A stretch of DNA of 62,569 nt. It comes from Thermoguttaceae bacterium. Its GTDB lineage: Bacteria; Planctomycetota; Planctomycetia; Pirellulales; Thermoguttaceae. How positions within the stretch are numbered: position 1 is the first letter of the stretch; each line of letters begins with the position of its first letter. The notes beneath the pieces are model-generated. The model did not search any database, was not told the origin of the DNA, and saw nothing but the letters and a program-made list of their open reading frames with translations. Location: NCBI GenBank assembly GCA_017436025.1, contig JAFSDX010000271.1, positions 1 to 62,569 of the forward strand, written 5' to 3'. The position numbers were made by a program, and so were the translations under genes. Positions 1 through 62,569 of this stretch are shown piece after piece.

Positions 1-1247
1 ACGTAAACGCCTTTACCTTCGACGGTTAAGTAATTCCAGTCGCGCGTTCCGTTCCCGGCGACCGTCTCGATTTCGCGTTCTTGCCGCCAATCGGCGCGGA
101 AGTACATCGAATCTTCCGTCCAAGGCCGCTTCTTGTAATAAACGGCGTACTCGACGTCGACGTCCTGCTCGCCCCAATTAACAAACGAAACGCGCGCCTC
201 TTTTTGGAACGGCATATTCCAATACGCCTTCATCGTTCCGTCTTCGCAAACTTCGGTATACCAAGACTTATACGGGTTGACGCCGACGCCGGAGCCGAAG
301 AATTCGCCGACCGGAACCCAAACGGTTTCCTCGCCGTCGAACGAAATCGCCAAAATAACGCTCCGCGTCGCGGCGACGATATCCTCGGCGTGAAGTTTGA
401 CGTCGATCTCGGTCAAGGCGCCCGGCCCGCGAACGCGGTGCATTCCGAAGAGTCCTTCCATCTCCTCCGACTTCATATAGCGCTTGAAACCGCGCGTCTC
501 GGCGTTCATTTCGAACGTCGTTTTCCCCGGATTCAAGAGCAGGTCGCTCGTCGCGGCGATCTTATCCTTTTGCGCGTCAAGCGCTTGCGTCGAGAACGAC
601 TCGACCGTCGTCCCCGCCGGATACGTCCGATAGTTGATTTGATAATAAAGGTTCCCCTGCTCCTTCATATTGTCGCAGGTGATTTTAACGCTTTTCGCGT
701 AAGGAATCGGGAGGTAGAGGTTGCGCCCGCGAGCCCGTTCCGCCGAAAGAGGCGCGCCGACGAGCGTTTCGCCGCCGATAATTTCGTCGATTTTCCCGAC
801 GACCGCCGGTTCCGCGGCGCCGTCGATATAAACGCGAAGCGTCGTCTTGTAACGCGGCGCGGTGATCCACCAGCGGACGACGGCGCCGGGCCCTTCCGCT
901 TCCATCAAGACGGCTTCTTCGCGGTCGCCGTTCTTTTCAACGCGAATAAACTGCGCCGTGTCGGCGTTTGCGAACCAATTTTCCTCCGGACTCTTCGCGG
1001 CGCGGTCGTAACTGCTCGCTTGTTTGCAAGTATAGTTCGGAAAACGAGTTAACGCGTCGCGGTCGACCATTTCGTCGAGAAGCGTCGCGAGCGAAACGGC
1101 GAAAGCGTTCGTTTTCGCGTCGGCGTTCGTTTCCGCCGCCTTAACAACTAAACTATTGTTAAGTAAGAAGATAAAGAGAGCGAGAGCGCAAACGGAAACG
1201 CAAGCGCGCGCCGCCGTCCGAATCGAACGCGAATGAAGCGTCGTCAT
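1..1247 (-). CDS. GH172 / DUF2961 family secreted protein (3' end outside window)
   Basis: An open frame runs on the minus strand from an ATG at 1247 to the window edge, about 415 codons with no stop, so the C-terminus is missing. Residues 1-38 form a signal peptide with hydrophobic core VCALALFIFLL followed by VKAAET. The rest matches the DUF2961/GH172 family: GAVVRWWITAP near residue 100, LYLPIPYAKSVKITCD, FDGEETVWVPVGEFFGSGVG, GTMKAYWNMPFQKEARV and DWNYLTVEGKGVYV at the window edge. Characterised GH172 enzymes act on fructose dianhydrides or arabinofuranose-containing glycans; the substrate here is unknown. The protein is probably exported to the periplasm or cell surface. No neighbour in the window clarifies its job, although two other secreted glycan-type proteins lie within 10 kb. 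Confidence 0.85.
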   Translation of the reverse strand, partial: MTTLHSRSIRTAARACVSVCALALFIFLLNNSLVVKAAETNADAKTNAFAVSLATLLDEMVDRDALTRFPNYTCKQASSYDRAAKSPEENWFANADTAQFIRVEKNGDREEAVLMEAEGPGAVVRWWITAPRYKTTLRVYIDGAAEPAVVGKIDEIIGGETLVGAPLSAERARGRNLYLPIPYAKSVKITCDNMKEQGNLYYQINYRTYPAGTTVESFSTQALDAQKDKIAATSDLLLNPGKTTFEMNAETRGFKRYMKSEEMEGLFGMHRVRGPGALTEIDVKLHAEDIVAATRSVILAISFDGEETVWVPVGEFFGSGVGVNPYKSWYTEVCEDGTMKAYWNMPFQKEARVSFVNWGEQDVDVEYAVYYKKRPWTEDSMYFRADWRQEREIETVAGNGTRDWNYLTVEGKGVY

Positions 1248-1596
1248 ATCCTCAACCTTTCGTTACTAAATTCAAGTTTTCAAAAACCGTTTGATTTTCC
1301 GCAGTCGACGCCGGCTTCTCGACGCGGCGACCGTCGTTGGCTCCAAACCGGTTTTCGCCAAAATTCGTCCCTTTAATGATACCCGTTCGCGACGCAAAAA
1401 TAAAGGGGGCCTCCGCGTTTTCGCCGAAATTTTACGCAAAAAAAAGCGAAAAAATCACCGCGCTCGCCTTTCGCCGCCTAGACGGGCCGACGTTGCCTCC
1501 GACGACGCGAAAAATCGCCCCAACGCCTCAAGAAGTCGACATAACGTCGTTCAGACGAAATCGTCGTATCGACGCCGCCGACGGGCCAAGAATCAA

Positions 1597-1637
1597 AAAA
1601 CCGCTTAAACGTCTTTCGTTAACGTTTAAGCGTTTTT
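1597..1637. terminator. Bidirectional intrinsic terminator after pheA
   Basis: A 10-bp perfect stem, CGCTTAAACG (1602-1611) with CGTTTAAGCG (1623-1632), has a 10-nt loop. It is flanked by A6 (1595-1600) and T5 (1633-1637), so it can terminate in both directions. It lies about 50 bp downstream of the pheA stop codon. The remainder of the 1248-1680 gap shows no gene. Confidence 0.75.
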
Positions 1638-1680
1638 GGCCTCCAACCGAGCGCTTAACTAAGCGTCGCGATCGCAACCG

Positions 1681-2823
1681 TTAGAGCTGTTCGCGGTAAG
1701 CGCCGAGGAACTCGAAGCCGCCTTCGCTTTCGAGTTGCGCCAACATTTTCAACGTCGGTTCCGAACGGAGCGTCCCTTCGACGTCGAAGTAAAAGCGGAA
1801 CTCGAAGTCTTTGCCGAGAATCGGACGGCTCTCGATTTTGCAGACGTTCAGCCCCAGCGACGCAAAACGCGAAATCAGGTTGTAAAGCGCGCCGGGACGG
1901 TGAGATAGCGTCGTCGTGAACGTGATCTTATCGCCGTCGGGATAGATTTCGAGATTCTTCGAAATGCAGATGAAGCGCGTGTAGTTGTGGTCGCTGTTTT
2001 GAATGCGTTCGCTCAACGACGAGAGCCCGTAAATTTCGGCGCAGGAACCGCTTGCGATCGCCGCGATATCGTTGCGCTCCGAGTTCGCGACAATTCGCGC
2101 CGCGACGGCGGTGTTCTCGCAGACGGTCGCTTTGATTTCCGGATGTTTTTTCAAGAATTCGCCGCATTGCAAGAGCGCTTGTTCGTGCGACACGATTTCG
2201 CGAATATCGCTCAATTTGACGCCCGATTTCGCGAGGAGGTTGTGCTCGACCTTCAGCTTTAAACACCGAACAATATGGAAGTTATATTTGCGCGTCAGGT
2301 CGTAAACGGCGTTGACCGAACCGGCGGAGCTGTTTTCGATCGGCAGAATCCCATAACGGCACATTCCAGAGTCGACCGCTTGACAAACGCCTTCGAAGTT
2401 CTTGAAATAGAAGATTTTCGGAATCGAGAACAACTTGTCGCAAGCCTGTTGCGAGTACGCGCCCTCGACGCCTTGGCAAGCGACGGTCGCCTTATGCGGG
2501 AAGAAACCGGGCGTTTCTTCGAGCGCTTTTCGAACCGAATCGACGAACGGCGACGGAATGTCGATTTTTTCCCGTTGGTAATCGCGACTCAAGTCCAAAA
2601 GCACGTTATAAAACGACTTAACATATTCTTCGAGTTCCTCGCCAACCGCGTCCGCAGCGTGGTACACGACGTCGCGTTCACGCTCTTGCGACAACACCTT
2701 GACGCCGTGTTCCTTCTTGTAACGGGCGACCTCCGCCGCGGCGTCCATCCGTTCGCGGAAAAGTTTCACAATCTGTTCGTCGATCGCGTCGATGCGGTTT
2801 CTTTGTTCCTCGAGATTCGTCAT
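1681..2823 (-). CDS. pheA: Bifunctional chorismate mutase / prephenate dehydratase (P-protein)
   Basis: This enzyme converts chorismate to prephenate and then to phenylpyruvate in phenylalanine synthesis. Of its 380 residues, an AroQ-type chorismate mutase domain covers about 1-85 (RNRIDAIDEQIVKLFRERM). A prephenate dehydratase domain covers about 110-285, with VEGAYSQQA, ILPIENSSAGSV and the catalytic-Thr motif NYTRF. A C-terminal ACT domain follows (SHRPGALYNLI, KIESRP), the usual site of Phe feedback. The frame is open further upstream, but the ATG at 2823 is chosen because it has a GAAGGA ribosome-binding site about 9 bases upstream and begins exactly at the mutase domain. It lies 136 bp after aroF on the same strand, probably one operon under the attenuator at 4001-4356. 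Confidence 0.95.
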   Translation of the reverse strand: MTNLEEQRNRIDAIDEQIVKLFRERMDAAAEVARYKKEHGVKVLSQERERDVVYHAADAVGEELEEYVKSFYNVLLDLSRDYQREKIDIPSPFVDSVRKALEETPGFFPHKATVACQGVEGAYSQQACDKLFSIPKIFYFKNFEGVCQAVDSGMCRYGILPIENSSAGSVNAVYDLTRKYNFHIVRCLKLKVEHNLLAKSGVKLSDIREIVSHEQALLQCGEFLKKHPEIKATVCENTAVAARIVANSERNDIAAIASGSCAEIYGLSSLSERIQNSDHNYTRFICISKNLEIYPDGDKITFTTTLSHRPGALYNLISRFASLGLNVCKIESRPILGKDFEFRFYFDVEGTLRSEPTLKMLAQLESEGGFEFLGAYREQL

Positions 2824-2959
2824 TTCCTTAATTCCTTCTATTAACGTCGGTTGCGACGCGTTCTCTACGTCGGAGTAAAAACGCGCCGACCGTCTTTGAT
2901 TCTTTTGATAATCGCGCCGTTTTTCAAGCAATTCAAACGGCGCATATTTTATTCTTTCC

Positions 2960-3970
2960 TCAACCGCGATAAACGAACGGGCGAATCGCTTCGACGTCTT
3001 TCATCATCGTCGCAAAGGCGTTCGGCGTAAGGGATTGCGCGCCGTCGCAAAGCGCTTTCGGCGGATTGTTGTGAACTTCGACGATGAGGCCGTCGGCGCC
3101 GACGGCGGTCGCGGCGAGCGAAGTCGGGTGAACGAGTTTCGCGTCCCCGGTGGCGTGGCTCGGGTCGACGACGATCGGCAGGTGCGTCAAGCGGCGCAAC
3201 ACCGGAATCGCGGCCAAGTCGAGCGTGTTGCGAGTGTACGTCTCGAAGGTGCGAATCCCGCGTTCGCAGAGGATGACGTCCTCGTTTCCGCCGGCCATAA
3301 TGTACTCGGCGCTCATCAGCAACTCTTGGAGCGTGCTGGACATACCGCGTTTGAGCAAGACCGGTTTGCGCATTTTGCCGACCTGTTTGAGCAACTCGAA
3401 ATTCTGCATATTGCGAGCGCCGATTTGAATAATGTCAACGTTTTCGAAAAGCGGCAGTTGCGACGCGTCCATCGCTTCGGTGATGATCGGTAAACCCGTA
3501 ACTTCCTTAGCTTTAACGAGGAGGCGCAACCCCTCGGCGCCGAGTCCCTGGAAGGCGTAGGGCGAGGTGCGCGGTTTGAAAGCGCCGCCGCGAAGAATCG
3601 TCGCGCCCGCTTCTTTTACCGCCTTCGCAATCTCGATAATCTGCTCTTCCGACTCGATCGAACACGGCCCCGCCATCGTTTGAAAATGCCCGCCGCCAAT
3701 TTTGACGCCGTTCGCAAGTTCAACAACGGTATCCTCTTCGTGAAAACGACGGTTCGCCTGCTTGAACGGCTCCTGAACGCGCTGCACCGATTCGACGATT
3801 TCAAGCGCCTTCAACATATCGACGTCGACGCTCTTCGTGTCGCCGACCAGCCCGACGACCGTATGCGCGTCGCCGACGCTGAGGTGCGACTCGAGCCCCA
3901 TTTCTTTGAGTTGCTCGGTTAAATTCGCGATCTGGTCTTCGCGAGCGTCTTTTTTCAGCAAAATAATCAT
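2960..3970 (-). CDS. aroF: 3-deoxy-7-phosphoheptulonate (DAHP) synthase, type I-beta
   Basis: The enzyme condenses phosphoenolpyruvate and erythrose 4-phosphate, the first step of the shikimate pathway. At 336 aa it has the length and layout of the I-beta class with an N-terminal ferredoxin-like regulatory domain (about residues 1-75: MIILLKKDAREDQI, HTVVGLVGD). The TIM-barrel follows with MAGPCSIESEEQI, LRGGAFKPRTSPYAFQG, IIQIGARNMQNF, PVLLKRGMSST and PIVVDPSHATGD. The ATG at 3970 has an AAGGA site about 8 bases upstream. It is the first structural gene after a leader peptide and intrinsic terminator, and is followed by pheA, so expression is probably controlled by attenuation in response to Phe and Tyr supply as well as by the regulatory domain. 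Confidence 0.96.
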   Translation of the reverse strand: MIILLKKDAREDQIANLTEQLKEMGLESHLSVGDAHTVVGLVGDTKSVDVDMLKALEIVESVQRVQEPFKQANRRFHEEDTVVELANGVKIGGGHFQTMAGPCSIESEEQIIEIAKAVKEAGATILRGGAFKPRTSPYAFQGLGAEGLRLLVKAKEVTGLPIITEAMDASQLPLFENVDIIQIGARNMQNFELLKQVGKMRKPVLLKRGMSSTLQELLMSAEYIMAGGNEDVILCERGIRTFETYTRNTLDLAAIPVLRRLTHLPIVVDPSHATGDAKLVHPTSLAATAVGADGLIVEVHNNPPKALCDGAQSLTPNAFATMMKDVEAIRPFVYRG

Positions 3971-4000
3971 CGCTACATCCTTCCCAGGGGCGCTTTGCTC

Positions 4001-4032
4001 AAAAAAAAACCCTGCAACGCGTCGTCGCAGGG
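4001..4032 (-). terminator. Attenuator terminator upstream of aroF
   Basis: Read on the minus strand, CCCTGC (4032-4027), an 11-nt loop, GCAGGG (4015-4010) and then T9 (4009-4001) form a classic intrinsic terminator, only 31 bp before the aroF start. It sits inside the transcription unit, between the leader peptide stop (4068) and aroF. The 5' arm CCTGCGACGAC (4031-4021) can instead pair with leader bases 4097-4085 (GTTGCCGCACAGG): ten pairs, one mismatch and a CA bulge by eye. That pairing would be the antiterminator. Confidence 0.82.
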
Positions 4033-4067
4033 CCTTCGTTACTTCGGAATATCGTCAAAACCAACGT

Positions 4068-4181
4068 TCAACGACGGTTCCCAACCTGTGCGGCAACGCG
4101 AGCCCCAACTAAGCCCGTAAAGAGGAAGGCGTAGTTAAAGCCGTAGGATTTCGCGTTGTAATAATAGGTAAAGGAAGCCAT
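4068..4181 (-). CDS. Aromatic-rich leader peptide of the aroF-pheA attenuator
   Basis: A 37-codon frame (ATG 4181, TGA 4070-4068) starts with MASFTYYYNAKSYGF and continues with NYAFLF. Nine of its first 21 residues are aromatic: Phe 4, 15, 19 and 21, and Tyr 6-8, 13 and 17. There is no Trp. It is followed 35 bp later by an intrinsic terminator and then aroF. This is the layout of ribosome-mediated attenuation: stalling at Tyr/Phe codons (4172-4120) would leave bases 4097-4085 free to pair with the 5' arm of the terminator and allow read-through. No strong ribosome-binding site is visible upstream of the ATG, which is the weakest point. The peptide is expected to be regulatory only. Confidence 0.78.
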   Translation of the reverse strand: MASFTYYYNAKSYGFNYAFLFTGLVGARVAAQVGNRR

Positions 4182-4224
4182 TGAAAAATCGAGGTTTAAT
4201 ATGCTCTTTAACAGGTTGAATTCG

Positions 4225-4260
4225 CGCGCGCCAATTACGTTTGCAACAAATTGGCGCGCG
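4225..4260. promoter_or_regulatory. 12-bp perfect inverted repeat in the aroF leader transcript
   Basis: CGCGCGCCAATT (4225-4236) and AATTGGCGCGCG (4249-4260) are perfect complements separated by 12 bp. The element lies between the promoter (4329-4356) and the leader peptide, inside the predicted 5' untranslated RNA. It may be a stable RNA hairpin that paces RNA polymerase, or a repressor operator. It lacks a T-run, so it is not a simple terminator. Confidence 0.5.
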
Positions 4261-4328
4261 TCGAAATCTCAACGCAAACTGACAAGCAATTTTTATTTCT
4301 GCTCGCCAACTTGCGCTCGACATTTATT

Positions 4329-4356
4329 AATATATGACGCTTAAAAAAACTGTCAA
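4329..4356 (-). promoter_or_regulatory. Sigma-70 type promoter for the leader-aroF-pheA unit
   Basis: On the minus strand, TTGACA (4356-4351), 16 bp, then TATATT (4334-4329). This predicts a start near 4322 and a leader RNA of about 140 nt before the leader peptide. The rest of the 4182-4579 gap shows no further gene. Confidence 0.72.
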
Positions 4357-4579
4357 GGGGCTTTTTTCAAAAATTTTTTTGTTTATAACTAAAGAGGCCG
4401 AGCGCAACCTTGCGCCGGAACAAACGCCGCTTTTTTCTCGCTCGCCGACGTTTTTTCGATCGCCGCGAACTCCGCCTTTGAAAAGCGCAAATCCACAACA
4501 ATATTCATTAAATCAAAAGCGTCCGCGCGCGACGTGTCTGCGACGCCCTCGCCTTCCTAACTTTAAGGAGTACTAACCA

Positions 4580-6883
4580 ATGCTATTTCAACACTTACCG
4601 CCAAGACGTCGCCGTTGGAAACGCGCCGCGTCGTTCCTTTCGTTCGGCGCCGCGTCGCTCGCCTGCCTCGCCGGTTCCCCCGTCGCGACTTTTTCTCTCG
4701 CTTCGGCGCAAGAATCGGTCGCAAGTTCCGAAACGTCGGACTTTGCCCCCAACCTAATCACCGACCGCGCTCTCGAACGCACGACGTACCAACAAGCCGG
4801 CGGTTACGACCCGCGATTCGACCTAAAAACCGACGCCGTGATGGTTTACGGCGTTTCCGACGAAGCGATCGCGACACTCGAAAAGTGGCGCGCCGAAAGC
4901 GGTTCCAAAGTCGCCGTGATGACCGGCGTCGCTTGGGGAAGCTACAACGATTACCTCGACGGAAAGTACGACGGCGCAACGCATTGGGACGACGCGCAAG
5001 TCCGAGCCGACGGCGAGCGCATTATGCACGACCCGGCGACGCCCTACCTCGCGCCGAGTATCGCGTTCTGCGATTACCTCGAAAGCCGCCTGAAAAAAGT
5101 CGTCGACGCCGGGGTCGAAACGCTCTTCCTCGAAGAACCGGAACTCTGGGCGTTCGCTGGATTTAGCGACACGTTCAAACGCGAATGGCAAATGTATTAC
5201 AACGAGTCGTGGATTCGTCCCGATTCGTCGTGCGACGCCCAGTACCGCTCGGCGAAGTTGATGCAGTACCTTTACCGCCGCCTGCTCGATCGCGTCTGCG
5301 CGTCGCTAAAAGAATACTCGCTAAGAACTTACAACCGACCGCTGAAAGTTTACGTCGCGACGCATAGCCTGCTGAGTTACTCGCAAATCCGGATGGTCAG
5401 CCCGGAATCGGCCCTCCTCGACCTGCCGGGAATCGACGGAATTATCGCGCAAGTTTGGACCGGAACCTCCCGTCATTCCAACATTTACAACGGCGTTCAA
5501 GCGGAGCGCACCTTCGAGTCGGCGTTCCTCGAATACAACGTAACGCAAGAGATGGTTCGCGGAACCGGCAAGCGCGTTTATTACCTGAACGACCCGGTCG
5601 AAGACAATCCGCGTTACGATTGGAACGACTATAAAACGAATTATCTCAGTACTTTAGTCGCGTCGCTAATGCAATCGGAAACGCACTATTACGAAGTCGC
5701 GCCTTGGCCGAGTCGGGTTTTCCTCGGTTCTTTCCCCGCCGGCTCTCCCGACGCGACGACGATTCCCAAAGATTACGCGTCGACGTTAACCCTTACGTTT
5801 CAACAGCTTCGCGATATGAAGCAACCGAACGCGGAATACGACGGCGCGACCGAAGGCGTCGGCGTTCTCTTGGCCGACTCCGCGATGTTCCAGCGCGCCG
5901 AGCCGACCGTTCGCGAGTGCGCCGCGCCCGACGCTTCCGATCCGACGCGTCCTAACACCTTGGAAATTCAAACTTTCGGCGATTTCTTCGGTCTCGCGAC
6001 GCCGCTGATCAAACGCGGAATCCCGGTCGGCGTCCCGGTTCTCGACCACGCGCTCCGCTACCCGGGCTATCTCGACAAATATAAGGTGTTAGCGCTGAGT
6101 TACGAATACCAAAAGCCGTCAAGCCCGGGCCTGCACGCCGTTCTCGCCGATTGGGTAAATCGAGGCGGCGTATTGATTTACGTCGGCGCGGAAACGGACG
6201 TCTATCACGCGGCGAAAGACTGGTGGAACAGCGGTTCGCTTTCTTACGCGACTCCCGGCGAACACCTCTTCGAGTCGCTCGGTTTGAACAAGCGTCCGGA
6301 AAGCGGCAAGTACCGATTTGGCAAGGGTTGGATTTACGTCGACCGCGTTCGTCCGGCGCATTACAACCGTTCGCAAGACAACGCCGACGCTTACCGAAGT
6401 CTTGTCGCGGAAGCGGTTGCGGCGACCGGAGGAAAATACGTCGAACGCAACTATTTCCTTAAACGCCGCGGCCCTTACGTTTTGGCGGCGACGTTGACCG
6501 AATCGCTGTCCGACGAACCGCTAAAACTCGCGGGTCGCTTGGTCAACCTCTTCGACCCAAAACTGCAACCGCTTGACGGCGTTGAAGTTGCGCCGGGAGA
6601 ACGCGCTTGGCTTCTCGACCTCGACAAAGTAACCGCGCCGACGCCCGCCGTCCTTGCGTCAAGTTGTCGCGTCGAATCGATAAAAAACGAAAACGGCGTT
6701 CTAACGTTAGAAACAACCGCGACTTCCGGCGTCGACGCGATTTCGCTCTTGAAGTTGGACGCGAAACCGACGAGCGTTTCGGTCGACGGAACGGCGCTCG
6801 AAAATTGGCGTTGGGACGCCGAGTCGCAAACGCTCTTCTTCGCCTTCCCGACGACCGGCAAAGCGACGATTGAAATTCTCTAA
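4580..6883 (+). CDS. Secreted GH42-like TIM-barrel hydrolase candidate
   Basis: A 767-aa protein with an arginine-rich n-region and a signal peptide ending near LASAQES (about residue 45). The first half has TIM-barrel features seen in clan-A glycosidases (MVYGVSDEAIATLEKWRAE, then TLFLEEPELWAFAGF with candidate acidic residues). Around residues 480-570 a glutamine-amidotransferase-like Rossmann segment occurs (HAVLADWVNRGGVLIYVGAE), followed by a beta-rich C-terminus. This order resembles GH42 and related beta-galactosidase-like families, but no family signature is firm enough to name a substrate. The ATG is preceded by AAGGAG at 9 bases. It stands alone, divergent from the aroF leader. It may break down host or dietary glycans outside the cytoplasm. 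Confidence 0.6.
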   Translation: MLFQHLPPRRRRWKRAASFLSFGAASLACLAGSPVATFSLASAQESVASSETSDFAPNLITDRALERTTYQQAGGYDPRFDLKTDAVMVYGVSDEAIATLEKWRAESGSKVAVMTGVAWGSYNDYLDGKYDGATHWDDAQVRADGERIMHDPATPYLAPSIAFCDYLESRLKKVVDAGVETLFLEEPELWAFAGFSDTFKREWQMYYNESWIRPDSSCDAQYRSAKLMQYLYRRLLDRVCASLKEYSLRTYNRPLKVYVATHSLLSYSQIRMVSPESALLDLPGIDGIIAQVWTGTSRHSNIYNGVQAERTFESAFLEYNVTQEMVRGTGKRVYYLNDPVEDNPRYDWNDYKTNYLSTLVASLMQSETHYYEVAPWPSRVFLGSFPAGSPDATTIPKDYASTLTLTFQQLRDMKQPNAEYDGATEGVGVLLADSAMFQRAEPTVRECAAPDASDPTRPNTLEIQTFGDFFGLATPLIKRGIPVGVPVLDHALRYPGYLDKYKVLALSYEYQKPSSPGLHAVLADWVNRGGVLIYVGAETDVYHAAKDWWNSGSLSYATPGEHLFESLGLNKRPESGKYRFGKGWIYVDRVRPAHYNRSQDNADAYRSLVAEAVAATGGKYVERNYFLKRRGPYVLAATLTESLSDEPLKLAGRLVNLFDPKLQPLDGVEVAPGERAWLLDLDKVTAPTPAVLASSCRVESIKNENGVLTLETTATSGVDAISLLKLDAKPTSVSVDGTALENWRWDAESQTLFFAFPTTGKATIEIL

Positions 6884-7019
6884 ACGTTGATCTCAACTAA
6901 TCTTACGCGTTCTTCGCTCGTTTTCGGCGAAGCGAAGAACGCTCGCCGCGTCAAACGTATAATTCGTTTTTCGCATTTTCAGACTTTTGGGGCGACGCCT
7001 CGTTTTTTCCAGGATTCCC

Positions 7020-7048
7020 TTGACATTTATCCGATTCAACTATATAAT
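7020..7048 (+). promoter_or_regulatory. Consensus sigma-70 promoter of the orphan membrane gene
   Basis: TTGACA (7020-7025), exactly 17 bp, TATAAT (7043-7048): a perfect match to both hexamers and the spacing. Transcription would begin near 7055, which excludes start codons upstream of it and supports the ATG at 7110. Confidence 0.85.
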
Positions 7049-7109
7049 TTTAATAAATTTGCCAATTATTCCCGTTTCTTCCTTTTTATCTGTTACGGAA
7101 AGGCTTGCG

Positions 7110-7715
7110 ATGTGCTACGTTACAGTACAAACTTGTATTATAATCGCCATCATATCTCTTCTTATGCTTATCCTTAGGTTAATTTCCTGTAAGTTAATAT
7201 CTAGCCTTTCTAGGTTTCATAATAATCTTACCCCAGACAACGGCGCGTCCCTCCATATGCCGAACATTCCCAACGTAAACGTCGAGACGTCCCGGACGTT
7301 AGTTCAAAAGTCGGCGCCCAACCCGCCCGAGTCGAGCCCTACCTCGTCCCCAACGTCTCCGTTTATCAATATATTTATTGGCGGTAACGTAAACGAACAT
7401 ACCGAACAAAAATACATTCTCAATCTGCAAATCGTTTTCAAGGGTTTTTTAATCTGTGTGTGCGTTGGCGGCGTCTTTATGCTTGGCTCGCTTGGATACA
7501 ACTTCTGGCTTTTAAAAAATAATAAAGCGCCTACTTTTCCTACGGTTTGGTTAGCTCAATTTATCGCTAAACACATACCGGAACTTCAACCTACGCAAGA
7601 AGGTCTAGAAATTAACCAGGAAGAAATCATCAAAAAACTCATAGACATAGAATCGACCCAAAAAAAGCCGTCCGATGAAGAATCGCTCAAAGACGTGTTT
7701 GACTCCGCCATATAA
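7110..7715 (+). CDS. Orphan two-helix membrane protein of unknown function
   Basis: A 201-aa protein not recognised as any family. The ATG at 7110 is chosen because a GGAAAGG site lies about 7 bases upstream and the consensus promoter at 7020-7048 lies inside the longer open frame. Residues about 7-30 form a hydrophobic helix (TCIIIAIISLLMLILRLI). A Pro/Ser-rich linker follows (NPPESSPTSSPTSP), then INIFIGGNVNEHTEQ, a second long hydrophobic helix (GFLICVCVGGVFMLGSLGY) and a charged, mostly acidic C-terminal tail. Codon use is visibly more AT-rich (TTA, ATA, AAT) than the flanking genes, hinting at recent acquisition. It stands as a single gene between secreted glycan-type proteins. A small membrane effector or phage-derived gene is possible, but no function can be assigned. 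Confidence 0.7.
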   Translation: MCYVTVQTCIIIAIISLLMLILRLISCKLISSLSRFHNNLTPDNGASLHMPNIPNVNVETSRTLVQKSAPNPPESSPTSSPTSPFINIFIGGNVNEHTEQKYILNLQIVFKGFLICVCVGGVFMLGSLGYNFWLLKNNKAPTFPTVWLAQFIAKHIPELQPTQEGLEINQEEIIKKLIDIESTQKKPSDEESLKDVFDSAI

Positions 7716-7827
7716 CCCAAAAACTAAGTCTTTTTTACCAAAGATGTTACCGATCGCGTTAAGTTTTCAGACGTTTCGACGCGACTTTTGGTCGTAGGAC
7801 TTGCGTTTCGCCGTCTCCGACATAACG

Positions 7828-7846
7828 TCGCCCTTCGGGGCGAAAA
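7828..7846. terminator. Possible terminator hairpin between convergent genes
   Basis: TCGCCC, loop TTCG, GGGCGA followed by AAAATT lies in the 7716-7920 gap, between the plus-strand orphan gene and the minus-strand DUF4091 gene. The T-run is poor on both strands, so the call is tentative. Confidence 0.4.
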
Positions 7847-7920
7847 TTGCGTCGTTTAGCGTTGCGTTTGTTAAAATTGCGGCGCCATCTACACGATGTC
7901 GCCGCTCCCACCTTCTTTCC

Positions 7921-10893
7921 TTACTCCTTAAACGACGCGGTTTCCGAAAGGAACGCGCCGATTTCTCGCCGCATACGTTCCCATTCCTCCGACGAAAAAT
8001 CCGGGTAATCTTGCGTTCCGGCGTCTTCCGCGTAACGAAACGTCGAGCGCGCCTCCAACGACAAACGCTTGCGCAACGCCTGCGCGACGTCCCAGCGCGG
8101 CCGCCCGGTTGCGTTACAAAGCGCCGTCAAGTACTCGACGTCCTGCTGTCCGCGTCGATATGCCTTGAGTCGCAACGACGCGACGACTTTTCCGCCGCCC
8201 TCTTCCGTCGCCGGATAAAACAACGACAACTCGTCGCCGTTCTTCCAAGATTCGTCGTTGCCGATCGTTTGCCAAGGCACGATTCCGTCCGCCCCGAGCG
8301 ACCAAGCGTCGAGCGACCAAGCGACCGGTTGCCAACCGTTTAGCTCCGGAGCGGCGGTCGTTCCATAAGCGTAAACGAGTTCGCCAAACCGATCGCGACG
8401 CTCCAAAACGCGGCGATTGTAACGCCTAAAAACATCCCCGGCGACAACGTTGACGTCGAGTAACCCGTCAAGCGAATCGCGACTCCACTGCGGTCGCGAA
8501 ATATCGGCGCGGAAAAGAATCGGACGCGACGCGGCGCCGCTCTCGCCTTCCTTCTCCGCCAATTTATTACCCTTCGTCGCAAAACCGGCGTCCGTCAAGG
8601 CGGAATCGAGTTGTTTCGCGAAGAAGCGCAACGCCGTAAAGTCTTGAAAACTCGCGGGTTCATCGAGCAACCAAGGCGAACTGGCGCGCGACCAACCGTT
8701 GCGTTTGTAATCCATCTTGTTGTTCAGATAGAAAAGAAAGCGCGAATCGTTCCACCCCGATTCGGCAAAATGTTGCGCGGCGTCCTTCAAAGCGCCGTGA
8801 AGCGACTTCTTGTAATCGTCCGAAAAAGCCGCGTCGACCGGACGAACGGTTTCGTCGTATTCCTCGAAAATATTCGCCGGAAAGTTCTCAAAAAACGGGA
8901 GATAGAACGCCTCAATCGGCGTTGCGCCTCGCGGCGAATCGGCGAACGCGCTCCCGTCGAACAACGAATCAAAGCGACGATCCCAATCGCGCCAATCAAA
9001 GGAACGCGTCGCGGCGTCGTATTTCGGCGCCAACCCGTCCCCGACCGTCCCGCGATGCGAATAAGGAACGCGGTTGATATACGTCCGATGCAATTGCGCC
9101 AACTTGTAATACTCGAGTTCGTTTGCCGGAAGCGAATAACAGTTCATCTCCGGAAGGAAACTTAACTCGTTGGGAATGTTAAAGTTCCAAACGTCCAAAT
9201 TAATTTTTAAGTCGAGCGTTTCGCCGTCCGACGTCAAGCGAAGCGTTCCGCTCCACTCTCCGGCGGGCGCGTCTTGCGGAACATAAAGTTCGCAGTAAAA
9301 CGCGTCGCAACCGCCGTTTACGTTCATTTCCGACGTCGCGAGCGGAATTGCGGGATCGCCGATTTTACCGCGCGCCGTTTCGACCCGCGCCAAACGATAA
9401 AAAGTCGTTCGCGGCGTCGATTTCGCGGCGTTTTTCCCCTTACCGTCCTTAACATAAATTCTTTCTTTACCGACATTTAAGTTGCTATTCCAACGTATTG
9501 CGGCGCGAACTTTGCGGGCGTCGCCGTCGAACGCAATTTGAAAACCGACGAACTCGCCGCGCGCCGCCGCCAAATCGATTCGACGTTCGCGCGCGTTCCA
9601 AATCGCGTTCGACGCCTTGTAATTTTCCGGACGCCGCGGAATCAATTCGCCGGTCTCGGTCGCCTTATCAAACTCGTTCAATACGGCCACTTTAGAGCCG
9701 GCCAACATCGGAAGTTGCGCGTTTAAATCCGAAGTTCTTTTAACTTTCGACGCCGTTTTTCCCTCCGCCGTTTCGCTTTTTTTAACGGCGACTAACTCGT
9801 TCCAAAAGCTCGGTTTATCGTCGGAAACGTCGAAGCGCAACGACGCCGGCGCGCTCCGTTCGCCCAATTCGTCGACGGCGACCAATTCCCATTTTTTCGG
9901 TTTCCCCGGTTTCAATCCTAAATTCGACAATCGCGCGACATAGCGTTCTTGCGACGTCAAATAACCGTTTATTTTCGGCGCCGGAATTAACGATTGCGGA
10001 ACGTCGACGCCGTCGATTCGCGCCTGAAATCCGATAAGACGACGCGACGTCGTTTTCGGAACCGTCCAAGAAATCTCGACTTCACCCCAAGGCAAACCGT
10101 CGGTTCGAGCGGCAAGCCCGGTTGGCGCGGCGACCTTTTCTCGCTTATCTTTTGCGCTAACCTCTTCCTCCACAACGACTTCCAAATAAGGCGCCGACGC
10201 GGCATTTTGGTCGCGCGAATAAAAAAATCGGTTTGGAAAGAGCCGAATTTCCACCTCCTCGCCGTCGGCTCCGCGCCGAATCAACTCGGTTCCGACGTCG
10301 TCGAAAAAGACAAATCCGGTCGAAATACCGGCGGCGCGAGCGGCGACAAGACGCGGATCAATCGGAATCGTTTGCCAACCGTCAAGCGGTTCGGACGCTT
10401 CGCCGCTCGCCCAAAACGAACCGCCTTCGCCAAACGTAACCGACGTTATATCAGAATATACGTCTGCATCTGTCGCGTCCGACCAAGGAACGTTCGGATT
10501 CGCTCGCCAACGGAAAGAAGACGCTTCCGAAACTTTTGCGTAACTCGTTCCGTCGCCCTCGCTCCAAGGGACGACGATCGAACCGACCGTTACTTGATGT
10601 AAACGTTCTTCCGAAGCCAACTTGACCCCGATTTTCGCCTTCTTAATTTTCCGTCCGCGCAACTTAGCGACGTCAAAATCAAGCAAGCTAAACTCTTGAT
10701 ATCCCTTCACTTTCAATCGCGGAGAAGCGCCGTTGTTCCCTTCCTCTTCGCCGGACGCCGACGAAACATAGAGATCGCGAATCGCGGGAAAACGAAGGGT
10801 CTCCGCTTCAACGCGCCGAACCGCCGCCCACGTTGCCAATACCGCCGTCGCCATCAATGCGACATTCCGAAACCTTAAAATGCGCCGACTCAT
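7921..10893 (-). CDS. Secreted DUF4091 (GH123-like) protein with DNRLRE- and FnIII-like domains
   Basis: A 990-aa protein. The start at 10893 gives a signal peptide (RNVALMATAVLATWAAVRRVEAE); the frame is open for 39 codons more, but that extension shows no signal character. Domains by eye: an N-terminal beta-sandwich resembling DNRLRE/CBM modules (residues about 35-240, LRFPAIRDLYVSSASGEEE and DFDVAKLRGRKIKKAKIGV), a fibronectin III-like module (about 255-360, VEISWTVPKTTSRRLIGFQA), then a large catalytic region of the DUF4091 type. That region contains SPWLLDEPASFQDF and WQPVAWSLDAWSLGADGIV. DUF4091 is related to GH123 beta-N-acetylgalactosaminidases, so a secreted glycosidase role is likely, but the substrate is unproven. 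It is transcribed alone. Confidence 0.75.
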   Translation of the reverse strand: MSRRILRFRNVALMATAVLATWAAVRRVEAETLRFPAIRDLYVSSASGEEEGNNGASPRLKVKGYQEFSLLDFDVAKLRGRKIKKAKIGVKLASEERLHQVTVGSIVVPWSEGDGTSYAKVSEASSFRWRANPNVPWSDATDADVYSDITSVTFGEGGSFWASGEASEPLDGWQTIPIDPRLVAARAAGISTGFVFFDDVGTELIRRGADGEEVEIRLFPNRFFYSRDQNAASAPYLEVVVEEEVSAKDKREKVAAPTGLAARTDGLPWGEVEISWTVPKTTSRRLIGFQARIDGVDVPQSLIPAPKINGYLTSQERYVARLSNLGLKPGKPKKWELVAVDELGERSAPASLRFDVSDDKPSFWNELVAVKKSETAEGKTASKVKRTSDLNAQLPMLAGSKVAVLNEFDKATETGELIPRRPENYKASNAIWNARERRIDLAAARGEFVGFQIAFDGDARKVRAAIRWNSNLNVGKERIYVKDGKGKNAAKSTPRTTFYRLARVETARGKIGDPAIPLATSEMNVNGGCDAFYCELYVPQDAPAGEWSGTLRLTSDGETLDLKINLDVWNFNIPNELSFLPEMNCYSLPANELEYYKLAQLHRTYINRVPYSHRGTVGDGLAPKYDAATRSFDWRDWDRRFDSLFDGSAFADSPRGATPIEAFYLPFFENFPANIFEEYDETVRPVDAAFSDDYKKSLHGALKDAAQHFAESGWNDSRFLFYLNNKMDYKRNGWSRASSPWLLDEPASFQDFTALRFFAKQLDSALTDAGFATKGNKLAEKEGESGAASRPILFRADISRPQWSRDSLDGLLDVNVVAGDVFRRYNRRVLERRDRFGELVYAYGTTAAPELNGWQPVAWSLDAWSLGADGIVPWQTIGNDESWKNGDELSLFYPATEEGGGKVVASLRLKAYRRGQQDVEYLTALCNATGRPRWDVAQALRKRLSLEARSTFRYAEDAGTQDYPDFSSEEWERMRREIGAFLSETASFKE

Positions 10894-11626
10894 AATCTCT
10901 TCATAACCCCATTTATTACTTAGGATAACACTCCAAAAAACTTTTATTACCACACAAAGTAGCGCTTTATCGAGCGACCTTCTCATTATTCGCGATAATA
11001 ACGGACGCACCCGAATTTCAAATCAATTTTAAGAAACAAATATACGTCTGCAATATATTCGTTATCTCTTGTCAAGATAGCGTTTACCCACCAACCGTTT
11101 AGCGAAATCGCTTTGTCTCGATATGTTAGCGAAACCGCCTAACCGTTGACATTAGACGAGTTAAACCGTCCGCTCACATAACCGTTCAACTTTTCCAACT
11201 GAAACTACGGTCGCCAAACGCCGCCCGCGTTTGACTTTTAGCGCTTTACCTAAGATATTCTAATTACTTACGCGTCCTTTGCGACGTCTCGACGCTCCAA
11301 AACGCGCCGTTTTTTAAACTTAATCGTCGCCCCCAAAAGCGCTTAGAACGCGTTTACGCAATTTTCCAAATCGATCTTGCGCCGCCTTCCGGTAAAAACG
11401 GTATAACGCGCGCCTAAAACTCGCCTCCCCCAAAAATCGAGACTCTTTCACCGAAACCGCGCCGCGACAAACTTAACGTTATCTTTTTGACGTTTTAAAG
11501 TATGTAACACTCGTAGCTTTGCCTAATCATTAATGTCAACGCGCTATTTTTGCTTTGACGACGGCGACAACGCGACGCTCTTTCAAACGCCGGTTGCGCC
11601 GCCGTTAACATACTATATTACGCAAG
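10894..11626. other. Intergenic stretch with no recognisable gene
   Basis: About 730 bp between the DUF4091 gene start and the aldehyde dehydrogenase stop. It is more AT-rich than its surroundings. Small open frames here have no ribosome-binding site or protein-like composition. I see no RNA gene, repeat or convincing promoter. Confidence 0.5.
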
Positions 11627-13009
11627 TTAACGCAAAAACATCCGAAGAAGCGACGCGTATAGTTTACTCTTATACGGTCGATAACGCATCGGCAAATCGA
11701 GCCACGTCGCCTTATCGACGACCGATTTCAGGTGCGAAAACGCGTCGAACCCCGTCTTGCCGTGGTACGCGCCCATCCCGCTTTCGCCGACGCCGCCAAA
11801 CCCCATCTCCGTCGTCGCCAAATGAATCACCACGTCGTTCACGCAACCGCCGCCATACACAAGTTCCGTCGTTACGCGTTTTACACGTTTCCTGTCGGAC
11901 GAAAAAAGGTAAAGCGCAAGCGGTTTGGCCTTCTTTTTAAGTTCGTCGACGACGGAATCAAAATCGTCGAACGTCAAAATCGGCATAATCGGGCCGAAAA
12001 TCTCCTCGCCCATTACCGCGTCCGTCTCCGTTACGCCGTCCATCACCGTCGGCGCAATCCGTTGCGACATCGCGTCCCAATCGCCGCCCAACACGACTTT
12101 ATCGCGGTCGATCAAAGCGCAAAGACGGTCGAAATGCTTCGCGTTGACAATCTTCCCGTAATCTTTATTTTTCAACGGGTTATCGCCATATTGTCGCCGA
12201 ACCTCCTTAACGACCTCCGCGACAAAAGCGTCCTTAATCGAGCGTTCGCAAAGGATATAGTCCGGCGCGACGCACGTTTGTCCGCAATTCAAGTATTTAC
12301 CAAACACAATCCTTTTGGCGGCAACCTTTAGGTTCGCCGTCGAATCGACGATGCAAGGACTTTTCCCGCCAAGTTCCAAAACAACCGGCGTCAACCGTTC
12401 GGCGGCGCGACGTAACACTTCTCGCCCTACCGTTTGTCCTCCGGTGAAGAAAACGAAGTCGAACTCCAAGTCGAGCAACGCGGCGTTTTCCGCTCGACCG
12501 CCCGTTACCGCGGCGACGTATTCCGGCGCAAACGTCGCCGCGATTAACTTTGCGACAACGGCGCTCGTCGCGGGCGAATATGCGCTCGGCTTGACCATTG
12601 CGACGTTTCCGGCGGCGATCGCGTCGATCAACGGGCCTAAAGTCAATAAAAACGGATAGTTCCAAGGGCTCATAATCAAAACGTTTCCGCGCGGAACCGC
12701 CTGTCGATAACTGCGCGACGGAAACTGCGCAAGCGGCGTCCAAACGCGACGCGGCGCCGACCATTTTTTCACGTTCCGAATCATATGCGAAATTTCGGAA
12801 AGCGCGAGACCGACTTCGCACATATACGCTTCATAAGCGCTTTTGCCAAGGTCGTTTAGGAGCGCGTCGCAAATTTCCGCTTCAAAATTTTGAATCGCGC
12901 GACGCAATTTTTTCAGTTGTTCAATTCGAAAATCAACGGAAATCGTCGCGCCGCCGCGATAAAATTCCCGCTGCTTTTCAAACGTTTTTTTCATTTCTTG
13001 CGCGGTCAT
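11627..13009 (-). CDS. NAD(P)-dependent aldehyde dehydrogenase, class 3-like
   Basis: 460 aa, close to the usual class 3 length. Motifs include SPWNYPFLLTLGPLIDAIAA with the substrate/cofactor Asn, KPSAYSPATS, VFFTGGQTVGREV, the catalytic-Glu motif VVLELGGKSPCIVD and the catalytic Cys in NCGQTCVAPDY. The C-terminal half has MGEEIFGPIMPILTF and the GGVGESGMGAYHGKTGFDAFSH box. It oxidises aldehydes to acids (ALDH3-type enzymes favour medium- and long-chain or aromatic aldehydes). The ATG has AAGGAG about 11 bases upstream. It begins 18 bp after the stop of the iron alcohol dehydrogenase, so the two form an alcohol-to-aldehyde-to-acid (or reverse) operon. Confidence 0.93.
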   Translation of the reverse strand: MTAQEMKKTFEKQREFYRGGATISVDFRIEQLKKLRRAIQNFEAEICDALLNDLGKSAYEAYMCEVGLALSEISHMIRNVKKWSAPRRVWTPLAQFPSRSYRQAVPRGNVLIMSPWNYPFLLTLGPLIDAIAAGNVAMVKPSAYSPATSAVVAKLIAATFAPEYVAAVTGGRAENAALLDLEFDFVFFTGGQTVGREVLRRAAERLTPVVLELGGKSPCIVDSTANLKVAAKRIVFGKYLNCGQTCVAPDYILCERSIKDAFVAEVVKEVRRQYGDNPLKNKDYGKIVNAKHFDRLCALIDRDKVVLGGDWDAMSQRIAPTVMDGVTETDAVMGEEIFGPIMPILTFDDFDSVVDELKKKAKPLALYLFSSDRKRVKRVTTELVYGGGCVNDVVIHLATTEMGFGGVGESGMGAYHGKTGFDAFSHLKSVVDKATWLDLPMRYRPYKSKLYASLLRMFLR

Positions 13010-13027
13010 CGTTCGCTCGTCTCCTTG

Positions 13028-14242
13028 TTAACGTTCGTCGCACCAATCGGCGACGCAATAATAAAACCGTTCCAACTCTTTTGCGTCAAATAACTTAGGC
13101 ACCGGATACAGCGGATTCGCCTCTTTCGACGCAAGACGCGCCATCGCCGGAACGTCCTCCTTTTTTATCCCGGCGAGCTTTTCCGGTATCCCAAGTTTCG
13201 CGTTCAGATTGCGAATCGCGGCGACGAATTTTTCGGCGGCGTCCTTCGCGTCGTCTTGTAACGAAGCAACTCCGGCGGCAAGAGCGAGCGAACGTAACTT
13301 CCGATAAACACCGGCTCCGTAAGCGTCTAATACATAAGGAGTTATCACGGCGTTAGCGAGACCGTGCGGCGTTCCGTAATAACCGCCGAGCGTATGAGCG
13401 ACCGCGTGTACGTATCCGACGTAAGACTTCGAAAACGCCAACCCGGCCATATGCGCGGCTCGGAGCATTTTTTCGCGAGCGTCGCGATTTTTACCGTCGT
13501 TAAAGGCGGTTTCAAGGTTTTCGAAAATAAGTTTCGTCGCTTCTAAAGCCAAGCGGCGCGTCTCTTTAGTCGTCGAGCGCCCGATATACGCTTCGACGGC
13601 GTGTACGAGCGCGTCGATTCCGGTCGTCGCGGTCAAACTCGGCGGCAAGGAAAAAGTCAATTCCGGATCGAGAACGGCGTAAGTCGGTATCAACGGGAAA
13701 CTTAGAATCGTATACTTATGTCGTTTTTCGGCGTCGACGATCACGGCGGCCACGGTCGTTTCGCTCCCGGTGCCGGCGGTCGTCGGAACGGCGATCAGCG
13801 GAGGCAAACGTCGCCAAACGCGCAACAACCCCTTAAGCTTGCCAACGCTCTTTTTAGGATAGACGACGCGAGCGCCGACGGCTTTTGCGCAGTCGATCGG
13901 AGAGCCGCCGCCGACGGCCATCAACGCGTTACAACCGTTTTTAAGATAAAGACTTAACGCTTCCTCGACATTTTCGACCGTCGGGTTTGGGCGCGTTTCG
14001 TCGTACACGACGCTTCCAACGCCGCATTTCGCTAAAACCGCCTCGATCGGGTCGAGAATTCCGGCGTTTCTAACCCCTTTATCCGCAACAATTAAAACCT
14101 TTTCAACGTTTTCCTTAAGAAAAACGCGGTCGAGTTCGGCGCACGTCGGCACAATTTCCGGCTCGCGATACGGAAGAATTGGAAGCGCCGCGCGAAACGA
14201 CGCCTGAAACACGCGACACCACGCCGCTTTGAAAAAGATCAT
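13028..14242 (-). CDS. Iron-containing alcohol dehydrogenase
   Basis: 404 aa of the group III metal-dependent family. Cofactor-binding motifs are ALMAVGGGSPIDCAKAV and PLIAVPTTAGTGSETT. Metal ligands are expected in TATTGIDALVHAVEAYI and in YVHAVAHTLGGYYGTPHG, both intact. It reversibly oxidises a primary alcohol or reduces an aldehyde with NAD(P)H. The ATG at 14242 has AGGGA 7 bases upstream. It is followed 18 bp later by an aldehyde dehydrogenase, indicating a linked two-step conversion; the actual substrate cannot be read from sequence. It lies 135 bp downstream of cas1 on the same strand but has no known link to it. Confidence 0.93.
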   Translation of the reverse strand: MIFFKAAWCRVFQASFRAALPILPYREPEIVPTCAELDRVFLKENVEKVLIVADKGVRNAGILDPIEAVLAKCGVGSVVYDETRPNPTVENVEEALSLYLKNGCNALMAVGGGSPIDCAKAVGARVVYPKKSVGKLKGLLRVWRRLPPLIAVPTTAGTGSETTVAAVIVDAEKRHKYTILSFPLIPTYAVLDPELTFSLPPSLTATTGIDALVHAVEAYIGRSTTKETRRLALEATKLIFENLETAFNDGKNRDAREKMLRAAHMAGLAFSKSYVGYVHAVAHTLGGYYGTPHGLANAVITPYVLDAYGAGVYRKLRSLALAAGVASLQDDAKDAAEKFVAAIRNLNAKLGIPEKLAGIKKEDVPAMARLASKEANPLYPVPKLFDAKELERFYYCVADWCDER

Positions 14243-14377
14243 TTTCGTTCCCTAAAACAATAAAACGTTAGTTCGCACAAGATAAGAGCGCCTCATTCGT
14301 CCGTCGAATTCTCGCGAACGCCTATTCGCGTCGTTACGCCCAGCCGCTTGCATATTTTTCAAAAAATCAAAGACGTC

Positions 14378-15559
14378 TTATTCGTCGTCCAACCTAAAAT
14401 CCGACTCGTAATCCCAATCGACATAAACGTCAAAAAAACCTTCCAATCGCAAATCCTCTTCTTCGACGCAGTCCCAACACTCGCTAACCTCCTGATTTTC
14501 AAGATGTTTCAACTCGCTTTGCTTCGATTCGAACGTTTTTTTATAAGCGCGCGTCCCCTTCTCTTTTCCTTTGTTCGTTCCTAATTTTTCGTCCGCCGCC
14601 GGTTTGCTCGACGCGTTTTCTTCCGTTTTAAGCGACGGCGTCTCCGCGTTTACCGCCGTTAACGGCAACGCTTCCGGCAAAGTTAAACGCTTGTCTCTCC
14701 CGACGTATACTCGAACCAACGATTCCGTCGTCTTCGACGCGGCTTCAAAGATCGTTTCTTGAAAACCTTCGACGCGGTAACGTCCCGTTAATTGGCGAAT
14801 TAGCGTCGATTTCGTTTCTGTCGACAAGTTGTCGCTCAGCCGTTTTTCGTCTCGTAAACGGGCGACGCAAACGTCGACGACCGGTCGAAACGGCTCGATC
14901 AAATCGTCGACCAACGCGAACGCGTCGTATTTGTTCCGGTGAAAAATCCCGAACGCCGGGCAAAGTCCGGACGCGACGACGGCTCGCGCGACGATCGCTC
15001 GCAAGACGCCGTACCCGTAATTCAGCGCCGCGTTCGTCGGATCGCCGCCGTCAAGGTCGCGCTTAAACCGGCTCCCTTTAAAGAGTTGCGACCAATACTT
15101 TTTCGCCGCGACGCCCTCGCGATTATCCGAGTCGCCGGAAAGAGTCGTCGCCGCCAACGCGCGCAAGCCGCCGTCGTCGCCGCGAAGCGTTTCCAAAACG
15201 GCCGCCTGCCCCTCGATTTTGCTTCTGACAATTTGTCGCCAAAGACGCTTTTGCAGAGGGCGCGAAACCGACGCTTGAAGTCGCGTCCGACGCGCGCTTA
15301 AATGATGCCCGACCAACGGCAAGCAAAGTCCGCAAGGAAGCGACTTTGCGTCGCAAACAACGATCGACGCGCCCGCCGTCGTCAACCCTTGCAACGTCGC
15401 TAAAGAAAGCGATAATTGAGGATGCGCCAATAAAACGACCGCGACGTCGTCGAGCGGCACGGCGTCGATTTCGCGCCCGTCGAGCGAAATTTGAAGTTGA
15501 CGATAACGAACGCGAAGTTTAACCGGCGCCTGCGAAAAGTCGAGAATCCGTCCCTGCAT
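14378..15559 (-). CDS. cas1: CRISPR-associated integrase Cas1 (type II) with acidic C-terminal extension
   Basis: 393 aa. Residues 1 to about 303 match type II Cas1: an N-terminal beta domain (MQGRILDFSQAPVKLRVRY), then a helical catalytic domain with the metal-binding Glu in DNREGVAAKKYWSQLF, His in GIFHRNKYDAFALVDDLIEP and the nearby Asp/Glu of the same motif. Cas1 with Cas2 inserts new spacers. The last 90 or so residues are extra compared with the roughly 300-aa norm: first charged and disordered, then strongly acidic and aromatic (FDVYVDWDYESDFRLDDE). The ATG has AGAGGGA about 8 bases upstream. Gene order is cas9-cas2-cas1, with a 223-bp gap from cas2. Confidence 0.93.
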   Translation of the reverse strand: MQGRILDFSQAPVKLRVRYRQLQISLDGREIDAVPLDDVAVVLLAHPQLSLSLATLQGLTTAGASIVVCDAKSLPCGLCLPLVGHHLSARRTRLQASVSRPLQKRLWRQIVRSKIEGQAAVLETLRGDDGGLRALAATTLSGDSDNREGVAAKKYWSQLFKGSRFKRDLDGGDPTNAALNYGYGVLRAIVARAVVASGLCPAFGIFHRNKYDAFALVDDLIEPFRPVVDVCVARLRDEKRLSDNLSTETKSTLIRQLTGRYRVEGFQETIFEAASKTTESLVRVYVGRDKRLTLPEALPLTAVNAETPSLKTEENASSKPAADEKLGTNKGKEKGTRAYKKTFESKQSELKHLENQEVSECWDCVEEEDLRLEGFFDVYVDWDYESDFRLDDE

Positions 15560-15782
15560 TTTCGCAAATCCCTCTATCTTATCATCTTATTTTTAAGCGC
15601 TTACACTCAAAAACCGACGCGAGACAATCGACGCTTTTCGCCGGACGGCGCGAAAGGTCGCAACGCTTGCGGTTCGTCGCGTTTCGCTTAAACAACTTCC
15701 CGCGACCTCGAAGCGCAAATCTTTTATTTTCAACGGATTCGACGTATCGCGTTACATTCGTTAAACATTAGCGGACGTCGCA

Positions 15783-16127
15783 CTAATAAAACGTCGCCGC
15801 GTCGGGTTCTCTTTCGGGCGCCGCTTTTCCCGAACCGATAAAATTCTCCATCTTTTCGAATTGACGCGTTGTAACAGTCAGCATTCGCACGGCTCCGCGA
15901 GGCGGCAACGCGTCGCGCACGTATCGTTTATGCCGCGTCGCGACCTCGTCGCTTGGGCAAAACCGAGCGTACACGGAGAACTGCAACATCGCGAACCCGT
16001 CTTCCAGCAAGGCTTTACGGAATTTCGCGTAATTCTTGCGGTCTTCCTTCGTCCGCACCGGCAAGTCGAAGAACACGACCAACTGCATTGCGACATAACC
16101 CGAGTTAATAAAACGCTTACGCGGCAA
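15783..16127 (-). CDS. cas2: CRISPR-associated Cas2 (type II)
   Basis: 114 aa when started at TTG 16127, which has GAGG about 8 bases upstream; an ATG at 16088 would give 101 aa beginning MQLVVFFDLPV. The ferredoxin-fold core is intact: VVFFDLPVRT with the conserved Asp, RKNYAKFRKALLEDGF, MLQFSVYARFCPSDE and AVRMLTVTTRQFEKM. Cas2 bridges two Cas1 dimers in the spacer integration complex. It lies between cas9 and cas1 instead of after cas1. A TATAAT box on the minus strand (16271-16266) in the 323-bp gap after cas9 may mark a separate promoter for cas2-cas1. Confidence 0.93.
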   Translation of the reverse strand: MPRKRFINSGYVAMQLVVFFDLPVRTKEDRKNYAKFRKALLEDGFAMLQFSVYARFCPSDEVATRHKRYVRDALPPRGAVRMLTVTTRQFEKMENFIGSGKAAPEREPDAATFY

Positions 16128-16450
16128 AACGGTTACCTCGTCCGCTTTGTACGACCAAGCGTCGCCGTCGCGCGGAACGCCGTCGAAAATCGACCGCGCC
16201 GCCGGCGTTCAACGCCCTTCTCCAACGACGCAAAACCGCTTTGCGCCGCCTGTTCCTCACCGTTAATTATAACGGAAAAAGCGCAAAAATAAAGGACGCG
16301 CGCCGTCAAACGCTCGAACTAACGCGAAAAAACACTTCCAAACGCCGTTCAAACGCTATAATCGGCAAACTTTTACGCTCCGTCAAAACGTCAAGCGCGA
16401 CGCGTTCGTTCCGGAATGCGCAAAGAACGCGCCGCGCCGCTACAAGCCGC
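16128..16450. other. Gap between cas9 and cas2, no CRISPR repeats
   Basis: The 323 bp contain no repeat pair and no convincing gene. Notable elements are a minus-strand TATAAT at 16271-16266 and a short hairpin CGCAAA/TTTGCG near 16230-16250, which lies between that box and cas2. This may be the cas2-cas1 promoter region. Confidence 0.45.
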
Positions 16451-19400
16451 TTATTCGTTCGCCGAGTAGACGCGGCCTAACACGTCGACGCGGAGTTTAC
16501 GCAAACCGGCGGATTTGAATTTTCCAGGCGTCATCGAAAGTCCCGTTCGCCCTTCTTGTTTCAGTTGAGTAACCGAGCGACCGTCCGAGTGCAGTTTAAA
16601 TTCTAATTTTATCGTCCCGTTTTTTTCTTGCGACACTCCGCGAACAACGAGCAGCCGTCCGTCGTTCAGCGTCAACGCTTCGCGGAGCGCCAGCGAAAAA
16701 AGGAAACGCATATTCGGCCCGAAATCGCGACGCACGATCGGCTCGCCCGCCCGTTTGCGACGGTGCGCTTCGAACGTCGAAACAACTTCGGCGCGCCATT
16801 CTTTCTCGACGCCGTTTTTATCGAGAACCGCGTAAACCTCCATATGCGCGTTGCTTCCGGGCGCGACGTAACGCCGCGTTCGTTGCGAACCGCCGACGTC
16901 GAGCGTCTTCACCGTCTTCCAATACCGCGCTTTTCGAATCGGAACGCGCCGTCCGTCGCGGGTCGTCAAATACGGCGGGTTCGTCTCGAATTTCTTCGCG
17001 TCGCCGCCAATTTCCTTCCACTTCGCCTGAACGATCGCTCGAATCGCAGGGTCGACAATCGCGTCGACGTCCTTTGCGCTAAATGCCGTCAACGGCTTGC
17101 GAACGGCGCGACGACCGTTGTTTTCCTTGGCGCCGTAATTCGTTTCTTCGTGCAACGCGCCGCTAACTTTGCGGTCGACGCGGTGCGAAACGACGATGCG
17201 GTCGACCGCTCGCTTCACGACGTCGTCAAAGCGCTCGCCGGTCGCGGTTTCCGGCGCCGCAATTTCCGCAGTTGCGAAAAGCCGACGCAACTTCATATCC
17301 TCCGCGACCTTAGCCGAGTCGGCCAACGTCTTTACCGTTCCCGGCCCGATCAGCGCGACGGTCAGCGCGTCGACGGCGTGATGTCGCAAATCGTCGCGAT
17401 TCTTCTTCGGTCTTCCGTCTTTCGACAAAATTCGGTCGAGATTCCAAGCGTCGCGGAGCCAAGAGGTCGCGCTCCCGGTCGAAATTTGAACGCGACGCGT
17501 TCCCGGTTTGTCCGCGTCCGTCGCCGGTTCGACGCCGTCGACCGCGCCGTACAAAACGCCGAGATACTTCGTCGCCAAGCGGGAAATATACCGCGTGTCG
17601 TTTAGGGCTCGCGTCGCGAAATCTTCGTTCGGAACTTCGCGTCGCGCAAAGAGTTTGAACTTGCGGTACGCGGCGTCCCCGCGGAATCTTCGAACGCGTT
17701 CGAGCATCTCGTTCCAGCGCGTTTCGTCGCCGCCGTAAGCCTCGAAGGGCGTCTTGTTGCGCTTGACGTTGCGGTTTTCCTCCGCCCAGCAAAGCGTTTT
17801 GTTAGTAAAGGAGTCGTCGAGCGAACGGCTGAACGGAACGATGTGTTCGACGTCGAACGGCGATTCGTCGCCGAGAAGTTGCCGCGCCGAAATCGGACGA
17901 TTGGTGTAAGGGCAAACCCAGCCGCATTCTTCGGCCAAACGCCACTTCAAAATCTCGAACGGGCGCGCTTCGTACCCGAAATCCTCTTTGATTTGCTTGC
18001 GAATTCTCTCGCGTTCTTTTTCGCGCTTCCTGTTTTTGCGGAAAATATCCTCCCGCTCTTTGCGACCGCGTTTCAAGTCGCGGGCCAACTCGACGCGAAT
18101 CAACGCCGGTTTCCCCCAAGTTCGAATGATCGCGTTGACAACTTTGCGCATTTCCGTCAAGGCGCGCAAAACGGTCGGGTTGCGAACGTCGCCGAGCGCT
18201 TCCAAGACCGGCGGCAACGACGCTTTCGCCTCTCCGCCCCGCGATTGCAACTCGTCGCCGTACAACGCTTTGCGAACCGTTTGCAAACGTTCGCGTTTTT
18301 CGATCATCGCCGCGGTCAGCTTCTCCGCCGCTCGACGCGAAAGTTGCGCCCGAGCCGTTTCGAGCGTCGTTTGCGACAACTCCGCCGCCAACTCGTCGCC
18401 GAACTCCGGAAAGATTTTGCCGAGCCGACGCGCCAACGCCTCTTCGTTCTCGAAAACGAGGATTTCCCGAGCGATCAAGTCGATTTCGGCGTCGGTTTTC
18501 GAAAAATCAAAATCGGCCAAAATTTTCGCGAGTTTCGCCCGCGTTCGATTCCCAAGCAACTTGCTTTCCGCGTCGTCGCCGACTTCCAAATTGAATTTGC
18601 CGACGTCGGAAGCCTTGTCGCGGCTCTTTTTAACGCCGAGCAATTTGCGCAGTTCGTTGAACGTCGCCGACTCGACGCCGTTCAGGAACGCGGCGACTTT
18701 GTCCTGTTCGTCCGACGTTAAGGAACGCCAACCGCCGTCCGCGTCGCAAAGCTCCAAGTCGAGAACGCGTTGCCAAATTCGGAACGCTTGGAACGCCGGG
18801 TCGCCCTTGACGACGCGACGCGCTCCCGGCTCCAGTTCGCAACGCCCAATCAGTCCCTTTTGCGACTTCAACGGGCGTTGGTAAAAGATCGCGTTTCGAA
18901 CTTTGCGACGAAGCGTTTCGGAGAAAATTTCCGGATAAAACCGCGTTTGCGACGCCCAAATCGCGTCGAACTCCGCCTGAATCGCCTTGCGCCCAAGGTA
19001 ACGCTTGCGAATCCGCTCCCCTTCTTTCATCGGGTCGAGGTTCGCGAAAAACTCGCCGACCGTTCGCGCGCCGGTCGCTTGCATTTCCGCCGCAAGTTCT
19101 TTAATCTTGCCTTTAACGACGCCTTCGTCGTCTTCGTCGCCGCCTTTTTTCTCCGCGCTTTGACTTTTCGCGCCGGAAACTTTCTTATTGCTCAAAAATC
19201 CGCGACGAACGGCAAGGTGCAAGAACGCCCGACCGACGGCGGAAAGGCTCAACTTCTCGTCGAGCGCCCGGACCCGCAGCGAATAAAGGAAGGTTTGCGC
19301 CTCAACTCGCGACGCGCCGAAGAAATACGCGTCGAAAAGCTCGCGGTCGAGACGGTTCAAATAGTCTTGGCGCAGTTCCGGCGTCGACGTTTCCCCCTCC

Positions 19401-19726
19401 GGCAAGAGCCCGGCGTTCTTCAAGACGTTAAAAAGTTTGACGATTCGCCGCCGCGTCCGCCAAAATCCGCGTCGAATCTGCCGCGCTCCTCGACGAACGG
19501 CGTTTCGCGACTCGTCCTTTCCTTCCTCGACGCCGTCCGCTCCCGCTTCAAAGATGCGAACGCCGAGCCGAAGCGTTTCGTCCGAAAAGTCGCCGTCGAG
19601 CGGCGCGATCGCCCAACCGACCGACGTAACGCCCAAGTCGAGCCCCAAGACGTAAGGCGTTTGACCGTCGACGCTCCCAATATTCGCTTTCTTCGCAACA
19701 TTCCCTATTTCCGGTTTATTCGTCAT
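16451..19726 (-). CDS. cas9: Type II-C CRISPR RNA-guided endonuclease Cas9
   Basis: 1091 aa, a compact size typical of subtype II-C. RuvC-I is GLDLGVTSVGWA with catalytic Asp30. The Arg-rich bridge helix is at about 78-105 (RQIRRGFWRTRRRIVKLF). RuvC-II has IRVELARDLKRGRK near residue 544. HNH has CPYTNRPISARQLL and FDVEHIVPFSRSLDD with the catalytic His near 627. RuvC-III has HHAVDALTVALIG near 780. The roughly 250 C-terminal residues would form the wedge and PAM-interacting region. All nuclease residues are present, so the enzyme looks active. A 25-residue N-terminal stretch precedes RuvC-I. No strong ribosome-binding site is seen before the ATG at 19726. A divergent candidate tracrRNA lies just upstream; no CRISPR array is near. 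Confidence 0.96.
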   Translation of the reverse strand: MTNKPEIGNVAKKANIGSVDGQTPYVLGLDLGVTSVGWAIAPLDGDFSDETLRLGVRIFEAGADGVEEGKDESRNAVRRGARQIRRGFWRTRRRIVKLFNVLKNAGLLPEGETSTPELRQDYLNRLDRELFDAYFFGASRVEAQTFLYSLRVRALDEKLSLSAVGRAFLHLAVRRGFLSNKKVSGAKSQSAEKKGGDEDDEGVVKGKIKELAAEMQATGARTVGEFFANLDPMKEGERIRKRYLGRKAIQAEFDAIWASQTRFYPEIFSETLRRKVRNAIFYQRPLKSQKGLIGRCELEPGARRVVKGDPAFQAFRIWQRVLDLELCDADGGWRSLTSDEQDKVAAFLNGVESATFNELRKLLGVKKSRDKASDVGKFNLEVGDDAESKLLGNRTRAKLAKILADFDFSKTDAEIDLIAREILVFENEEALARRLGKIFPEFGDELAAELSQTTLETARAQLSRRAAEKLTAAMIEKRERLQTVRKALYGDELQSRGGEAKASLPPVLEALGDVRNPTVLRALTEMRKVVNAIIRTWGKPALIRVELARDLKRGRKEREDIFRKNRKREKERERIRKQIKEDFGYEARPFEILKWRLAEECGWVCPYTNRPISARQLLGDESPFDVEHIVPFSRSLDDSFTNKTLCWAEENRNVKRNKTPFEAYGGDETRWNEMLERVRRFRGDAAYRKFKLFARREVPNEDFATRALNDTRYISRLATKYLGVLYGAVDGVEPATDADKPGTRRVQISTGSATSWLRDAWNLDRILSKDGRPKKNRDDLRHHAVDALTVALIGPGTVKTLADSAKVAEDMKLRRLFATAEIAAPETATGERFDDVVKRAVDRIVVSHRVDRKVSGALHEETNYGAKENNGRRAVRKPLTAFSAKDVDAIVDPAIRAIVQAKWKEIGGDAKKFETNPPYLTTRDGRRVPIRKARYWKTVKTLDVGGSQRTRRYVAPGSNAHMEVYAVLDKNGVEKEWRAEVVSTFEAHRRKRAGEPIVRRDFGPNMRFLFSLALREALTLNDGRLLVVRGVSQEKNGTIKLEFKLHSDGRSVTQLKQEGRTGLSMTPGKFKSAGLRKLRVDVLGRVYSANE

Positions 19727-19835
19727 TTTCTATTTTTCTCGCTTAACCGTTAAACGGCGTTAATTTCCCGAACGAAAACCACGTCGAACAAGCGTAAAAA
19801 ACCGACCGATTTCGCCCAAAACACGTTAAAATCCC

Positions 19836-19863
19836 TTGACGTTTTCTAAACCGGCGCTATAAT
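19836..19863 (+). promoter_or_regulatory. Promoter of the tracrRNA candidate
   Basis: TTGACG (19836-19841), 16 bp, TATAAT (19858-19863). It points away from cas9. It predicts transcription from about 19870 towards the hairpin-rich stretch ending at 19982. Confidence 0.75.
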
Positions 19864-19985
19864 GCGGTCGTATACCAGAACTGAAATTCCTTACGCTTGT
19901 TTTAGTAAGGTTTTTTAGACCGCAAAGGCTCCGTTTTTAAACGTCCTTCTTGGCGCCGCGCCTTCAAGCAGGCGCCTTTTTTGCT
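19864..19985 (+). ncRNA. Candidate tracrRNA for the type II-C system
   Basis: A short non-coding unit divergent from cas9, with a good promoter (19836-19863) and an intrinsic terminator: GCGCCT (19958-19963), loop TCAAGC, AGGCGC (19970-19975), C, T6. In between lie an anti-repeat candidate (about 19870-19922), itself with CCTTAC (19889-19894) / GTAAGG (19905-19910), and a nexus-like AAAGGCTCCG...CGTCCTT hairpin (19924-19947), reminiscent of the AAGGCUAGUCCG of other tracrRNAs. A second stem, GCCCG/CGGGC (about 19989-20005), follows and may be a back-up terminator. Without an array in the window the anti-repeat cannot be checked against a repeat, so the identity rests on position, promoter, nexus-like hairpin and terminator. 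Confidence 0.65.
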
Positions 19986-20140
19986 CTAGCCCGACTTTGC
20001 CGGGCGTTTTACTCTTGCTTTATTCTTTTTTTCCGTCGTCTTTTTCTTTTCCGCCTCCTATTTTGATGTTGGCGACGTTATTTTACTTCTTGCTTGATTA
20101 TAACGCCGTTTTTCGCCGTCGTCAATTATTTTCTTTGGCG

Positions 20141-21358
20141 TTACCGTTTTTTTATGAAACGCGTCAAACTGGCGACGATCGTTTCCGACGACTCAAATTT
20201 CGGCGGCGCGTCGGCTAGCGGCGACGTCCAGAAGGCGAGTTTTCCGGCGTTTTCGGTCGACTCCGGTATCCGCGTTTTCGTTCCGTCCGGATTTTTGACG
20301 CGCAAAACCTCCGGCGTCGCGACGCAACAGATCGCCTCCGCTTCCGAATCGGCGGCGTTTTCGGCGCGACCGTTGTTTCCGACGCCTCCGGTATTTACGG
20401 CCTTTTCAGCGCTTCCAACGCTTTCAGCGCAATCGATATTTCCGGCGCCTTCTGCTTTTCCAGCGCTTTCAGTACAACCGTTGCCTCCGGCGTAACCGGC
20501 GTTTTCGACATTTTTGGCATTTTCGACATTTTTGGTATTTTCGATGTTTTTGGTATTTTCGATGTTTTTAGTACTTTCAGCGTTTTTAGTTTTTTCAACA
20601 TTTTCGGTATTTTTGGCGTTTTCAGGATCGCCGACGCCCGCGAGTCGCCGCGACTTCCGCAAGACGACGTCCGTCGTTCCGCCGGGCTTCACGTTCGACG
20701 CGTCGCCGCTCCAAAACGCCCAAAGAAGACGCGAACGCTCGACTAAAAAATCGCCCAGCGCCGCGTATTGCGCCGTTCGGTCGAGCGGTTCCCCGCGCCG
20801 CGCCCGCTCGACGTTCGCCGCCGTCGGTTCGATCTCGACAACCAAATCCGCCGACGCTAAATAACGGTTAAAATCGTCGAGTTCCGACGCCGACGCCGTT
20901 TCACCCGTCCCCGGTTTCGTCGAAAAGTCCCGCCGATACTCCGCGACGCTCATCGGCAAAAGCGCGACCAAGCGCAACGGCGACGCTTCGCCCCGAGCCG
21001 CCGCCTCCGCCCGCGCCTCCAAAATCAGCTTCGCCGCGAGTTGATCGGCGCCGATCGCCAACCCGGTCGCGACGTAAATCGGTCGACCGTCTTCCTCCGC
21101 CGCCGCGATCAACGCCCGCGCCGCCGTCCGCGCCGCCGACTCGACCGCCGTCAACGCCTCCGGAACAATATGTCGCCGCCCGGTAACGCCGACGAGAGGC
21201 GCTCCGGTCTTTTCCAACAGTTCGGCGAATTCGGTCGCCGAAAGAGTCCCTCGCGAAACGCCGAAAGCGGCGAACTCGGCGCAAACGTTCATATCGTTTC
21301 GTTCGCTCCGGTCGCCGCTTTCGTTAAAGTCGCGATTATCGTTCGCGTTTATCGTCAT
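20141..21358 (-). CDS. SLOG-fold (YspA/DprA-like) nucleotide-binding protein with hexapeptide-repeat insert
   Basis: 405 aa. Residues about 50-235 look like a SLOG-type Rossmann domain: [75 protein letters not shown] and [17 protein letters not shown]. In relatives, GGT is followed directly by the last strand; here about 100 residues of hexapeptide repeats (KNIENT-type, becoming degenerate) intervene before [18 protein letters not shown] domains bind nucleotides or nucleotide-like ligands and are frequent in defence and stress systems. The ATG overlaps the phosphoglucomutase stop (ATGA), so translation is probably coupled. The gene also lies next to the CRISPR locus. The specific function is unknown. 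Confidence 0.7.
20380..20625. repeat. In-frame 18-bp tandem repeat inside the SLOG gene
   Basis: From 20500 to 20625 about seven 18-bp units of the form TTTTTGGTATTTTCGATG occur, including two identical adjacent copies. Towards 20380 the period persists in degenerate form. The unit is a multiple of three and encodes KNIENT-like hexapeptides, so copy-number change would alter protein length without a frameshift. Confidence 0.85.
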
Positions 21359-23010
21359 TGCGCGTCTTTCAACGCCTCGCCGACGATCTCTTGCGCTTCC
21401 TTCATAATCTGCGCGAGATGCTCTTCGCTAACAAACGATTCGGCGTAAATTTTGTACGCCATTTCCGTTCCGGACGGGCGCGCCGCGAACCAGCCGTTTT
21501 CCGAGACGATTTTCAGTCCGCCGATTTCCGCGTCGTTGCCGGGCGCCCGAGTGAGTCGAGCGACAATCTTCGCGCCGGCGAGCGTTTCCGTTTTGACTTG
21601 ATCCGGCGTCATCTTCTTGAGCGCAGCTTTCGTCGCGAGGGTCGCCGGAGCGTCGATTCGCGAATAATAAGGCGAGCCAAACTTTTCAGTCAACTCGGCG
21701 TACAAAACCCCCGGGTCTTTCCCGGTTTTCGCCAACATCTCGGCGGCGAGCAAGTTCAAAATAAGGCCGTCCTTATCGGTCGTCCAGACGGTTCCGTCGA
21801 AGCGGAGGAAGCTCGCGCCCGCGCTTTCTTCGCCGCCGAAGCAGATTTCGCCGTTGAAGAGCCCCGGAACGAACCACTTGAATCCGACCGGAACTTCGAT
21901 CAGCTTGCGTCCCAAGTCGGCGACGACGGAGTCGATGATCGCGCTCGAAACGAGCGTTTTGCCAATACCGAGATTTTCGCTCCAAGTCGGGCGGTTTTTG
22001 ATCAAATAATCGACGACGACCGCCAAGTAATGGTTCGGGTTCATCAGCCCGACGCTCGGCGCGACGATCCCGTGTCGGTCGGAGTCCGGGTCGTTGGCGA
22101 ACGCAATGTCGAATTTATCCTTCAAGCCGATGAGGCCGCGCATCGCGTAAGGGCTGGAGCAGTCCATCCGGATTTTGCCGTCGCGGTCGATCGACATAAA
22201 CGAGAAGGTCGGGTCGATTTTATCGTTCACAACGGTTATATCGAGGCCGTATTTTTCGGCGATCGGCTTCCAGTACCCGACCGCGGCGCCCCCCAACGGG
22301 TCGACGCCGATGCGAATCCCGGCTTTGCGAATCGCCTCCATATCGACGACGTTCGCCAAATCGGCGACGTAATCGGCGACGTAATCGATTTCTTGCGTCG
22401 TCGGCGCGGCGAGCGCTTCTTCGAACGGAACGAATTTGACGTCGACGTTCCCGTTTTCGAGGAGCGCGTTCGCCCGATTTTCGATCCAGTTGGTAACGTC
22501 GAGGTCGGCGCCGCCGCCGTTCGTCGGATTGTACTTGATTCCGCCGTCGGTCGGGGGATTGTGCGACGGAGTGATGATGATACCGTCGCAGTAATTCGCT
22601 CCGTTGGCGCGGTTGCCGGCCAAGATGGCGCGCGAAATCGCCGGAGTCGGGGTAACGCCGTTCTTTTCTTGGAGTCGCGTTTCGACGCCGTTCGCGGCCA
22701 AGACGCCGAGCGCGGTTTTTTGCGCCGCGTCGGAAAGGGCGTGCGTGTCCTTGCCGAGGAGCATAACAGACGGTTCGCCGTTCGGCGCTTGCGTCCGCCG
22801 CCAATCGACGATCGCCTGCACGATCGCTTTGATATGCGCTTCGTTAAACGACGCTTCGGACGCTTTTCCGCGGTGCCCGCCGGTGCCAAAGCGGACGCGC
22901 TCTTCCGGAACGCTCAGATTCGGTTGTTTTTCAAAATAATCGCGTTCCAACGCCGCGACGTCGATCCAATCGGACGGTTGCGTCGGGAGCCCGGCTCGTT
23001 CGTGAATCAT
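21355..23010 (-). CDS. pgm: Phosphoglucomutase (alpha-D-glucose phosphate-specific)
   Basis: 551 aa, the usual length for the bacterial alpha-D-phosphohexomutase Pgm. It interconverts glucose 1-phosphate and glucose 6-phosphate. Landmarks are [20 protein letters not shown] near the N-terminus, the phosphoserine loop [22 protein letters not shown], the metal-binding DPDSDRHG, the sugar-binding [12 protein letters not shown] and a C-terminal phosphate-binding [15 protein letters not shown]. The ATG at 23010 has AAGGAG about 10 bases upstream. Its stop codon overlaps the start of the SLOG gene. It supplies sugar nucleotides for envelope polysaccharide and glycogen. Confidence 0.96.
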
Positions 23011-23110
23011 ATTTCAGCAACTCCTTCCCTTATTCGCGACAAATGCCGCGCTTTTCAAAAATTATTCAAACATTCAAACCAAATCGCGCCGCCACGCCAA
23101 ACGGCTTTAG

Positions 23111-24154
23111 TCAGCCGACGTTATGTAAATCGATAAAATCGTAACCGCGACTTTCGCTAAATAAATCTTTTTGCTCGTCGCCTAACTTTTTTCGCGTTAC
23201 TTCGATCGCCTTTTCCGACGAATCGATTCCAATCCAAGTTCGTCTGTGAAATTGCGCCGCTTTTAACGTCGTGCCGGAACCGCAAAACGCGTCCAACACC
23301 ACGCTGTTTTCGTCGGACGAAGTCGCGACGATTAACTTCAACATATCCAAGTTTTTTTCGGTCGGGTAAACGGGATAAGGCGGATCTTTAAATTCCCAAA
23401 TATCCTGAACGCGCTTTCCTTCCTGCTCGTCGGCGAAAATTTTTTTCCGAGGATTGCCCCGCGACGACCACTCCAAAAGCCCTTGCGCGTCCCATTCTTC
23501 CAACGTTTCGACGTCGGCGCGCCAATGTCGCCCTTTCGGCGGATTCATCCCTTTAAACGGCATACTCGTTTTACCGTTTTTCGTCTCGCCGGGCGCATGA
23601 ATCGGCACGGTCGTATACGCTCGCCCGTTTTCGTCTTTTTTAGGAAATAATCGAGCGACGTCGGCTTCGGAGTACGCGGTTTTCGGTTCGCGCCAAATCG
23701 GTTTCGTCGACTTCGAATAAAAAAGAATCAAATCTTTAACGTTGCCGTAACCGACGCGCGCAAAATTTTTCGGATTGCATTTAACGCGGGAAATATCGTT
23801 GCGAAAGTTTTCAACGCCGAAAACTTCGTCCATCAGCACCTTAACGTAATGCCCGATTTTATAATCGATATGCAAATATATCGAACCGCGTTCCGACAAC
23901 AACTCCCTTAAAAGTAGGAGCCGGGTTCGCAAAAATTCCAAATACTCTTCGCCTTGCAACGCGTCCGTATAAGCGACTTCGCCGTCCTTCGCGCGGCTGA
24001 TCGTCGACGACCGATCTTTCGACGTTAAAAAAACGTCGCCGGTAGCAAACGGCGGGTCGATGTAAACCAAATCGACTTTATTTTTCAAATTCAGCGTATC
24101 TAACAAATAACGCATACCCGTTAGATTATCCGCGCGAATCAGCAAATTGTTCAT
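23111..24154 (-). CDS. DNA adenine/cytosine-N4 methyltransferase of a restriction-modification pair
   Basis: 347 aa. Motif IV (VDLVYIDPPFATG, near residue 35) comes before motif I (VVLDAFCGSGTTLKAAQ, near 305), the beta-class order of amino-methyltransferases. A variable central segment (about 130-270, including GRHWRADVETLEEWDAQGLL) probably recognises the target. It transfers a methyl group from S-adenosylmethionine to an exocyclic amino group; DPPF favours N6-adenine but does not prove it. It starts 11 bp after the putative endonuclease, and methylation would protect the host. The recognition site is not predictable. Confidence 0.9.
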   Translation of the reverse strand: MNNLLIRADNLTGMRYLLDTLNLKNKVDLVYIDPPFATGDVFLTSKDRSSTISRAKDGEVAYTDALQGEEYLEFLRTRLLLLRELLSERGSIYLHIDYKIGHYVKVLMDEVFGVENFRNDISRVKCNPKNFARVGYGNVKDLILFYSKSTKPIWREPKTAYSEADVARLFPKKDENGRAYTTVPIHAPGETKNGKTSMPFKGMNPPKGRHWRADVETLEEWDAQGLLEWSSRGNPRKKIFADEQEGKRVQDIWEFKDPPYPVYPTEKNLDMLKLIVATSSDENSVVLDAFCGSGTTLKAAQFHRRTWIGIDSSEKAIEVTRKKLGDEQKDLFSESRGYDFIDLHNVG

Positions 24155-24165
24155 AAACGCAACGT

Positions 24166-24954
24166 TTAAAGTGAATAAAGGAACTCCCGCAAAACCAACG
24201 CGCTCATTATATTGCGTTCTCGATTTTCATAAAGCGCAAGATGCATTTTATTGCGACCGGGAATATAGATAACGCCGTCCAAAATCGCGATAGAAACCGC
24301 GTCGCAATCGGCTCGCAACGTGTCGAGCGCGTCGTTAAGTTGCGCCGCTTGATGACCGCCGAAATCGGTTAAAAACTTCGCTTCGCCGACAACGTATTTA
24401 CCGTTGAAACGCCCTAAAAAATCAAGTCCTTTATTGCGTTGGTATCCTAAATTTTGGAACGCGAACTCTTTCATCGCCGCGTCGCCCGCGTCGAGAATCG
24501 CGTCGTCGTTCGACGCCGTAAAGACCTCTAAAGGAACCGGACGAACGCCCAGCGCTCCCTTTTCAATCCAACGCCGAAACATCGGCCCGATTTGCCGATT
24601 CGTTTCCTTCGGTTGCGAACAAAGTTTATAAATCTCGTCGAGCCCCAACTCGTATAAACGTCCGCACAAGCGCGCGACCGTTTGAGGATTACGACTCGCG
24701 GCGGAAGCGTCCCTTTTCAAATACGCGATATAACTATCTTTAATCGGCGACAAATCAAACGACAAAATTCGCGTCAAAAGCCGTTCGTTGTCTTGCGCGA
24801 CAAACGCTTCTTCAACGTCGGCCCATTTTTTGGGATCAATTTCGCGCACGCCTTCGGGAATCGTCGGATAAACGCGAAAAAGATCGTCCAAATACGCGCG
24901 CTGGTTAGCGTATTCGAGGCTTAAAGCCGTCCAGTAATTTAATTCGTTTTGCAA
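24166..24954 (-). CDS. Putative type II restriction endonuclease, PD-(D/E)XK fold
   Basis: 262 aa. The start is TTG at 24954 with GGAGAG about 11 bases upstream; no ATG fits better. Near the C-terminus, GLDFLGRF then VVGEAKFLTDFGGHQAAQ gives Asp178, Glu191 and Lys193, the D-E-x-K arrangement of PD-(D/E)XK nucleases. It is directly followed by the methyltransferase, so it is most likely the cognate restriction enzyme. The N-terminal two-thirds is helical and without recognised motifs. Whether it cuts as a classic type II enzyme, and at which site, is unknown. Confidence 0.8.
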   Translation of the reverse strand: MQNELNYWTALSLEYANQRAYLDDLFRVYPTIPEGVREIDPKKWADVEEAFVAQDNERLLTRILSFDLSPIKDSYIAYLKRDASAASRNPQTVARLCGRLYELGLDEIYKLCSQPKETNRQIGPMFRRWIEKGALGVRPVPLEVFTASNDDAILDAGDAAMKEFAFQNLGYQRNKGLDFLGRFNGKYVVGEAKFLTDFGGHQAAQLNDALDTLRADCDAVSIAILDGVIYIPGRNKMHLALYENRERNIMSALVLREFLYSL

Positions 24955-25059
24955 AACAGCGCTCTCTCCGCGTTTTTTAAAATTTTATCGTTATCGTCGC
25001 CGATTCGACATTATATTAATATAAAGGGAAAAACTCGCGTTGTCGCCGTCCGCTTTCCG

Positions 25060-25497
25060 CTATTTTCGTCCGCGGCGTTTATTTTCGTACTGGAACGCGA
25101 ACGCGCGGTCGAGTTCGGCGCCGAGGTCGAACACGTCGTCGAAATCTTCGACCGAGTCCTCCGGCGTCTTCGACATCAAACCGACTTCGATCATATTGTA
25201 AACCGCGTCGCCAATATCGCGAGTCTTGCGAATCCCTAACTTCGCCAACACCGTTTTCGCCATCAAACCGTACTGCCGCGCCGCCCAATCTTTCGCGGCG
25301 CGACTCAAATCTTGACCCGTTACGTGATTCGCGACGTCGTCCGCCGAAGGCGCGCCGTTGGGATTTTCGGTCGCGGCGGCTTTTCCCATCCCCAACTCTT
25401 GCGCGTACTCCAGCGCCTCGTTGACGAAGCGGTACGTCTCCAACGTAAAACGCCGATCTTTTTTCAGCAACCTCCAAAAAGCGTCCGAATTTTCCAT
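25060..25497 (-). CDS. Minf_1886 family protein
   Basis: 145 aa from ATG 25497, which has AGGGAG about 9 bases upstream. The open frame extends 11 codons further without a better site. The N-terminus (DAFWRLLKKDRRFTLETYRFVNEALEYAQE) and the central VTGQDLSRAAKDWAARQYGLMAKTVLAKLGIRKT are typical of the Minf_1886 family, small conserved proteins of unknown function found widely in planctomycetes and verrucomicrobia. The acidic tail ends in a short basic segment (KRRGRK). It is probably soluble and cytoplasmic. It lies between the restriction-modification pair and the PIN/TRAM protein. Confidence 0.85.
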   Translation of the reverse strand: MENSDAFWRLLKKDRRFTLETYRFVNEALEYAQELGMGKAAATENPNGAPSADDVANHVTGQDLSRAAKDWAARQYGLMAKTVLAKLGIRKTRDIGDAVYNMIEVGLMSKTPEDSVEDFDDVFDLGAELDRAFAFQYENKRRGRK

Positions 25498-25627
25498 CGA
25501 TATACGCTCCCTTATCAACGTTTTCAGCAAAAACGGCGCGACGCGTCAACAATCGAACGTCCCGTCTAATGTCGCGGCGACGTTTCGTTAATCAAGTCCA
25601 AACGCCGCCGTCAAATTCTGTTTCAAC

Positions 25628-26722
25628 TCAAGATTTTTGCGACTTATTCGCGTTATTATCCAAAATAATCGTCGTTCCGGCGAGTTTTTTCGTCGTGTAC
25701 TCGTACCGCGCGAAGATCATCCGCCCGGCGCTCGTTTGCAGAACGCTCGTTACCGTAACGACGACGCGCTCGGCGATATGGTTGCGCCCTTGATCGACGA
25801 CGACCATCGTTCCGTCGTCGAGGTACGCGACGCCCTGCCCGACTTCCTCGCCGGTCTTCACGACGTCGACCTCGAACCGTTCGCCCGGAAGGAAAACCGG
25901 TTTCAGCGAATTCGCCAAGTCGTTCAGGTTAATAACCGTTACGCCTTGCAATTTCGCAACTTTATTCAAGTTATAGTCGTTGGTGACGAGCTTTCCTTCG
26001 AGGTGTTTCGCCAGCGCGACAAGCTTCAAGTCGACCGGCTGATTCGCGTATTCCGGCAGCTCGCTGTCGTCGATTTGCAGGTCGACGCCGGGCATATTTT
26101 GGAGGCGACTCAAAATATCGAGCCCGCGACGCCCGCGCGTTCGGCGGCTGCGGTCGGCGCTGTCGGCGATGTGCTGCAGTTCGACGATCGCGAAACGCGG
26201 CATCAGGAGCGGACTGTCGACGATCTTCGTTTCCATCACGTCGGCGATGCGCCCGTCGATAACGACGCTGGTGTCGAGAATGAGCGGTTTAATCCCCTTG
26301 ACGTTCCGCTGAAATTCGACGTAAGGAATAATGAACCGAAAATCGTTTCTCGTTTGCAAAAGAAAACTGACGCCGCAATAGCAGAAGGTGATGAGGAGCG
26401 CCGACGTAACGTTGCGCCGCAAATCGTCCCCCGAACCGCTCGGGTCGCCCGCGACGTCCGCGAAGAACGGCTCCAGCGCGAGCCCCATCAGGTACGTCGT
26501 CAGCAAACCGACGAGCAGACCGAAATAAACGGCGGAAATCCACTCGATTTTTTTCTTCGGAAACGCCATATCGAGCGCGACGACGCCGAGCGCCGAAAGC
26601 AACATCAAGAAAAAGGTCGCCAAGCCGGCCGCGCTCGAACCGGTCGCGCCGCCTCGAATAATCGCGACGCCGACTCCGCTCGTTACCAAAATGAAAACGC
26701 AACGCAAAATCAATAAAGGCAT
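25628..26722 (-). CDS. PIN/TRAM domain membrane protein (YacL-like)
   Basis: 364 aa from ATG 26722, preceded by GGGAGGA at about 8 bases; the longer open frame has no comparable site. Four hydrophobic helices occupy residues 1 to about 125 (LLILRCVFILVTSGVGVAII, LATFFLMLLSALGVVAL). A PIN nuclease domain follows with the acidic motifs LDTSVVIDGRIADV, RRGLDILSRL and LVTNDYNLNKVA. A C-terminal TRAM-like beta-barrel covers roughly 290-355. YacL-type proteins are conserved, and the domain suggests RNA cleavage near the membrane; the role in the cell is not settled. It is transcribed away from metK. Confidence 0.9.
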   Translation of the reverse strand: MPLLILRCVFILVTSGVGVAIIRGGATGSSAAGLATFFLMLLSALGVVALDMAFPKKKIEWISAVYFGLLVGLLTTYLMGLALEPFFADVAGDPSGSGDDLRRNVTSALLITFCYCGVSFLLQTRNDFRFIIPYVEFQRNVKGIKPLILDTSVVIDGRIADVMETKIVDSPLLMPRFAIVELQHIADSADRSRRTRGRRGLDILSRLQNMPGVDLQIDDSELPEYANQPVDLKLVALAKHLEGKLVTNDYNLNKVAKLQGVTVINLNDLANSLKPVFLPGERFEVDVVKTGEEVGQGVAYLDDGTMVVVDQGRNHIAERVVVTVTSVLQTSAGRMIFARYEYTTKKLAGTTIILDNNANKSQKS

Positions 26723-27289
26723 ATTCGATTCCTCCCAACCGTCTTCCAACGTCGTTCGCTCGAAATCGGCGCCGCGCGAGACCCCAAACGGTTCCGACGC
26801 GCGGGCCGAAGACGCCGCCCGGAAAACGCCGAGTCGACGTTTATAATCGTTTCGATTAATTATAGCGCCGGACGCCCGATTTTACTAGCGCCCGCGTCCC
26901 GTTTTTTTTCGTTTTTCCCCTGAAAAAACCGATTCCGCCCCCTCCAAAGTCCGCGCGAAACGGCCCGCTCGACGACAAACGAAAAAACGCGTCCTTTCGT
27001 TCGTATCTCAACGCTCGATTAACGTCGCGACGACGAAAAAAATTTACGAAAAGACCGAAGGAAAAGGGGAAAAATCTTAGTCCCCCCCTTGCGCTACGTC
27101 CGCGTCGAGAGTATCATTTAGTGAAGCGGAGGAATCGAAGCGACTCGCGCGGGCAAGCCGCTTTTACCGCGCTTTTTCAAAAATAACGCTATTGTCAACC
27201 GCATTTTTTCCAATTCCCTTATCAACGCGCCGCACTTCGCCGCAAACGTTTAAACGCGACGAAACGACGTTAAGGAGACGAAAACCATA
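26723..27289. other. Divergent intergenic region between the PIN/TRAM gene and metK
   Basis: 567 bp with several A- or T-rich runs but no gene. I looked for an S-adenosylmethionine riboswitch before metK and saw no recognisable core. The only clear signal is the metK ribosome-binding site AAGGAG (27272-27277). Confidence 0.5.
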
Positions 27290-28444
27290 ATGGCGAAACG
27301 ATATTTCACCAGCGAAGCCGTCGGCATGGGCCACCCGGACAAACTCGCCGACCGCGTTTCGGACAGCGTTCTCGACGCCTGCTTGGCGCAAGACCCGATG
27401 AGCCGCGTCGCTTGCGAAACGATGACGACGACCGGTTTGGCCGTCGTCGCGGGCGAAATCACGACGAAAGCGCAGCTCGACTACCAACAAATCGTTCGCG
27501 GCGCCATCGAACGCGTCGGCTACACGGACGACGAATACGGCATTAACGCGAAAACCTGCGCCGTTATGATCGCGCTCGACCGCCAAAGCCCGGACATCGC
27601 GCAGGGCGTCGACGCGTCCGACTCGAAAGACGTCGGCGCCGGCGACCAAGGCCTTATGTTCGGTTACGCTTGCAACCAAACGCCGGAGCTTATGCCGCTC
27701 CCGATCGCGTTGGCGCACCGCATCACGAACCGCTTGGCCGACCAACGTTTCGCGAAGGAAGTCGATTGGCTCCGTCCGGACTCGAAGAGCCAAGTTACCG
27801 TCGAATACGACGGCGACAAACCGGTTCGCGTCGACGCCGTCGTCGTCTCGACGCAACACGACCCGTCGATCGACCAAGCCGGCATCCGCGATTGGATCAT
27901 CCCGAACACGATCGCTCCGTGCATCCCGGCCGAGCTTCTCGATGAAAATACGAAATATTACGTCAACCCGACCGGCAAATTCGTCGTCGGCGGCCCGCAC
28001 GGCGACTGCGGCCTCACCGGTCGCAAAATCATCGTCGACACTTACGGCGGTTGGGCGCGACACGGGGGCGGCGCGTTCTCCGGCAAAGACCCGACCAAGG
28101 TCGACCGCAGCGCCGCGTATATGGCCCGTTACGTCGCGAAAAACATCGTCGCGGCGGGTTTGGCCGACTCGTGCGAAGTTCAACTCGCCTACGCCATCGG
28201 CGTTTCGGAGCCGGTCAGCGTCCTGATCGACTTGGCCGGAACCGGCAAAGTTTGCGAAAAGAAACTCGCCGAAGCGGTGCGCGAAGTCTTCCCGCTCACC
28301 CCGCGCGGCATTATCGACACGCTCCAACTCCGCCGTCCGATTTACGAAAAGACCGCGTTCGGCGGCCACTTCGGGCGCGACGACGACGATTTCACTTGGG
28401 AAAAAACCGACAAAGTCGACGCGTTGAAAGCGCTCCTCGGTTGA
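27290..28444 (+). CDS. metK: S-adenosylmethionine synthetase
   Basis: 384 aa, the standard length. It makes S-adenosylmethionine from methionine and ATP. The N-terminus has [20 protein letters not shown] with the ATP-binding His, then [41 protein letters not shown] and [16 protein letters not shown]. It ends with [15 protein letters not shown]. All active-site loops are intact. The start ATG follows AAGGAGACGAAAACCATA, a ribosome-binding site at slightly long spacing. A short hairpin, AAGCGG (28477-28482) / CCGCTT (28491-28496), just downstream could end the transcript. It supplies the methyl donor used by the methyltransferase 3 kb away, among many others. Confidence 0.97.
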
Positions 28445-28734
28445 CTTTAAGCGAAAACCGTTTCCCTTGCGCGTTCAAGCGGCGTTAAAACCGCTTTAAA
28501 CGTCAAATCCGGCAAGCGCGACCGTCGAAACTTCGCCGTTTCGACCTCGCGTTTCCCCGCTCTTTCCCTTGCCTCGCGCCGTCCTAACGTAAAACGACGC
28601 GGGGGTAAGGGGGTTTTGCGTTTTAACCGCTTCCCCTCCTTTCTTTATCGCCGTCGCTCTCAAAAAAACGCTCTAAATTTTAACGTTTTTCAAAAAATAT
28701 CGCGCGTTTCGCCGTTTAAACGCCTCCCCCCTTC

Positions 28735-28762
28735 TTTACAAGTTCTTGCGTCGAGGTAAAAT
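28735..28762 (+). promoter_or_regulatory. Promoter for the DUF362 gene
   Basis: TTTACA (28735-28740), 16 bp, TAAAAT (28757-28762), placed about 75 bp before the start codon. The remainder of the 28445-28836 gap shows nothing beyond the short metK hairpin at 28477-28496. Confidence 0.6.
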
Positions 28763-28836
28763 AAAAATGCGGGCGCTCCCGTTGCGTTTTCGCGATCTTT
28801 TTTCGCTTCATTTTTCAAAACAGAAAGGCGCTCATT

Positions 28837-29778
28837 ATGGAAATGACTCGCAAGGATTTTATGAAAGCGGCCGCGCTTGCCGGTATGACGACGACCTTTA
28901 GCGCCGTCGCCCCGTTCTCGGTTCTCGCCCAACAAGGTAAAAACGCCGCCGGTTCCGACGTCGACCTCGTCGCGTTAATGGGGGGCGAACCGGGCCCGAT
29001 GTTTGAAAAAGGGATCGAAGTCCTCGGAGGAATGAAACGCTTCGTCGACCGCGGCGCCAAGGTTGTCATCAAGCCGAATATCGGTTGGGACAAAAAACCG
29101 GAACTCGCCGCGAACACGAACCCGGAACTGATCGTCGCGATGATCAACGCCGCCAAAGACTGCGGCGCGAAAGAAATCGTCGTCTTCGACAACACCTGCG
29201 ACAACTGGCGCAAGTGCTACGAAAACAGCGGCATTGAAGAAGCCGCGAAAAAAGCGGGCGCGGTCGTCGTCCCGGCGAACGAAGAACGCTATTACCGCGA
29301 AGTCAACATTCCGAACGCGAAAAAGCTCAAGAAAACGAAAATCCACGAAGCGATTCTCGATTGCGACGTTTGGTTCAACGTCCCGGTTCTCAAGAATCAC
29401 GGCGGCGCGAAGATGACGATCGCGATGAAAAACCTGATGGGAATCGTTTGGGATCGTCGCGCGTTCCACACACTCGGCCTCGACCAAACCATCGCCGATA
29501 TCGGCCTTTACGAAAAACCGGCTTGCTTGAACGTCGTCGACGCTTATCGCGCGATGAAGGCGAACGGCCCGCGCGGTCGCAACGAAGCGGACGTCGTTAC
29601 GCCGAAATGCCTCTTTATGTCGACCGACCCGGTCGCCGTCGACGTCGCCGCGATTCGCACGTTCAACCAATTCCAAAAAATGCCGCTCGAAAACGTTCGT
29701 TACGTCGCGATGGCGGAAGAACTGAAACTCGGCGTCTCCGACTTGAGCAAACTCAAGGTCGAACGCGTCAAGATGTAA
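28837..29778 (+). CDS. DUF362 domain protein with Tat-like signal
   Basis: 313 aa. The N-terminus TRKDFMKAAALAGMTTTF resembles a twin-arginine signal with one Arg replaced by Lys, followed by a cleavage region LAQQGKNAAG. The rest is a DUF362 domain: VVIKPNIGWDKKPELAANTN, IVVFDNTCDNWRKCY, WFNVPVLKNHGGAKMTIAMKNLMG and FMSTDPVAVDVAAIRTF. DUF362 proteins are often found with or fused to 4Fe-4S ferredoxin domains; their reaction is not established. The next gene on the same strand is a polyferredoxin, which fits that pattern. The ATG has AAAGG about 8 bases upstream. Confidence 0.88.
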   Translation: MEMTRKDFMKAAALAGMTTTFSAVAPFSVLAQQGKNAAGSDVDLVALMGGEPGPMFEKGIEVLGGMKRFVDRGAKVVIKPNIGWDKKPELAANTNPELIVAMINAAKDCGAKEIVVFDNTCDNWRKCYENSGIEEAAKKAGAVVVPANEERYYREVNIPNAKKLKKTKIHEAILDCDVWFNVPVLKNHGGAKMTIAMKNLMGIVWDRRAFHTLGLDQTIADIGLYEKPACLNVVDAYRAMKANGPRGRNEADVVTPKCLFMSTDPVAVDVAAIRTFNQFQKMPLENVRYVAMAEELKLGVSDLSKLKVERVKM

Positions 29779-30079
29779 TTTTTCACTCGACTTTCTTCGT
29801 TCGTCGCCGTTTTCTCTCAATCCCGGGGTAACGAAAGCGGCGACGTTCGTAATCGACGCGAAACGTCGTCTCCTTTTAAGCGCCGAAGGTTCGTTTCAAC
29901 GCTCGTTCGACGCTGGGGGAGACGTTTTGCCGTAAAAGGTCGTTTTGAAGCGTTTCCTTTCCCCGTTGATCGCCGCCGTTTTTCGACGCGTGCATTCGTT
30001 AGATCGGAGCGCGCCCGTCCTTCCGCTCCTTTCATCCGCAAGTCATTATTTTTCAACCATTTAGTTTTTAGGCGCAATT
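29779..30079. other. Spacer between the DUF362 and polyferredoxin genes
   Basis: 301 bp. I see no gene, strong terminator or clear promoter, so co-transcription of the two flanking genes is possible. Confidence 0.4.
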
Positions 30080-31987
30080 ATGCAAAACTCGTCTCGCCCG
30101 GTTCGCCGAGTCCTTCGCGCCGCGACTTTCCGCCTCCTTCGTTGGACGCGCGTCGCGCTCGCCGCCGCCGTTTTGCTCGTTTTAACGGCGTTTTTCCTCG
30201 ACTTCGCCGGTTTCGTTCCGTCGCAAGCGGTTTGGCTTGCGAAAATTCAACTGGCGCCGTCGATTTTAGCGGGCGCGTTTGGGATTTTCATCGCGCTCGT
30301 TCTTTTGACGCTTGCTTTCGGTCGTCTTTATTGCTCGATCGTTTGCCCGTTGGGAATCCTGCAAGACGCGGCGGCGTTTTTCGCCCGTCGTTTCGCGAGC
30401 GTTTCCTATTTCTTTAAAAAACGCAAGTTCGCGAAAGCGCAACGCGCCGAGCAAGCGACGCAAACGAACGCGTCCGACGCCTCGACGACGCCGAAAACGC
30501 CGGCCCAACCGCCGCGCAAGCCGGGCCGCGACTACCGTTATCGCCGCAACCCGTTTGTTTTCCGCGTCTTTTTCCTCGCGCTGGCCGTCGCGACGGTTCC
30601 GTTCGGGCTTCCGTTCCTCGCGTTGCTGGAGCCTTACGGGCTTTTCGGACGAATCGTCGTCGCCCTTTTCCAACCGATTTATCTCGTCGGCAACAACCTT
30701 CTCGCGTCGGTTCTTCAAATATTCGACGCCGACAATTATACGTTTTATTACGTCGACCCGACCCCGGCGACTTGGGCGTCGTTCGGCGTCGGCGTCGCGT
30801 CGTTCGTTATTTTACTCCTTTTCGCGCGGCGTTACGGTCGCCTTTACTGCAACTCGATTTGTCCGGTCGGAACGATTTTAGGCTTCGTTTCGAGATTTTC
30901 GTTCCTTAAAATCAAACTCGACGTCGAAAAATGCGTCGGTTGCGGACTTTGCGCGAAGGCTTGCAAAAGCTCTTGCGTCGACGTCGAAAACCGCCGAGTC
31001 GACTCGTCCCGTTGCGTCGTTTGCTTCGACTGCCTGACCGTTTGCCGCAAAGACGCGCTTTCGTTCGCTCGCAACCGCAAGGTCGAACTGGCCCCGAACG
31101 CCGACCAAGTCGACGCGAACGCGTCGAAAACCGCCGCGAATTCGGTCGCCCGTCCTCTCGACGCCCTCCTTTCGCCGCGCGAATCGAACCGACTTCGCCG
31201 CGAAATCGCCGCTTTCGACCGCGGCAAACGCGACTTCATCGCCCTCGGCGTCGCCGCGACGACGGTCGCCGTCGCCCGCTCCGTTTTCGGAGCCGACGAA
31301 ACGCCCGCTCCCGAAGCCGCAAAATCGCCGGAATCCGCAAACTCCGCCGCGTCGTCCGAAACCGCCGAGCTTTCCGCGACCGACAAACCGGCGGATTACG
31401 GCCAAACGCCCTTCAAGCGCGAACATCCGATCGCGCCGCCGGGAGCCGTTTCGTTCGAACACTTTAACAAGCGTTGCGTCGGCTGTCATCTTTGCGTCGC
31501 GAAATGCCCGCAAAAGGTTCTGAAACCGGCGACGCTCGAATACGGGCTTCGCGGTTTTATGCAGCCGCGCGTCGTTTTTTCGCTCGACCATTTTTGCAAC
31601 TTCGACTGCGTTATTTGCGGCGAAGTTTGCCCGGCGGGCGCGATTTTACCGCTGAAAATGGACGAAAAGCACCTGACGCAGATCGGTCGCGTCGTTTTCA
31701 TCAAGGAAAACTGCATTGTTTACGCCAAAAACGAAAACTGCGGCGCCTGTTCCGAACACTGCCCGACGCAAGCGGTGAAGATGGTTCCTTACGGCGACCC
31801 GGCGATCGGCTTAACGATTCCGGAAACCAACGTCGATCTTTGCGTCGGTTGCGGCGCCTGCGAGTCGATCTGCCCGGCGCGCCCCTATTTGGCGATTTAC
31901 ATCGACGGCAATCCGGTGCAACTGAAAGCGAAACCGGTTCCCAAGGAAGAAGTCCAAGAGGTGCAACTCGACGATTTCGGCTTCTGA
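30080..31987 (+). CDS. Membrane polyferredoxin, NapH-NapG-like fusion
   Basis: 635 aa. The N-terminal half has four or so membrane helices and two NapH-type motifs (GRLYCSIVCPLGIL, GRLYCNSICPVGTIL). A two-cluster ferredoxin segment follows (CVGCGLCAKACKSSC, CVVCFDCLTVCR). At about residues 380-405, GKRDFIALGVAATTVAVARS looks like an internal Tat-type signal. The C-terminal part resembles NapG, with CVGCHLCVAKCP, CNFDCVICGEVCPAG, CGACSEHCP and CVGCGACESICP. It would pass electrons from quinol or cytoplasmic donors across the membrane through a chain of 4Fe-4S clusters. No nap reductase genes are nearby; the probable partner is the DUF362 protein upstream. Confidence 0.85.
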   Translation: MQNSSRPVRRVLRAATFRLLRWTRVALAAAVLLVLTAFFLDFAGFVPSQAVWLAKIQLAPSILAGAFGIFIALVLLTLAFGRLYCSIVCPLGILQDAAAFFARRFASVSYFFKKRKFAKAQRAEQATQTNASDASTTPKTPAQPPRKPGRDYRYRRNPFVFRVFFLALAVATVPFGLPFLALLEPYGLFGRIVVALFQPIYLVGNNLLASVLQIFDADNYTFYYVDPTPATWASFGVGVASFVILLLFARRYGRLYCNSICPVGTILGFVSRFSFLKIKLDVEKCVGCGLCAKACKSSCVDVENRRVDSSRCVVCFDCLTVCRKDALSFARNRKVELAPNADQVDANASKTAANSVARPLDALLSPRESNRLRREIAAFDRGKRDFIALGVAATTVAVARSVFGADETPAPEAAKSPESANSAASSETAELSATDKPADYGQTPFKREHPIAPPGAVSFEHFNKRCVGCHLCVAKCPQKVLKPATLEYGLRGFMQPRVVFSLDHFCNFDCVICGEVCPAGAILPLKMDEKHLTQIGRVVFIKENCIVYAKNENCGACSEHCPTQAVKMVPYGDPAIGLTIPETNVDLCVGCGACESICPARPYLAIYIDGNPVQLKAKPVPKEEVQEVQLDDFGF

Positions 31988-32057
31988 CGCCGATTTCTCC
32001 TCGTTTCGACAAGTGGATTAGTCGTTAAAATCGTTATAATCCGCTTATTCCAATCAA

Positions 32058-32113
32058 AAACCGTTCGAACGTTCTCCTCATTTCTCTCGAAGGATGCGTT
32101 CGAACGGTTTTTT
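32058..32113. terminator. Strong bidirectional terminator
   Basis: A 14-bp perfect stem, AAACCGTTCGAACG (32058-32071) with CGTTCGAACGGTTT (32097-32110), has a 25-nt loop. A-runs before it and T6 (32108-32113) after it serve both convergent genes. Confidence 0.85.
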
Positions 32114-32130
32114 ACGCCGATTGCAAGATT

Positions 32131-32994
32131 TTAGCGTCTAATTCTATTTTTTAGTTCATTTTGATTTTTCACTGTTTTATCCTCGACCGCGACAAGAATA
32201 CCGCGCCGTTCCTCCAACGGAAATCGCCCGTAATCGGGAAAAGCGGTAACGCATTTCATCTCGTCGTCGACGCGTTCCGCGACAACGCGAATCGGCACCC
32301 CGAAACGCTCTTCGACGCAAACGTATCGCGGCGTTCGCTCGCTCGTTTCGTCGGCGTCTTGCAAAAACCAACGCGAATTTGAGTCGGCGAGAATATCGGA
32401 AACTTCGTACATAAAACGCTCTCCCGTCCAAAAATCGGGAATTTGCGTCTTACCAAACTTTGCGGCCTCCGGATTCGCGTGTCCGCCCGACCACCCGCGC
32501 ACGCTCGCGGTCTTCCCCGTTTCCGTTTCCGAAGTCCGCACCGTTTGCGTTATCGGTTCGCCGAACAAAATATGCCGCGTCCGTTCCCCGTCGACTCGGT
32601 TTTCGCCGCGCCGAACGGCGTTCAACTCCAGTTGTTCGCGAACGTAATCGAACCGCGCCCGACGTTCCTTCCCAAAGTCGGTCGTCGAAATAGTCGGGTG
32701 ATATTGTTTGTCGAAAAAATTCCAAAAAAGTCGCTCGTTCGCCGCCGCGTTTGCGTTATCGCTTTCCGACATAACCGCTTCGAGCCGCCGCCGTCCGCGA
32801 CCGCCCGCTTCGCCCCCTTTCCGTAAAAACTTTCGATACGCCTTTTGAAAATTAGACGCGGCTTCCGCCGTTAAGTTCCCGACGACGCTCAAACTTCCGC
32901 GAACGCCAAGAAACAACTCTAGGCGCGACGAAAGACTCCGCCGCGCCCAAACATTTCCGAACGCAAATCCGTCAAATCCTTTAAACTCTGCCAA
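32131..32994 (-). CDS. Bacterial EndoU-like ribonuclease domain protein
   Basis: About 287 aa from a TTG at 32994, which overlaps the trpS stop by 14 bp; the start is uncertain because the frame is open to 33081 inside trpS. The C-terminal part from TRHILFGEP onward matches the bacterial EndoU pattern: GWSGGHANPEAAKFGKTQIP with the likely catalytic His, DFWTGERFMYEVSDILADSN, RYVCVEERFGVPIRVV and CVTAFPDYG. The N-terminal region (AEAASNFQKAYRKFLRKGG) is basic and unassigned. EndoU domains cut RNA and in bacteria are mostly toxin tips of secreted polymorphic toxins. Here there is no signal peptide, no toxin delivery domain and no obvious immunity gene beside it. Confidence 0.68.
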   Translation of the reverse strand: MAEFKGFDGFAFGNVWARRSLSSRLELFLGVRGSLSVVGNLTAEAASNFQKAYRKFLRKGGEAGGRGRRRLEAVMSESDNANAAANERLFWNFFDKQYHPTISTTDFGKERRARFDYVREQLELNAVRRGENRVDGERTRHILFGEPITQTVRTSETETGKTASVRGWSGGHANPEAAKFGKTQIPDFWTGERFMYEVSDILADSNSRWFLQDADETSERTPRYVCVEERFGVPIRVVAERVDDEMKCVTAFPDYGRFPLEERRGILVAVEDKTVKNQNELKNRIRR

Positions 32995-33979
32995 AACCGA
33001 CGAGACGCCGCGCTTTGTCGTAAGTCTCTTCAGCGATTTGGCGAGCGTAATCGCGCCCGCGGTCGAGCGTTTCGTCGACAATCCCCGACTTCATCGTTTC
33101 GGCGAACTTATCTTGCAACTCGGCCAAGAACGCGCAAACGACTTCGGCGACTTCCTTCTTCAAATCGCCGTACCGAGCGTTCTCAAAAAGTTTTTCCGTT
33201 TCAGGAATCGTCAATCCTTTGAAAACAGAGTAAATCGTCAGCAAATTCGAAACGCCGGGCTTGTTCGTTTCGTCGAAATAAACGCCTTCGCCGGAGTCGG
33301 TAACGGCGCTCATAATCTTTTTGCGCGCTTCCTTCTCGGTATCGGTCAAGAAAATCGACGCTTTCGGGTTCTCGCAACTCTTGCTCATCTTCTTTTCCGG
33401 CGCTTGCAGGTCGCGAATTTTCGCGCCGACGGTCGGAATGAGCGGTTCCGGAACAACGAACGTTTCGCCGTACTTCGAGTTAAAACGTTGCGCCAAGTTG
33501 CGCGCCAGCTCGACGTGCTGCTTTTGATCGGCGCCGGTCGGAACGACGTGCGCGTTGTAAAGCAAAATATCGGCCGCCATCAAAATCGGATAGGTGAAAA
33601 GCCCGCACCCAATTTCCTTCTTTTTCTTCTCCTGCTCCTCGGACTTCGCCTTAAATTGCGTCATCCGCGACATTTCGCCCATATAAGCGGTGCATTCGAG
33701 AATCCAAGAGAGGTTCGCGTGTTGCGGCACTTCCGACTGAATATAAATATGATTTTCGTCCGAAGAAACGCCGCAAGCGAGGTACATCCCGACGACTTCG
33801 CGAATTCGACGATGAAGAAGTTCCGGGTCTTGCGGCACGGTGATCGCGTGCATATCCGGCACAAAAAGGAACGTTTCGTAATCGTTTTGATAATTAACGA
33901 CCTGTTTGATTCCCCCGCAATAATTTCCGATCGTCAACACGCCGCTCGGTTGCAAGCCGGTCAAGAGTCTTTTTTTCAT
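32981..33979 (-). CDS. trpS: Tryptophanyl-tRNA synthetase
   Basis: 332 aa. It charges tRNA-Trp. The class I signatures are GLQPSGVLTIGNYCGG (HIGH region as TIGN) and KKMSKSCENPKAS. Other landmarks are FVPDMHAITVPQDP, TYPILMAADILLYNAHVVPTGADQKQHVELAR and TDSGEGVYFD. The ATG at 33979 is chosen because MKKRLLTGLQPSG is the normal N-terminus and because a promoter (34052-34079) lies inside the longer open frame. Its stop codon overlaps the likely start of the EndoU-like gene. Confidence 0.96.
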   Translation of the reverse strand: MKKRLLTGLQPSGVLTIGNYCGGIKQVVNYQNDYETFLFVPDMHAITVPQDPELLHRRIREVVGMYLACGVSSDENHIYIQSEVPQHANLSWILECTAYMGEMSRMTQFKAKSEEQEKKKKEIGCGLFTYPILMAADILLYNAHVVPTGADQKQHVELARNLAQRFNSKYGETFVVPEPLIPTVGAKIRDLQAPEKKMSKSCENPKASIFLTDTEKEARKKIMSAVTDSGEGVYFDETNKPGVSNLLTIYSVFKGLTIPETEKLFENARYGDLKKEVAEVVCAFLAELQDKFAETMKSGIVDETLDRGRDYARQIAEETYDKARRLVGFGRV

Positions 33980-34051
33980 CGTTTTTCCAATTTCGCTTCT
34001 TAATTCTATTACAAGACGTTCCGCGACGGCGCGCCCAACGTCGACGTCAAT

Positions 34052-34079
34052 ATTATACTCGTTTTTCAACGTTTCGCAA
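34052..34079 (-). promoter_or_regulatory. Promoter of trpS
   Basis: On the minus strand, TTGCGA (34079-34074), 16 bp, TATAAT (34057-34052). It predicts a start near 34045, 65 bp before the trpS ATG. No T-box or leader peptide is apparent in that short leader. Confidence 0.6.
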
Positions 34080-34235
34080 GCGGGGGTTCCGTTCGTCCCT
34101 CGAAACCGTCCGTTAGTCGCGCATTAATAATATTGACAACAACGTGTAACACATCCGCTTTTCCCGCCGTTCCCTTTCCTCCGAACCATCGATTCGGCTG
34201 AAAATCGTCCGCCGAAAAAAAATTTCCTCCCCCGC

Positions 34236-34264
34236 TGGACGAAAGCGCAAAAATCGGTTAAAAT
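34236..34264 (+). promoter_or_regulatory. Promoter of apgM
   Basis: TGGACG (34236-34241), 17 bp, TAAAAT (34259-34264), about 140 bp before the start codon. With the divergent trpS promoter it accounts for the 33980-34405 gap. Confidence 0.5.
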
Positions 34265-34405
34265 AAAGACGGATAAGTTTGGAAAGCGTCGCCGTACAAC
34301 GCGTTTTCCCCTTGCCAAACGTCGCGTTCGCCCGCCGTCGTCGAGCCCCAACGCGCCGTCGTTCGCCCTTAATTTCACGTTTGCTTGAAGACGAAAGGTT
34401 GTGAA

Positions 34406-35620
34406 ATGGAACTGCACGAGTTGATTCAATCCCTCAAAACCGATGAAGGCGGTAAAATCGTTATGGTCGTTTCGGACGGTATCGGCGGTCTTCCGCTGCA
34501 ACCGGGCGGGCCGACCGAACTGGAAGCCGCGTCGACGCCGAATCTCGATCAACTCGCCGCCAAGGGCGTTTCCGGCATGTCCCTCCCGATTCTCCCGGGC
34601 ATTACCCCCGGCAGCGGCCCGGGCCACCTCGGCCTCTTCGGTTACGATCCGCTCGTCTTCCAAATCGGCCGCGGCGTTCTCGAAGCCGCCGGCATCGCGT
34701 TCCCGGTCGGCCCGAACGACGTTTGCATCCGTTGCAACTTCTGCACGATCGACGAAAACGGCCTCATTACCGACCGCCGCGCCGGTCGCATTCCGACGGA
34801 AGAATCGGTCGAAGTCGTTAAACTCCTCAAAAACGTTAGCATTCCGGGCGTCGAAGTCTTCGTCGAGCCGGTGAAAGAACACCGTTTCGTCGTCGTCTTC
34901 CGCGGCGAAGGTCTCGGCGGCAACGTCGCGGACACCGACCCGCAAAAGGTCGGCGCGAAACCGCTCGACCCGGTCGCGAAAGACGCCGAAAGCGAAAAAA
35001 CCGCTCAAGTCGCGAAGGAATTCTTCAACCAAGCCGTCGAAATTTTGAAGGGTCAACCGAAGGCGAACTGCCTGACGATGCGCGGTTTCGCGAAGAAACC
35101 GAACCTCCCGACGTACAAAGAGCTGTACGGCCTCGACGCCGCCGCGATCGCCGTTTATCCGATGTACAAAGGCCTCGCGAGCCTCGTCGGAATGGAACTC
35201 GTCGGCTCCCCGGCTTCGCTCCAAGAAGAAGTCGAAGTCCTGAAAGAAAACTGGAACAAATACGACTTCTTCTTCCTCCACTTCAAGTACACCGACAGCC
35301 GCGGCGAAGACGGCAACTATGAAGAAAAACGCAAGATGGTCGAAGAACTCGACAAAGTTATGCCGCAAATCGCCGAACTTATCGGCCCGAGCGACTGCTT
35401 GATCGTTACCGGCGACCACAGCACCCCGGCGAAGATGGCGTCGCACTCCTTCCACCCGGTTCCGACGATGATCGTTTCCGACCTCGCGCGCACCGACTCC
35501 TGCCAAAAATTCGGCGAAACGGAAGCGAACAATTTCGGCGGTCTCGGCCACTTCCAAGCGATTCACCTGATGCCGCTCGCGATGGCGCACGCCAACCGCT
35601 TGGGCAAATTCGGCGCTTAA
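34406..35620 (+). CDS. apgM: 2,3-bisphosphoglycerate-independent phosphoglycerate mutase (archaeal/ApgM type)
   Basis: 404 aa from ATG 34406 (AAAGG about 9 bases upstream); a TTG seven codons earlier is less likely. It interconverts 3- and 2-phosphoglycerate in glycolysis. Alkaline phosphatase-superfamily signatures are VMVVSDGIGGLPLQ, STPNLDQLAAKG, ITPGSGPGHLGLFGYDP with the nucleophilic Ser, FFFLHFKYTDSRGEDG and IVTGDHSTPAKMASHS, all metal-binding. The length matches the ApgM group better than the 510-aa GpmI group. It is a single-gene unit with its own promoter and terminator. Confidence 0.94.
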   Translation: MELHELIQSLKTDEGGKIVMVVSDGIGGLPLQPGGPTELEAASTPNLDQLAAKGVSGMSLPILPGITPGSGPGHLGLFGYDPLVFQIGRGVLEAAGIAFPVGPNDVCIRCNFCTIDENGLITDRRAGRIPTEESVEVVKLLKNVSIPGVEVFVEPVKEHRFVVVFRGEGLGGNVADTDPQKVGAKPLDPVAKDAESEKTAQVAKEFFNQAVEILKGQPKANCLTMRGFAKKPNLPTYKELYGLDAAAIAVYPMYKGLASLVGMELVGSPASLQEEVEVLKENWNKYDFFFLHFKYTDSRGEDGNYEEKRKMVEELDKVMPQIAELIGPSDCLIVTGDHSTPAKMASHSFHPVPTMIVSDLARTDSCQKFGETEANNFGGLGHFQAIHLMPLAMAHANRLGKFGA

Positions 35621-35633
35621 TTTTCGCCCCTTA

Positions 35634-35659
35634 GGAGCGTTTTCGGACGCTCCCGTTTT
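35634..35659 (+). terminator. Terminator after apgM
   Basis: GGAGCGT (35634-35640), six-base loop, ACGCTCC (35647-35653), then CGTTTT. It lies 14 bp after the apgM stop codon. Confidence 0.65.
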
Positions 35660-35843
35660 CAGCGCTCGCCGATTTTAACGTTTTTGCCGGTTACAAGGCG
35701 CGTTAAAGTCGGCGGTCGGTTCCTTTTTTCTTGACGGACGGTTCGCCGCTTCCAATGCCAAACTTGGAAGGCGATTCGTTCGCCAACTTCCTTTTAAAAC
35801 GCGGCGACGCGCTTGCGTCTAAGCGGCGACAGGGACGACGCCT

Positions 35844-36434
35844 ATGTTGAAACGCTCGTATTTTAACGTTTTTACCGCCTCGACGCTTCTTCTTGGCGCC
35901 GCGTTCGGTTGCGGTCGCGCTCCCGAAACGTCGGAAATTCCGCCTGAAGTCGCCGCGGCGCGTTCGGTCGATTATTCGGCCGCGCCCGACGGCGAAGTCG
36001 CGCTTTTGACGTCCGACGAGAAATACGACGAGTTTGTCAAAAGCTCGCCGGTCGCCGTCGTTAAATTCGGCGCGCAGTGGTGCCCGCCCTGCCGCGCGTT
36101 CGAACCCGATTTGCGCAAACAAGCCGGTTATTTCGCCGGTCGCGGAGTAAAATTCGCCGAAGTCGACGTCGACGAACTGGGCGCGAAGGCGCGCGATCTC
36201 GGCGTTCAATCGATTCCGGACGTTCGCGTTTACCTCGACGGTCGCGCATACGCGCGAATCGTCGGTTACGAGCCGCACACGTTGGCGAATCTCGTCGACT
36301 CCATTTGCGAACCCGCGCCGCAAAAGTCGCGATCGGTCGCCTCGGACGCGCCGGAAACGACTTCGTCGACGATTTCGGAAGCCGACGAACCCGCTGAAAA
36401 ACCGCTCGAAGAGGAGCTTTGGCCGGAAGAATGA
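35844..36434 (+). CDS. Thioredoxin-fold lipoprotein or secreted thioredoxin
   Basis: 196 aa. An N-terminal hydrophobic stretch ends in LLLGAAFGCGR, probably an imperfect lipobox with Cys23. The thioredoxin domain covers about 45-155: VAVVKFGAQWCPPCRAFEPDL holds the redox pair WCPPC, and LGVQSIPDVRVYLDGR contains the cis-Pro. A Ser/Glu-rich tail follows. It would exchange disulfides outside the cytoplasm. Its stop codon overlaps the rnpA start (ATGA), so it is the first gene of a thioredoxin-rnpA-yidD unit; the usual rpmH is absent. Confidence 0.88.
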   Translation: MLKRSYFNVFTASTLLLGAAFGCGRAPETSEIPPEVAAARSVDYSAAPDGEVALLTSDEKYDEFVKSSPVAVVKFGAQWCPPCRAFEPDLRKQAGYFAGRGVKFAEVDVDELGAKARDLGVQSIPDVRVYLDGRAYARIVGYEPHTLANLVDSICEPAPQKSRSVASDAPETTSSTISEADEPAEKPLEEELWPEE

Positions 36435-36919
36435 CCGATTCCTCCCCCGTCGACGCGCCGGAAACGCCCCGATTTTTCCGTTTCGATAAAGCGCGAAAAA
36501 TCAAACGCGCGACCGATTTTCAACTCGTTTATCGAGCGCGGATTCGCGTTTACAACGAGCGCCTGACCGTTTGCTGTCGACCGACGACGCCCGACGCGCC
36601 AAGCCGTTTGGGGCTTTCCGTTTCGAAAAAAGTCGGCAAAGCGTTCGTTCGCAACCGTTGGAAGCGTTTGCTCCGCGAAGCGTTTCGGCTTCGTCGTCGC
36701 GAATTTCCGACCGGTTTCGATTTCATCGCTATCCCGACGCGTCAAGACAAGGTTCCGTCGCTGGAAACGCTCGCCGACGATTTGACCAAATTATCGCGTC
36801 GTTGCGTTCGCAAAGCGATAAAAAGAGGCGCGACAACCTCGACGTCGCTTCCTCCGGTTTCCGACTCCGCCGAGGTCGTTCCGTTTTCGCCTTCTTCCGC
36901 GCCGTCGTCGAATGATTAA
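36431..36919 (+). CDS. rnpA: Ribonuclease P protein component
   Basis: 162 aa. It assists the RNase P RNA in removing 5' leaders from pre-tRNA. The signature [24 protein letters not shown] carries the conserved Arg-rich RNR motif, preceded by [19 protein letters not shown]. Both ends are extended relative to the typical 110-130 aa. The start ATG overlaps the upstream thioredoxin stop, and the 3' end overlaps yidD by 8 bp, indicating coupled translation. Confidence 0.95.
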
Positions 36920-37187
36920 ACGCGTCCTCCGCTTTTTATCGAAACTTTTATTTGCCGTCGAAACGTTTATTGAACGCGTTCTAACGTTTTTCGTCGTTAA
37001 AATCGTTCGTTTTTACCAACTTGCAATCAGCCCGGCTTTTGGCCCCTGTTGTCGTTTTACTCCGACGTGCAGTCAATATTGTTTATTGGCGATTCAAAAA
37101 TACGGCGTGTTCGTCGGCGTTCTTAAAACGGTTTGGCGCATTTTGCGTTGCCACCCTTTTTCTCGCGGCGGTTACGACCCGCCCTAA
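36912..37187 (+). CDS. yidD: Membrane protein insertion efficiency factor YidD
   Basis: 91 aa. It is a small membrane-associated protein assisting YidC-dependent insertion. The hallmark [19 protein letters not shown] is followed by [18 protein letters not shown] and [12 protein letters not shown]. An amphipathic N-terminal helix precedes it. It overlaps the end of rnpA, the usual position; yidC itself is not directly downstream in this window. Confidence 0.96.
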
Positions 37188-37269
37188 CCGCGCGTTCCCC
37201 CTATTTTAACTTTAAACGTCGTTTTAAGTTCCGCAACGTTTTAACGCGACGCGTTTGAAAAATGCAACA

Positions 37270-37626
37270 ATGAAAATAACGTTCCTATGCGAATCTTGCC
37301 GCTCGGAATTATCGGCCTCGGTTTCGTCCGATTTCGCCGGTCGAGCCGTCCTTTGTCCGCATTGCCGAAAAAAAACGCGGATTCCGGCGGTTAATTCTTC
37401 GACCGCTCCCCCGCCGACGCCCGAAAACGTTTGCGAATCGCCGAACGTTTTCGCCAAACCTTGCGCCGATTTTGCGCCGAATCCGTTCGCTTTTTCGGTT
37501 CGCCTCGAAACTTTCGCGCCTCGCAACAGCGGCGAAGACGACGTTTCCGCCGCCGAAGCGCCCGTTTCCAAAACGCCGAGCGTCAGCGAATTAATCGCGA
37601 CGTTGCTAGACGAAGAAAATCGTTAA
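37270..37626 (+). CDS. Small zinc-ribbon protein of unknown function
   Basis: 118 aa from ATG 37270 (a TTG 15 bp upstream is also in frame). The N-terminus holds a four-cysteine knuckle, CESCRSELSASVSSDFAGRA then CPHCRKKTRIP, typical of zinc ribbons in planctomycete regulatory or hypothetical proteins. The rest is Pro/Ser/Ala-rich and probably disordered, ending in a short helix (SVSELIATLLDEENR). It is cytoplasmic. It lies between yidD and queC on the same strand. No specific role can be given. Confidence 0.7.
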   Translation: MKITFLCESCRSELSASVSSDFAGRAVLCPHCRKKTRIPAVNSSTAPPPTPENVCESPNVFAKPCADFAPNPFAFSVRLETFAPRNSGEDDVSAAEAPVSKTPSVSELIATLLDEENR

Positions 37627-37728
37627 AACCCTTTTTTTCGTTTTTGCCCGCCTATTCTTCCTTCCCCGACGCTCCGCGCTCGCGCTTCCAACCGCTCGGA
37701 CGTCCCCCCAATTTTCCAAGGTTTCCTA

Positions 37729-38439
37729 ATGTCGACTAAAAAAGCGGTCGTTTTACTTTCCGGCGGTCTCGACTCCTCGACGGTTTGCGCTCTCGCGGCG
37801 GCCGAAGGTCGGGAAATTTACGCCCTCACCTTAAACTACAACCAACGGCACGCTCGCGAACTCGACGCCGCCCGCGCCGTCGCTCGTTCCTTCAACGTTC
37901 GCGAACACCTGATTTTCCCGATCGATTTAACGCTGTTCGGCGGAAGTTCGCTCACCGACGACGCGATCGTCGTCGAAACGGACGTCCCGCTCGAAGAAAT
38001 CGGCGCGTCGATTCCGACCTCCTACGTTCCGGCGCGCAACACGATCTTTCTTTCGCTCGCCCTCGCCTTCGCCGAAACGCGCGGCGCCAACGAAATTTGG
38101 CTCGGAATCAACTGCGTCGATTATAGCGGTTATCCCGATTGCCGCCCGGAATATTTAGCCGCGTTTTCCCAACTTGCCCAACTTGCGACCAAAGTTGGCG
38201 TCGAAGGAACCGCGATTGAAATCAAAGCGCCCCTTTTGCGCCTCGACAAAAGCGAAATCATCCGTCGCGGCGTCGAACTCGGCCTTGATTATTCGTTGAC
38301 GCGCACCTGTTACGACCTCGACGACGCCGGTTTGTCTTGCGGTCGCTGCGAAGCCTGCGTTTTGCGCCAAGCCGGTTTCGCCGACGCGGGCCTCGTCGAC
38401 CCGGCGCCCTATCGCGACCGACGTCCCGACGCCGTTTGA
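37729..38439 (+). CDS. queC: 7-cyano-7-deazaguanine synthase QueC
   Basis: 236 aa. It converts 7-carboxy-7-deazaguanine to preQ0 with ATP and ammonia, in queuosine synthesis. The PP-loop VVLLSGGLDSSTVCAL is followed by LTLNYNQRHARELDAA, VPARNTIFLSLALAFAE and INCVDYSGYPDCRPEY. The zinc-binding cysteines are in TCYDLDDAGLSCGRCEACVLR. Full length. No preQ1 riboswitch is apparent upstream, and the other que genes are not in the window. Confidence 0.96.
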   Translation: MSTKKAVVLLSGGLDSSTVCALAAAEGREIYALTLNYNQRHARELDAARAVARSFNVREHLIFPIDLTLFGGSSLTDDAIVVETDVPLEEIGASIPTSYVPARNTIFLSLALAFAETRGANEIWLGINCVDYSGYPDCRPEYLAAFSQLAQLATKVGVEGTAIEIKAPLLRLDKSEIIRRGVELGLDYSLTRTCYDLDDAGLSCGRCEACVLRQAGFADAGLVDPAPYRDRRPDAV

Positions 38440-38647
38440 CCCCAACTTAAACGGCGGCGATTTTGCGAAGCGTCGCCGCGTTCCCCTCAAGATTGCCGCC
38501 TCAAACGCCGATAATCCCCAAAACGCGCTTTGTCGGGCCGTTTCTTCAACGCTTTTTACCGACGCCGACGGATCGGCGCGCCGGTTCGGCGATTTTTCGC
38601 ATTTTTCGTTCCCAACAAGAAAAACGTTTTAAGGCAAGGACGTCGTT

Positions 38648-38977
38648 ATGAAAAAGATTTCTCGTCGCGATTTTACCGTTTGCGCTCTTGGTTTCGTCGT
38701 CGGACTTTTCGGGCGCCGCGGCGCCTTTGGAGCGATCGACGCGCTCGACGCGGCGTTGGTCAAGCAAGAATTGCGCGTTAAAACGGACGCCGAGAGCGCG
38801 TTTGTCGACGACGTCGTCGCCAAAACTCGCGCCGGCGAAATTCCGGCGAATATTTTGAACGCGGCGTATCGTTACGCGCTGAAAAAAGAGGGCGCGCGCC
38901 GCGTTTATTATTTCGCTCGTTGCCTTGAAATTTTGACGAAAAGAGCCGGTCTAAACGTTAAATTCCTTAAATTTTAA
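38648..38977 (+). CDS. Short exported protein with Tat signal, unknown function
   Basis: 109 aa. KKISRRDFTVCALGFVVGLF is a canonical twin-arginine motif (SRRDF) with hydrophobic core and a likely cleavage site after AFG. The mature part is about 80 residues, mostly helical (LDAALVKQELRVKTDAESAF, ILNAAYRYALKKEGARRVYY). No cofactor-binding motif is seen, which is unusual for a Tat substrate. It stands alone between queC and a bidirectional terminator. Confidence 0.7.
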   Translation: MKKISRRDFTVCALGFVVGLFGRRGAFGAIDALDAALVKQELRVKTDAESAFVDDVVAKTRAGEIPANILNAAYRYALKKEGARRVYYFARCLEILTKRAGLNVKFLKF

Positions 38978-39066
38978 CGTTCTCCGCTCAAAAACGCCCT
39001 CGTTTCCGCTCGGCGCGATTTGTCAATCTCGCTTTCGCCGCGAACCGGTCGTTTTCCCTAAAATTT

Positions 39067-39106
39067 AAGCGCGCCGTCGAGGAGTTTTACTTCTCAACGG
39101 CGCGCT
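39067..39106. terminator. Bidirectional terminator between the Tat-signal gene and mcsB
   Basis: AAGCGCGCCGT (39067-39077) pairs perfectly with ACGGCGCGCTT (39096-39106), flanked by AAATTT on the left and T5 (39106-39110) on the right. Confidence 0.75.
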
Positions 39107-39130
39107 TTTTATCGTCGAGCCCTTGTTTCG

Positions 39131-40192
39131 TCAAACGTAAGCCGCTAATTTTTTCCGCACATACTCGGCGCGCAACACCTCTTCGTCGATTTCGGCGTCG
39201 GCTTTCGTCCCGGTTAAACGCCGCAAATGCGACGTTTGAATCGCCGCGGTCAACTCGTCGAGAACGGAAACCGGAACGGCTTCGAGCAAACGCAAGCGAA
39301 CGCCGAGCCGAACGCTCGACAAGTGCGCCATCGCTTCCTCCATCGTGATCGCGCGGGCCGATTTCAGCAACGCGAACGCTCGACAGCAACGATCCATCGC
39401 GCCGTCGCGATCTTTTTCCAGCATCGTTTGGCGCGCCTGCCGTTCGTAATTAATCACGCACGGAATCACCTCGCTTAACTGTTCGATAATCCCTTCCTCG
39501 GATTCGCCCAAAGTCGCCTGATTGCTGACCTGAAAAAATTCGCCGAGAACGCGCGACCATTCGCCGTATATTCCGCGCACCGCCAAGTTCATTTTTTGCA
39601 GTCCGCGAAGCACTTTTTCCACCTCGTTCGTTTCGATCAACGCCGGCAAGTGCAACATAACGCTCGCGCGAATCCCGGTTCCGACGTTCGACGGACAGGC
39701 GGTCAAGTACCCCAATTTCTCGTCGAACGCGTAATCGAGTTCCGCTTCGAACGCGTCGTCCAGTTCGTCGACTTGTTTCCAAAGGTCGCGCAACGCGAAT
39801 CCGCTCGCGGTCGCCTGCAGTCGCAAATGATCCTCTTCGTTGACCATCGCGCAAAAATTCTCGCGTTTTGCCAACAAGAGCGCGCGCGGTCGCTTCCCCG
39901 CTTCCGCAAATTCGCGACTCGCGACGAGCCTTTCCTGCAGAAATCGGGCGTCGTCCGCCGAAACGTCGGCAAAATCGATAAACTCCGCTTCGTCGGTCGA
40001 AAAACGATTCGCGGCGACCCGCGAACAAGCCTCGACGATACTCCGCAAATCGCCGTCCGTCGCGCGACCGACAAAAGGAAAACCGCTTAAATTCCGCGCC
40101 AAGCGAACGCGGCTCGAAATCGCGACGTCGGAATCGGGCCCGTCGTCGCGCAACCAAGCGCAACGCCGCCGCAACAAATCGTTAAAATTCAC
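39131..40192 (-). CDS. mcsB: Protein-arginine kinase (McsB-like)
   Basis: 353 aa from GTG 40192, which has GAGG six bases upstream; this gives the normal McsB length. The phosphagen-kinase catalytic domain has VAISSRVRLARNLSGFPF, FCAMVNEEDHLRLQ, LGYLTACPSNVGTGIRAS (conserved Cys) and SNQATLGESEEGI. The C-terminal arginine-binding segment includes RRLTGTKADAEIDEEVLR. McsB phosphorylates arginines on proteins destined for ClpCP. No mcsA, ctsR or clpC lies next to it here. It is co-directional with the GlmU-like gene upstream, 182 bp away. Confidence 0.9.
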   Translation of the reverse strand: MNFNDLLRRRCAWLRDDGPDSDVAISSRVRLARNLSGFPFVGRATDGDLRSIVEACSRVAANRFSTDEAEFIDFADVSADDARFLQERLVASREFAEAGKRPRALLLAKRENFCAMVNEEDHLRLQATASGFALRDLWKQVDELDDAFEAELDYAFDEKLGYLTACPSNVGTGIRASVMLHLPALIETNEVEKVLRGLQKMNLAVRGIYGEWSRVLGEFFQVSNQATLGESEEGIIEQLSEVIPCVINYERQARQTMLEKDRDGAMDRCCRAFALLKSARAITMEEAMAHLSSVRLGVRLRLLEAVPVSVLDELTAAIQTSHLRRLTGTKADAEIDEEVLRAEYVRKKLAAYV

Positions 40193-40374
40193 TAAATGCC
40201 TCGTTTTCTCCCAACAAACGCGCCCGGAGTTCGCCAACGCGACGCCGTTCCCGTTATATTCGTCAAACGCCTCAAAATCGATTCTCGGCGCCGGTCTCAA
40301 TGTCGACCGTTCCAACGCCTCGACCGGATTCGACGTATTTTACCCAATCGGAGCGTTTTCGCCAAGCGCAAAAA

Positions 40375-41640
40375 TTAGAGCGCGAGCGGTTCGTTCGCCA
40401 GCTGTCGTTCGGAACGCGTCAGCTCGTACATATCGCGAATTAATTTTATATCGCAGGGACGTTGTTTGACGTCGCGGCGGAAAAACATCCGCTCCTGCGT
40501 CGCGATCATTAATTCGAGCGAAATTTCGGTCGTTTGGCCGAACGAACGCGCGTAATTGACGAAACTCGGCACCGCGGTCGTAACGAAACCGTAGACCATA
40601 CTGCACGCGCCGATCGTTTTCCCGGTAAAAATGCTCGTGTTGATCGCCGTTTTCGCATAGTCGCCGACGACGCACCCCAAAAACTGCATCCGCGACGGCG
40701 ATTTTCCGGCCGGCGTCTCTTGCCAAACCTCGTTGTACGAGTTTTTCAAGTCGCTGTTGCACGTCCCGGCGCCCAAGTTTACCCAGCTTCCCAAATAGCT
40801 GTGTCCGAGGAAGCCGTGGTGTTGCTTGTTCGAATACTGTTCGATCGTCGTCGCCTCGACTTCGCCGCCGACTTTGCACGTCGAACCGATCGCGACGTAA
40901 TCCTTAATCGCCGCGTGTTCCAGAATCCGGCTGTTTCGCCCGACGTAAACCGGCCCCCGCATGAAGGCGAACGGCCCGATTTTAACGTTTTTATCCAAAA
41001 TAACGGGCCCGTTTTTCGAGTCGACGACAAAATACTCGCCGATTTCCGGTCGCTCCTCGACGGCGCGCGGCACAAAGAGTCCGTCGGCGATCTCGCAATA
41101 ATCGCCGGTCGCGACGCGACTTTCCAAATTTTCGTTAATGTAACGCAAATGATAACGCACCGCGTCGGACGAGCGTTCCAACAACGCGATCGGTTCGCCG
41201 ACGTCGACCGTTTGCAGATTCAAATCCTTCAAAATTCCCTGCAACTGCGCGCAACCGATCTCTTGACGCGGCAAAAATTCCGCCGAATTCAGCGTCGCGG
41301 CGACGATCGAGGAACCGGAAACGATCGCGGCGCCCCGTTCGCAAGGCGTCGTCGTCAACGCTCGCCAAGCGTTCAAGAGAGCGTAACGCGGCGCCGTTCT
41401 CGCGTTGATCAGCAAAATCGGGCCCTTGCGCTCGCCCCGAGCCGGAGTCCAAGCGAACGGAACGTCCTCGCGCAGCAGGTCGCGCAGGTGCGGACGCGCG
41501 ATCAACTCGATTTCGCCTCCTAATTGACGCGCCAAATTCAATAAGCGCAAGGAACCGACGCTGATCGAAAACGCCGGACGCCCGACGGTGATCGGATAAA
41601 GATCGACGACTTTATCGTCCTCAAATAAAATAATATGCAT
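40375..41640 (-). CDS. GlmU-like sugar nucleotidyltransferase / left-handed beta-helix protein
   Basis: 421 aa from ATG 41640 with GGAG about 9 bases upstream; the frame is open another 91 codons without protein-like composition. The N-terminus MHIILFEDDKVVDLYPITVGRPAF is typical of the putative sugar nucleotidyltransferases related to GlmU. The second half has hexapeptide left-handed beta-helix repeats (GPFAFMRGPVYVGRNSRILE, VAIGSTCKVGGEVEATTIEQ, YLGSWVNLGAGTCNSDLKNS). The canonical pyrophosphorylase loop GxGTRM is not visible, so nucleotidyltransfer is uncertain; acyltransfer is possible. It probably serves envelope polysaccharide precursors. Confidence 0.82.
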   Translation of the reverse strand: MHIILFEDDKVVDLYPITVGRPAFSISVGSLRLLNLARQLGGEIELIARPHLRDLLREDVPFAWTPARGERKGPILLINARTAPRYALLNAWRALTTTPCERGAAIVSGSSIVAATLNSAEFLPRQEIGCAQLQGILKDLNLQTVDVGEPIALLERSSDAVRYHLRYINENLESRVATGDYCEIADGLFVPRAVEERPEIGEYFVVDSKNGPVILDKNVKIGPFAFMRGPVYVGRNSRILEHAAIKDYVAIGSTCKVGGEVEATTIEQYSNKQHHGFLGHSYLGSWVNLGAGTCNSDLKNSYNEVWQETPAGKSPSRMQFLGCVVGDYAKTAINTSIFTGKTIGACSMVYGFVTTAVPSFVNYARSFGQTTEISLELMIATQERMFFRRDVKQRPCDIKLIRDMYELTRSERQLANEPLAL

Positions 41641-41957
41641 ACTTTGTTTCTCCGACGTTTTATTCAACAGCGCGTCCTTAGGACGGCGAAATTTTGCGCG
41701 TCGATTCGGTTCGCCAACGACGCTCGTTCGCGTCGCTTTCCGGCGTTCGTCGCGAAGATCGCCGCACCGAACCTCGCCGTTTGAGCCGGGAAAACGTCTC
41801 AGCCGCGCTCGTTTATTCATTATAAAAGGAATAGACGAAAAATCAAGATTTTTCAAAAAAAAACTTTTGTTCCTTCCTTCTTCCCTTCGTTTATAAGTCC
41901 AACGCGCCCGCAACGGAAAATTTTCTTAAAAAATCGCTCGAAACCGGCTTTTTTTTC

Positions 41958-41986
41958 TCGACGAATCGACCAAAATTGCGTAAAAT
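41958..41986 (+). promoter_or_regulatory. Possible promoter of the HtrA-like gene
   Basis: TCGACG (41958-41963), 17 bp, TAAAAT (41981-41986), about 105 bp before the ATG. The -35 box is weak. The rest of the 41641-42091 gap shows no gene. Confidence 0.35.
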
Positions 41987-42091
41987 CCCTTGAAGGCTGT
42001 CGAAATTATTCGCTCTCTTCATTTCGAACGCTCGCGCCGTCGTTCGACCGCGCCGTTAAAATCCCCCTAATCGCAACAAAGGACGCGCTCA

Positions 42092-43390
42092 ATGCATAAA
42101 TCGTCGTTTGCCTATCTTGCCGCCGCGCTCGCCGGCGGTTGTTTCGCGCTTTCGCTCCAATCGCTCTCGACCTCGACGGCGCTTTTTCCGCGCCTCGCCG
42201 CTCAACGCCCGGACGTCCGCCAAACGTCCCCCGCGCTTCGAAACGATTTTGCCAATTTTAACGAAGCGTTCGACGCTTACGACGACAAGCAAAACGCCGC
42301 GACGCCCCTTTCGACGCAAATTCCGCCCCTCGACGGCGGTTCCGCTCCGTCGAACGTCGTCCGCCCCGCCGCCCGTTCGACCGACGATCTCGCGACGCGC
42401 CTTGCCGAATTTCCCCCGCAAGAGCGAACGCAAATTGAAATTTACGCCAAAAACAATAAAAGCGTCGTCAACGTAGCGACCGTTTCGGAAAATCAACGCG
42501 CCTTCTTTCAACAAACGTCGGAAGGTTGCGGAAGCGGAATCGTCTTGAACGCGTCCGGCGTCGTTTTGACCAATTTTCACGTCGTCGAAGGCTCGCGCAA
42601 AATTGAAGTAACGCTTTTCAACGGCGAAACGTATCCCGCCAAGCCGCTCGGCGTCGACCCGAACACCGACGTCGCGCTCTTGAAAATCGACGCGCCGGAA
42701 TCGAGTCTCTTCCCGATTCAATTCGGCGACTCGTCGAAGCTCCTCGTCGGCCAAACCGTTTTCGCGATCGGCAATCCGTTCGGCCTCGAACGGACGATGA
42801 CGCAAGGGATCGTTTCGAACCTGAACCGAACGATCGGGAGTCCGCAACAATTCCGCCAAATCAAAGGCGTCATTCAGATCGACGCGGCGATCAACCCGGG
42901 CAACTCCGGCGGCGTCCTTCTCGACTCAAAGGGTCGAATGATCGGGATGAACACCGCGATCGCCAGTCGCGTCGGCGAAAGCTCCGGCGTCGGGTTCGCG
43001 ATTCCGGTCAACACGATTCACCGTATCGCGTCGATTTTGCTCGAAAAGGGCGAAGTGGTGCGCGGCGACGCGGGCGTCGTGCAGGTAACCGAAACGGAAG
43101 ACGGTCTCATTCCGAGCCTTATCGACGAAGACGGCGCCGCCGACCGAGCCGGTTTGCGCGGCGGAAAACTCGTTGTCGCTATTCAACAACGCAACGGTAT
43201 TCAATATCAAACGCGACACGTTAAGCGGCCCGAAGGCGGTTTCGACGTTATCTTCGGCGTCAACGGCGCTCCGGTGAAGACCGGCGAAGACTTCATCACC
43301 GCCGTCGAGGAACACGCGCCGGGCGAAACGATCGTTCTTAACGTTTTGCGTCGCGGCCAAAAGATCGAATTGCCCGTCGTCCTCAAATAA
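42092..43390 (+). CDS. HtrA/DegP-like periplasmic serine protease with one PDZ domain
   Basis: 432 aa with an N-terminal signal (FAYLAAALAGGCFALSLQSL). The chymotrypsin-like triad is intact: His in LTNFHVVEGSRK, Asp in DPNTDVALLKID and Ser in INPGNSGGVLLDSKG. FAIGNPFGLERTMTQGIVS lies between Asp and Ser. A C-terminal PDZ domain (about 335-430) contains ADRAGLRGGKLVVAI. It degrades or refolds damaged envelope proteins. The ATG has AAAGGA upstream. A GC hairpin, GCGGCGTCG/CGACGCCGC (43429-43455), follows the gene without a T-run. Confidence 0.93.
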   Translation: MHKSSFAYLAAALAGGCFALSLQSLSTSTALFPRLAAQRPDVRQTSPALRNDFANFNEAFDAYDDKQNAATPLSTQIPPLDGGSAPSNVVRPAARSTDDLATRLAEFPPQERTQIEIYAKNNKSVVNVATVSENQRAFFQQTSEGCGSGIVLNASGVVLTNFHVVEGSRKIEVTLFNGETYPAKPLGVDPNTDVALLKIDAPESSLFPIQFGDSSKLLVGQTVFAIGNPFGLERTMTQGIVSNLNRTIGSPQQFRQIKGVIQIDAAINPGNSGGVLLDSKGRMIGMNTAIASRVGESSGVGFAIPVNTIHRIASILLEKGEVVRGDAGVVQVTETEDGLIPSLIDEDGAADRAGLRGGKLVVAIQQRNGIQYQTRHVKRPEGGFDVIFGVNGAPVKTGEDFITAVEEHAPGETIVLNVLRRGQKIELPVVLK

Positions 43391-43621
43391 CCCGTCCTTC
43401 CCGCTCCTCCCAACTTGTCTGTTTTAACGCGGCGTCGTTCTTGACGCGACGCCGCGCCCAATTTACTCCGCAACGTTATTCTCTTTTTGAAACGCAACGC
43501 TAATCGAACGTCGACGCCGAATCTCGTTTTCGAACGCGTTTCTTTGTAAGTCGCTTTTTAAATGTCGCGTTATCAAAATCGTTAAAAACCTTAAAACTCC
43601 GATAAAACGCGCAAAACGCTC

Positions 43622-43650
43622 TTGAAAAACCGCTAAAAATTTGCGATAAT
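43622..43650 (+). promoter_or_regulatory. Promoter of the lipoprotein gene at 43680
   Basis: TTGAAA (43622-43627), 17 bp, GATAAT (43645-43650), 30 bp before the start codon. Confidence 0.6.
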
Positions 43651-43679
43651 AAGAAATACTCGGGTTTGAGGGCGCGCTT

Positions 43680-44432
43680 ATGCAGATTTTAATGTTTTTG
43701 CGAAATATTCCGATTTTCCGTCGTTTGAACCGTTGCTTTGGGGACGGTCGACGCCGCGTCTTCGCCCTCGTCGCGCCCTTTTCGTTCGCGGCCCCGCTCT
43801 TTTTCCTCGGTTGCGCCGGCGTTCCCTCCGAACCGACGCCCGATTTCTCGGTCGGAACGTACAACGACGCGGCGCCGAATCCGCTCTTTGTGCAAACCGC
43901 CGATCCCGATTATCTTTGGAACGCCGTCGTCGACGTCGTCGATAATTATTTCGAAATTAAGTTTGAGACGCCGATTCGCGTTTTTGAACGAGAAACGGAA
44001 AACGGCGAACGCTTCACCTCGCGCGCCGAAGGTCGAATCGACACGAAACCGACGATCGCCGCCGGCGTTTTAGAACCTTGGCGCAAAAATTCCGTTACTT
44101 GCGACGACCGTTGGTTGGCGACTTTTCAAACGATTCGCCGTTCCGCGGTCGTTAGAGTCGTTCCCGACTCCGCAGGTTACCTAATTTATCTCTCCGTTTA
44201 TAACGAAATTGAGGATTTAAAGACGCCGATGGGCGCGACGATCGGGTTCAACCAAAATTATATCGACGATTTTTCGCAACTGACGCAACCAGTCGGCGAA
44301 CGCGCCGCGTCGCAAGGTTGGATTCCAACGGGTCGCGACGCCAACCTAGAAAGACGGATGCTTGAAGAAATCGCTTGGCGTCTCGGTAATCCGCCGACGT
44401 TAGTAAATCAGTCGGCTTCGCTCAAACCTTAG
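43680..44432 (+). CDS. Putative lipoprotein of unknown function
   Basis: 250 aa. A long basic n-region is followed by a hydrophobic stretch ending LFFLGCAGVPSEP, with Cys45 as the probable lipidation site. An internal ATG at codon 5 would shorten the n-region. The mature part has DYLWNAVVDVVDNYFEIKFE, then TTK-like basic/aromatic beta segments (VTCDDRWLATFQTIRRSAVV, GYLIYLSVYNEIEDL). It resembles conserved planctomycete outer-membrane lipoproteins but I cannot place it in a named family. It is monocistronic with its own promoter. Confidence 0.7.
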   Translation: MQILMFLRNIPIFRRLNRCFGDGRRRVFALVAPFSFAAPLFFLGCAGVPSEPTPDFSVGTYNDAAPNPLFVQTADPDYLWNAVVDVVDNYFEIKFETPIRVFERETENGERFTSRAEGRIDTKPTIAAGVLEPWRKNSVTCDDRWLATFQTIRRSAVVRVVPDSAGYLIYLSVYNEIEDLKTPMGATIGFNQNYIDDFSQLTQPVGERAASQGWIPTGRDANLERRMLEEIAWRLGNPPTLVNQSASLKP

Positions 44433-44703
44433 AATCGTTAAAATCGCCGCGACCGTCGCCGTTTATCTCGACGTTCGCCTCAAAGAAAACAGCAGCTTTT
44501 ATCGACTAAAACTTCTAAAATCGCTCCGCTCGTCAAATAATCAATAAGAGCAGTCGTTTTTAAAACAATATTCATTTTTAGCGGTCCGTTCATTATAAGG
44601 GAACGTTAAACGTCTGCGCTCTTGCAACGCGGCGTTTTTTACCGATTTAACGCTTTTCACAAGAACACAAAGTTTAACAATTCTAACGTTTTTGCCGAAC
44701 ACG

Positions 44704-46953
44704 TCAATAATTCAGCGTTTCGTCCTCCAACTTAACGCCGACGATCGTCGATTTTTCGGCGTTTGCCGTCGTTTCTTCGGCATTGCGGCGTCGTTTGCGT
44801 TCGGCGGCGGCTCGCGCCGATCGAAGTTTCAGGTGAATACTTCGGATTCGCCGAATCAAATTCGCCTCTTCTTCGATTTCTTGTTCCAAAAGGCTTAATT
44901 CACTCAAATATTCGTCGCTCGCCTCAAAATTCTCCGTCGTTTCCCAACAGTCTTCGAGAATTTGCTCGTATGCGCGGTCTTCTAACGACCTAAACTCCGC
45001 GTCCCAATCGCCGACGACGGCGTCCGCTTCCGCCTCTTCGTCGGAAACGACGCGCTTCGCGACGCGCTCGGCGGTCAACTGCGTTTCCAAAAATCGTTCG
45101 TCGTCCAAGCTCGTTTCGCCGTCGACGCTCCGCCCGTTCGCAAGGTTCCAAAGTCGGGAGCCGTCGTCGTCGCCAACGATCGGTCGACGCGTTTTCGACG
45201 TCGACTTAGCTCGCGTCTTCGCTTTTCTTTCGCGTTCCGTCGGCGCTTTTTTCCCCTTCGCCGTCGCCGCGCCGTCGCCATCGAGTTCAAAAAGGAAACC
45301 TTCGTTAAAATATTCCGATTTTAACGCTTCAAAAACGCGCTCTTCGGTTGGAGCCGCCTCTTTTTCCGAGTCGACGTCTTCGCCCAGCTCGCTCGTTTCG
45401 CCCGTTTTCCCTATTCCCCTCGCTTCTTTTGTTTCGCTTGTTTCTTTTATTTCGCTTACTTCGCTCGTTTCGCCAACCGGAAAACTCGCGTCGACTTCGC
45501 CAGTCTCCGCAATCCCCGCAGTTTCTTTCCATTCGGCAACGTTTCGCTGTTCCTTTAAAGCGTCGGCGCGTTCCCAACGGTCTCCGCGATTCGAGTTCTC
45601 CGCGACGACGCCGTTATTTTCCTTAGCGTCTTCCCAAATTTTCAAGTTTTGCAGAAGCCGAGCTTCGAGCGTCGCGTCGATTTCTCCGTCCTCTTCGTTC
45701 GTTTCTTCTTCCGCCCCCTCAAATTCATTGAATTCGCTAAATCCATTAAACTCTTCGCATTCTTGGCCAAACGTTTTATTTTTGTCGTTTGCGTCAATTG
45801 CGCTAATTTCCCCAACGACGGCGGCGTTTGTCGCGGCGCGTTCCTCTTCTCCCGACGCGGCGCCGCTTATCTCGTTATTCTCGTTGTTTTCCTCGCTTTC
45901 CTCAACTTCCTTTTCTTTTTCAACGTCGACGCCCGCGTCATTTTCGCAATTTTCGCGTTTTTCCCATTCGTCAAAACCGGCAAAATCGTCGTTTTCTTCC
46001 TCGTCGTCCTCGAGCGTTCCAAATTCAACGACTTCGCTCAAATCGCCGTTTTTCAAACGCGGCGTTTCCTCCGGCAAATTCAGCAAATTCGCCCAAGCGC
46101 GTTCGACGAGCGACGCGTCGACCGCTTGAATCTCAACCGATTCGGTCGCAATTCGTTCCAAGGCCTCTTGTTCGCCGTTAAAACCGCTATTATCCGCAAA
46201 CTCAATCTTTTTCCCGCTCTTTTGAGCCGTCAAAAAGAGCGCGCGGTCGCACAACTGATTCGCAATCCGCGGCGACCCTTTGCACAAATCGGCGACTTTC
46301 CGCTTCGCGTCGGTCGTAAAGACGAATTTTCCGTCGACGCGCCGCGTCTCGCAATCGATATAATCCGCAATTTCAGCGCTTTCGAACGCGTCGAGGTACG
46401 AGCGCGAAACGATCCGTTGCTGAAAAGGATAAAGCGGCGGCAAATTCAAGCGTTCTTCCAAAGCGACCGTTCCGAATAACGCGACGCAAATCTGCGAAGA
46501 CGCGGCGGCGCCTTGATCGACAAAAGAACGCAATTCGTCGAAGACGCGGAACGGCAAATTTTGCGCGTCGTCGATCAGCAAAACGCAACGTCGGCGCTGC
46601 GAACGTTCGAGATAATCGAGCGCCATCAGCCGCAATTCCGTTTCGTCGCAACCGCAAAACGTTTGGCGCAAAGAAAATAAGAACTGTTGCCAAAACGATT
46701 TAGCGTCGACGCGTCGCGTCGGGGAAACGACGGCGACCAAACTTTCCGCTTCAAACTCGGCGGCGAGGACGCGCGTCAACAGCGTTTTTCCCGTTCCGGT
46801 CGCGCCGACGACGAGAGCGACGCCTTCGTTCCGTCGCAAACAACGCGTCGTCGAGCGTCTCGCTTCTTCGATCGCCGCCGCCGGAAAATAAACCCGCGAA
46901 TCGGGCGTCGATAAGAAGGGTTTGCGCGCGTCCCGATTTTCTCGATATTCCAT
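44704..46953 (-). CDS. ExeA-like AAA ATPase with long acidic low-complexity tail
   Basis: 749 aa from ATG 46953, with AAGGAAGG about 8 bases upstream. Residues about 1-290 form an AAA_22/ExeA-type ATPase: Walker A GATGTGKT (50-57), Walker B CVLLIDDAQNLP (about 130-141), sensor CVALFGTVALEE and RIANQLCDRALFL. The following roughly 400 residues are very rich in Glu, Asp and Asn (VEKEKEVEESEENNENNEIS, EFNGFSEFNEFEGAEEETNE) and should be disordered. The C-terminus ends with helical, charged segments. ExeA-type ATPases support secretion or act on DNA and envelope assembly; here no secretion genes are adjacent, so the role is open. Confidence 0.82.
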   Translation of the reverse strand: MEYRENRDARKPFLSTPDSRVYFPAAAIEEARRSTTRCLRRNEGVALVVGATGTGKTLLTRVLAAEFEAESLVAVVSPTRRVDAKSFWQQFLFSLRQTFCGCDETELRLMALDYLERSQRRRCVLLIDDAQNLPFRVFDELRSFVDQGAAASSQICVALFGTVALEERLNLPPLYPFQQRIVSRSYLDAFESAEIADYIDCETRRVDGKFVFTTDAKRKVADLCKGSPRIANQLCDRALFLTAQKSGKKIEFADNSGFNGEQEALERIATESVEIQAVDASLVERAWANLLNLPEETPRLKNGDLSEVVEFGTLEDDEEENDDFAGFDEWEKRENCENDAGVDVEKEKEVEESEENNENNEISGAASGEEERAATNAAVVGEISAIDANDKNKTFGQECEEFNGFSEFNEFEGAEEETNEEDGEIDATLEARLLQNLKIWEDAKENNGVVAENSNRGDRWERADALKEQRNVAEWKETAGIAETGEVDASFPVGETSEVSEIKETSETKEARGIGKTGETSELGEDVDSEKEAAPTEERVFEALKSEYFNEGFLFELDGDGAATAKGKKAPTERERKAKTRAKSTSKTRRPIVGDDDGSRLWNLANGRSVDGETSLDDERFLETQLTAERVAKRVVSDEEAEADAVVGDWDAEFRSLEDRAYEQILEDCWETTENFEASDEYLSELSLLEQEIEEEANLIRRIRSIHLKLRSARAAAERKRRRNAEETTANAEKSTIVGVKLEDETLNY

Positions 46954-47274
46954 TTTGTCGCCTTCCTTAGCGTTCGTTCCGCTCGTTCCTTCGACCGGCA
47001 AGGCGTTTTCGCGACTCGTTCGCGCCGACTTTCGATTTTTTCTCTCGTCGCGCGACCTCCGCTTGCGACTCCGTTTGCCGCAAAACGCCTACTTCGTTAC
47101 TATCGACGCGTCCCCCGAAAAAACTTTTGCTTTTTTAGAAAATTCAACAAAAAATGCGCGACCGTCAAAAGTCCTCCATTTTACGTCGTTCCGCCCCTTC
47201 CAAGCGCGCCGCCTCGCCTTCCTCTTCTTTCTCGTCCGTTTGATTCTCGCCTTTTCTTGCCGATTATAACGATA
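46954..47274. other. Spacer between asnB and the ExeA-like gene
   Basis: About 320 bp, T-rich on the plus strand. I see no gene, terminator or confident promoter. Confidence 0.4.
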
Positions 47275-49437
47275 TTAACAATTTTTCACTTGTTCTTCCC
47301 AAATTCGGAAGACAAGCAACGCCCAAAGTCGCGCCGCGTGATCGAATTCGCGATTCTCGTGTTCCTTAATCAAACGTTCAACAAATTTCTTTTCAAAAAA
47401 CGGCGCCGCGTTCGCCGACTCGGTCAAGAGCGCGTCTTTAAGCGTTTGGTTTAACGGCCCGCGGAACCAAGCGTCGAGCGGAACGCCAAACCCGGTTTTC
47501 GGGCGCGCGTCGATTTCGGGCGGCAACAGGTCGCGACAGGCTTCGCGAAGGACGTATTTCCCCTTCTTTCCCCAAAGTTTGTATTTTAACGGAATCTGCA
47601 ACGCCAACTCGACGACGTTCGGGTCGAGCATCGGGGCGCGAACCTCCAACGAACTCCGCATCGACGCGACGTCGACCTTCGTCGTCAAGTCGCCCGGCAT
47701 ATAAGTCAGCAAATCGACGAACGAAATTGCGCTCGTCAAGTCGCGCCGACGGAATTTTTGAAAAGCGTCTTGCAAAAAATCGACGCAATCGAGTTCGTCG
47801 GCGCTCGGACGCGTTCCGTCGAGCCGCAAACCGCCGCTCAAGCAGCCGTCAAACTCCACCTCTTTCGCGCATTCCGCCCAATATTCTTCGCTCAACAACG
47901 AATGCAAGCGTTCGCGATTGAAAATTGCGATCCATTGCAAATATTGTTCCAGCGCGTCCATTCCGACGGTCTCCAAGAACCGCCGCGCGCGTCGCAACGG
48001 CGACCGTTGCCGGACGGAGTTCGGAATCGCCGAACGAACCGGCCCGGCCAAAAATCGCCGCAACATTTTCGGCGCTTTATTAATTAATAACGACAAACGA
48101 ACCGCTTTGTAACGATCGTATCCGCAAAACAACTCGTCGCCGCCGTCCCCGCCGAGCGCGACGGTCGCTTCCCGGCGCGTTGTTTCGCAAAGATACCAAG
48201 TCGGAATCGCGGAGCTGTCGGCGAACGGCTCCCCGTATTCGCGAACGAGCGGCGACAAAATCGTTTCGGCGTCCGGCTCGACGAAAAATTCGGTATGTTC
48301 CGTTCCGAAAAGCGCCGCCGTTCGCCGCGCAAAGGGCGTTTCGTCGTATTCCTTCTGCGCGAACCCGATCGAAAACGTCCGAATTTTCTTCTCGGAAAAC
48401 TGTTTCATCAATCCGACGACGACGGTCGAATCGACGCCGCCCGACAAAAACGCCCCGAACGGCGCGTCGCTCCGCATTCGCAATCGCGTCGCTTCCTCGA
48501 GCCGACGCCGCAATTCGCGCGTCGTTTCGTCGAACGAACGGTTAGTAAAATCGCTATTTTCGATAAATTCCGCCGTCGTTTTTCTTAACGCGTCTTCCCT
48601 TCCTTTCCCGTCTTGTCCAAACCAACCGTCTTCCGCTCCGAAACGCGCCGCCCCCAACGCTCCGTTTTCCAACGCTCGCTCGACGTCGCCCGACGCGTAT
48701 TTCCGTTTTTCGTCGAAGTTAGCGACGTCTTCCGCTTTCCAATACCGCTCGACCGTTAAATCCTTCCCATCTTGCCAAATCAAAAACGACGCCGGCGGCA
48801 ATTTAGCGATTCCGCGGTAAATAGTGCGAGGATAGGGAACGTATTGATAAGTCAAATATTGCCGAAGCGCGGTCAAATCGAGTTCTTTCGGAACGTCCGG
48901 AAAGAGCGTCAGCGCCTTCAATTCGCTGGCGAAAAGGAGTCGTTCCGTTTCGACGCGGTAAAATAGGGGTTTTTTACCGATTCTATCGCGAGCGATCAAG
49001 AGCCGTTTTTTTCGCGAATCCCAAATCGCAAACGCGAACATCCCGTTCAGCTTCGGCAGGCAGTCGACGCCGAACTCCTCGTAAGCGCGCAAAAGAACCT
49101 CGACGTCGGTTTCGGTGCGAAAATTCCGTCCGCGTCGCTTTAATTCGTTGCGAATTTCGATATAATTGTAAATTTCGCCGTTAAAAGTTAGCCAAATCGA
49201 ACGATCGTCGTTCGCAAACGGCTGCCGCCCGGCGTCGGAAAGGTCGATGATCGCCAAGCGCCGATGCCCGAACGCGACGCCTTTTTCCTCGACCGAAATC
49301 CCCGGTTCGATCGGCGCCCTCGTAACGCCGCGCGCGTCCGGCCCGCGTCGTCGCATTGCGTCGGTCGCTCGCTCCAAAATTGCCGGATCGACCGCTTTAC
49401 TCCCCGAAGACCAAATCGCGCCGCAAATACCGCACAT
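47275..49437 (-). CDS. asnB: Asparagine synthase (glutamine-hydrolysing)
   Basis: 720 aa. The N-terminal nucleophile Cys2 starts MCGICGAIWSSG, and the class II glutaminase domain continues with RRGPDARGV, GHRRLAIIDLSDAGRQPF and LTFNGEIYNYIEIRNEL. The synthetase domain has FGAFLSGGVDSTVVVGLM (PP-loop), VALGGDGGDELFCGYDRY and DLLTYMPGDLTTKVDVASM. It makes Asn from Asp, Gln and ATP. It is longer than the usual 630-650 aa because of a roughly 60-residue charged insert near residues 240-300 (ALENGALGAARFGAEDGWFG). Such AsnB-like enzymes also occur in exopolysaccharide clusters; no such genes flank it here. Confidence 0.93.
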   Translation of the reverse strand: MCGICGAIWSSGSKAVDPAILERATDAMRRRGPDARGVTRAPIEPGISVEEKGVAFGHRRLAIIDLSDAGRQPFANDDRSIWLTFNGEIYNYIEIRNELKRRGRNFRTETDVEVLLRAYEEFGVDCLPKLNGMFAFAIWDSRKKRLLIARDRIGKKPLFYRVETERLLFASELKALTLFPDVPKELDLTALRQYLTYQYVPYPRTIYRGIAKLPPASFLIWQDGKDLTVERYWKAEDVANFDEKRKYASGDVERALENGALGAARFGAEDGWFGQDGKGREDALRKTTAEFIENSDFTNRSFDETTRELRRRLEEATRLRMRSDAPFGAFLSGGVDSTVVVGLMKQFSEKKIRTFSIGFAQKEYDETPFARRTAALFGTEHTEFFVEPDAETILSPLVREYGEPFADSSAIPTWYLCETTRREATVALGGDGGDELFCGYDRYKAVRLSLLINKAPKMLRRFLAGPVRSAIPNSVRQRSPLRRARRFLETVGMDALEQYLQWIAIFNRERLHSLLSEEYWAECAKEVEFDGCLSGGLRLDGTRPSADELDCVDFLQDAFQKFRRRDLTSAISFVDLLTYMPGDLTTKVDVASMRSSLEVRAPMLDPNVVELALQIPLKYKLWGKKGKYVLREACRDLLPPEIDARPKTGFGVPLDAWFRGPLNQTLKDALLTESANAAPFFEKKFVERLIKEHENREFDHAARLWALLVFRIWEEQVKNC

Positions 49438-49856
49438 CGCGTCCCTACTTTCGCCAAACTCGCCGTTTTACTCAAACCGGCTATTTTACCTAAACCGCTC
49501 CGTCGTTTTCCGCGCGCCGTCTTCGCGAGACGTTCCGCAAGTCGCGAAAAGCGCAATCCTTTCCTTTTCGTTTAAATTATCGGCGTTTGCGCCCGTCTTT
49601 CGCGCCTCAAAATCCCCAAGCCCCCCATTTTTTTAAATTTTACCGATTTTAGCGCGACGAAAAAACTTCATTTTTATTCCCTCTTCTTCCGCGTCTTCTA
49701 TATTACACCCGAATCCGCTATTTTTCCCAACCGGCCTTATTTCGCTAATCGCTTTGATCGCGATTTCCGGAACGCGTCGCCCCTTATTCGCTCGACGCGC
49801 CCCCAACCGCCTCCAACGCCGCGTCGCTCGACGACGCTCAACCCGCCGAACCGCCA
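49438..49856. other. Intergenic stretch without recognised features
   Basis: 419 bp between divergent genes. No promoter pair, hairpin with T-run or open frame of protein-like composition was found. Confidence 0.4.
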
Positions 49857-50858
49857 ATGCCCCGAACGCCTTCCCCCGAAGATTTCCGAGCCCGCCCGTC
49901 CTTCGCTTGCGCTTCGTCCGCTCGACGCGACGTATTCGACGTCTTTGATTTTTCATCAAACGCGCCGAAAAATAAAAAACGCGACGTTTCCAAAAAATCA
50001 AACGCGCTTTCGTTTATTCGACCGCCTTACGTCGGAGCGCTTGCGTTCGGTTTCTTTATTTCCCCGTATTGTTTCGCAACGGCGCCGACTTGGGCGCAAA
50101 CGCCCGTCGACATTTTATCGCCTTTGACGCTAAATCGCCAAGCGGAAATCGACGCGACGCGTTTCAGCTCCGGCATTTACGGCGACCCCGCGCCCAACGC
50201 CCCTTCCCCCTTCGTCGGAACGCCGACGTCGACGCCGCTCCCTCCCTTCTTTTCGGGCGACGCCGCCGACGCCGTTCCCAACGCGGCGCGCGAGCAACTC
50301 GAAGCCCTCGCTTGGGCGGTCGGCTGTTGGGAACTTGAAAGCGCGGGCTTTATTTTTCAAACAAAAATCGATTGGGCGCCCGGCGGCTCTTACCTCCTTT
50401 GTCGCGACTTCGTTCGTCCGTCCGTCGCGCCGACTTCGGCGTCGTCCCTTGCGCAAAAAAACGACGCCGCGTCGACGGAGCCGACGGCCAAATTCGCCGC
50501 GTTGCGCGTTATCGGTTGGAATCCGGTCGCCGGTCTCTTTCAGTCGACGATCTTTTGTCGCGACGGAAGTTACGGCTCCGGACTTTGGCAACGCGAAGGC
50601 GAAAGTTGGCGCGTCGCGACGCGAATTTTACTCGTTGACGGACGCGCCGCGACGTCGGTCGAATATTTTTCTCCCCGACCGAGCGGCGGTTTCGATTGGG
50701 AATCGACGTCGCGAACCGTCGAAAACACGCCGTTGCCCAACGTCGGCCCCGCGACGACGCGTCCGCTTAATCCCCGCCTTTTCGAATCCCTTGAAAAATC
50801 GATGTTTAGCGACTTACCTTCGCCGCAAACGCCGACGACGCAAAGCGAATTTGAATAA
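49857..50858 (+). CDS. Exported protein of unknown function with SnoaL/DUF1579-like C-terminus
   Basis: 333 aa; the start is uncertain, since the first 50 residues are disordered and the export signal (YVGALAFGFFISPYCFATAPTWAQ) begins only near residue 58. An unusual start codon downstream may be used. Residues about 145-270 show a compact beta-rich domain: LAWAVGCWELESAGFIFQTK, WAPGGSYLLCRDF, GWNPVAGLFQSTIFCRDGSY and WQREGESWRVATR. This pattern resembles the second domain of planctomycete SgcJ/EcaC-type (SnoaL-like) proteins, thought to bind small ligands. The tail is Pro/Thr-rich. Confidence 0.6.
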   Translation: MPRTPSPEDFRARPSFACASSARRDVFDVFDFSSNAPKNKKRDVSKKSNALSFIRPPYVGALAFGFFISPYCFATAPTWAQTPVDILSPLTLNRQAEIDATRFSSGIYGDPAPNAPSPFVGTPTSTPLPPFFSGDAADAVPNAAREQLEALAWAVGCWELESAGFIFQTKIDWAPGGSYLLCRDFVRPSVAPTSASSLAQKNDAASTEPTAKFAALRVIGWNPVAGLFQSTIFCRDGSYGSGLWQREGESWRVATRILLVDGRAATSVEYFSPRPSGGFDWESTSRTVENTPLPNVGPATTRPLNPRLFESLEKSMFSDLPSPQTPTTQSEFE

Positions 50859-51068
50859 AACGTTTTTGCGCCGTTTACCATTTATTGAGACGCCGCGACC
50901 TCGCGCCAAGGCGTTGTTTGAATAACAACCTTGCGCGACGTTTTTCAAAAAATTCAAACGTTTATTTTTGTTCAAACCTTACGACGCGCGACTTGCGCCG
51001 TTCGCGTCGCGTTATCGTAAACGACGCCAATCGCGCCAACCATTTAACATATTTTAGGAGAACGCTTT

Positions 51069-53429
51069 ATGCACCGTCAAACGACATTGCGCCGCCAAAC
51101 GCGCTCGACCGCGCTCGTCGCCTCCGCGCTGGCCGTCGTCGGCTCGTTTAACGCGCCCGCCGCCCTAATTTTCGCCGACGTTCCTCCGACGCCCCCCGCC
51201 GCTTCGAACGACGCCGAACCGCCTCGCCCCTCCCAAACGTCCGCCTCGCCCGACGTTATCGTCGAAACGGTCGAAACGCAAACGTTTGTCGCGCCGACGC
51301 TTAAATCCGACCGTCCGCTTCAAATTTCCGCCGAAGACGCGCGAAAGTTCGAAGCGCTCGTCGACCTTTACGCTTACGCCTATCCGCTCGTTTTGTCGAA
51401 CGAAATCAAACGCGAAACGTCGTCGCGCTTCTTTTTAGCGACGCCGAACGAAACGTTTTATTTCCCGCGCCTCCCGGACGCCCGTTACCGCGCGACGGAA
51501 TTCCCCAACGTCGATTCGATTTTCGCGACCGCTTGGCTCGACCTTGCCTCCGAACCGCAAATCGTTGTCGCTCCGGCGGATACAAACGCGCCGTTTTCGC
51601 TCGAAATCGTCGACGCTTGGTCGAACGTCGTCGCGTCGTTCAACGAAAAAACGCTCGCCGAACTTCCGACGCTCCAAATCGGCGGTCGTTCGATTCGCGC
51701 CCTTGCGCTCGTCGGCCCTCATACGGCGAAAACGGCGAACCTTCCTCCGGAAATCCGCGTCGTCGAGTCGCCGAGTTCCCTTACCCTCGTCCTAACCCGA
51801 GTTTTCGTCCAAAACTCGGCGCGATCCGGCGCTTTCGGAACTCGCCCCGTCGTTCAAACGCTTTACGACTTCGCAACCGTCGCGGCGTCGACGTTTACGT
51901 CGGAGTTAAAAGAAGCGAAAGCCGACGCTCACAACGCGACGTTACAAGACGCCGCTTCGTCGGTCAAAACCCCCGACAAGCCGACGCCGTCGAAAGCCGC
52001 GAACGACGCCGACGTTCAACCGAGTCCCGACGAAGAGGAAACCAAGCTCGATCAAGAACTTACGCCGCCTCAAACAGACGCGTTCGAGCAACTAAAACGA
52101 CTTTACGTCGCGCAAAACGCCGCCTCTTACGCCGGTCGCGCCGACGAAGAAAAAACGCAAACCGCCGAAACCGCTCCGGTCAAAGAAAGCGACGCCGCGT
52201 CGAGCGCCGACGAAAAAGCGACGGAAAAACGCGACGCAACCGACGACGCCGCAAGCGTTTCCGAAAAGTCCGCTCGCCCCGAAAACGACGGCGTTCAAGC
52301 GGTCGACAAAAACGACGCGACGTCGCCAAAGCAAGACGCCGCGCGCTCAACCGACGCCTCGAACGCAACCTCCGAAAAGCCGTCGCTTAGCGAACGCGCT
52401 AAGGAAGCTCGCGAGGCGGGCGAACGCAATTACGAACGCGAACGCGCCGAAGAGCGACGCGACGTCGACGCTTTTTGGCGCGAAATCAAAGAACGCGAAC
52501 ACGAGGCGGCGCAATCGGTCGACTCGACATACGAAGGCGTTAAACGTTGGTTTTACCGTCGGTTAGAAAACGACAAACATTTTTGGAACCAGTTCGACGA
52601 AGCGTTGCGCCGAGACGCGCGCCGCGATTTGCGACAATTCGAACGTCTTATCGAAACGCCCCGCCCAACTCGCCCTTGGTTCGAAGGCCCGGTCGAACGC
52701 GTCGCCCGTATGTCGCCGCGCAAATATTGGTCGACCTTCGTCGAACTCCTCAAAACCAACCCGCCGACCAACGCAAACGATAAAATCGTTAACGCGTTGC
52801 AAACGCTTGGGATAGAACCCGGAAAACCGGCTAAATTCGACGCTAATTTGCGGAAGTTGAGCCAAGGCGCCTTTGCGATCGCGCGCAAAAAAATCGAAAT
52901 CGCGGCGCAAACGGAAATTTGGCGCAACGCCTCGCCGACCAATTGGATCGTTTTCAAAAATCTCGGCGATTACGGCGACGACTACCTTTTCCGAGCGGGC
53001 GCGTCCAGCGTCGCTTTCGGCGTAAACGTCGAAAAGAACGTTATTTACCCCTTTGCGTTCCTCGACGCGTCCGGGGAACCGCTCGACGGAAACGAGTCGT
53101 ACCGCCTCCGTTTTTCGCCGACCGACGAACCGCCGACCGACTTCCTTTGGTCGCTAACCCTTTACGACGCCGACGGTTATCTCGTTCGCAACGAGATCGG
53201 CAAATACGGCGTCAGAAGCGACGAACCGCTAAAACGCGACTCGGACGGCTCCGTCGAAATTTTAATCCAACACGAGAAACCGCAAGGAGATACGGTTAAT
53301 TGGATTCCGGCGCCTCGCGGGCCTTTCGTTCTCGCGATGCGCGTTTATCGCCCGAACGAAAAAGCGTCGAACGGCTCCTGGACGCCGCCGGCAATACAGA
53401 AAATTCAACGCGAAACAACTGCTAAATAA
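51069..53429 (+). CDS. DUF1254/DUF1214 family exported protein
   Basis: 786 aa with a signal peptide (TALVASALAVVGSFNAPAAL). DUF1254 occupies about 90-290: LYAYAYPLVLSNEIKRETS, FYFPRLPDARYRATEFPNVD and SIFATAWLDLASEPQIVV. DUF1214 lies at the C-terminus: YLFRAGASSVAFGVNVEKNV, DFLWSLTLYDADGYLVRNE and DTVNWIPAPRGPFVLAMRVY. Between them about 200 residues are highly charged and repetitive (Ala/Asp/Glu/Lys, e.g. ASSADEKATEKRDATDDAAS), longer than in most relatives. The molecular function of this family is unclear. The ATG follows AGGAGAACGCTTT. Confidence 0.85.
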   Translation: MHRQTTLRRQTRSTALVASALAVVGSFNAPAALIFADVPPTPPAASNDAEPPRPSQTSASPDVIVETVETQTFVAPTLKSDRPLQISAEDARKFEALVDLYAYAYPLVLSNEIKRETSSRFFLATPNETFYFPRLPDARYRATEFPNVDSIFATAWLDLASEPQIVVAPADTNAPFSLEIVDAWSNVVASFNEKTLAELPTLQIGGRSIRALALVGPHTAKTANLPPEIRVVESPSSLTLVLTRVFVQNSARSGAFGTRPVVQTLYDFATVAASTFTSELKEAKADAHNATLQDAASSVKTPDKPTPSKAANDADVQPSPDEEETKLDQELTPPQTDAFEQLKRLYVAQNAASYAGRADEEKTQTAETAPVKESDAASSADEKATEKRDATDDAASVSEKSARPENDGVQAVDKNDATSPKQDAARSTDASNATSEKPSLSERAKEAREAGERNYERERAEERRDVDAFWREIKEREHEAAQSVDSTYEGVKRWFYRRLENDKHFWNQFDEALRRDARRDLRQFERLIETPRPTRPWFEGPVERVARMSPRKYWSTFVELLKTNPPTNANDKIVNALQTLGIEPGKPAKFDANLRKLSQGAFAIARKKIEIAAQTEIWRNASPTNWIVFKNLGDYGDDYLFRAGASSVAFGVNVEKNVIYPFAFLDASGEPLDGNESYRLRFSPTDEPPTDFLWSLTLYDADGYLVRNEIGKYGVRSDEPLKRDSDGSVEILIQHEKPQGDTVNWIPAPRGPFVLAMRVYRPNEKASNGSWTPPAIQKIQRETTAK

Positions 53430-53539
53430 GCGTTTACATCGCGCCGATGCGCAATCGTCGCAACCGTTCGCGACGCGTCGTCGCTGTTCCGCAAATCGGC
53501 GCGTCGCGACTTAACTTCAACAATTAAAGGAGATTTAAA

Positions 53540-54241
53540 ATGGCGAAAGACAACAACGATCGGGACGATCGCTCCCAAAACGCCGGTTTTGAAGAATCGC
53601 GTCCGAGCTGCCCTTGGAACGCCGCGACCGGGCTTCCCGGTTTTTGCAACTTCCTAACGACGCCGGAACTGAAACGGATGTCGAGCAGCTGGAAACCGTT
53701 CTTAATGCTGGGGATCGGGTTGATGATCCTCGGTTTGCTCGCGATCGGCTCGACCTTTATCGCGACGACGCTGACCGTCTCGATTATCGGCGTTCTGTTG
53801 ATGATCGGCGGCGCGACGCAAATCGTTAACTCCCTTTACGCCGGACGTTGGAACGGCTTTTTCCTTCACTTCGCGCTTGGGATTTTATACCTTGTCGTCG
53901 GCTTTATGCTCCTCGACGCGCCGATTTTGAACGCGATTACGCTGACGTTCCTGCTGGCCGGCTTTTTCATCCTCGCCGGTTTGTTCCGCATTGTCGCGGC
54001 GCTGACGACGCAACTTCCCGGTTGGGGTTGGGCGCTCTTTAACGGTTTGGTAACGTTTATGTTAGGAGCGTTGATTTACCGTCAATGGCCGTCGTCCGGT
54101 CTTTGGGTTATCGGGCTTTTCGTCGGAATCGAAATGATTTTCGCCGGTTGGTACTGGACGATGTTCGCGTCGAGTTTGCGAAAATACGCCGCGAATCCTC
54201 AACTTTACGATTCGCAAGTCTCGCAACCGCAAGGCGTTTGA
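53540..54241 (+). CDS. HdeD family (DUF308) membrane protein
   Basis: 233 aa. A polar 45-residue N-terminus precedes six hydrophobic helices arranged as three DUF308 pairs: LMLGIGLMILGLLAIGSTFI, VSIIGVLLMIGGATQIVN, HFALGILYLVVGFMLLDAP, LTFLLAGFFILAGLFRIVAA, LFNGLVTFMLGALIYRQWP and GLWVIGLFVGIEMIFAGWYW. HdeD proteins are linked to acid stress resistance in enteric bacteria, but the mechanism is unknown. The ATG has AAAGGAG about 8 bases upstream. Confidence 0.9.
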   Translation: MAKDNNDRDDRSQNAGFEESRPSCPWNAATGLPGFCNFLTTPELKRMSSSWKPFLMLGIGLMILGLLAIGSTFIATTLTVSIIGVLLMIGGATQIVNSLYAGRWNGFFLHFALGILYLVVGFMLLDAPILNAITLTFLLAGFFILAGLFRIVAALTTQLPGWGWALFNGLVTFMLGALIYRQWPSSGLWVIGLFVGIEMIFAGWYWTMFASSLRKYAANPQLYDSQVSQPQGV

Positions 54242-54310
54242 TTTCGTCGTCGACGTCGCCGGTTAATCGACGCTTCGTCGCGACGTCGTCGCGGCTTTTG
54301 CGTCGAACCT

Positions 54311-54349
54311 AAAAAAAACGCCGTTCTTCAGCGACCTGCAGAACGGCGT
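54311..54349 (-). terminator. Terminator downstream of the LpoB-like gene
   Basis: ACGCCGTTCT (54318-54327) pairs with AGAACGGCGT (54340-54349). On the minus strand the stem is followed by a T8 run (54318-54311). A second AT-rich hairpin, AACGCTTTT/AAAAGCGTT, lies at 54361-54381. Confidence 0.75.
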
Positions 54350-54398
54350 CTCTCTCGTTAAACGCTTTTCTTTAAAAGCGTTGCTTTGCAGCCGCGCG

Positions 54399-55067
54399 TC
54401 AAAAAATTCCCAAGATTTTCGCTTTAACGGAACGATTATAGTGCTTTTTCAAAGAAACCGTTTCGCGAATCGACGCTCCGGTGCGCACGTTCACTAAGTC
54501 TAACGTTAAACTATATTTAACTTGCGAGTCTTTATTGTCGACCGTCGTCGCCGTCGTTACTTTCGCGAACAAGATATAATCGAACGGCGTCTCTTCTTCT
54601 CCGAGCGCGGCCGCGAAACGCTCCCGTTTTTCAGGCAAAAGCAAATCTTCGACGCGCAGTCCCGCCTCTCTAAGCCCGGCGGTCGCCATTCGAGGATCGA
54701 TCGTTTCAAAAACGTCCGATTGGGCGATTTTCGTTCGAATCGCTTCAGCCAAATCTTCGCGGACGTCCCCCATTTCTTCGCCGCCCGCGTTTTCGACGCC
54801 GAGAAAACAGATTCGCCTAAGTCCGCGTTCTTCGGTAATTTGCGCGACCGTTTTTCCGACGTCGGCCGCGGAAACCGGATTGCGCGCCGCTTGTTCTAAA
54901 AGCCCGACGACCGCCGCTTCCGCCGCCGGATCGTAAATCTCCGACCCGGCGCGATGACTTCCGACGCGAGTCGGCGCGTCGACGTCGACCACTTTGCCGC
55001 GTTGCGTCGCGCAACCGCCAATCAAACACAACGTTAAAAGAAACGCCGCCGCTTTTTTCTTTTCCAC
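54399..55067 (-). CDS. LpoB-like penicillin-binding protein activator lipoprotein
   Basis: 222 aa from GTG 55067, with GAGGG about 6 bases upstream; this start gives a clean lipoprotein signal, VEKKKAAAFLLTLCLIGGCA, lipidated at the Cys. The mature domain has ICFLGVENAGGEEMGDVRED, IRTKIAQSDVFETIDPRM and FDYILFAKVTTATTVDNKDS, matching PF13036-type proteins. LpoB in E. coli activates PBP1b from the outer membrane; a homologous role in envelope growth here is an inference. It is followed by a strong terminator. Confidence 0.8.
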   Translation of the reverse strand: MEKKKAAAFLLTLCLIGGCATQRGKVVDVDAPTRVGSHRAGSEIYDPAAEAAVVGLLEQAARNPVSAADVGKTVAQITEERGLRRICFLGVENAGGEEMGDVREDLAEAIRTKIAQSDVFETIDPRMATAGLREAGLRVEDLLLPEKRERFAAALGEEETPFDYILFAKVTTATTVDNKDSQVKYSLTLDLVNVRTGASIRETVSLKKHYNRSVKAKILGIF

Positions 55068-55646
55068 GCCAACCCTCGATAATTTCTCAACTTTCGTTAA
55101 ACGCTTCAACGTTTCCAAGGCGCGCTTCCCCTCATCGTCGCTCAAAAACTTGACGCGACGCAACGTCGCCTCCAATAAACGCTCATTATTCAACAAAATC
55201 AAAGAGTCGTCGGTTCGCGTCCCTTTCTAAACGCGCCGCAAGACTCTCCGCAACGATTTTCCGCTTCTTCCCGTCGCTAAACCGCGCCGCGCCAATCGTT
55301 GCGACTTTTAACGACGCGTCGTCTGTCTTCGCCAAACTCCGACCTCGCTAAATACAATTTTAACGATTCTAACAAATTTTCAGCCGCTAAACAAGAGAAA
55401 TTTTTGGAAAAAACTTCGCGTTCCTCTCCCCGATCGGTTCGTAAAACGCGTCGATAAAAAACGCTATAAAAATTTAACGGTATTTTTTTCAAAAATTCAA
55501 AAAACGCCTTTGCCGCCTCCAATGGGAAGTCGATAATAACGACGTTCAAGTTGAATTTTGAAGATCGCGACGCCGTTCGTCGTTCGACGCGCGGTTTTAC
55601 GCTCCAATCTTTCCCCAACCCCCTAAACCGTTTAAAACCAACCGTT
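55068..55646. other. Divergent intergenic region
   Basis: 579 bp between the LpoB-like gene and the EEP-domain gene. Codons upstream of 55067 continue open, but without a start of good quality. No RNA gene, promoter or repeat stands out. Confidence 0.4.
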
Positions 55647-56879
55647 ATGAGCGACCAATCCCCGGAAATCGAAGAAGCGCGAGAAATTATTAAAGTGCGG
55701 CGGATTAGCGCAAAACCCAACGCCGCGAACGAGAAAAAAAACGAAGAAGCGGAAGCGGCGAAAGCGCGCCAGCTCGAACTCGAAAAACGTTTGCGTCGCC
55801 TGCAATATTTTTTAGCGGTCGCGATTTTATCGTTTTTTCTCTTGGGATTACGCGCTTTAGGATGCTTTTCTCCGCGTCGTTCGGAAATCGCGACGCCCCC
55901 CGTCCCCTCGGTCGCGACGCCCGCGCCGTTCCAAGATCAGGTTTCTCCAAACGCCGCCGAATCGACCGATTTTCGCCGCCTTTTCACCGAAGCGCCGGGC
56001 GCAATTTCCCCCTTCCCGCCCGCCGCCTTCGCCGACGCCCCCCGCTCTCCGTCCGCCTTCGCTCCGACGCTCGACGATTTACGCGTCGTTCGCATCGCGA
56101 CTTGGAACCTCGAACCATTTGATTTTTCAAAGGTTAACGACGCTTCGGTCGGCGAAAAAATCGCGCGTTTGCTTCAAGAATTCGACGTTGTCGCCGTTCA
56201 AGGAATACGTTCGAAAAATCGCGCCGTTTTAGAAGCGCTCGTTTATTTGATCGCTCGCCAAGGCGGAGAATACGATTACGTCGCGTCGACGCCAACCGCC
56301 GCAAACTCAATTGCCGCCTTTTTTTACAACGCGCAAACAATCGTCGTCGACGGCGAATCCGTCTCAGACGTTTTCGACGCTCAAGGACGCTTAACGACTC
56401 CGGTTCTCGCCGCGAATTTCCGCCCCAACGCCGTCGCGCCGGAATCAAGTTTCACTTTTCAAATAATCAACGTTCGCTTTTCAGGAACCGAAACCGACGG
56501 CGAAACGCTCGTCGATTTACTTGCGACGCTTAAAAAACGCGCCGGAGGCTTCGGTTTGTCGGAAGACGACATTCTTGTCGCCGGCGATTTCGGCGTCTCA
56601 ATTCAAAAAATCAAAGGCGTCGAAAAAATCGCCAACGCCGCGACGCTTCACCAAGATCAAGCGACCGACGATTCGGGCGGCTCCGGCGCGAATCTTCTTT
56701 TCGACTCGGTCGCGACGGTCGAATACGTCGAGCGTTTTGGGGTCGTCGACCTTGCCGAATATTTCGATATTTCCGACGCCGAAGCTCGGAAAATTGCGCG
56801 CGGTCGTCCGGTTTGGGGCGATTTTAGCGTTTACGAAGGAGGCGATCCGCACTTTTTCGCGCCTTCGGAAAAAAAATAG
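55647..56879 (+). CDS. Membrane-anchored EEP (endonuclease/exonuclease/phosphatase) domain protein, active site altered
   Basis: 410 aa from ATG 55647. A charged coiled segment (ANEKKNEEAEAAKARQLELE) precedes one membrane helix (LQYFLAVAILSFFLLGLRAL). After a Pro/Ala-rich linker an EEP-like domain covers about 150-400: VVRIATWNLEPFDF, DVVAVQGIRSKNRAVLEALV, DDILVAGDFGVSIQ and DPHFFAPS. Active EEP enzymes have Gln-Glu in the second motif and Asp-Phe-Asn or Asp-x-Asn in the third; here the metal-binding Glu is Gly and the Asn is Gly. The fold is likely kept while DNase or phosphatase activity may be lost. It could act as a binding protein. Confidence 0.72.
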   Translation: MSDQSPEIEEAREIIKVRRISAKPNAANEKKNEEAEAAKARQLELEKRLRRLQYFLAVAILSFFLLGLRALGCFSPRRSEIATPPVPSVATPAPFQDQVSPNAAESTDFRRLFTEAPGAISPFPPAAFADAPRSPSAFAPTLDDLRVVRIATWNLEPFDFSKVNDASVGEKIARLLQEFDVVAVQGIRSKNRAVLEALVYLIARQGGEYDYVASTPTAANSIAAFFYNAQTIVVDGESVSDVFDAQGRLTTPVLAANFRPNAVAPESSFTFQIINVRFSGTETDGETLVDLLATLKKRAGGFGLSEDDILVAGDFGVSIQKIKGVEKIANAATLHQDQATDDSGGSGANLLFDSVATVEYVERFGVVDLAEYFDISDAEARKIARGRPVWGDFSVYEGGDPHFFAPSEKK

Positions 56880-57113
56880 ACGTTTTTCCCTTTCCAAACG
56901 TCGTTTGCTCTTGACTTGCGCGGCCCGAAAAAGTATCTTTACCCCGTCTTCCTTTCGACTCGACTTCGAAGGACGTCGCGCGTCGTCTTGCGAACGCTTA
57001 AACGTTGTTTAAGCGCGATTTGCGGTTTGTCTCGCCTCATCGCGCCGCCGACGCAACCGACGGTCGCTCGACGCGACGCCGTTAACGTTTTAACCCAATT
57101 AAGAAAGCCAACA

Positions 57114-57956
57114 ATGAAAACGACGATCGTTATTCCCGCGCGCTTCGGTTCGAAACGCTTTCCCGGCAAGCCTTTAGCAAAACTCGAAGGCAAAGCGATT
57201 TTGCAGCGCGTTTGGGATATCGCCGCCGAAGTTTGCGCTCGCGTTCCCGACTGCGACGCCGTTGTCGCCACCGAAACGCCCGACCTCGAAAACCGGAGCG
57301 AACGCATCGTCGAATTTTGCGAATCGCGGCGCATTCCGGTCGTCGTTACGCCGACTTCCTGCCGCTCCGGCTCCGATCGCGCTTGGGCCGCCGTTTCGTT
57401 CCGCGAAGAGACGCCGGACGTCGTCGTCAACTTGCAAGGCGACAACCCGATTTGCCCGCCGCAGTTTGTCGTCGATTTAATCGAAACGCTCCGCGACAAC
57501 ATAAACGCCGACGTCGCAACGATTTACACGCGTCTCAATTGGGAAGCGCTCGACGCGTTGCGAGCCGCGAAAAAAACGTCGCCGTTTAGCGGAACGACCG
57601 TCGCCGTCGCGAAAACCGGCGACGCGCTTTGGTTCTCGAAAAACATCATTCCGGCGATTCGCGGCGAAGAAGCGTTGCGGTCGGCGTCGCCGTTCAGTCC
57701 TATCCTCCGTCATATCGGGATTTACGCCTATCGGTTCGACGCGCTTCGTTTCTTCGCGAACTCGAAAAAAGGCGAGTACGAAAAGTTGGAACAGCTCGAA
57801 CAATTGCGCTTCATTGAAAACGGCTATAAAATTTTAACGATCGAGGGCGCGTATCCCCCCGGTTTCGAAGGGGTTACGTCGGGCGTCGACACGCCGGAAG
57901 ACCTCGAGCGCGTCGCGGCGGTTTTACGAAGTCGCGGCGAACTTTTAGACCGATAA
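57114..57956 (+). CDS. kdsB: 3-deoxy-manno-octulosonate cytidylyltransferase
   Basis: 280 aa from ATG 57114, where the family N-terminus TTIVIPARFGSKRFPGKPLA begins; the frame is open earlier without family similarity. It makes CMP-Kdo for lipopolysaccharide. Other motifs are CDAVVATETPD, TPTSCRSGSDRAW, VVNLQGDNPICPPQFV and LRHIGIYAYRFDAL, ending with GVTSGVDTPEDLERV. It is somewhat longer than the usual 250 aa because of an internal segment after TIYTRLNWEALDAL. A hairpin, CGCTTAAAC/GTTTAAGCG (56995-57015), lies upstream. Confidence 0.94.
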   Translation: MKTTIVIPARFGSKRFPGKPLAKLEGKAILQRVWDIAAEVCARVPDCDAVVATETPDLENRSERIVEFCESRRIPVVVTPTSCRSGSDRAWAAVSFREETPDVVVNLQGDNPICPPQFVVDLIETLRDNINADVATIYTRLNWEALDALRAAKKTSPFSGTTVAVAKTGDALWFSKNIIPAIRGEEALRSASPFSPILRHIGIYAYRFDALRFFANSKKGEYEKLEQLEQLRFIENGYKILTIEGAYPPGFEGVTSGVDTPEDLERVAAVLRSRGELLDR

Positions 57957-58107
57957 ACTTCGCGCTTTTCCCGACCGATTCGCCGTCGTTCGACGTCGCG
58001 TCGCCGCCCGTTTTTCGCCGCTTTTTTAAGAGACGCGCCCCAAGAAAACAACGTTTTCGCGCGTTTTTCCCAACGTTCAACCAACGAATTTTGAAAGACT
58101 TAACGCA

Positions 58108-58851
58108 ATGACGCAAGAAACGCGACGTTCTGAAACGACGTTGATCGTCGCCCGACACGGCAACACGTTTGAAAAAGGCGACGTTATTTTGCGCGTCGGC
58201 GCCCGCACCGACTTGCCGCTGACCGCGGAAGGTCGCGCGCAAGGCCGGCGGCTCGGCGTCAAACTCGCGGAACTCGGCCTTCGTCCGACGGCGTTTTACT
58301 CGGCTCCGTTGCGTCGGACGCTTGAAACGTCGGCGGAAATCGCGTCGGCGCAAGGAGTTAACGCGGCGCCCGTCGTCGAGGAATTTTTAACGGAACTCGA
58401 TTACGGCGAAGACGACGGGCGCCCGGAAGCGGAAGTCGCGCGGCGTTTAGGGGCGGTCGAATTGGCCGTTTCCGAGACGCCGACGGCTCCGTCTCGCGCC
58501 GACGCCCCGCTCGAAGTCGTCGATCTTTCGCCGGAAGCGATTGAAACGGCGGGACTTACCGCGCTCAAACGTTGGGACGCGGAAAAGCGTCTTCCGCTCG
58601 GCTGGTTCTTCCTGCGGGAACGGGTCGCTCAACTCGGCGACGATTGGCGTTCGTTCGCGTCGCGAATCGTCGAGCGTCATTCCGGCGAAACGGTCGTTGC
58701 GACGACAAGCAACGGAATCGCAAGGTTTGCGACGGCGATTTTGCCGCCGGACGCGCCGATTCCGGAAAAGCTCAAACTCGCGACCGGCGCGTTCGGCGTC
58801 TTCGTTTGGAACGGCGAAAGTTGGCGTCTCGACGCTTGGAACGTTCGCTAA
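58108..58851 (+). CDS. Histidine phosphatase superfamily protein, second His replaced
   Basis: 247 aa. LIVARHGNTFEKGD contains the phospho-accepting His17 in the RHG motif, and TDLPLTAEGRAQGRRLG and FYSAPLRRTLETSAEI are typical of phosphoglycerate-mutase-like phosphatases. The acid/base region ELDYGEDDGRPEAE is present. The second active-site His, normally in SHG, is Asn here (VVATTSNGIARFA). Activity may be reduced or altered. The substrate is unknown. It sits 150 bp after kdsB on the same strand. Confidence 0.85.
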   Translation: MTQETRRSETTLIVARHGNTFEKGDVILRVGARTDLPLTAEGRAQGRRLGVKLAELGLRPTAFYSAPLRRTLETSAEIASAQGVNAAPVVEEFLTELDYGEDDGRPEAEVARRLGAVELAVSETPTAPSRADAPLEVVDLSPEAIETAGLTALKRWDAEKRLPLGWFFLRERVAQLGDDWRSFASRIVERHSGETVVATTSNGIARFATAILPPDAPIPEKLKLATGAFGVFVWNGESWRLDAWNVR

Positions 58852-58883
58852 CTTGCGACGCAGCAAATAGTTGCGACGTCTTC

Positions 58884-59783
58884 TCATTGTCCTTTCCCGC
58901 TCCATTGCGACAAGAAGTCGTCGTCGAAGGCTCGTTCGAGCCAATCGGCGACGGAGAGCGCATCGTTCGGCGTTTCGGCGGCGCGATCGATTTCGGTTTC
59001 TAAGTCCAAACGCGACGTTCCGAAGCTCGAACAGTCGGTTGCGGCTTGCAGAACGCCTTTTTCGAAGTCGATTTCCCACAACGTTTTATATGTCGCCGAC
59101 TCGCCGTTCCCTCCGGCGGTCGCTTCGGCGCTCGCCTCCGCGTTTCCGTCGCTCGGCCAAGTCGCCAACGCGTCGCCGGAGGTTTGTTCGGAAACGCAAT
59201 CGGCGCCGAGCAGGATTGTTCCGGTAAAGTCGAGGGGCAAATCGCATTCTTCATAAAGAAAGCGGCAACCGGCGCTTACGTCGTCGCCCGGAACCGTCGT
59301 CGGCGCGGCGCCGTCGAGAAGGCCCGCTTCGTCCGCGCGTCGAGCGAGCAAGTCGCGATGAAATTCGTCTTCGTTATCGAACCCGGGAAACTCCGCTTCG
59401 AGCGCCGCGATTTCGGCCCGCAACCGCGCCGCGTCTCCTTCAATCGTCTCCTCCCCTTCCGCCGTTCCAATCCCTTCAACCGTTTCAATTCTGTCAAAAT
59501 CCGCAAGGAGTCGGGCGAGTTCGCGCTTTTTCCGCAAACGCTCGACGGCAAGCCGCCCCAACTCCGACTTGCAGTCGAGCGGCGACGCGTACAAATTTCG
59601 AATAATCAAACGGCTCTCTTCGTCAACGGCGAACTCCGCGACGTAACCGCGACGGCATGCGTCGTCCGCGCTCGCGACGTAAAGTCCGAAATCTTCGGGG
59701 TTAAAAAGCGTTCCGCCGCAAGCGTCGACGACGGAAAAGACGCGCCGCCGGAAATAAAAGCGGTCTTCAATTTGCGCGGTCAT
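58884..59783 (-). CDS. Unknown protein, paralogue A of a tandem pair (MTAQIEDRF family)
   Basis: 299 aa. It begins MTAQIEDRFYFRRRVFSVVD, nearly the same as the adjacent gene. Shared blocks are LFNPEDFGLYVASADDACRRGYV, DLPLDFTGTILLGADCV and LWEIDFEKGVLQAATDCSSF. A Glu-rich insert is unique to this copy (IGTAEGEETIEGDAARLRAE). I recall a broad bacterial family with this MTAQI-type opening and TG.I..GADF motif, but no function. No signal peptide or membrane segment. The ATG has GGAG about 10 bases upstream. It lies 66 bp downstream of its paralogue. Confidence 0.75.
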   Translation of the reverse strand: MTAQIEDRFYFRRRVFSVVDACGGTLFNPEDFGLYVASADDACRRGYVAEFAVDEESRLIIRNLYASPLDCKSELGRLAVERLRKKRELARLLADFDRIETVEGIGTAEGEETIEGDAARLRAEIAALEAEFPGFDNEDEFHRDLLARRADEAGLLDGAAPTTVPGDDVSAGCRFLYEECDLPLDFTGTILLGADCVSEQTSGDALATWPSDGNAEASAEATAGGNGESATYKTLWEIDFEKGVLQAATDCSSFGTSRLDLETEIDRAAETPNDALSVADWLERAFDDDFLSQWSGKGQ

Positions 59784-59849
59784 TAGCGTTTACTCCGATT
59801 TTTGTTCGAAAAAACAAGAAAAACAAAAGACGCGCCGTTTGATTTCCGA

Positions 59850-60656
59850 TTATTCGCTCCAAAAATCCCATTTGGAATCGGAAGCCAAATCAAACGAATC
59901 GTCGATCGCGTCGGCAACGGCTTTAATACCGTCTCCTTGCGCTCGTTCCAAAATATCTAACCCTCGCCCGTTTCTAGACTTGCGCACTTTCGCCGCCGCG
60001 TTCGAACGGTCGACAGCTTTTTGCAAAGCGCCGTTTTTAAACTCGAGTTCCCACAACTCGTTATAACCGATCGGGTCTTGATACCCCATATGAACATAAT
60101 AGGCGTCGTCAAAATCGGCGCCTATCAGAATCGAACCGGTAAATCCAAGCAGCAACGCAACGTTTTTGTACGCCGTGCCGCAACCGCCGAATTTTAACGA
60201 ATCATCGCAAATCGCGGCAACGCCGTTTAACGTCGGCGCTTCGTCCGGGGAAAAGGCGATAAGATTGCGATAATACTCGTTATGATTTTCATAAGACGGC
60301 ATAGCTTTATGCAATCGCTCAATTTCCTCCTGCAAACGGCGCGTTTCCTCCGATTCTTCGCCGTTGTTTTCCTCTAACGCTCGTTGCAGCTCGAGAACAA
60401 GTCGCGTTCCTTCGTAAATATTACGTCCCAAATCGGTCTTGCAGTTCACAACGTTGGCGCTCAATTCACAGAGAATCAAACGATTTTCTTTATCGAGTCC
60501 AAATTTAGAGATAAAACCACGATAACAAGCGGTACTTGCTCCTTCTTTGATCCGAATCCCATAATCCCACGGATGAAACAATTGATCGCCTTTAACTCCA
60601 ACGACAAGAAATTCTCGGTCGCGGTAATGAAAGCGGTCTTCAATTTGCGCGGTCAT
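59850..60656 (-). CDS. Unknown protein, paralogue B of a tandem pair (MTAQIEDRF family)
   Basis: 268 aa from ATG 60656 with AAAGGAG five to six bases upstream; an earlier in-frame extension is unlikely. It starts MTAQIEDRFHYRDREFLVVG and shares with its neighbour LFHPWDYGIRIKEGASTACY, LLGFTGSILIGADFDDAYYV and LWELEFKNGALQKAVDRSNA. A central acidic coiled segment (LEENNGEESEETRRLQEEIE) replaces the insert of paralogue A. This copy keeps the conserved YVHMGYQDP motif that paralogue A has lost, so it may be the parental gene. Function unknown; immunity-protein-like roles are conceivable but not supported by neighbours. Confidence 0.78.
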   Translation of the reverse strand: MTAQIEDRFHYRDREFLVVGVKGDQLFHPWDYGIRIKEGASTACYRGFISKFGLDKENRLILCELSANVVNCKTDLGRNIYEGTRLVLELQRALEENNGEESEETRRLQEEIERLHKAMPSYENHNEYYRNLIAFSPDEAPTLNGVAAICDDSLKFGGCGTAYKNVALLLGFTGSILIGADFDDAYYVHMGYQDPIGYNELWELEFKNGALQKAVDRSNAAAKVRKSRNGRGLDILERAQGDGIKAVADAIDDSFDLASDSKWDFWSE

Positions 60657-60890
60657 TTCAGTCTCCTTTTTTATAAACGAGAAACGATAAGGACGTTCGA
60701 GTTGTAACTCTTTTGAAAAGCCGGCTCGAACGGCGCTCGACGTCGGCGGTTCTCGGGAAAAATTTCGACGCCAACGGCAAAAAATCTGCGTCGACGTTTT
60801 TATTATAATCGCGCGAAAATCGGACGTCAAGAAAAGGCGGGACGCCAGACGTCCTACCTGAAAAGAAAAATCACAAAAAAACGACTCCGA

Positions 60891-60963
60891 CGGCGGAACG
60901 TCGCGTTAAGAAAAGTCGACCCCAAACGCTCCACGGCGGAACGTCGCGCTAAGAAAAGTCGAC
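60891..60963. repeat. Pair of 30-bp direct repeats
   Basis: A 30-bp unit beginning CGGCGGAACGTCGCG and ending AAGAAAAGTCGAC occurs at 60891-60920 and 60934-60963, with one difference (T/C) and a 13-bp spacer. It is upstream of the tandem paralogues and downstream of leuB. Confidence 0.85.
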
Positions 60964-60993
60964 GGCTAAAAGAGTTAAACGCAAGAAACGCCA

Positions 60994-61038
60994 AAAAGCC
61001 TCCGCCCCCGGCGTCTTAGACGGGGTTCGGAGGCTTTT
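60994..61038. terminator. Bidirectional terminator in the leuB downstream region
   Basis: AAAAGCCTCCG (60994-61004) pairs with CGGAGGCTTTT (61028-61038), with further inner CCCC/GGGG pairing. On the minus strand it ends in T5, so it can stop leuB transcripts about 200 bp past the stop codon. The rest of the 60657-61238 gap shows only the repeat pair above. Confidence 0.8.
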
Positions 61039-61238
61039 CGATTAACGTTCGCCCAACCAACGTCGCGAACGTCGCGTCAAAGAACGGTCGCGCTTCCGTC
61101 AAGCGAAAAGCAACGCAACGCGACGCCGGGTCGGGCGTTCAAAGTCGCTCGCCGACGCTTTTGGACGCGCCGTTAACGCAAACGTCGACGGCGCAACGCT
61201 TTAAAGAACGTCGCGCCGTCTTTGCTTCGCGGCGAAAA

Positions 61239-62312
61239 TTAGAGGTTTTCGCAAACGAGGTCGCCGATTTCGGTCGTCGAGTAACCCATTTGACCGGCGG
61301 CTTGGCTCTTCATCTTCGTTCCGGTAACGAGTTGAACCGACTTCATAATACGGTCGGCGGCGGTTTGGTAACCTTCGTGTTCCAGCAACATCGCGGCGGA
61401 GCTGATCGACGCGATCGGGTTGATTTGGTTCAAACCGGTGAACTTCGGCGCGGTGCCGCCGATCGGCTCGAACATACTCGTCCCGCCGGCGTCCGGGCAG
61501 AGGTTCGCGCCCGCCGCGACGCCGAGACCGCCTTGCAGAATCCCGGCCAAGTCGGTAATAATGTCGCCGAACATATTCGTCGTAACGATAACGTCGTAAT
61601 TTTCCGGGCAATCGACCATATAAATGCAACACGCGTCGACGTGATGGTATTCTTTTTGAACGTCCGGATATTCGGCGCCGACTTCCTCGAACGTGCGCAT
61701 CCAGAGGTCGTGCCCAAAGGTCAGAACGTTCGTTTTCGCGACGAGCGTCACCTTTTTGCCCTTCGGATTGTTGCGGCGGCGAGCGTATTCAAACGCCCAG
61801 CGGACGCAGCGTTCGCAACCTTTGCGCGTGTAAATCGCCGTTTGCGTCGCGACTTCGTCCGGCGTTCCCTTCTTCAGGAAACCGCCGATCCCGGCGTACA
61901 TATCTTCCGTGTTTTCGCGGACGACGACGAAGTCGAGGTCTTCCGGGCCCTTGTTGCGCAACGGGGTCGCGACGCCGGGGAGCAACTTAACGGGACGTAA
62001 ATTGATATATTGATCGAATTCGAAACGCAAGCGGAGCAAGAGGCCCTTTTCGAGAATCCCCGGCTTCACGTCAACGTGCCCGACCGCGCCCAAAAGAATC
62101 GAGCTAAATTGGCGCAGTTGTTCAACTTCGTCGTCGGTGATGATAATCCCGCCGTTTTTCAGGTAGCGTTCGCCGCAAATGTCGAAATCGGTCAGTTCGA
62201 GCTTGATATTTTCAAGTTTCGCGACTTCTTTCAGGACTTTAACCGCTTCGCCGACCACTTCCGGCCCGGTTCCGTCGCCGCCGAGGGTCGCCACTTTCAA
62301 CACATCGTTCAT
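61239..62312 (-). CDS. leuB: 3-isopropylmalate dehydrogenase (isocitrate/isopropylmalate dehydrogenase family)
   Basis: 357 aa from ATG 62312, with GGAGAAG upstream. It oxidises and decarboxylates 3-isopropylmalate with NAD+ in leucine synthesis. Family features are ATLGGDGTGPEVVGEAVKVL, LLLRLRFEFDQYINLRPVKL, VVVRENTEDMYAGIGG, VTLVAKTNVLTFGHDLW, DVIVTTNMFGDIITDLAGIL and MFEPIGGTAPKFTG. The related homoisocitrate or tartrate dehydrogenases are less likely but cannot be excluded by eye. It has its own promoter; other leu genes are not in the window. Confidence 0.9.
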   Translation of the reverse strand: MNDVLKVATLGGDGTGPEVVGEAVKVLKEVAKLENIKLELTDFDICGERYLKNGGIIITDDEVEQLRQFSSILLGAVGHVDVKPGILEKGLLLRLRFEFDQYINLRPVKLLPGVATPLRNKGPEDLDFVVVRENTEDMYAGIGGFLKKGTPDEVATQTAIYTRKGCERCVRWAFEYARRRNNPKGKKVTLVAKTNVLTFGHDLWMRTFEEVGAEYPDVQKEYHHVDACCIYMVDCPENYDVIVTTNMFGDIITDLAGILQGGLGVAAGANLCPDAGGTSMFEPIGGTAPKFTGLNQINPIASISSAAMLLEHEGYQTAADRIMKSVQLVTGTKMKSQAAGQMGYSTTEIGDLVCENL

Positions 62313-62510
62313 TATTCTTCTCCGCAATTTCGTTCCGTTCGACGGCGCGTTTCGTTCGGGAAAATTTCGCTCGTTTCCCCGCTTTTTTATCGCAAACCGC
62401 CGACTTTTCGCGTTTTCCGCCGCTTCTCGCGCTCAAATTTTCCGGAACGACTCGCCGGAAAGCGCAAGAAAAGCGGGACGCGAAAAAAGACGTTAAATCT
62501 TAACCCCTTT

Positions 62511-62538
62511 ATTATGACGCGGCGCGCAATTTTGACAA
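62511..62538 (-). promoter_or_regulatory. Promoter of leuB
   Basis: On the minus strand, TTGTCA (62538-62533), 16 bp, CATAAT (62516-62511). It predicts a leader of about 190 nt. No leucine-rich leader peptide was found in it. Confidence 0.5.
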
Positions 62539-62569
62539 GCCCCCCGACGCGATTTCTCCCGACTTTCGC

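Follow-up and report, generated by a model that had tools for sequence, protein, structure and literature searches.

The window, the whole 62,569-nucleotide stretch of contig JAFSDX010000271.1 (Thermoguttaceae bacterium) analyzed here, carries on its minus strand the genes aroF and pheA, preceded by a leader region. In the order of transcription, the features are as follows.

4351-4356, minus strand: -35 hexamer TTGACA, assigned from the sequence
4329-4334, minus strand: -10 hexamer TATATT, separated from the -35 hexamer by a 16-nt spacer
4182-4324, minus strand: structured 5' UTR of ~140 nt, with stem sequences that vary between species
4068-4181, minus strand: leader ORF of 37 codons, nine of them Phe or Tyr within the first 21
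4089-4099, minus strand: putative antiterminator strand GCGTTGCCGCA, within the leader ORF; partner at 4029-4019
4019-4029, minus strand: putative antiterminator partner TGCGACGACGC, comprising most of the terminator 5' arm and the loop
4001-4032, minus strand: intrinsic terminator, with stem 4032-4024/4018-4010 followed by T9 at 4009-4001
3978-3984, minus strand: Shine-Dalgarno-like GGAAGGA of aroF, read from the sequence
2960-3970, minus strand: aroF, DAHP synthase of the FXD type (PRK08673, E 3e-149; PF18152 and PF00793)
1681-2823, minus strand: pheA, chorismate mutase-prephenate dehydratase, with the start revised to ATG 2823

A first-pass annotation of this DNA had described a TTGACA-16-TATATT promoter, a 37-codon frame in which nine of the first 21 codons are Phe or Tyr and none is Trp, and a stem-loop with T9 ahead of aroF and pheA, and had read them as an attenuator in a planctomycete-like genome. 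All of these elements were found where it had placed them. The promoter (4356-4329, minus strand) has 11 of 12 consensus matches. The leader ORF (4181-4068) encodes the peptide MASFTYYYNAKSYGFNYAFLFTGLVGARVAAQVGNRR, with Phe or Tyr at codons 4, 6, 7, 8, 13, 15, 17, 19, and 21 and no Trp; no Shine-Dalgarno sequence precedes its ATG in the window. The terminator stem is GC-rich and consists of nine pairs, one of them G-U. Domain searches agreed with the identities given to both genes, the PheA protein containing chorismate mutase and prephenate dehydratase domains. The most likely start codon of pheA is ATG 2823 rather than TTG 2931, because stop codons occur in the N-terminal extension from TTG 2931 in sister species. 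The genome was aptly called planctomycete-like: a contig from its genus that carries aroF (L083) is publicly recorded as uncultured Planctomycetaceae.

A segment of the leader ORF can pair with the terminator 5' arm. The first-pass annotation had drawn this helix over ten pairs between 4097-4085 and 4031-4021, with the last Phe codon ending about 23 nt before its segment. That register does give ten pairs, but the same helix is better drawn between 4099-4089 and 4029-4019, where 10 of 11 positions pair and one is a C-A mismatch; 19 nt then separate the last Phe codon from 4099. In the window, the leader stop codon lies 18 nt beyond the antiterminator strand, so that a ribosome halted at the stop codon would mask the strand incompletely.

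The genus of the window, g1, was represented by 20 species, 11 of which have the same aroF (74-98% identity to that of the window). A Phe/Tyr-rich leader and a terminator precede aroF in all 11 orthologues. An alignment of the five closest species gave 96% identity for leader codons 1-24, compared with 44% upstream of the promoter, 49% in the 5' UTR, and 93% in aroF. Given the contrast with its flanks, the leader frame is under selection. The -35 hexamer TTGACA is the same in the window locus (L001) and in L003-L006, and the other g1 and g34 loci have TTGACA or TTGACG. In the six remoter g1 species, the peptides are unlike that of the window (MDFGFLFTRYYYYYYYYRF..., MKTAFLFTRYYYYCW..., MNYSFRFTRNYYYFYRYW...), with the aromatic bias kept. 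In dinucleotide shuffles of g1 upstream regions, 6/14 Phe/Tyr was reached in 1.8% and 7/14 in 0%, as opposed to the observed 10 of 11 loci; the aromatic richness of the g1 leaders exceeds chance.

All 11 g1 terminators contain CCCTGCGAC, and TGCGAC in the terminator arm is invariant. The complementary antiterminator motif, TTGYCGC (TTGTCGT in L012), is likewise found at all 11 loci, but some species would translate it as I-V-A or V-A-A and others as Y-C-R or C-C-R. The retention of the motif while the reading frame shifts argues for selection on RNA pairing and not on the peptide. Alignment of relatives had been proposed earlier as a check on the leader frame, its aromatic codons, and the stem; these are conserved in 11/11 g1 loci and, within the family, in two genera besides g1, and the compensatory changes sought in related genomes are present in the terminator stems. 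As a separate observation, six g1 species (G002, G005, G009, G014, G017, and G018) have no close relative of the window aroF; they have another DAHP synthase or the gene is missing from the assembly, and most of them have trpE.

Covariation was scored over 15 further family loci. The terminator showed seven pairs with two-sided changes, a value that none of 500 shuffles reached, and the antiterminator showed three, which 7 of 500 shuffles equaled or exceeded. The antiterminator was 88.5% paired, as opposed to 23-49% in slid controls. Covariation is strong in the terminator stems and moderate in the antiterminator pairing. The antiterminator duplex was better than shuffles (p<=0.05) at 17 of 19 other family loci, 31 of 39 loci in other planctomycetes, and 31 of 52 named, mostly clostridial, loci. 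In the window taken alone it was no better than shuffles (p 0.55), and pair counts within g1 were not significant. Swapping own terminator arms for foreign ones gave a moderate result overall and an unfavorable one for the window locus (p 0.84). At the level of the family and the phylum, the sequences hold a predicted antiterminator that is mutually exclusive with the terminator, acts on its 5' arm, and lies downstream of the control codons.

The leader RNA of the window folds far more stably than shuffles (z -6.6), with much of the stability coming from nonconserved stems of the 5' UTR, and no consensus 5'-UTR fold was found among the g1a species. When folding was repeated with a ribosome masking successive positions, the E. 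coli pheL leader gave a terminator probability of ~0.04 at Phe codons 6-11 and >0.9 later. As in pheL, the terminator was suppressed with the ribosome on the aromatic codons and restored later in L209, which switched clearly, and partly in the g34 locus L039; a partial switch was also seen in L238. In the window, equilibrium favors the terminator wherever the ribosome is placed (P at least 0.84), and control there would therefore have to be cotranscriptional. Folding models make such a switch possible: before the terminator 3' arm is made, the leader RNA of L003, L004, and L006 is predicted to pair with the 5' arm when the ribosome is on the Phe/Tyr codons, and the 5' arm is largely freed once the ribosome reaches the antiterminator.

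The sequence has what is expected of an attenuator: a short leader ORF in which codons for the end products abound, and a terminator before the first structural gene. From the leader ORF, its aromatic bias, the terminator, the alternative complementarity, and their conservation and covariation, all read in the sequences themselves, we infer leader translation, stalling, read-through, and a Phe/Tyr signal. RNA polymerase would start near 4322, and a ribosome would translate the leader during transcription. With ample Phe and Tyr, the ribosome would pass the aromatic codons and cover 4099-4089, the terminator would form at 4032-4010, and transcription would end in the T-run. If either Phe or Tyr ran short, the ribosome would stall within codons 4-21 and leave 4099-4089 free to capture the emerging terminator 5' arm; the terminator would be preempted, and aroF-pheA would be transcribed. 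It is very likely that the locus is such a ribosome-mediated transcription attenuator, which senses charged Phe- and Tyr-tRNA and sets aroF-pheA expression. Conservation and covariation in relatives thus support the earlier attenuation reading.

The terminator could instead be real and respond to something else, such as a riboswitch, a protein, or a T-box-like tRNA sensor in the 5' UTR, the aromatic ORF being incidental. The ~140-nt, strongly structured UTR and the leader ATG without a Shine-Dalgarno sequence would suit such a sensor, but few parts of the locus are less conserved than the UTR (49%), whereas the ORF codons are nearly fixed. Moreover, aromatic leader codons are found in more than one phylum, and the differences between those of aroF and those of pheA make sense. 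Rfam covariance models, applied to window positions 1-12000 at E up to 1, gave no match, T-box included; in 18 related loci there was no T-box, and the only match was an unrelated FMN riboswitch. A known RNA family or T-box as the controlling element was rejected for want of a match in these regions, and control by another sensor seems improbable. Even less credible is a leader ORF that encodes a functional small, aromatic-rich peptide, with a terminator that merely separates it from aroF. The N-terminal peptide is indeed highly conserved in five sister species, yet between genera the peptides are wholly unlike, and what they retain is their wealth of aromatic residues and a place ahead of a terminator. 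The C-terminal part, moreover, varies in frame and in length although the antiterminator nucleotides within it are kept. As for the UTR itself, two strong hairpins lie at 4324-4190 of the minus strand, with stems that differ species by species.

We evaluated how common such leaders are with one rule applied to 200 aroF upstream regions from Planctomycetota and (mostly gut) Clostridia, which were picked by AroF similarity and not at random. An aromatic leader was found in 135 of the 200, and a terminator was found for 130 of these 135. Under the same rule, the controls gave 0/30 for trpE, 0/16 for kdsA, and 34/589 for random stretches of clostridial loci. All four g27 and all five g34 aroF loci have both leader and terminator. 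The native planctomycete leader type in the family reads FYF.PPGRG.GGG, and other forms occur in families f2, f6, f37, and f52. Trp is present in 55 of 60 native planctomycete aroF leaders as opposed to 9 of 54 named, mostly clostridial, leaders.

Six g1 species have a standalone pheA (L237-L242) with its own leader, which contains five or six Phe codons and at most one Tyr or Trp (MTTNVFSFTEFFWFSFTMTP, MNRLFSFIPFFDFIFTGGSR, and others) and is followed by a terminator. Thus, Phe leaders stand before pheA and Phe/Tyr leaders before aroF, and codon content follows the gene product, as attenuation predicts. By eye, the L237 antiterminator has up to 16 pairs, wobbles included. General attenuation of aromatic genes was rejected, since the tyrA and pheS upstream regions in the genus have no comparable conserved leader; Trp attenuation of trpE in the genus was likewise rejected, no Trp-rich leader having been found. 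Upstream of trpE in other genomes of the family (L277-L279) there are weak short ORFs with Trp runs (MDKPWWW, SRWWVV, CWCWW), which are possible Trp leaders.

The anthranilate synthase N-terminal domain (PF04715) was not found in G000, G001, G003, G006, G007, and G008, the sister group of the window, and was present in all six remoter aroF-bearing g1 species (G010-G013, G016, and G019). This distribution suggests that the sister subgroup consists of Trp auxotrophs. One idea considered was that Trp codons in a leader simply mark Trp prototrophs. Both trpE and Trp codons are absent from g1a, yet g34 has trpE and no Trp codons, and the link is therefore only suggestive.

In an AroF tree of 137 proteins, made by a quick method with SH-aLRT support only and with several forks open, the native planctomycete enzymes form one clade, and those of the three gut planctomycete genera g1, g27, and g34 fall among the Bacillota. 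For the g34 AroF, the well-supported sisters are those of Lachnospiraceae L088 and Ruminococcaceae L091. These three have in common TAAGG[AT]TAATTTGTG, a closely similar terminator, and the gene order aroF-tyrA; one variant of the terminator region is GGTTAA/TTAACC in L088 and GGATAA/TTATCC in L091 and g34. The attenuator and gene order common to g34 and Clostridia indicate that the switch apparently travels with the operon. The aroF lineage of the window looks horizontally acquired. Its aroF would have come from gut Clostridia or been traded with them, most likely together with the attenuator, the nesting pointing to transfer from Clostridia to the planctomycete. Cotransfer of attenuator and aroF is plausible for g1 and g27, with less certainty than for g34.

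On origin, the leader-aroF architecture might have arisen separately in each lineage rather than moved with the gene. In favor of this, the leaders are short and diverse, and a separate leader type (FYF.PPGRG.GGG in the family) belongs to the Planctomycetota whose AroF is native. That would leave the common core, similar terminator, sister AroF, and aroF-tyrA order of g34 and L091/L088 unexplained, and we consider convergence rather unlikely, with most room for it in g1 and g27, where the attenuators are less alike. Movement with the operon is part of a broader reading that we hold to be fairly probable: leader attenuation of FXD-type DAHP synthase genes is widespread and largely unreported in Planctomycetota and gut Clostridia, moves with the operon, and has its codons retuned to the pathway (Phe/Tyr/Trp for native planctomycete aroF, mostly Phe/Tyr for the clostridial type, and Phe alone for standalone pheA).

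The mechanism and its targets have precedents; the distribution is unexpectedly wide and mobile. Like the window locus, E. coli pheL-pheA has a Phe-rich leader and antiterminator/terminator alternatives ahead of a chorismate mutase-prephenate dehydratase gene. The E. coli system has Phe only and a single gene, whereas the window has Phe and Tyr and an operon that begins with aroF, with a longer leader, a weaker antiterminator, and no Shine-Dalgarno sequence. In Corynebacterium glutamicum, aroR-aroF has a Phe-Tyr-Phe leader at which ribosome stalling leads to read-through (Neshat et al. 2014, as summarized by PMC11802643 and PMC4046766), with a response to Phe and not to Tyr (reviewed in PMC11802643). 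It too places an aromatic leader peptide ahead of an aroF DAHP synthase operon, although it belongs to another phylum, has only three aromatic residues reported, and is likened here by description and not by homology. The uORFC-13-1 motif, known only from Acholeplasma and environmental sequences (PMC8632094), resembles the window in having a predicted uORF with Phe codon(s) and a terminator before aroF; it differs in its requirement of at least one Phe only and in that narrow occurrence, and the likeness is again one of description. The His leader of hisS/hisZ in Firmicutes (PMC2965389) is a further case of leader-peptide attenuation outside Proteobacteria and Actinobacteria, but it uses His and precedes aminoacyl-tRNA synthetase genes in Bacilli. 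That 2010 paper knew of no leader-peptide system outside the two phyla besides its own hisS case, and Planctomycetes and aroF go unmentioned in its text. In the open-access literature, we found no paper that describes attenuation by aromatic leaders for Planctomycetota or for these Clostridia.

Leader-peptide attenuation is usually viewed as an enteric and actinobacterial strategy. Its presence before aroF in a deep phylum and in gut Clostridia would, if true, widen the known range, with at least one clear case, g34, of an attenuator moving between phyla with its operon. It would also mean that transcription and translation in Planctomycetota are coupled closely enough for attenuation. The cell plan of this phylum has long been debated. 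Cultured Planctomycetota with the native leader would make attenuation directly testable.

Two further features of the window may be noted. Positions 4580-11010 hold two large adjacent ORFs of 767 and 1029 aa without a Pfam match. Between aroF and pheA (2959-2824, minus strand) lies a hairpin, GCGCCGTTTGAATTG...AAAAACGGCGC, whose pairing is kept despite base changes in sister species (GCGTCGTTTGAATTG...AAAAACGACGC).
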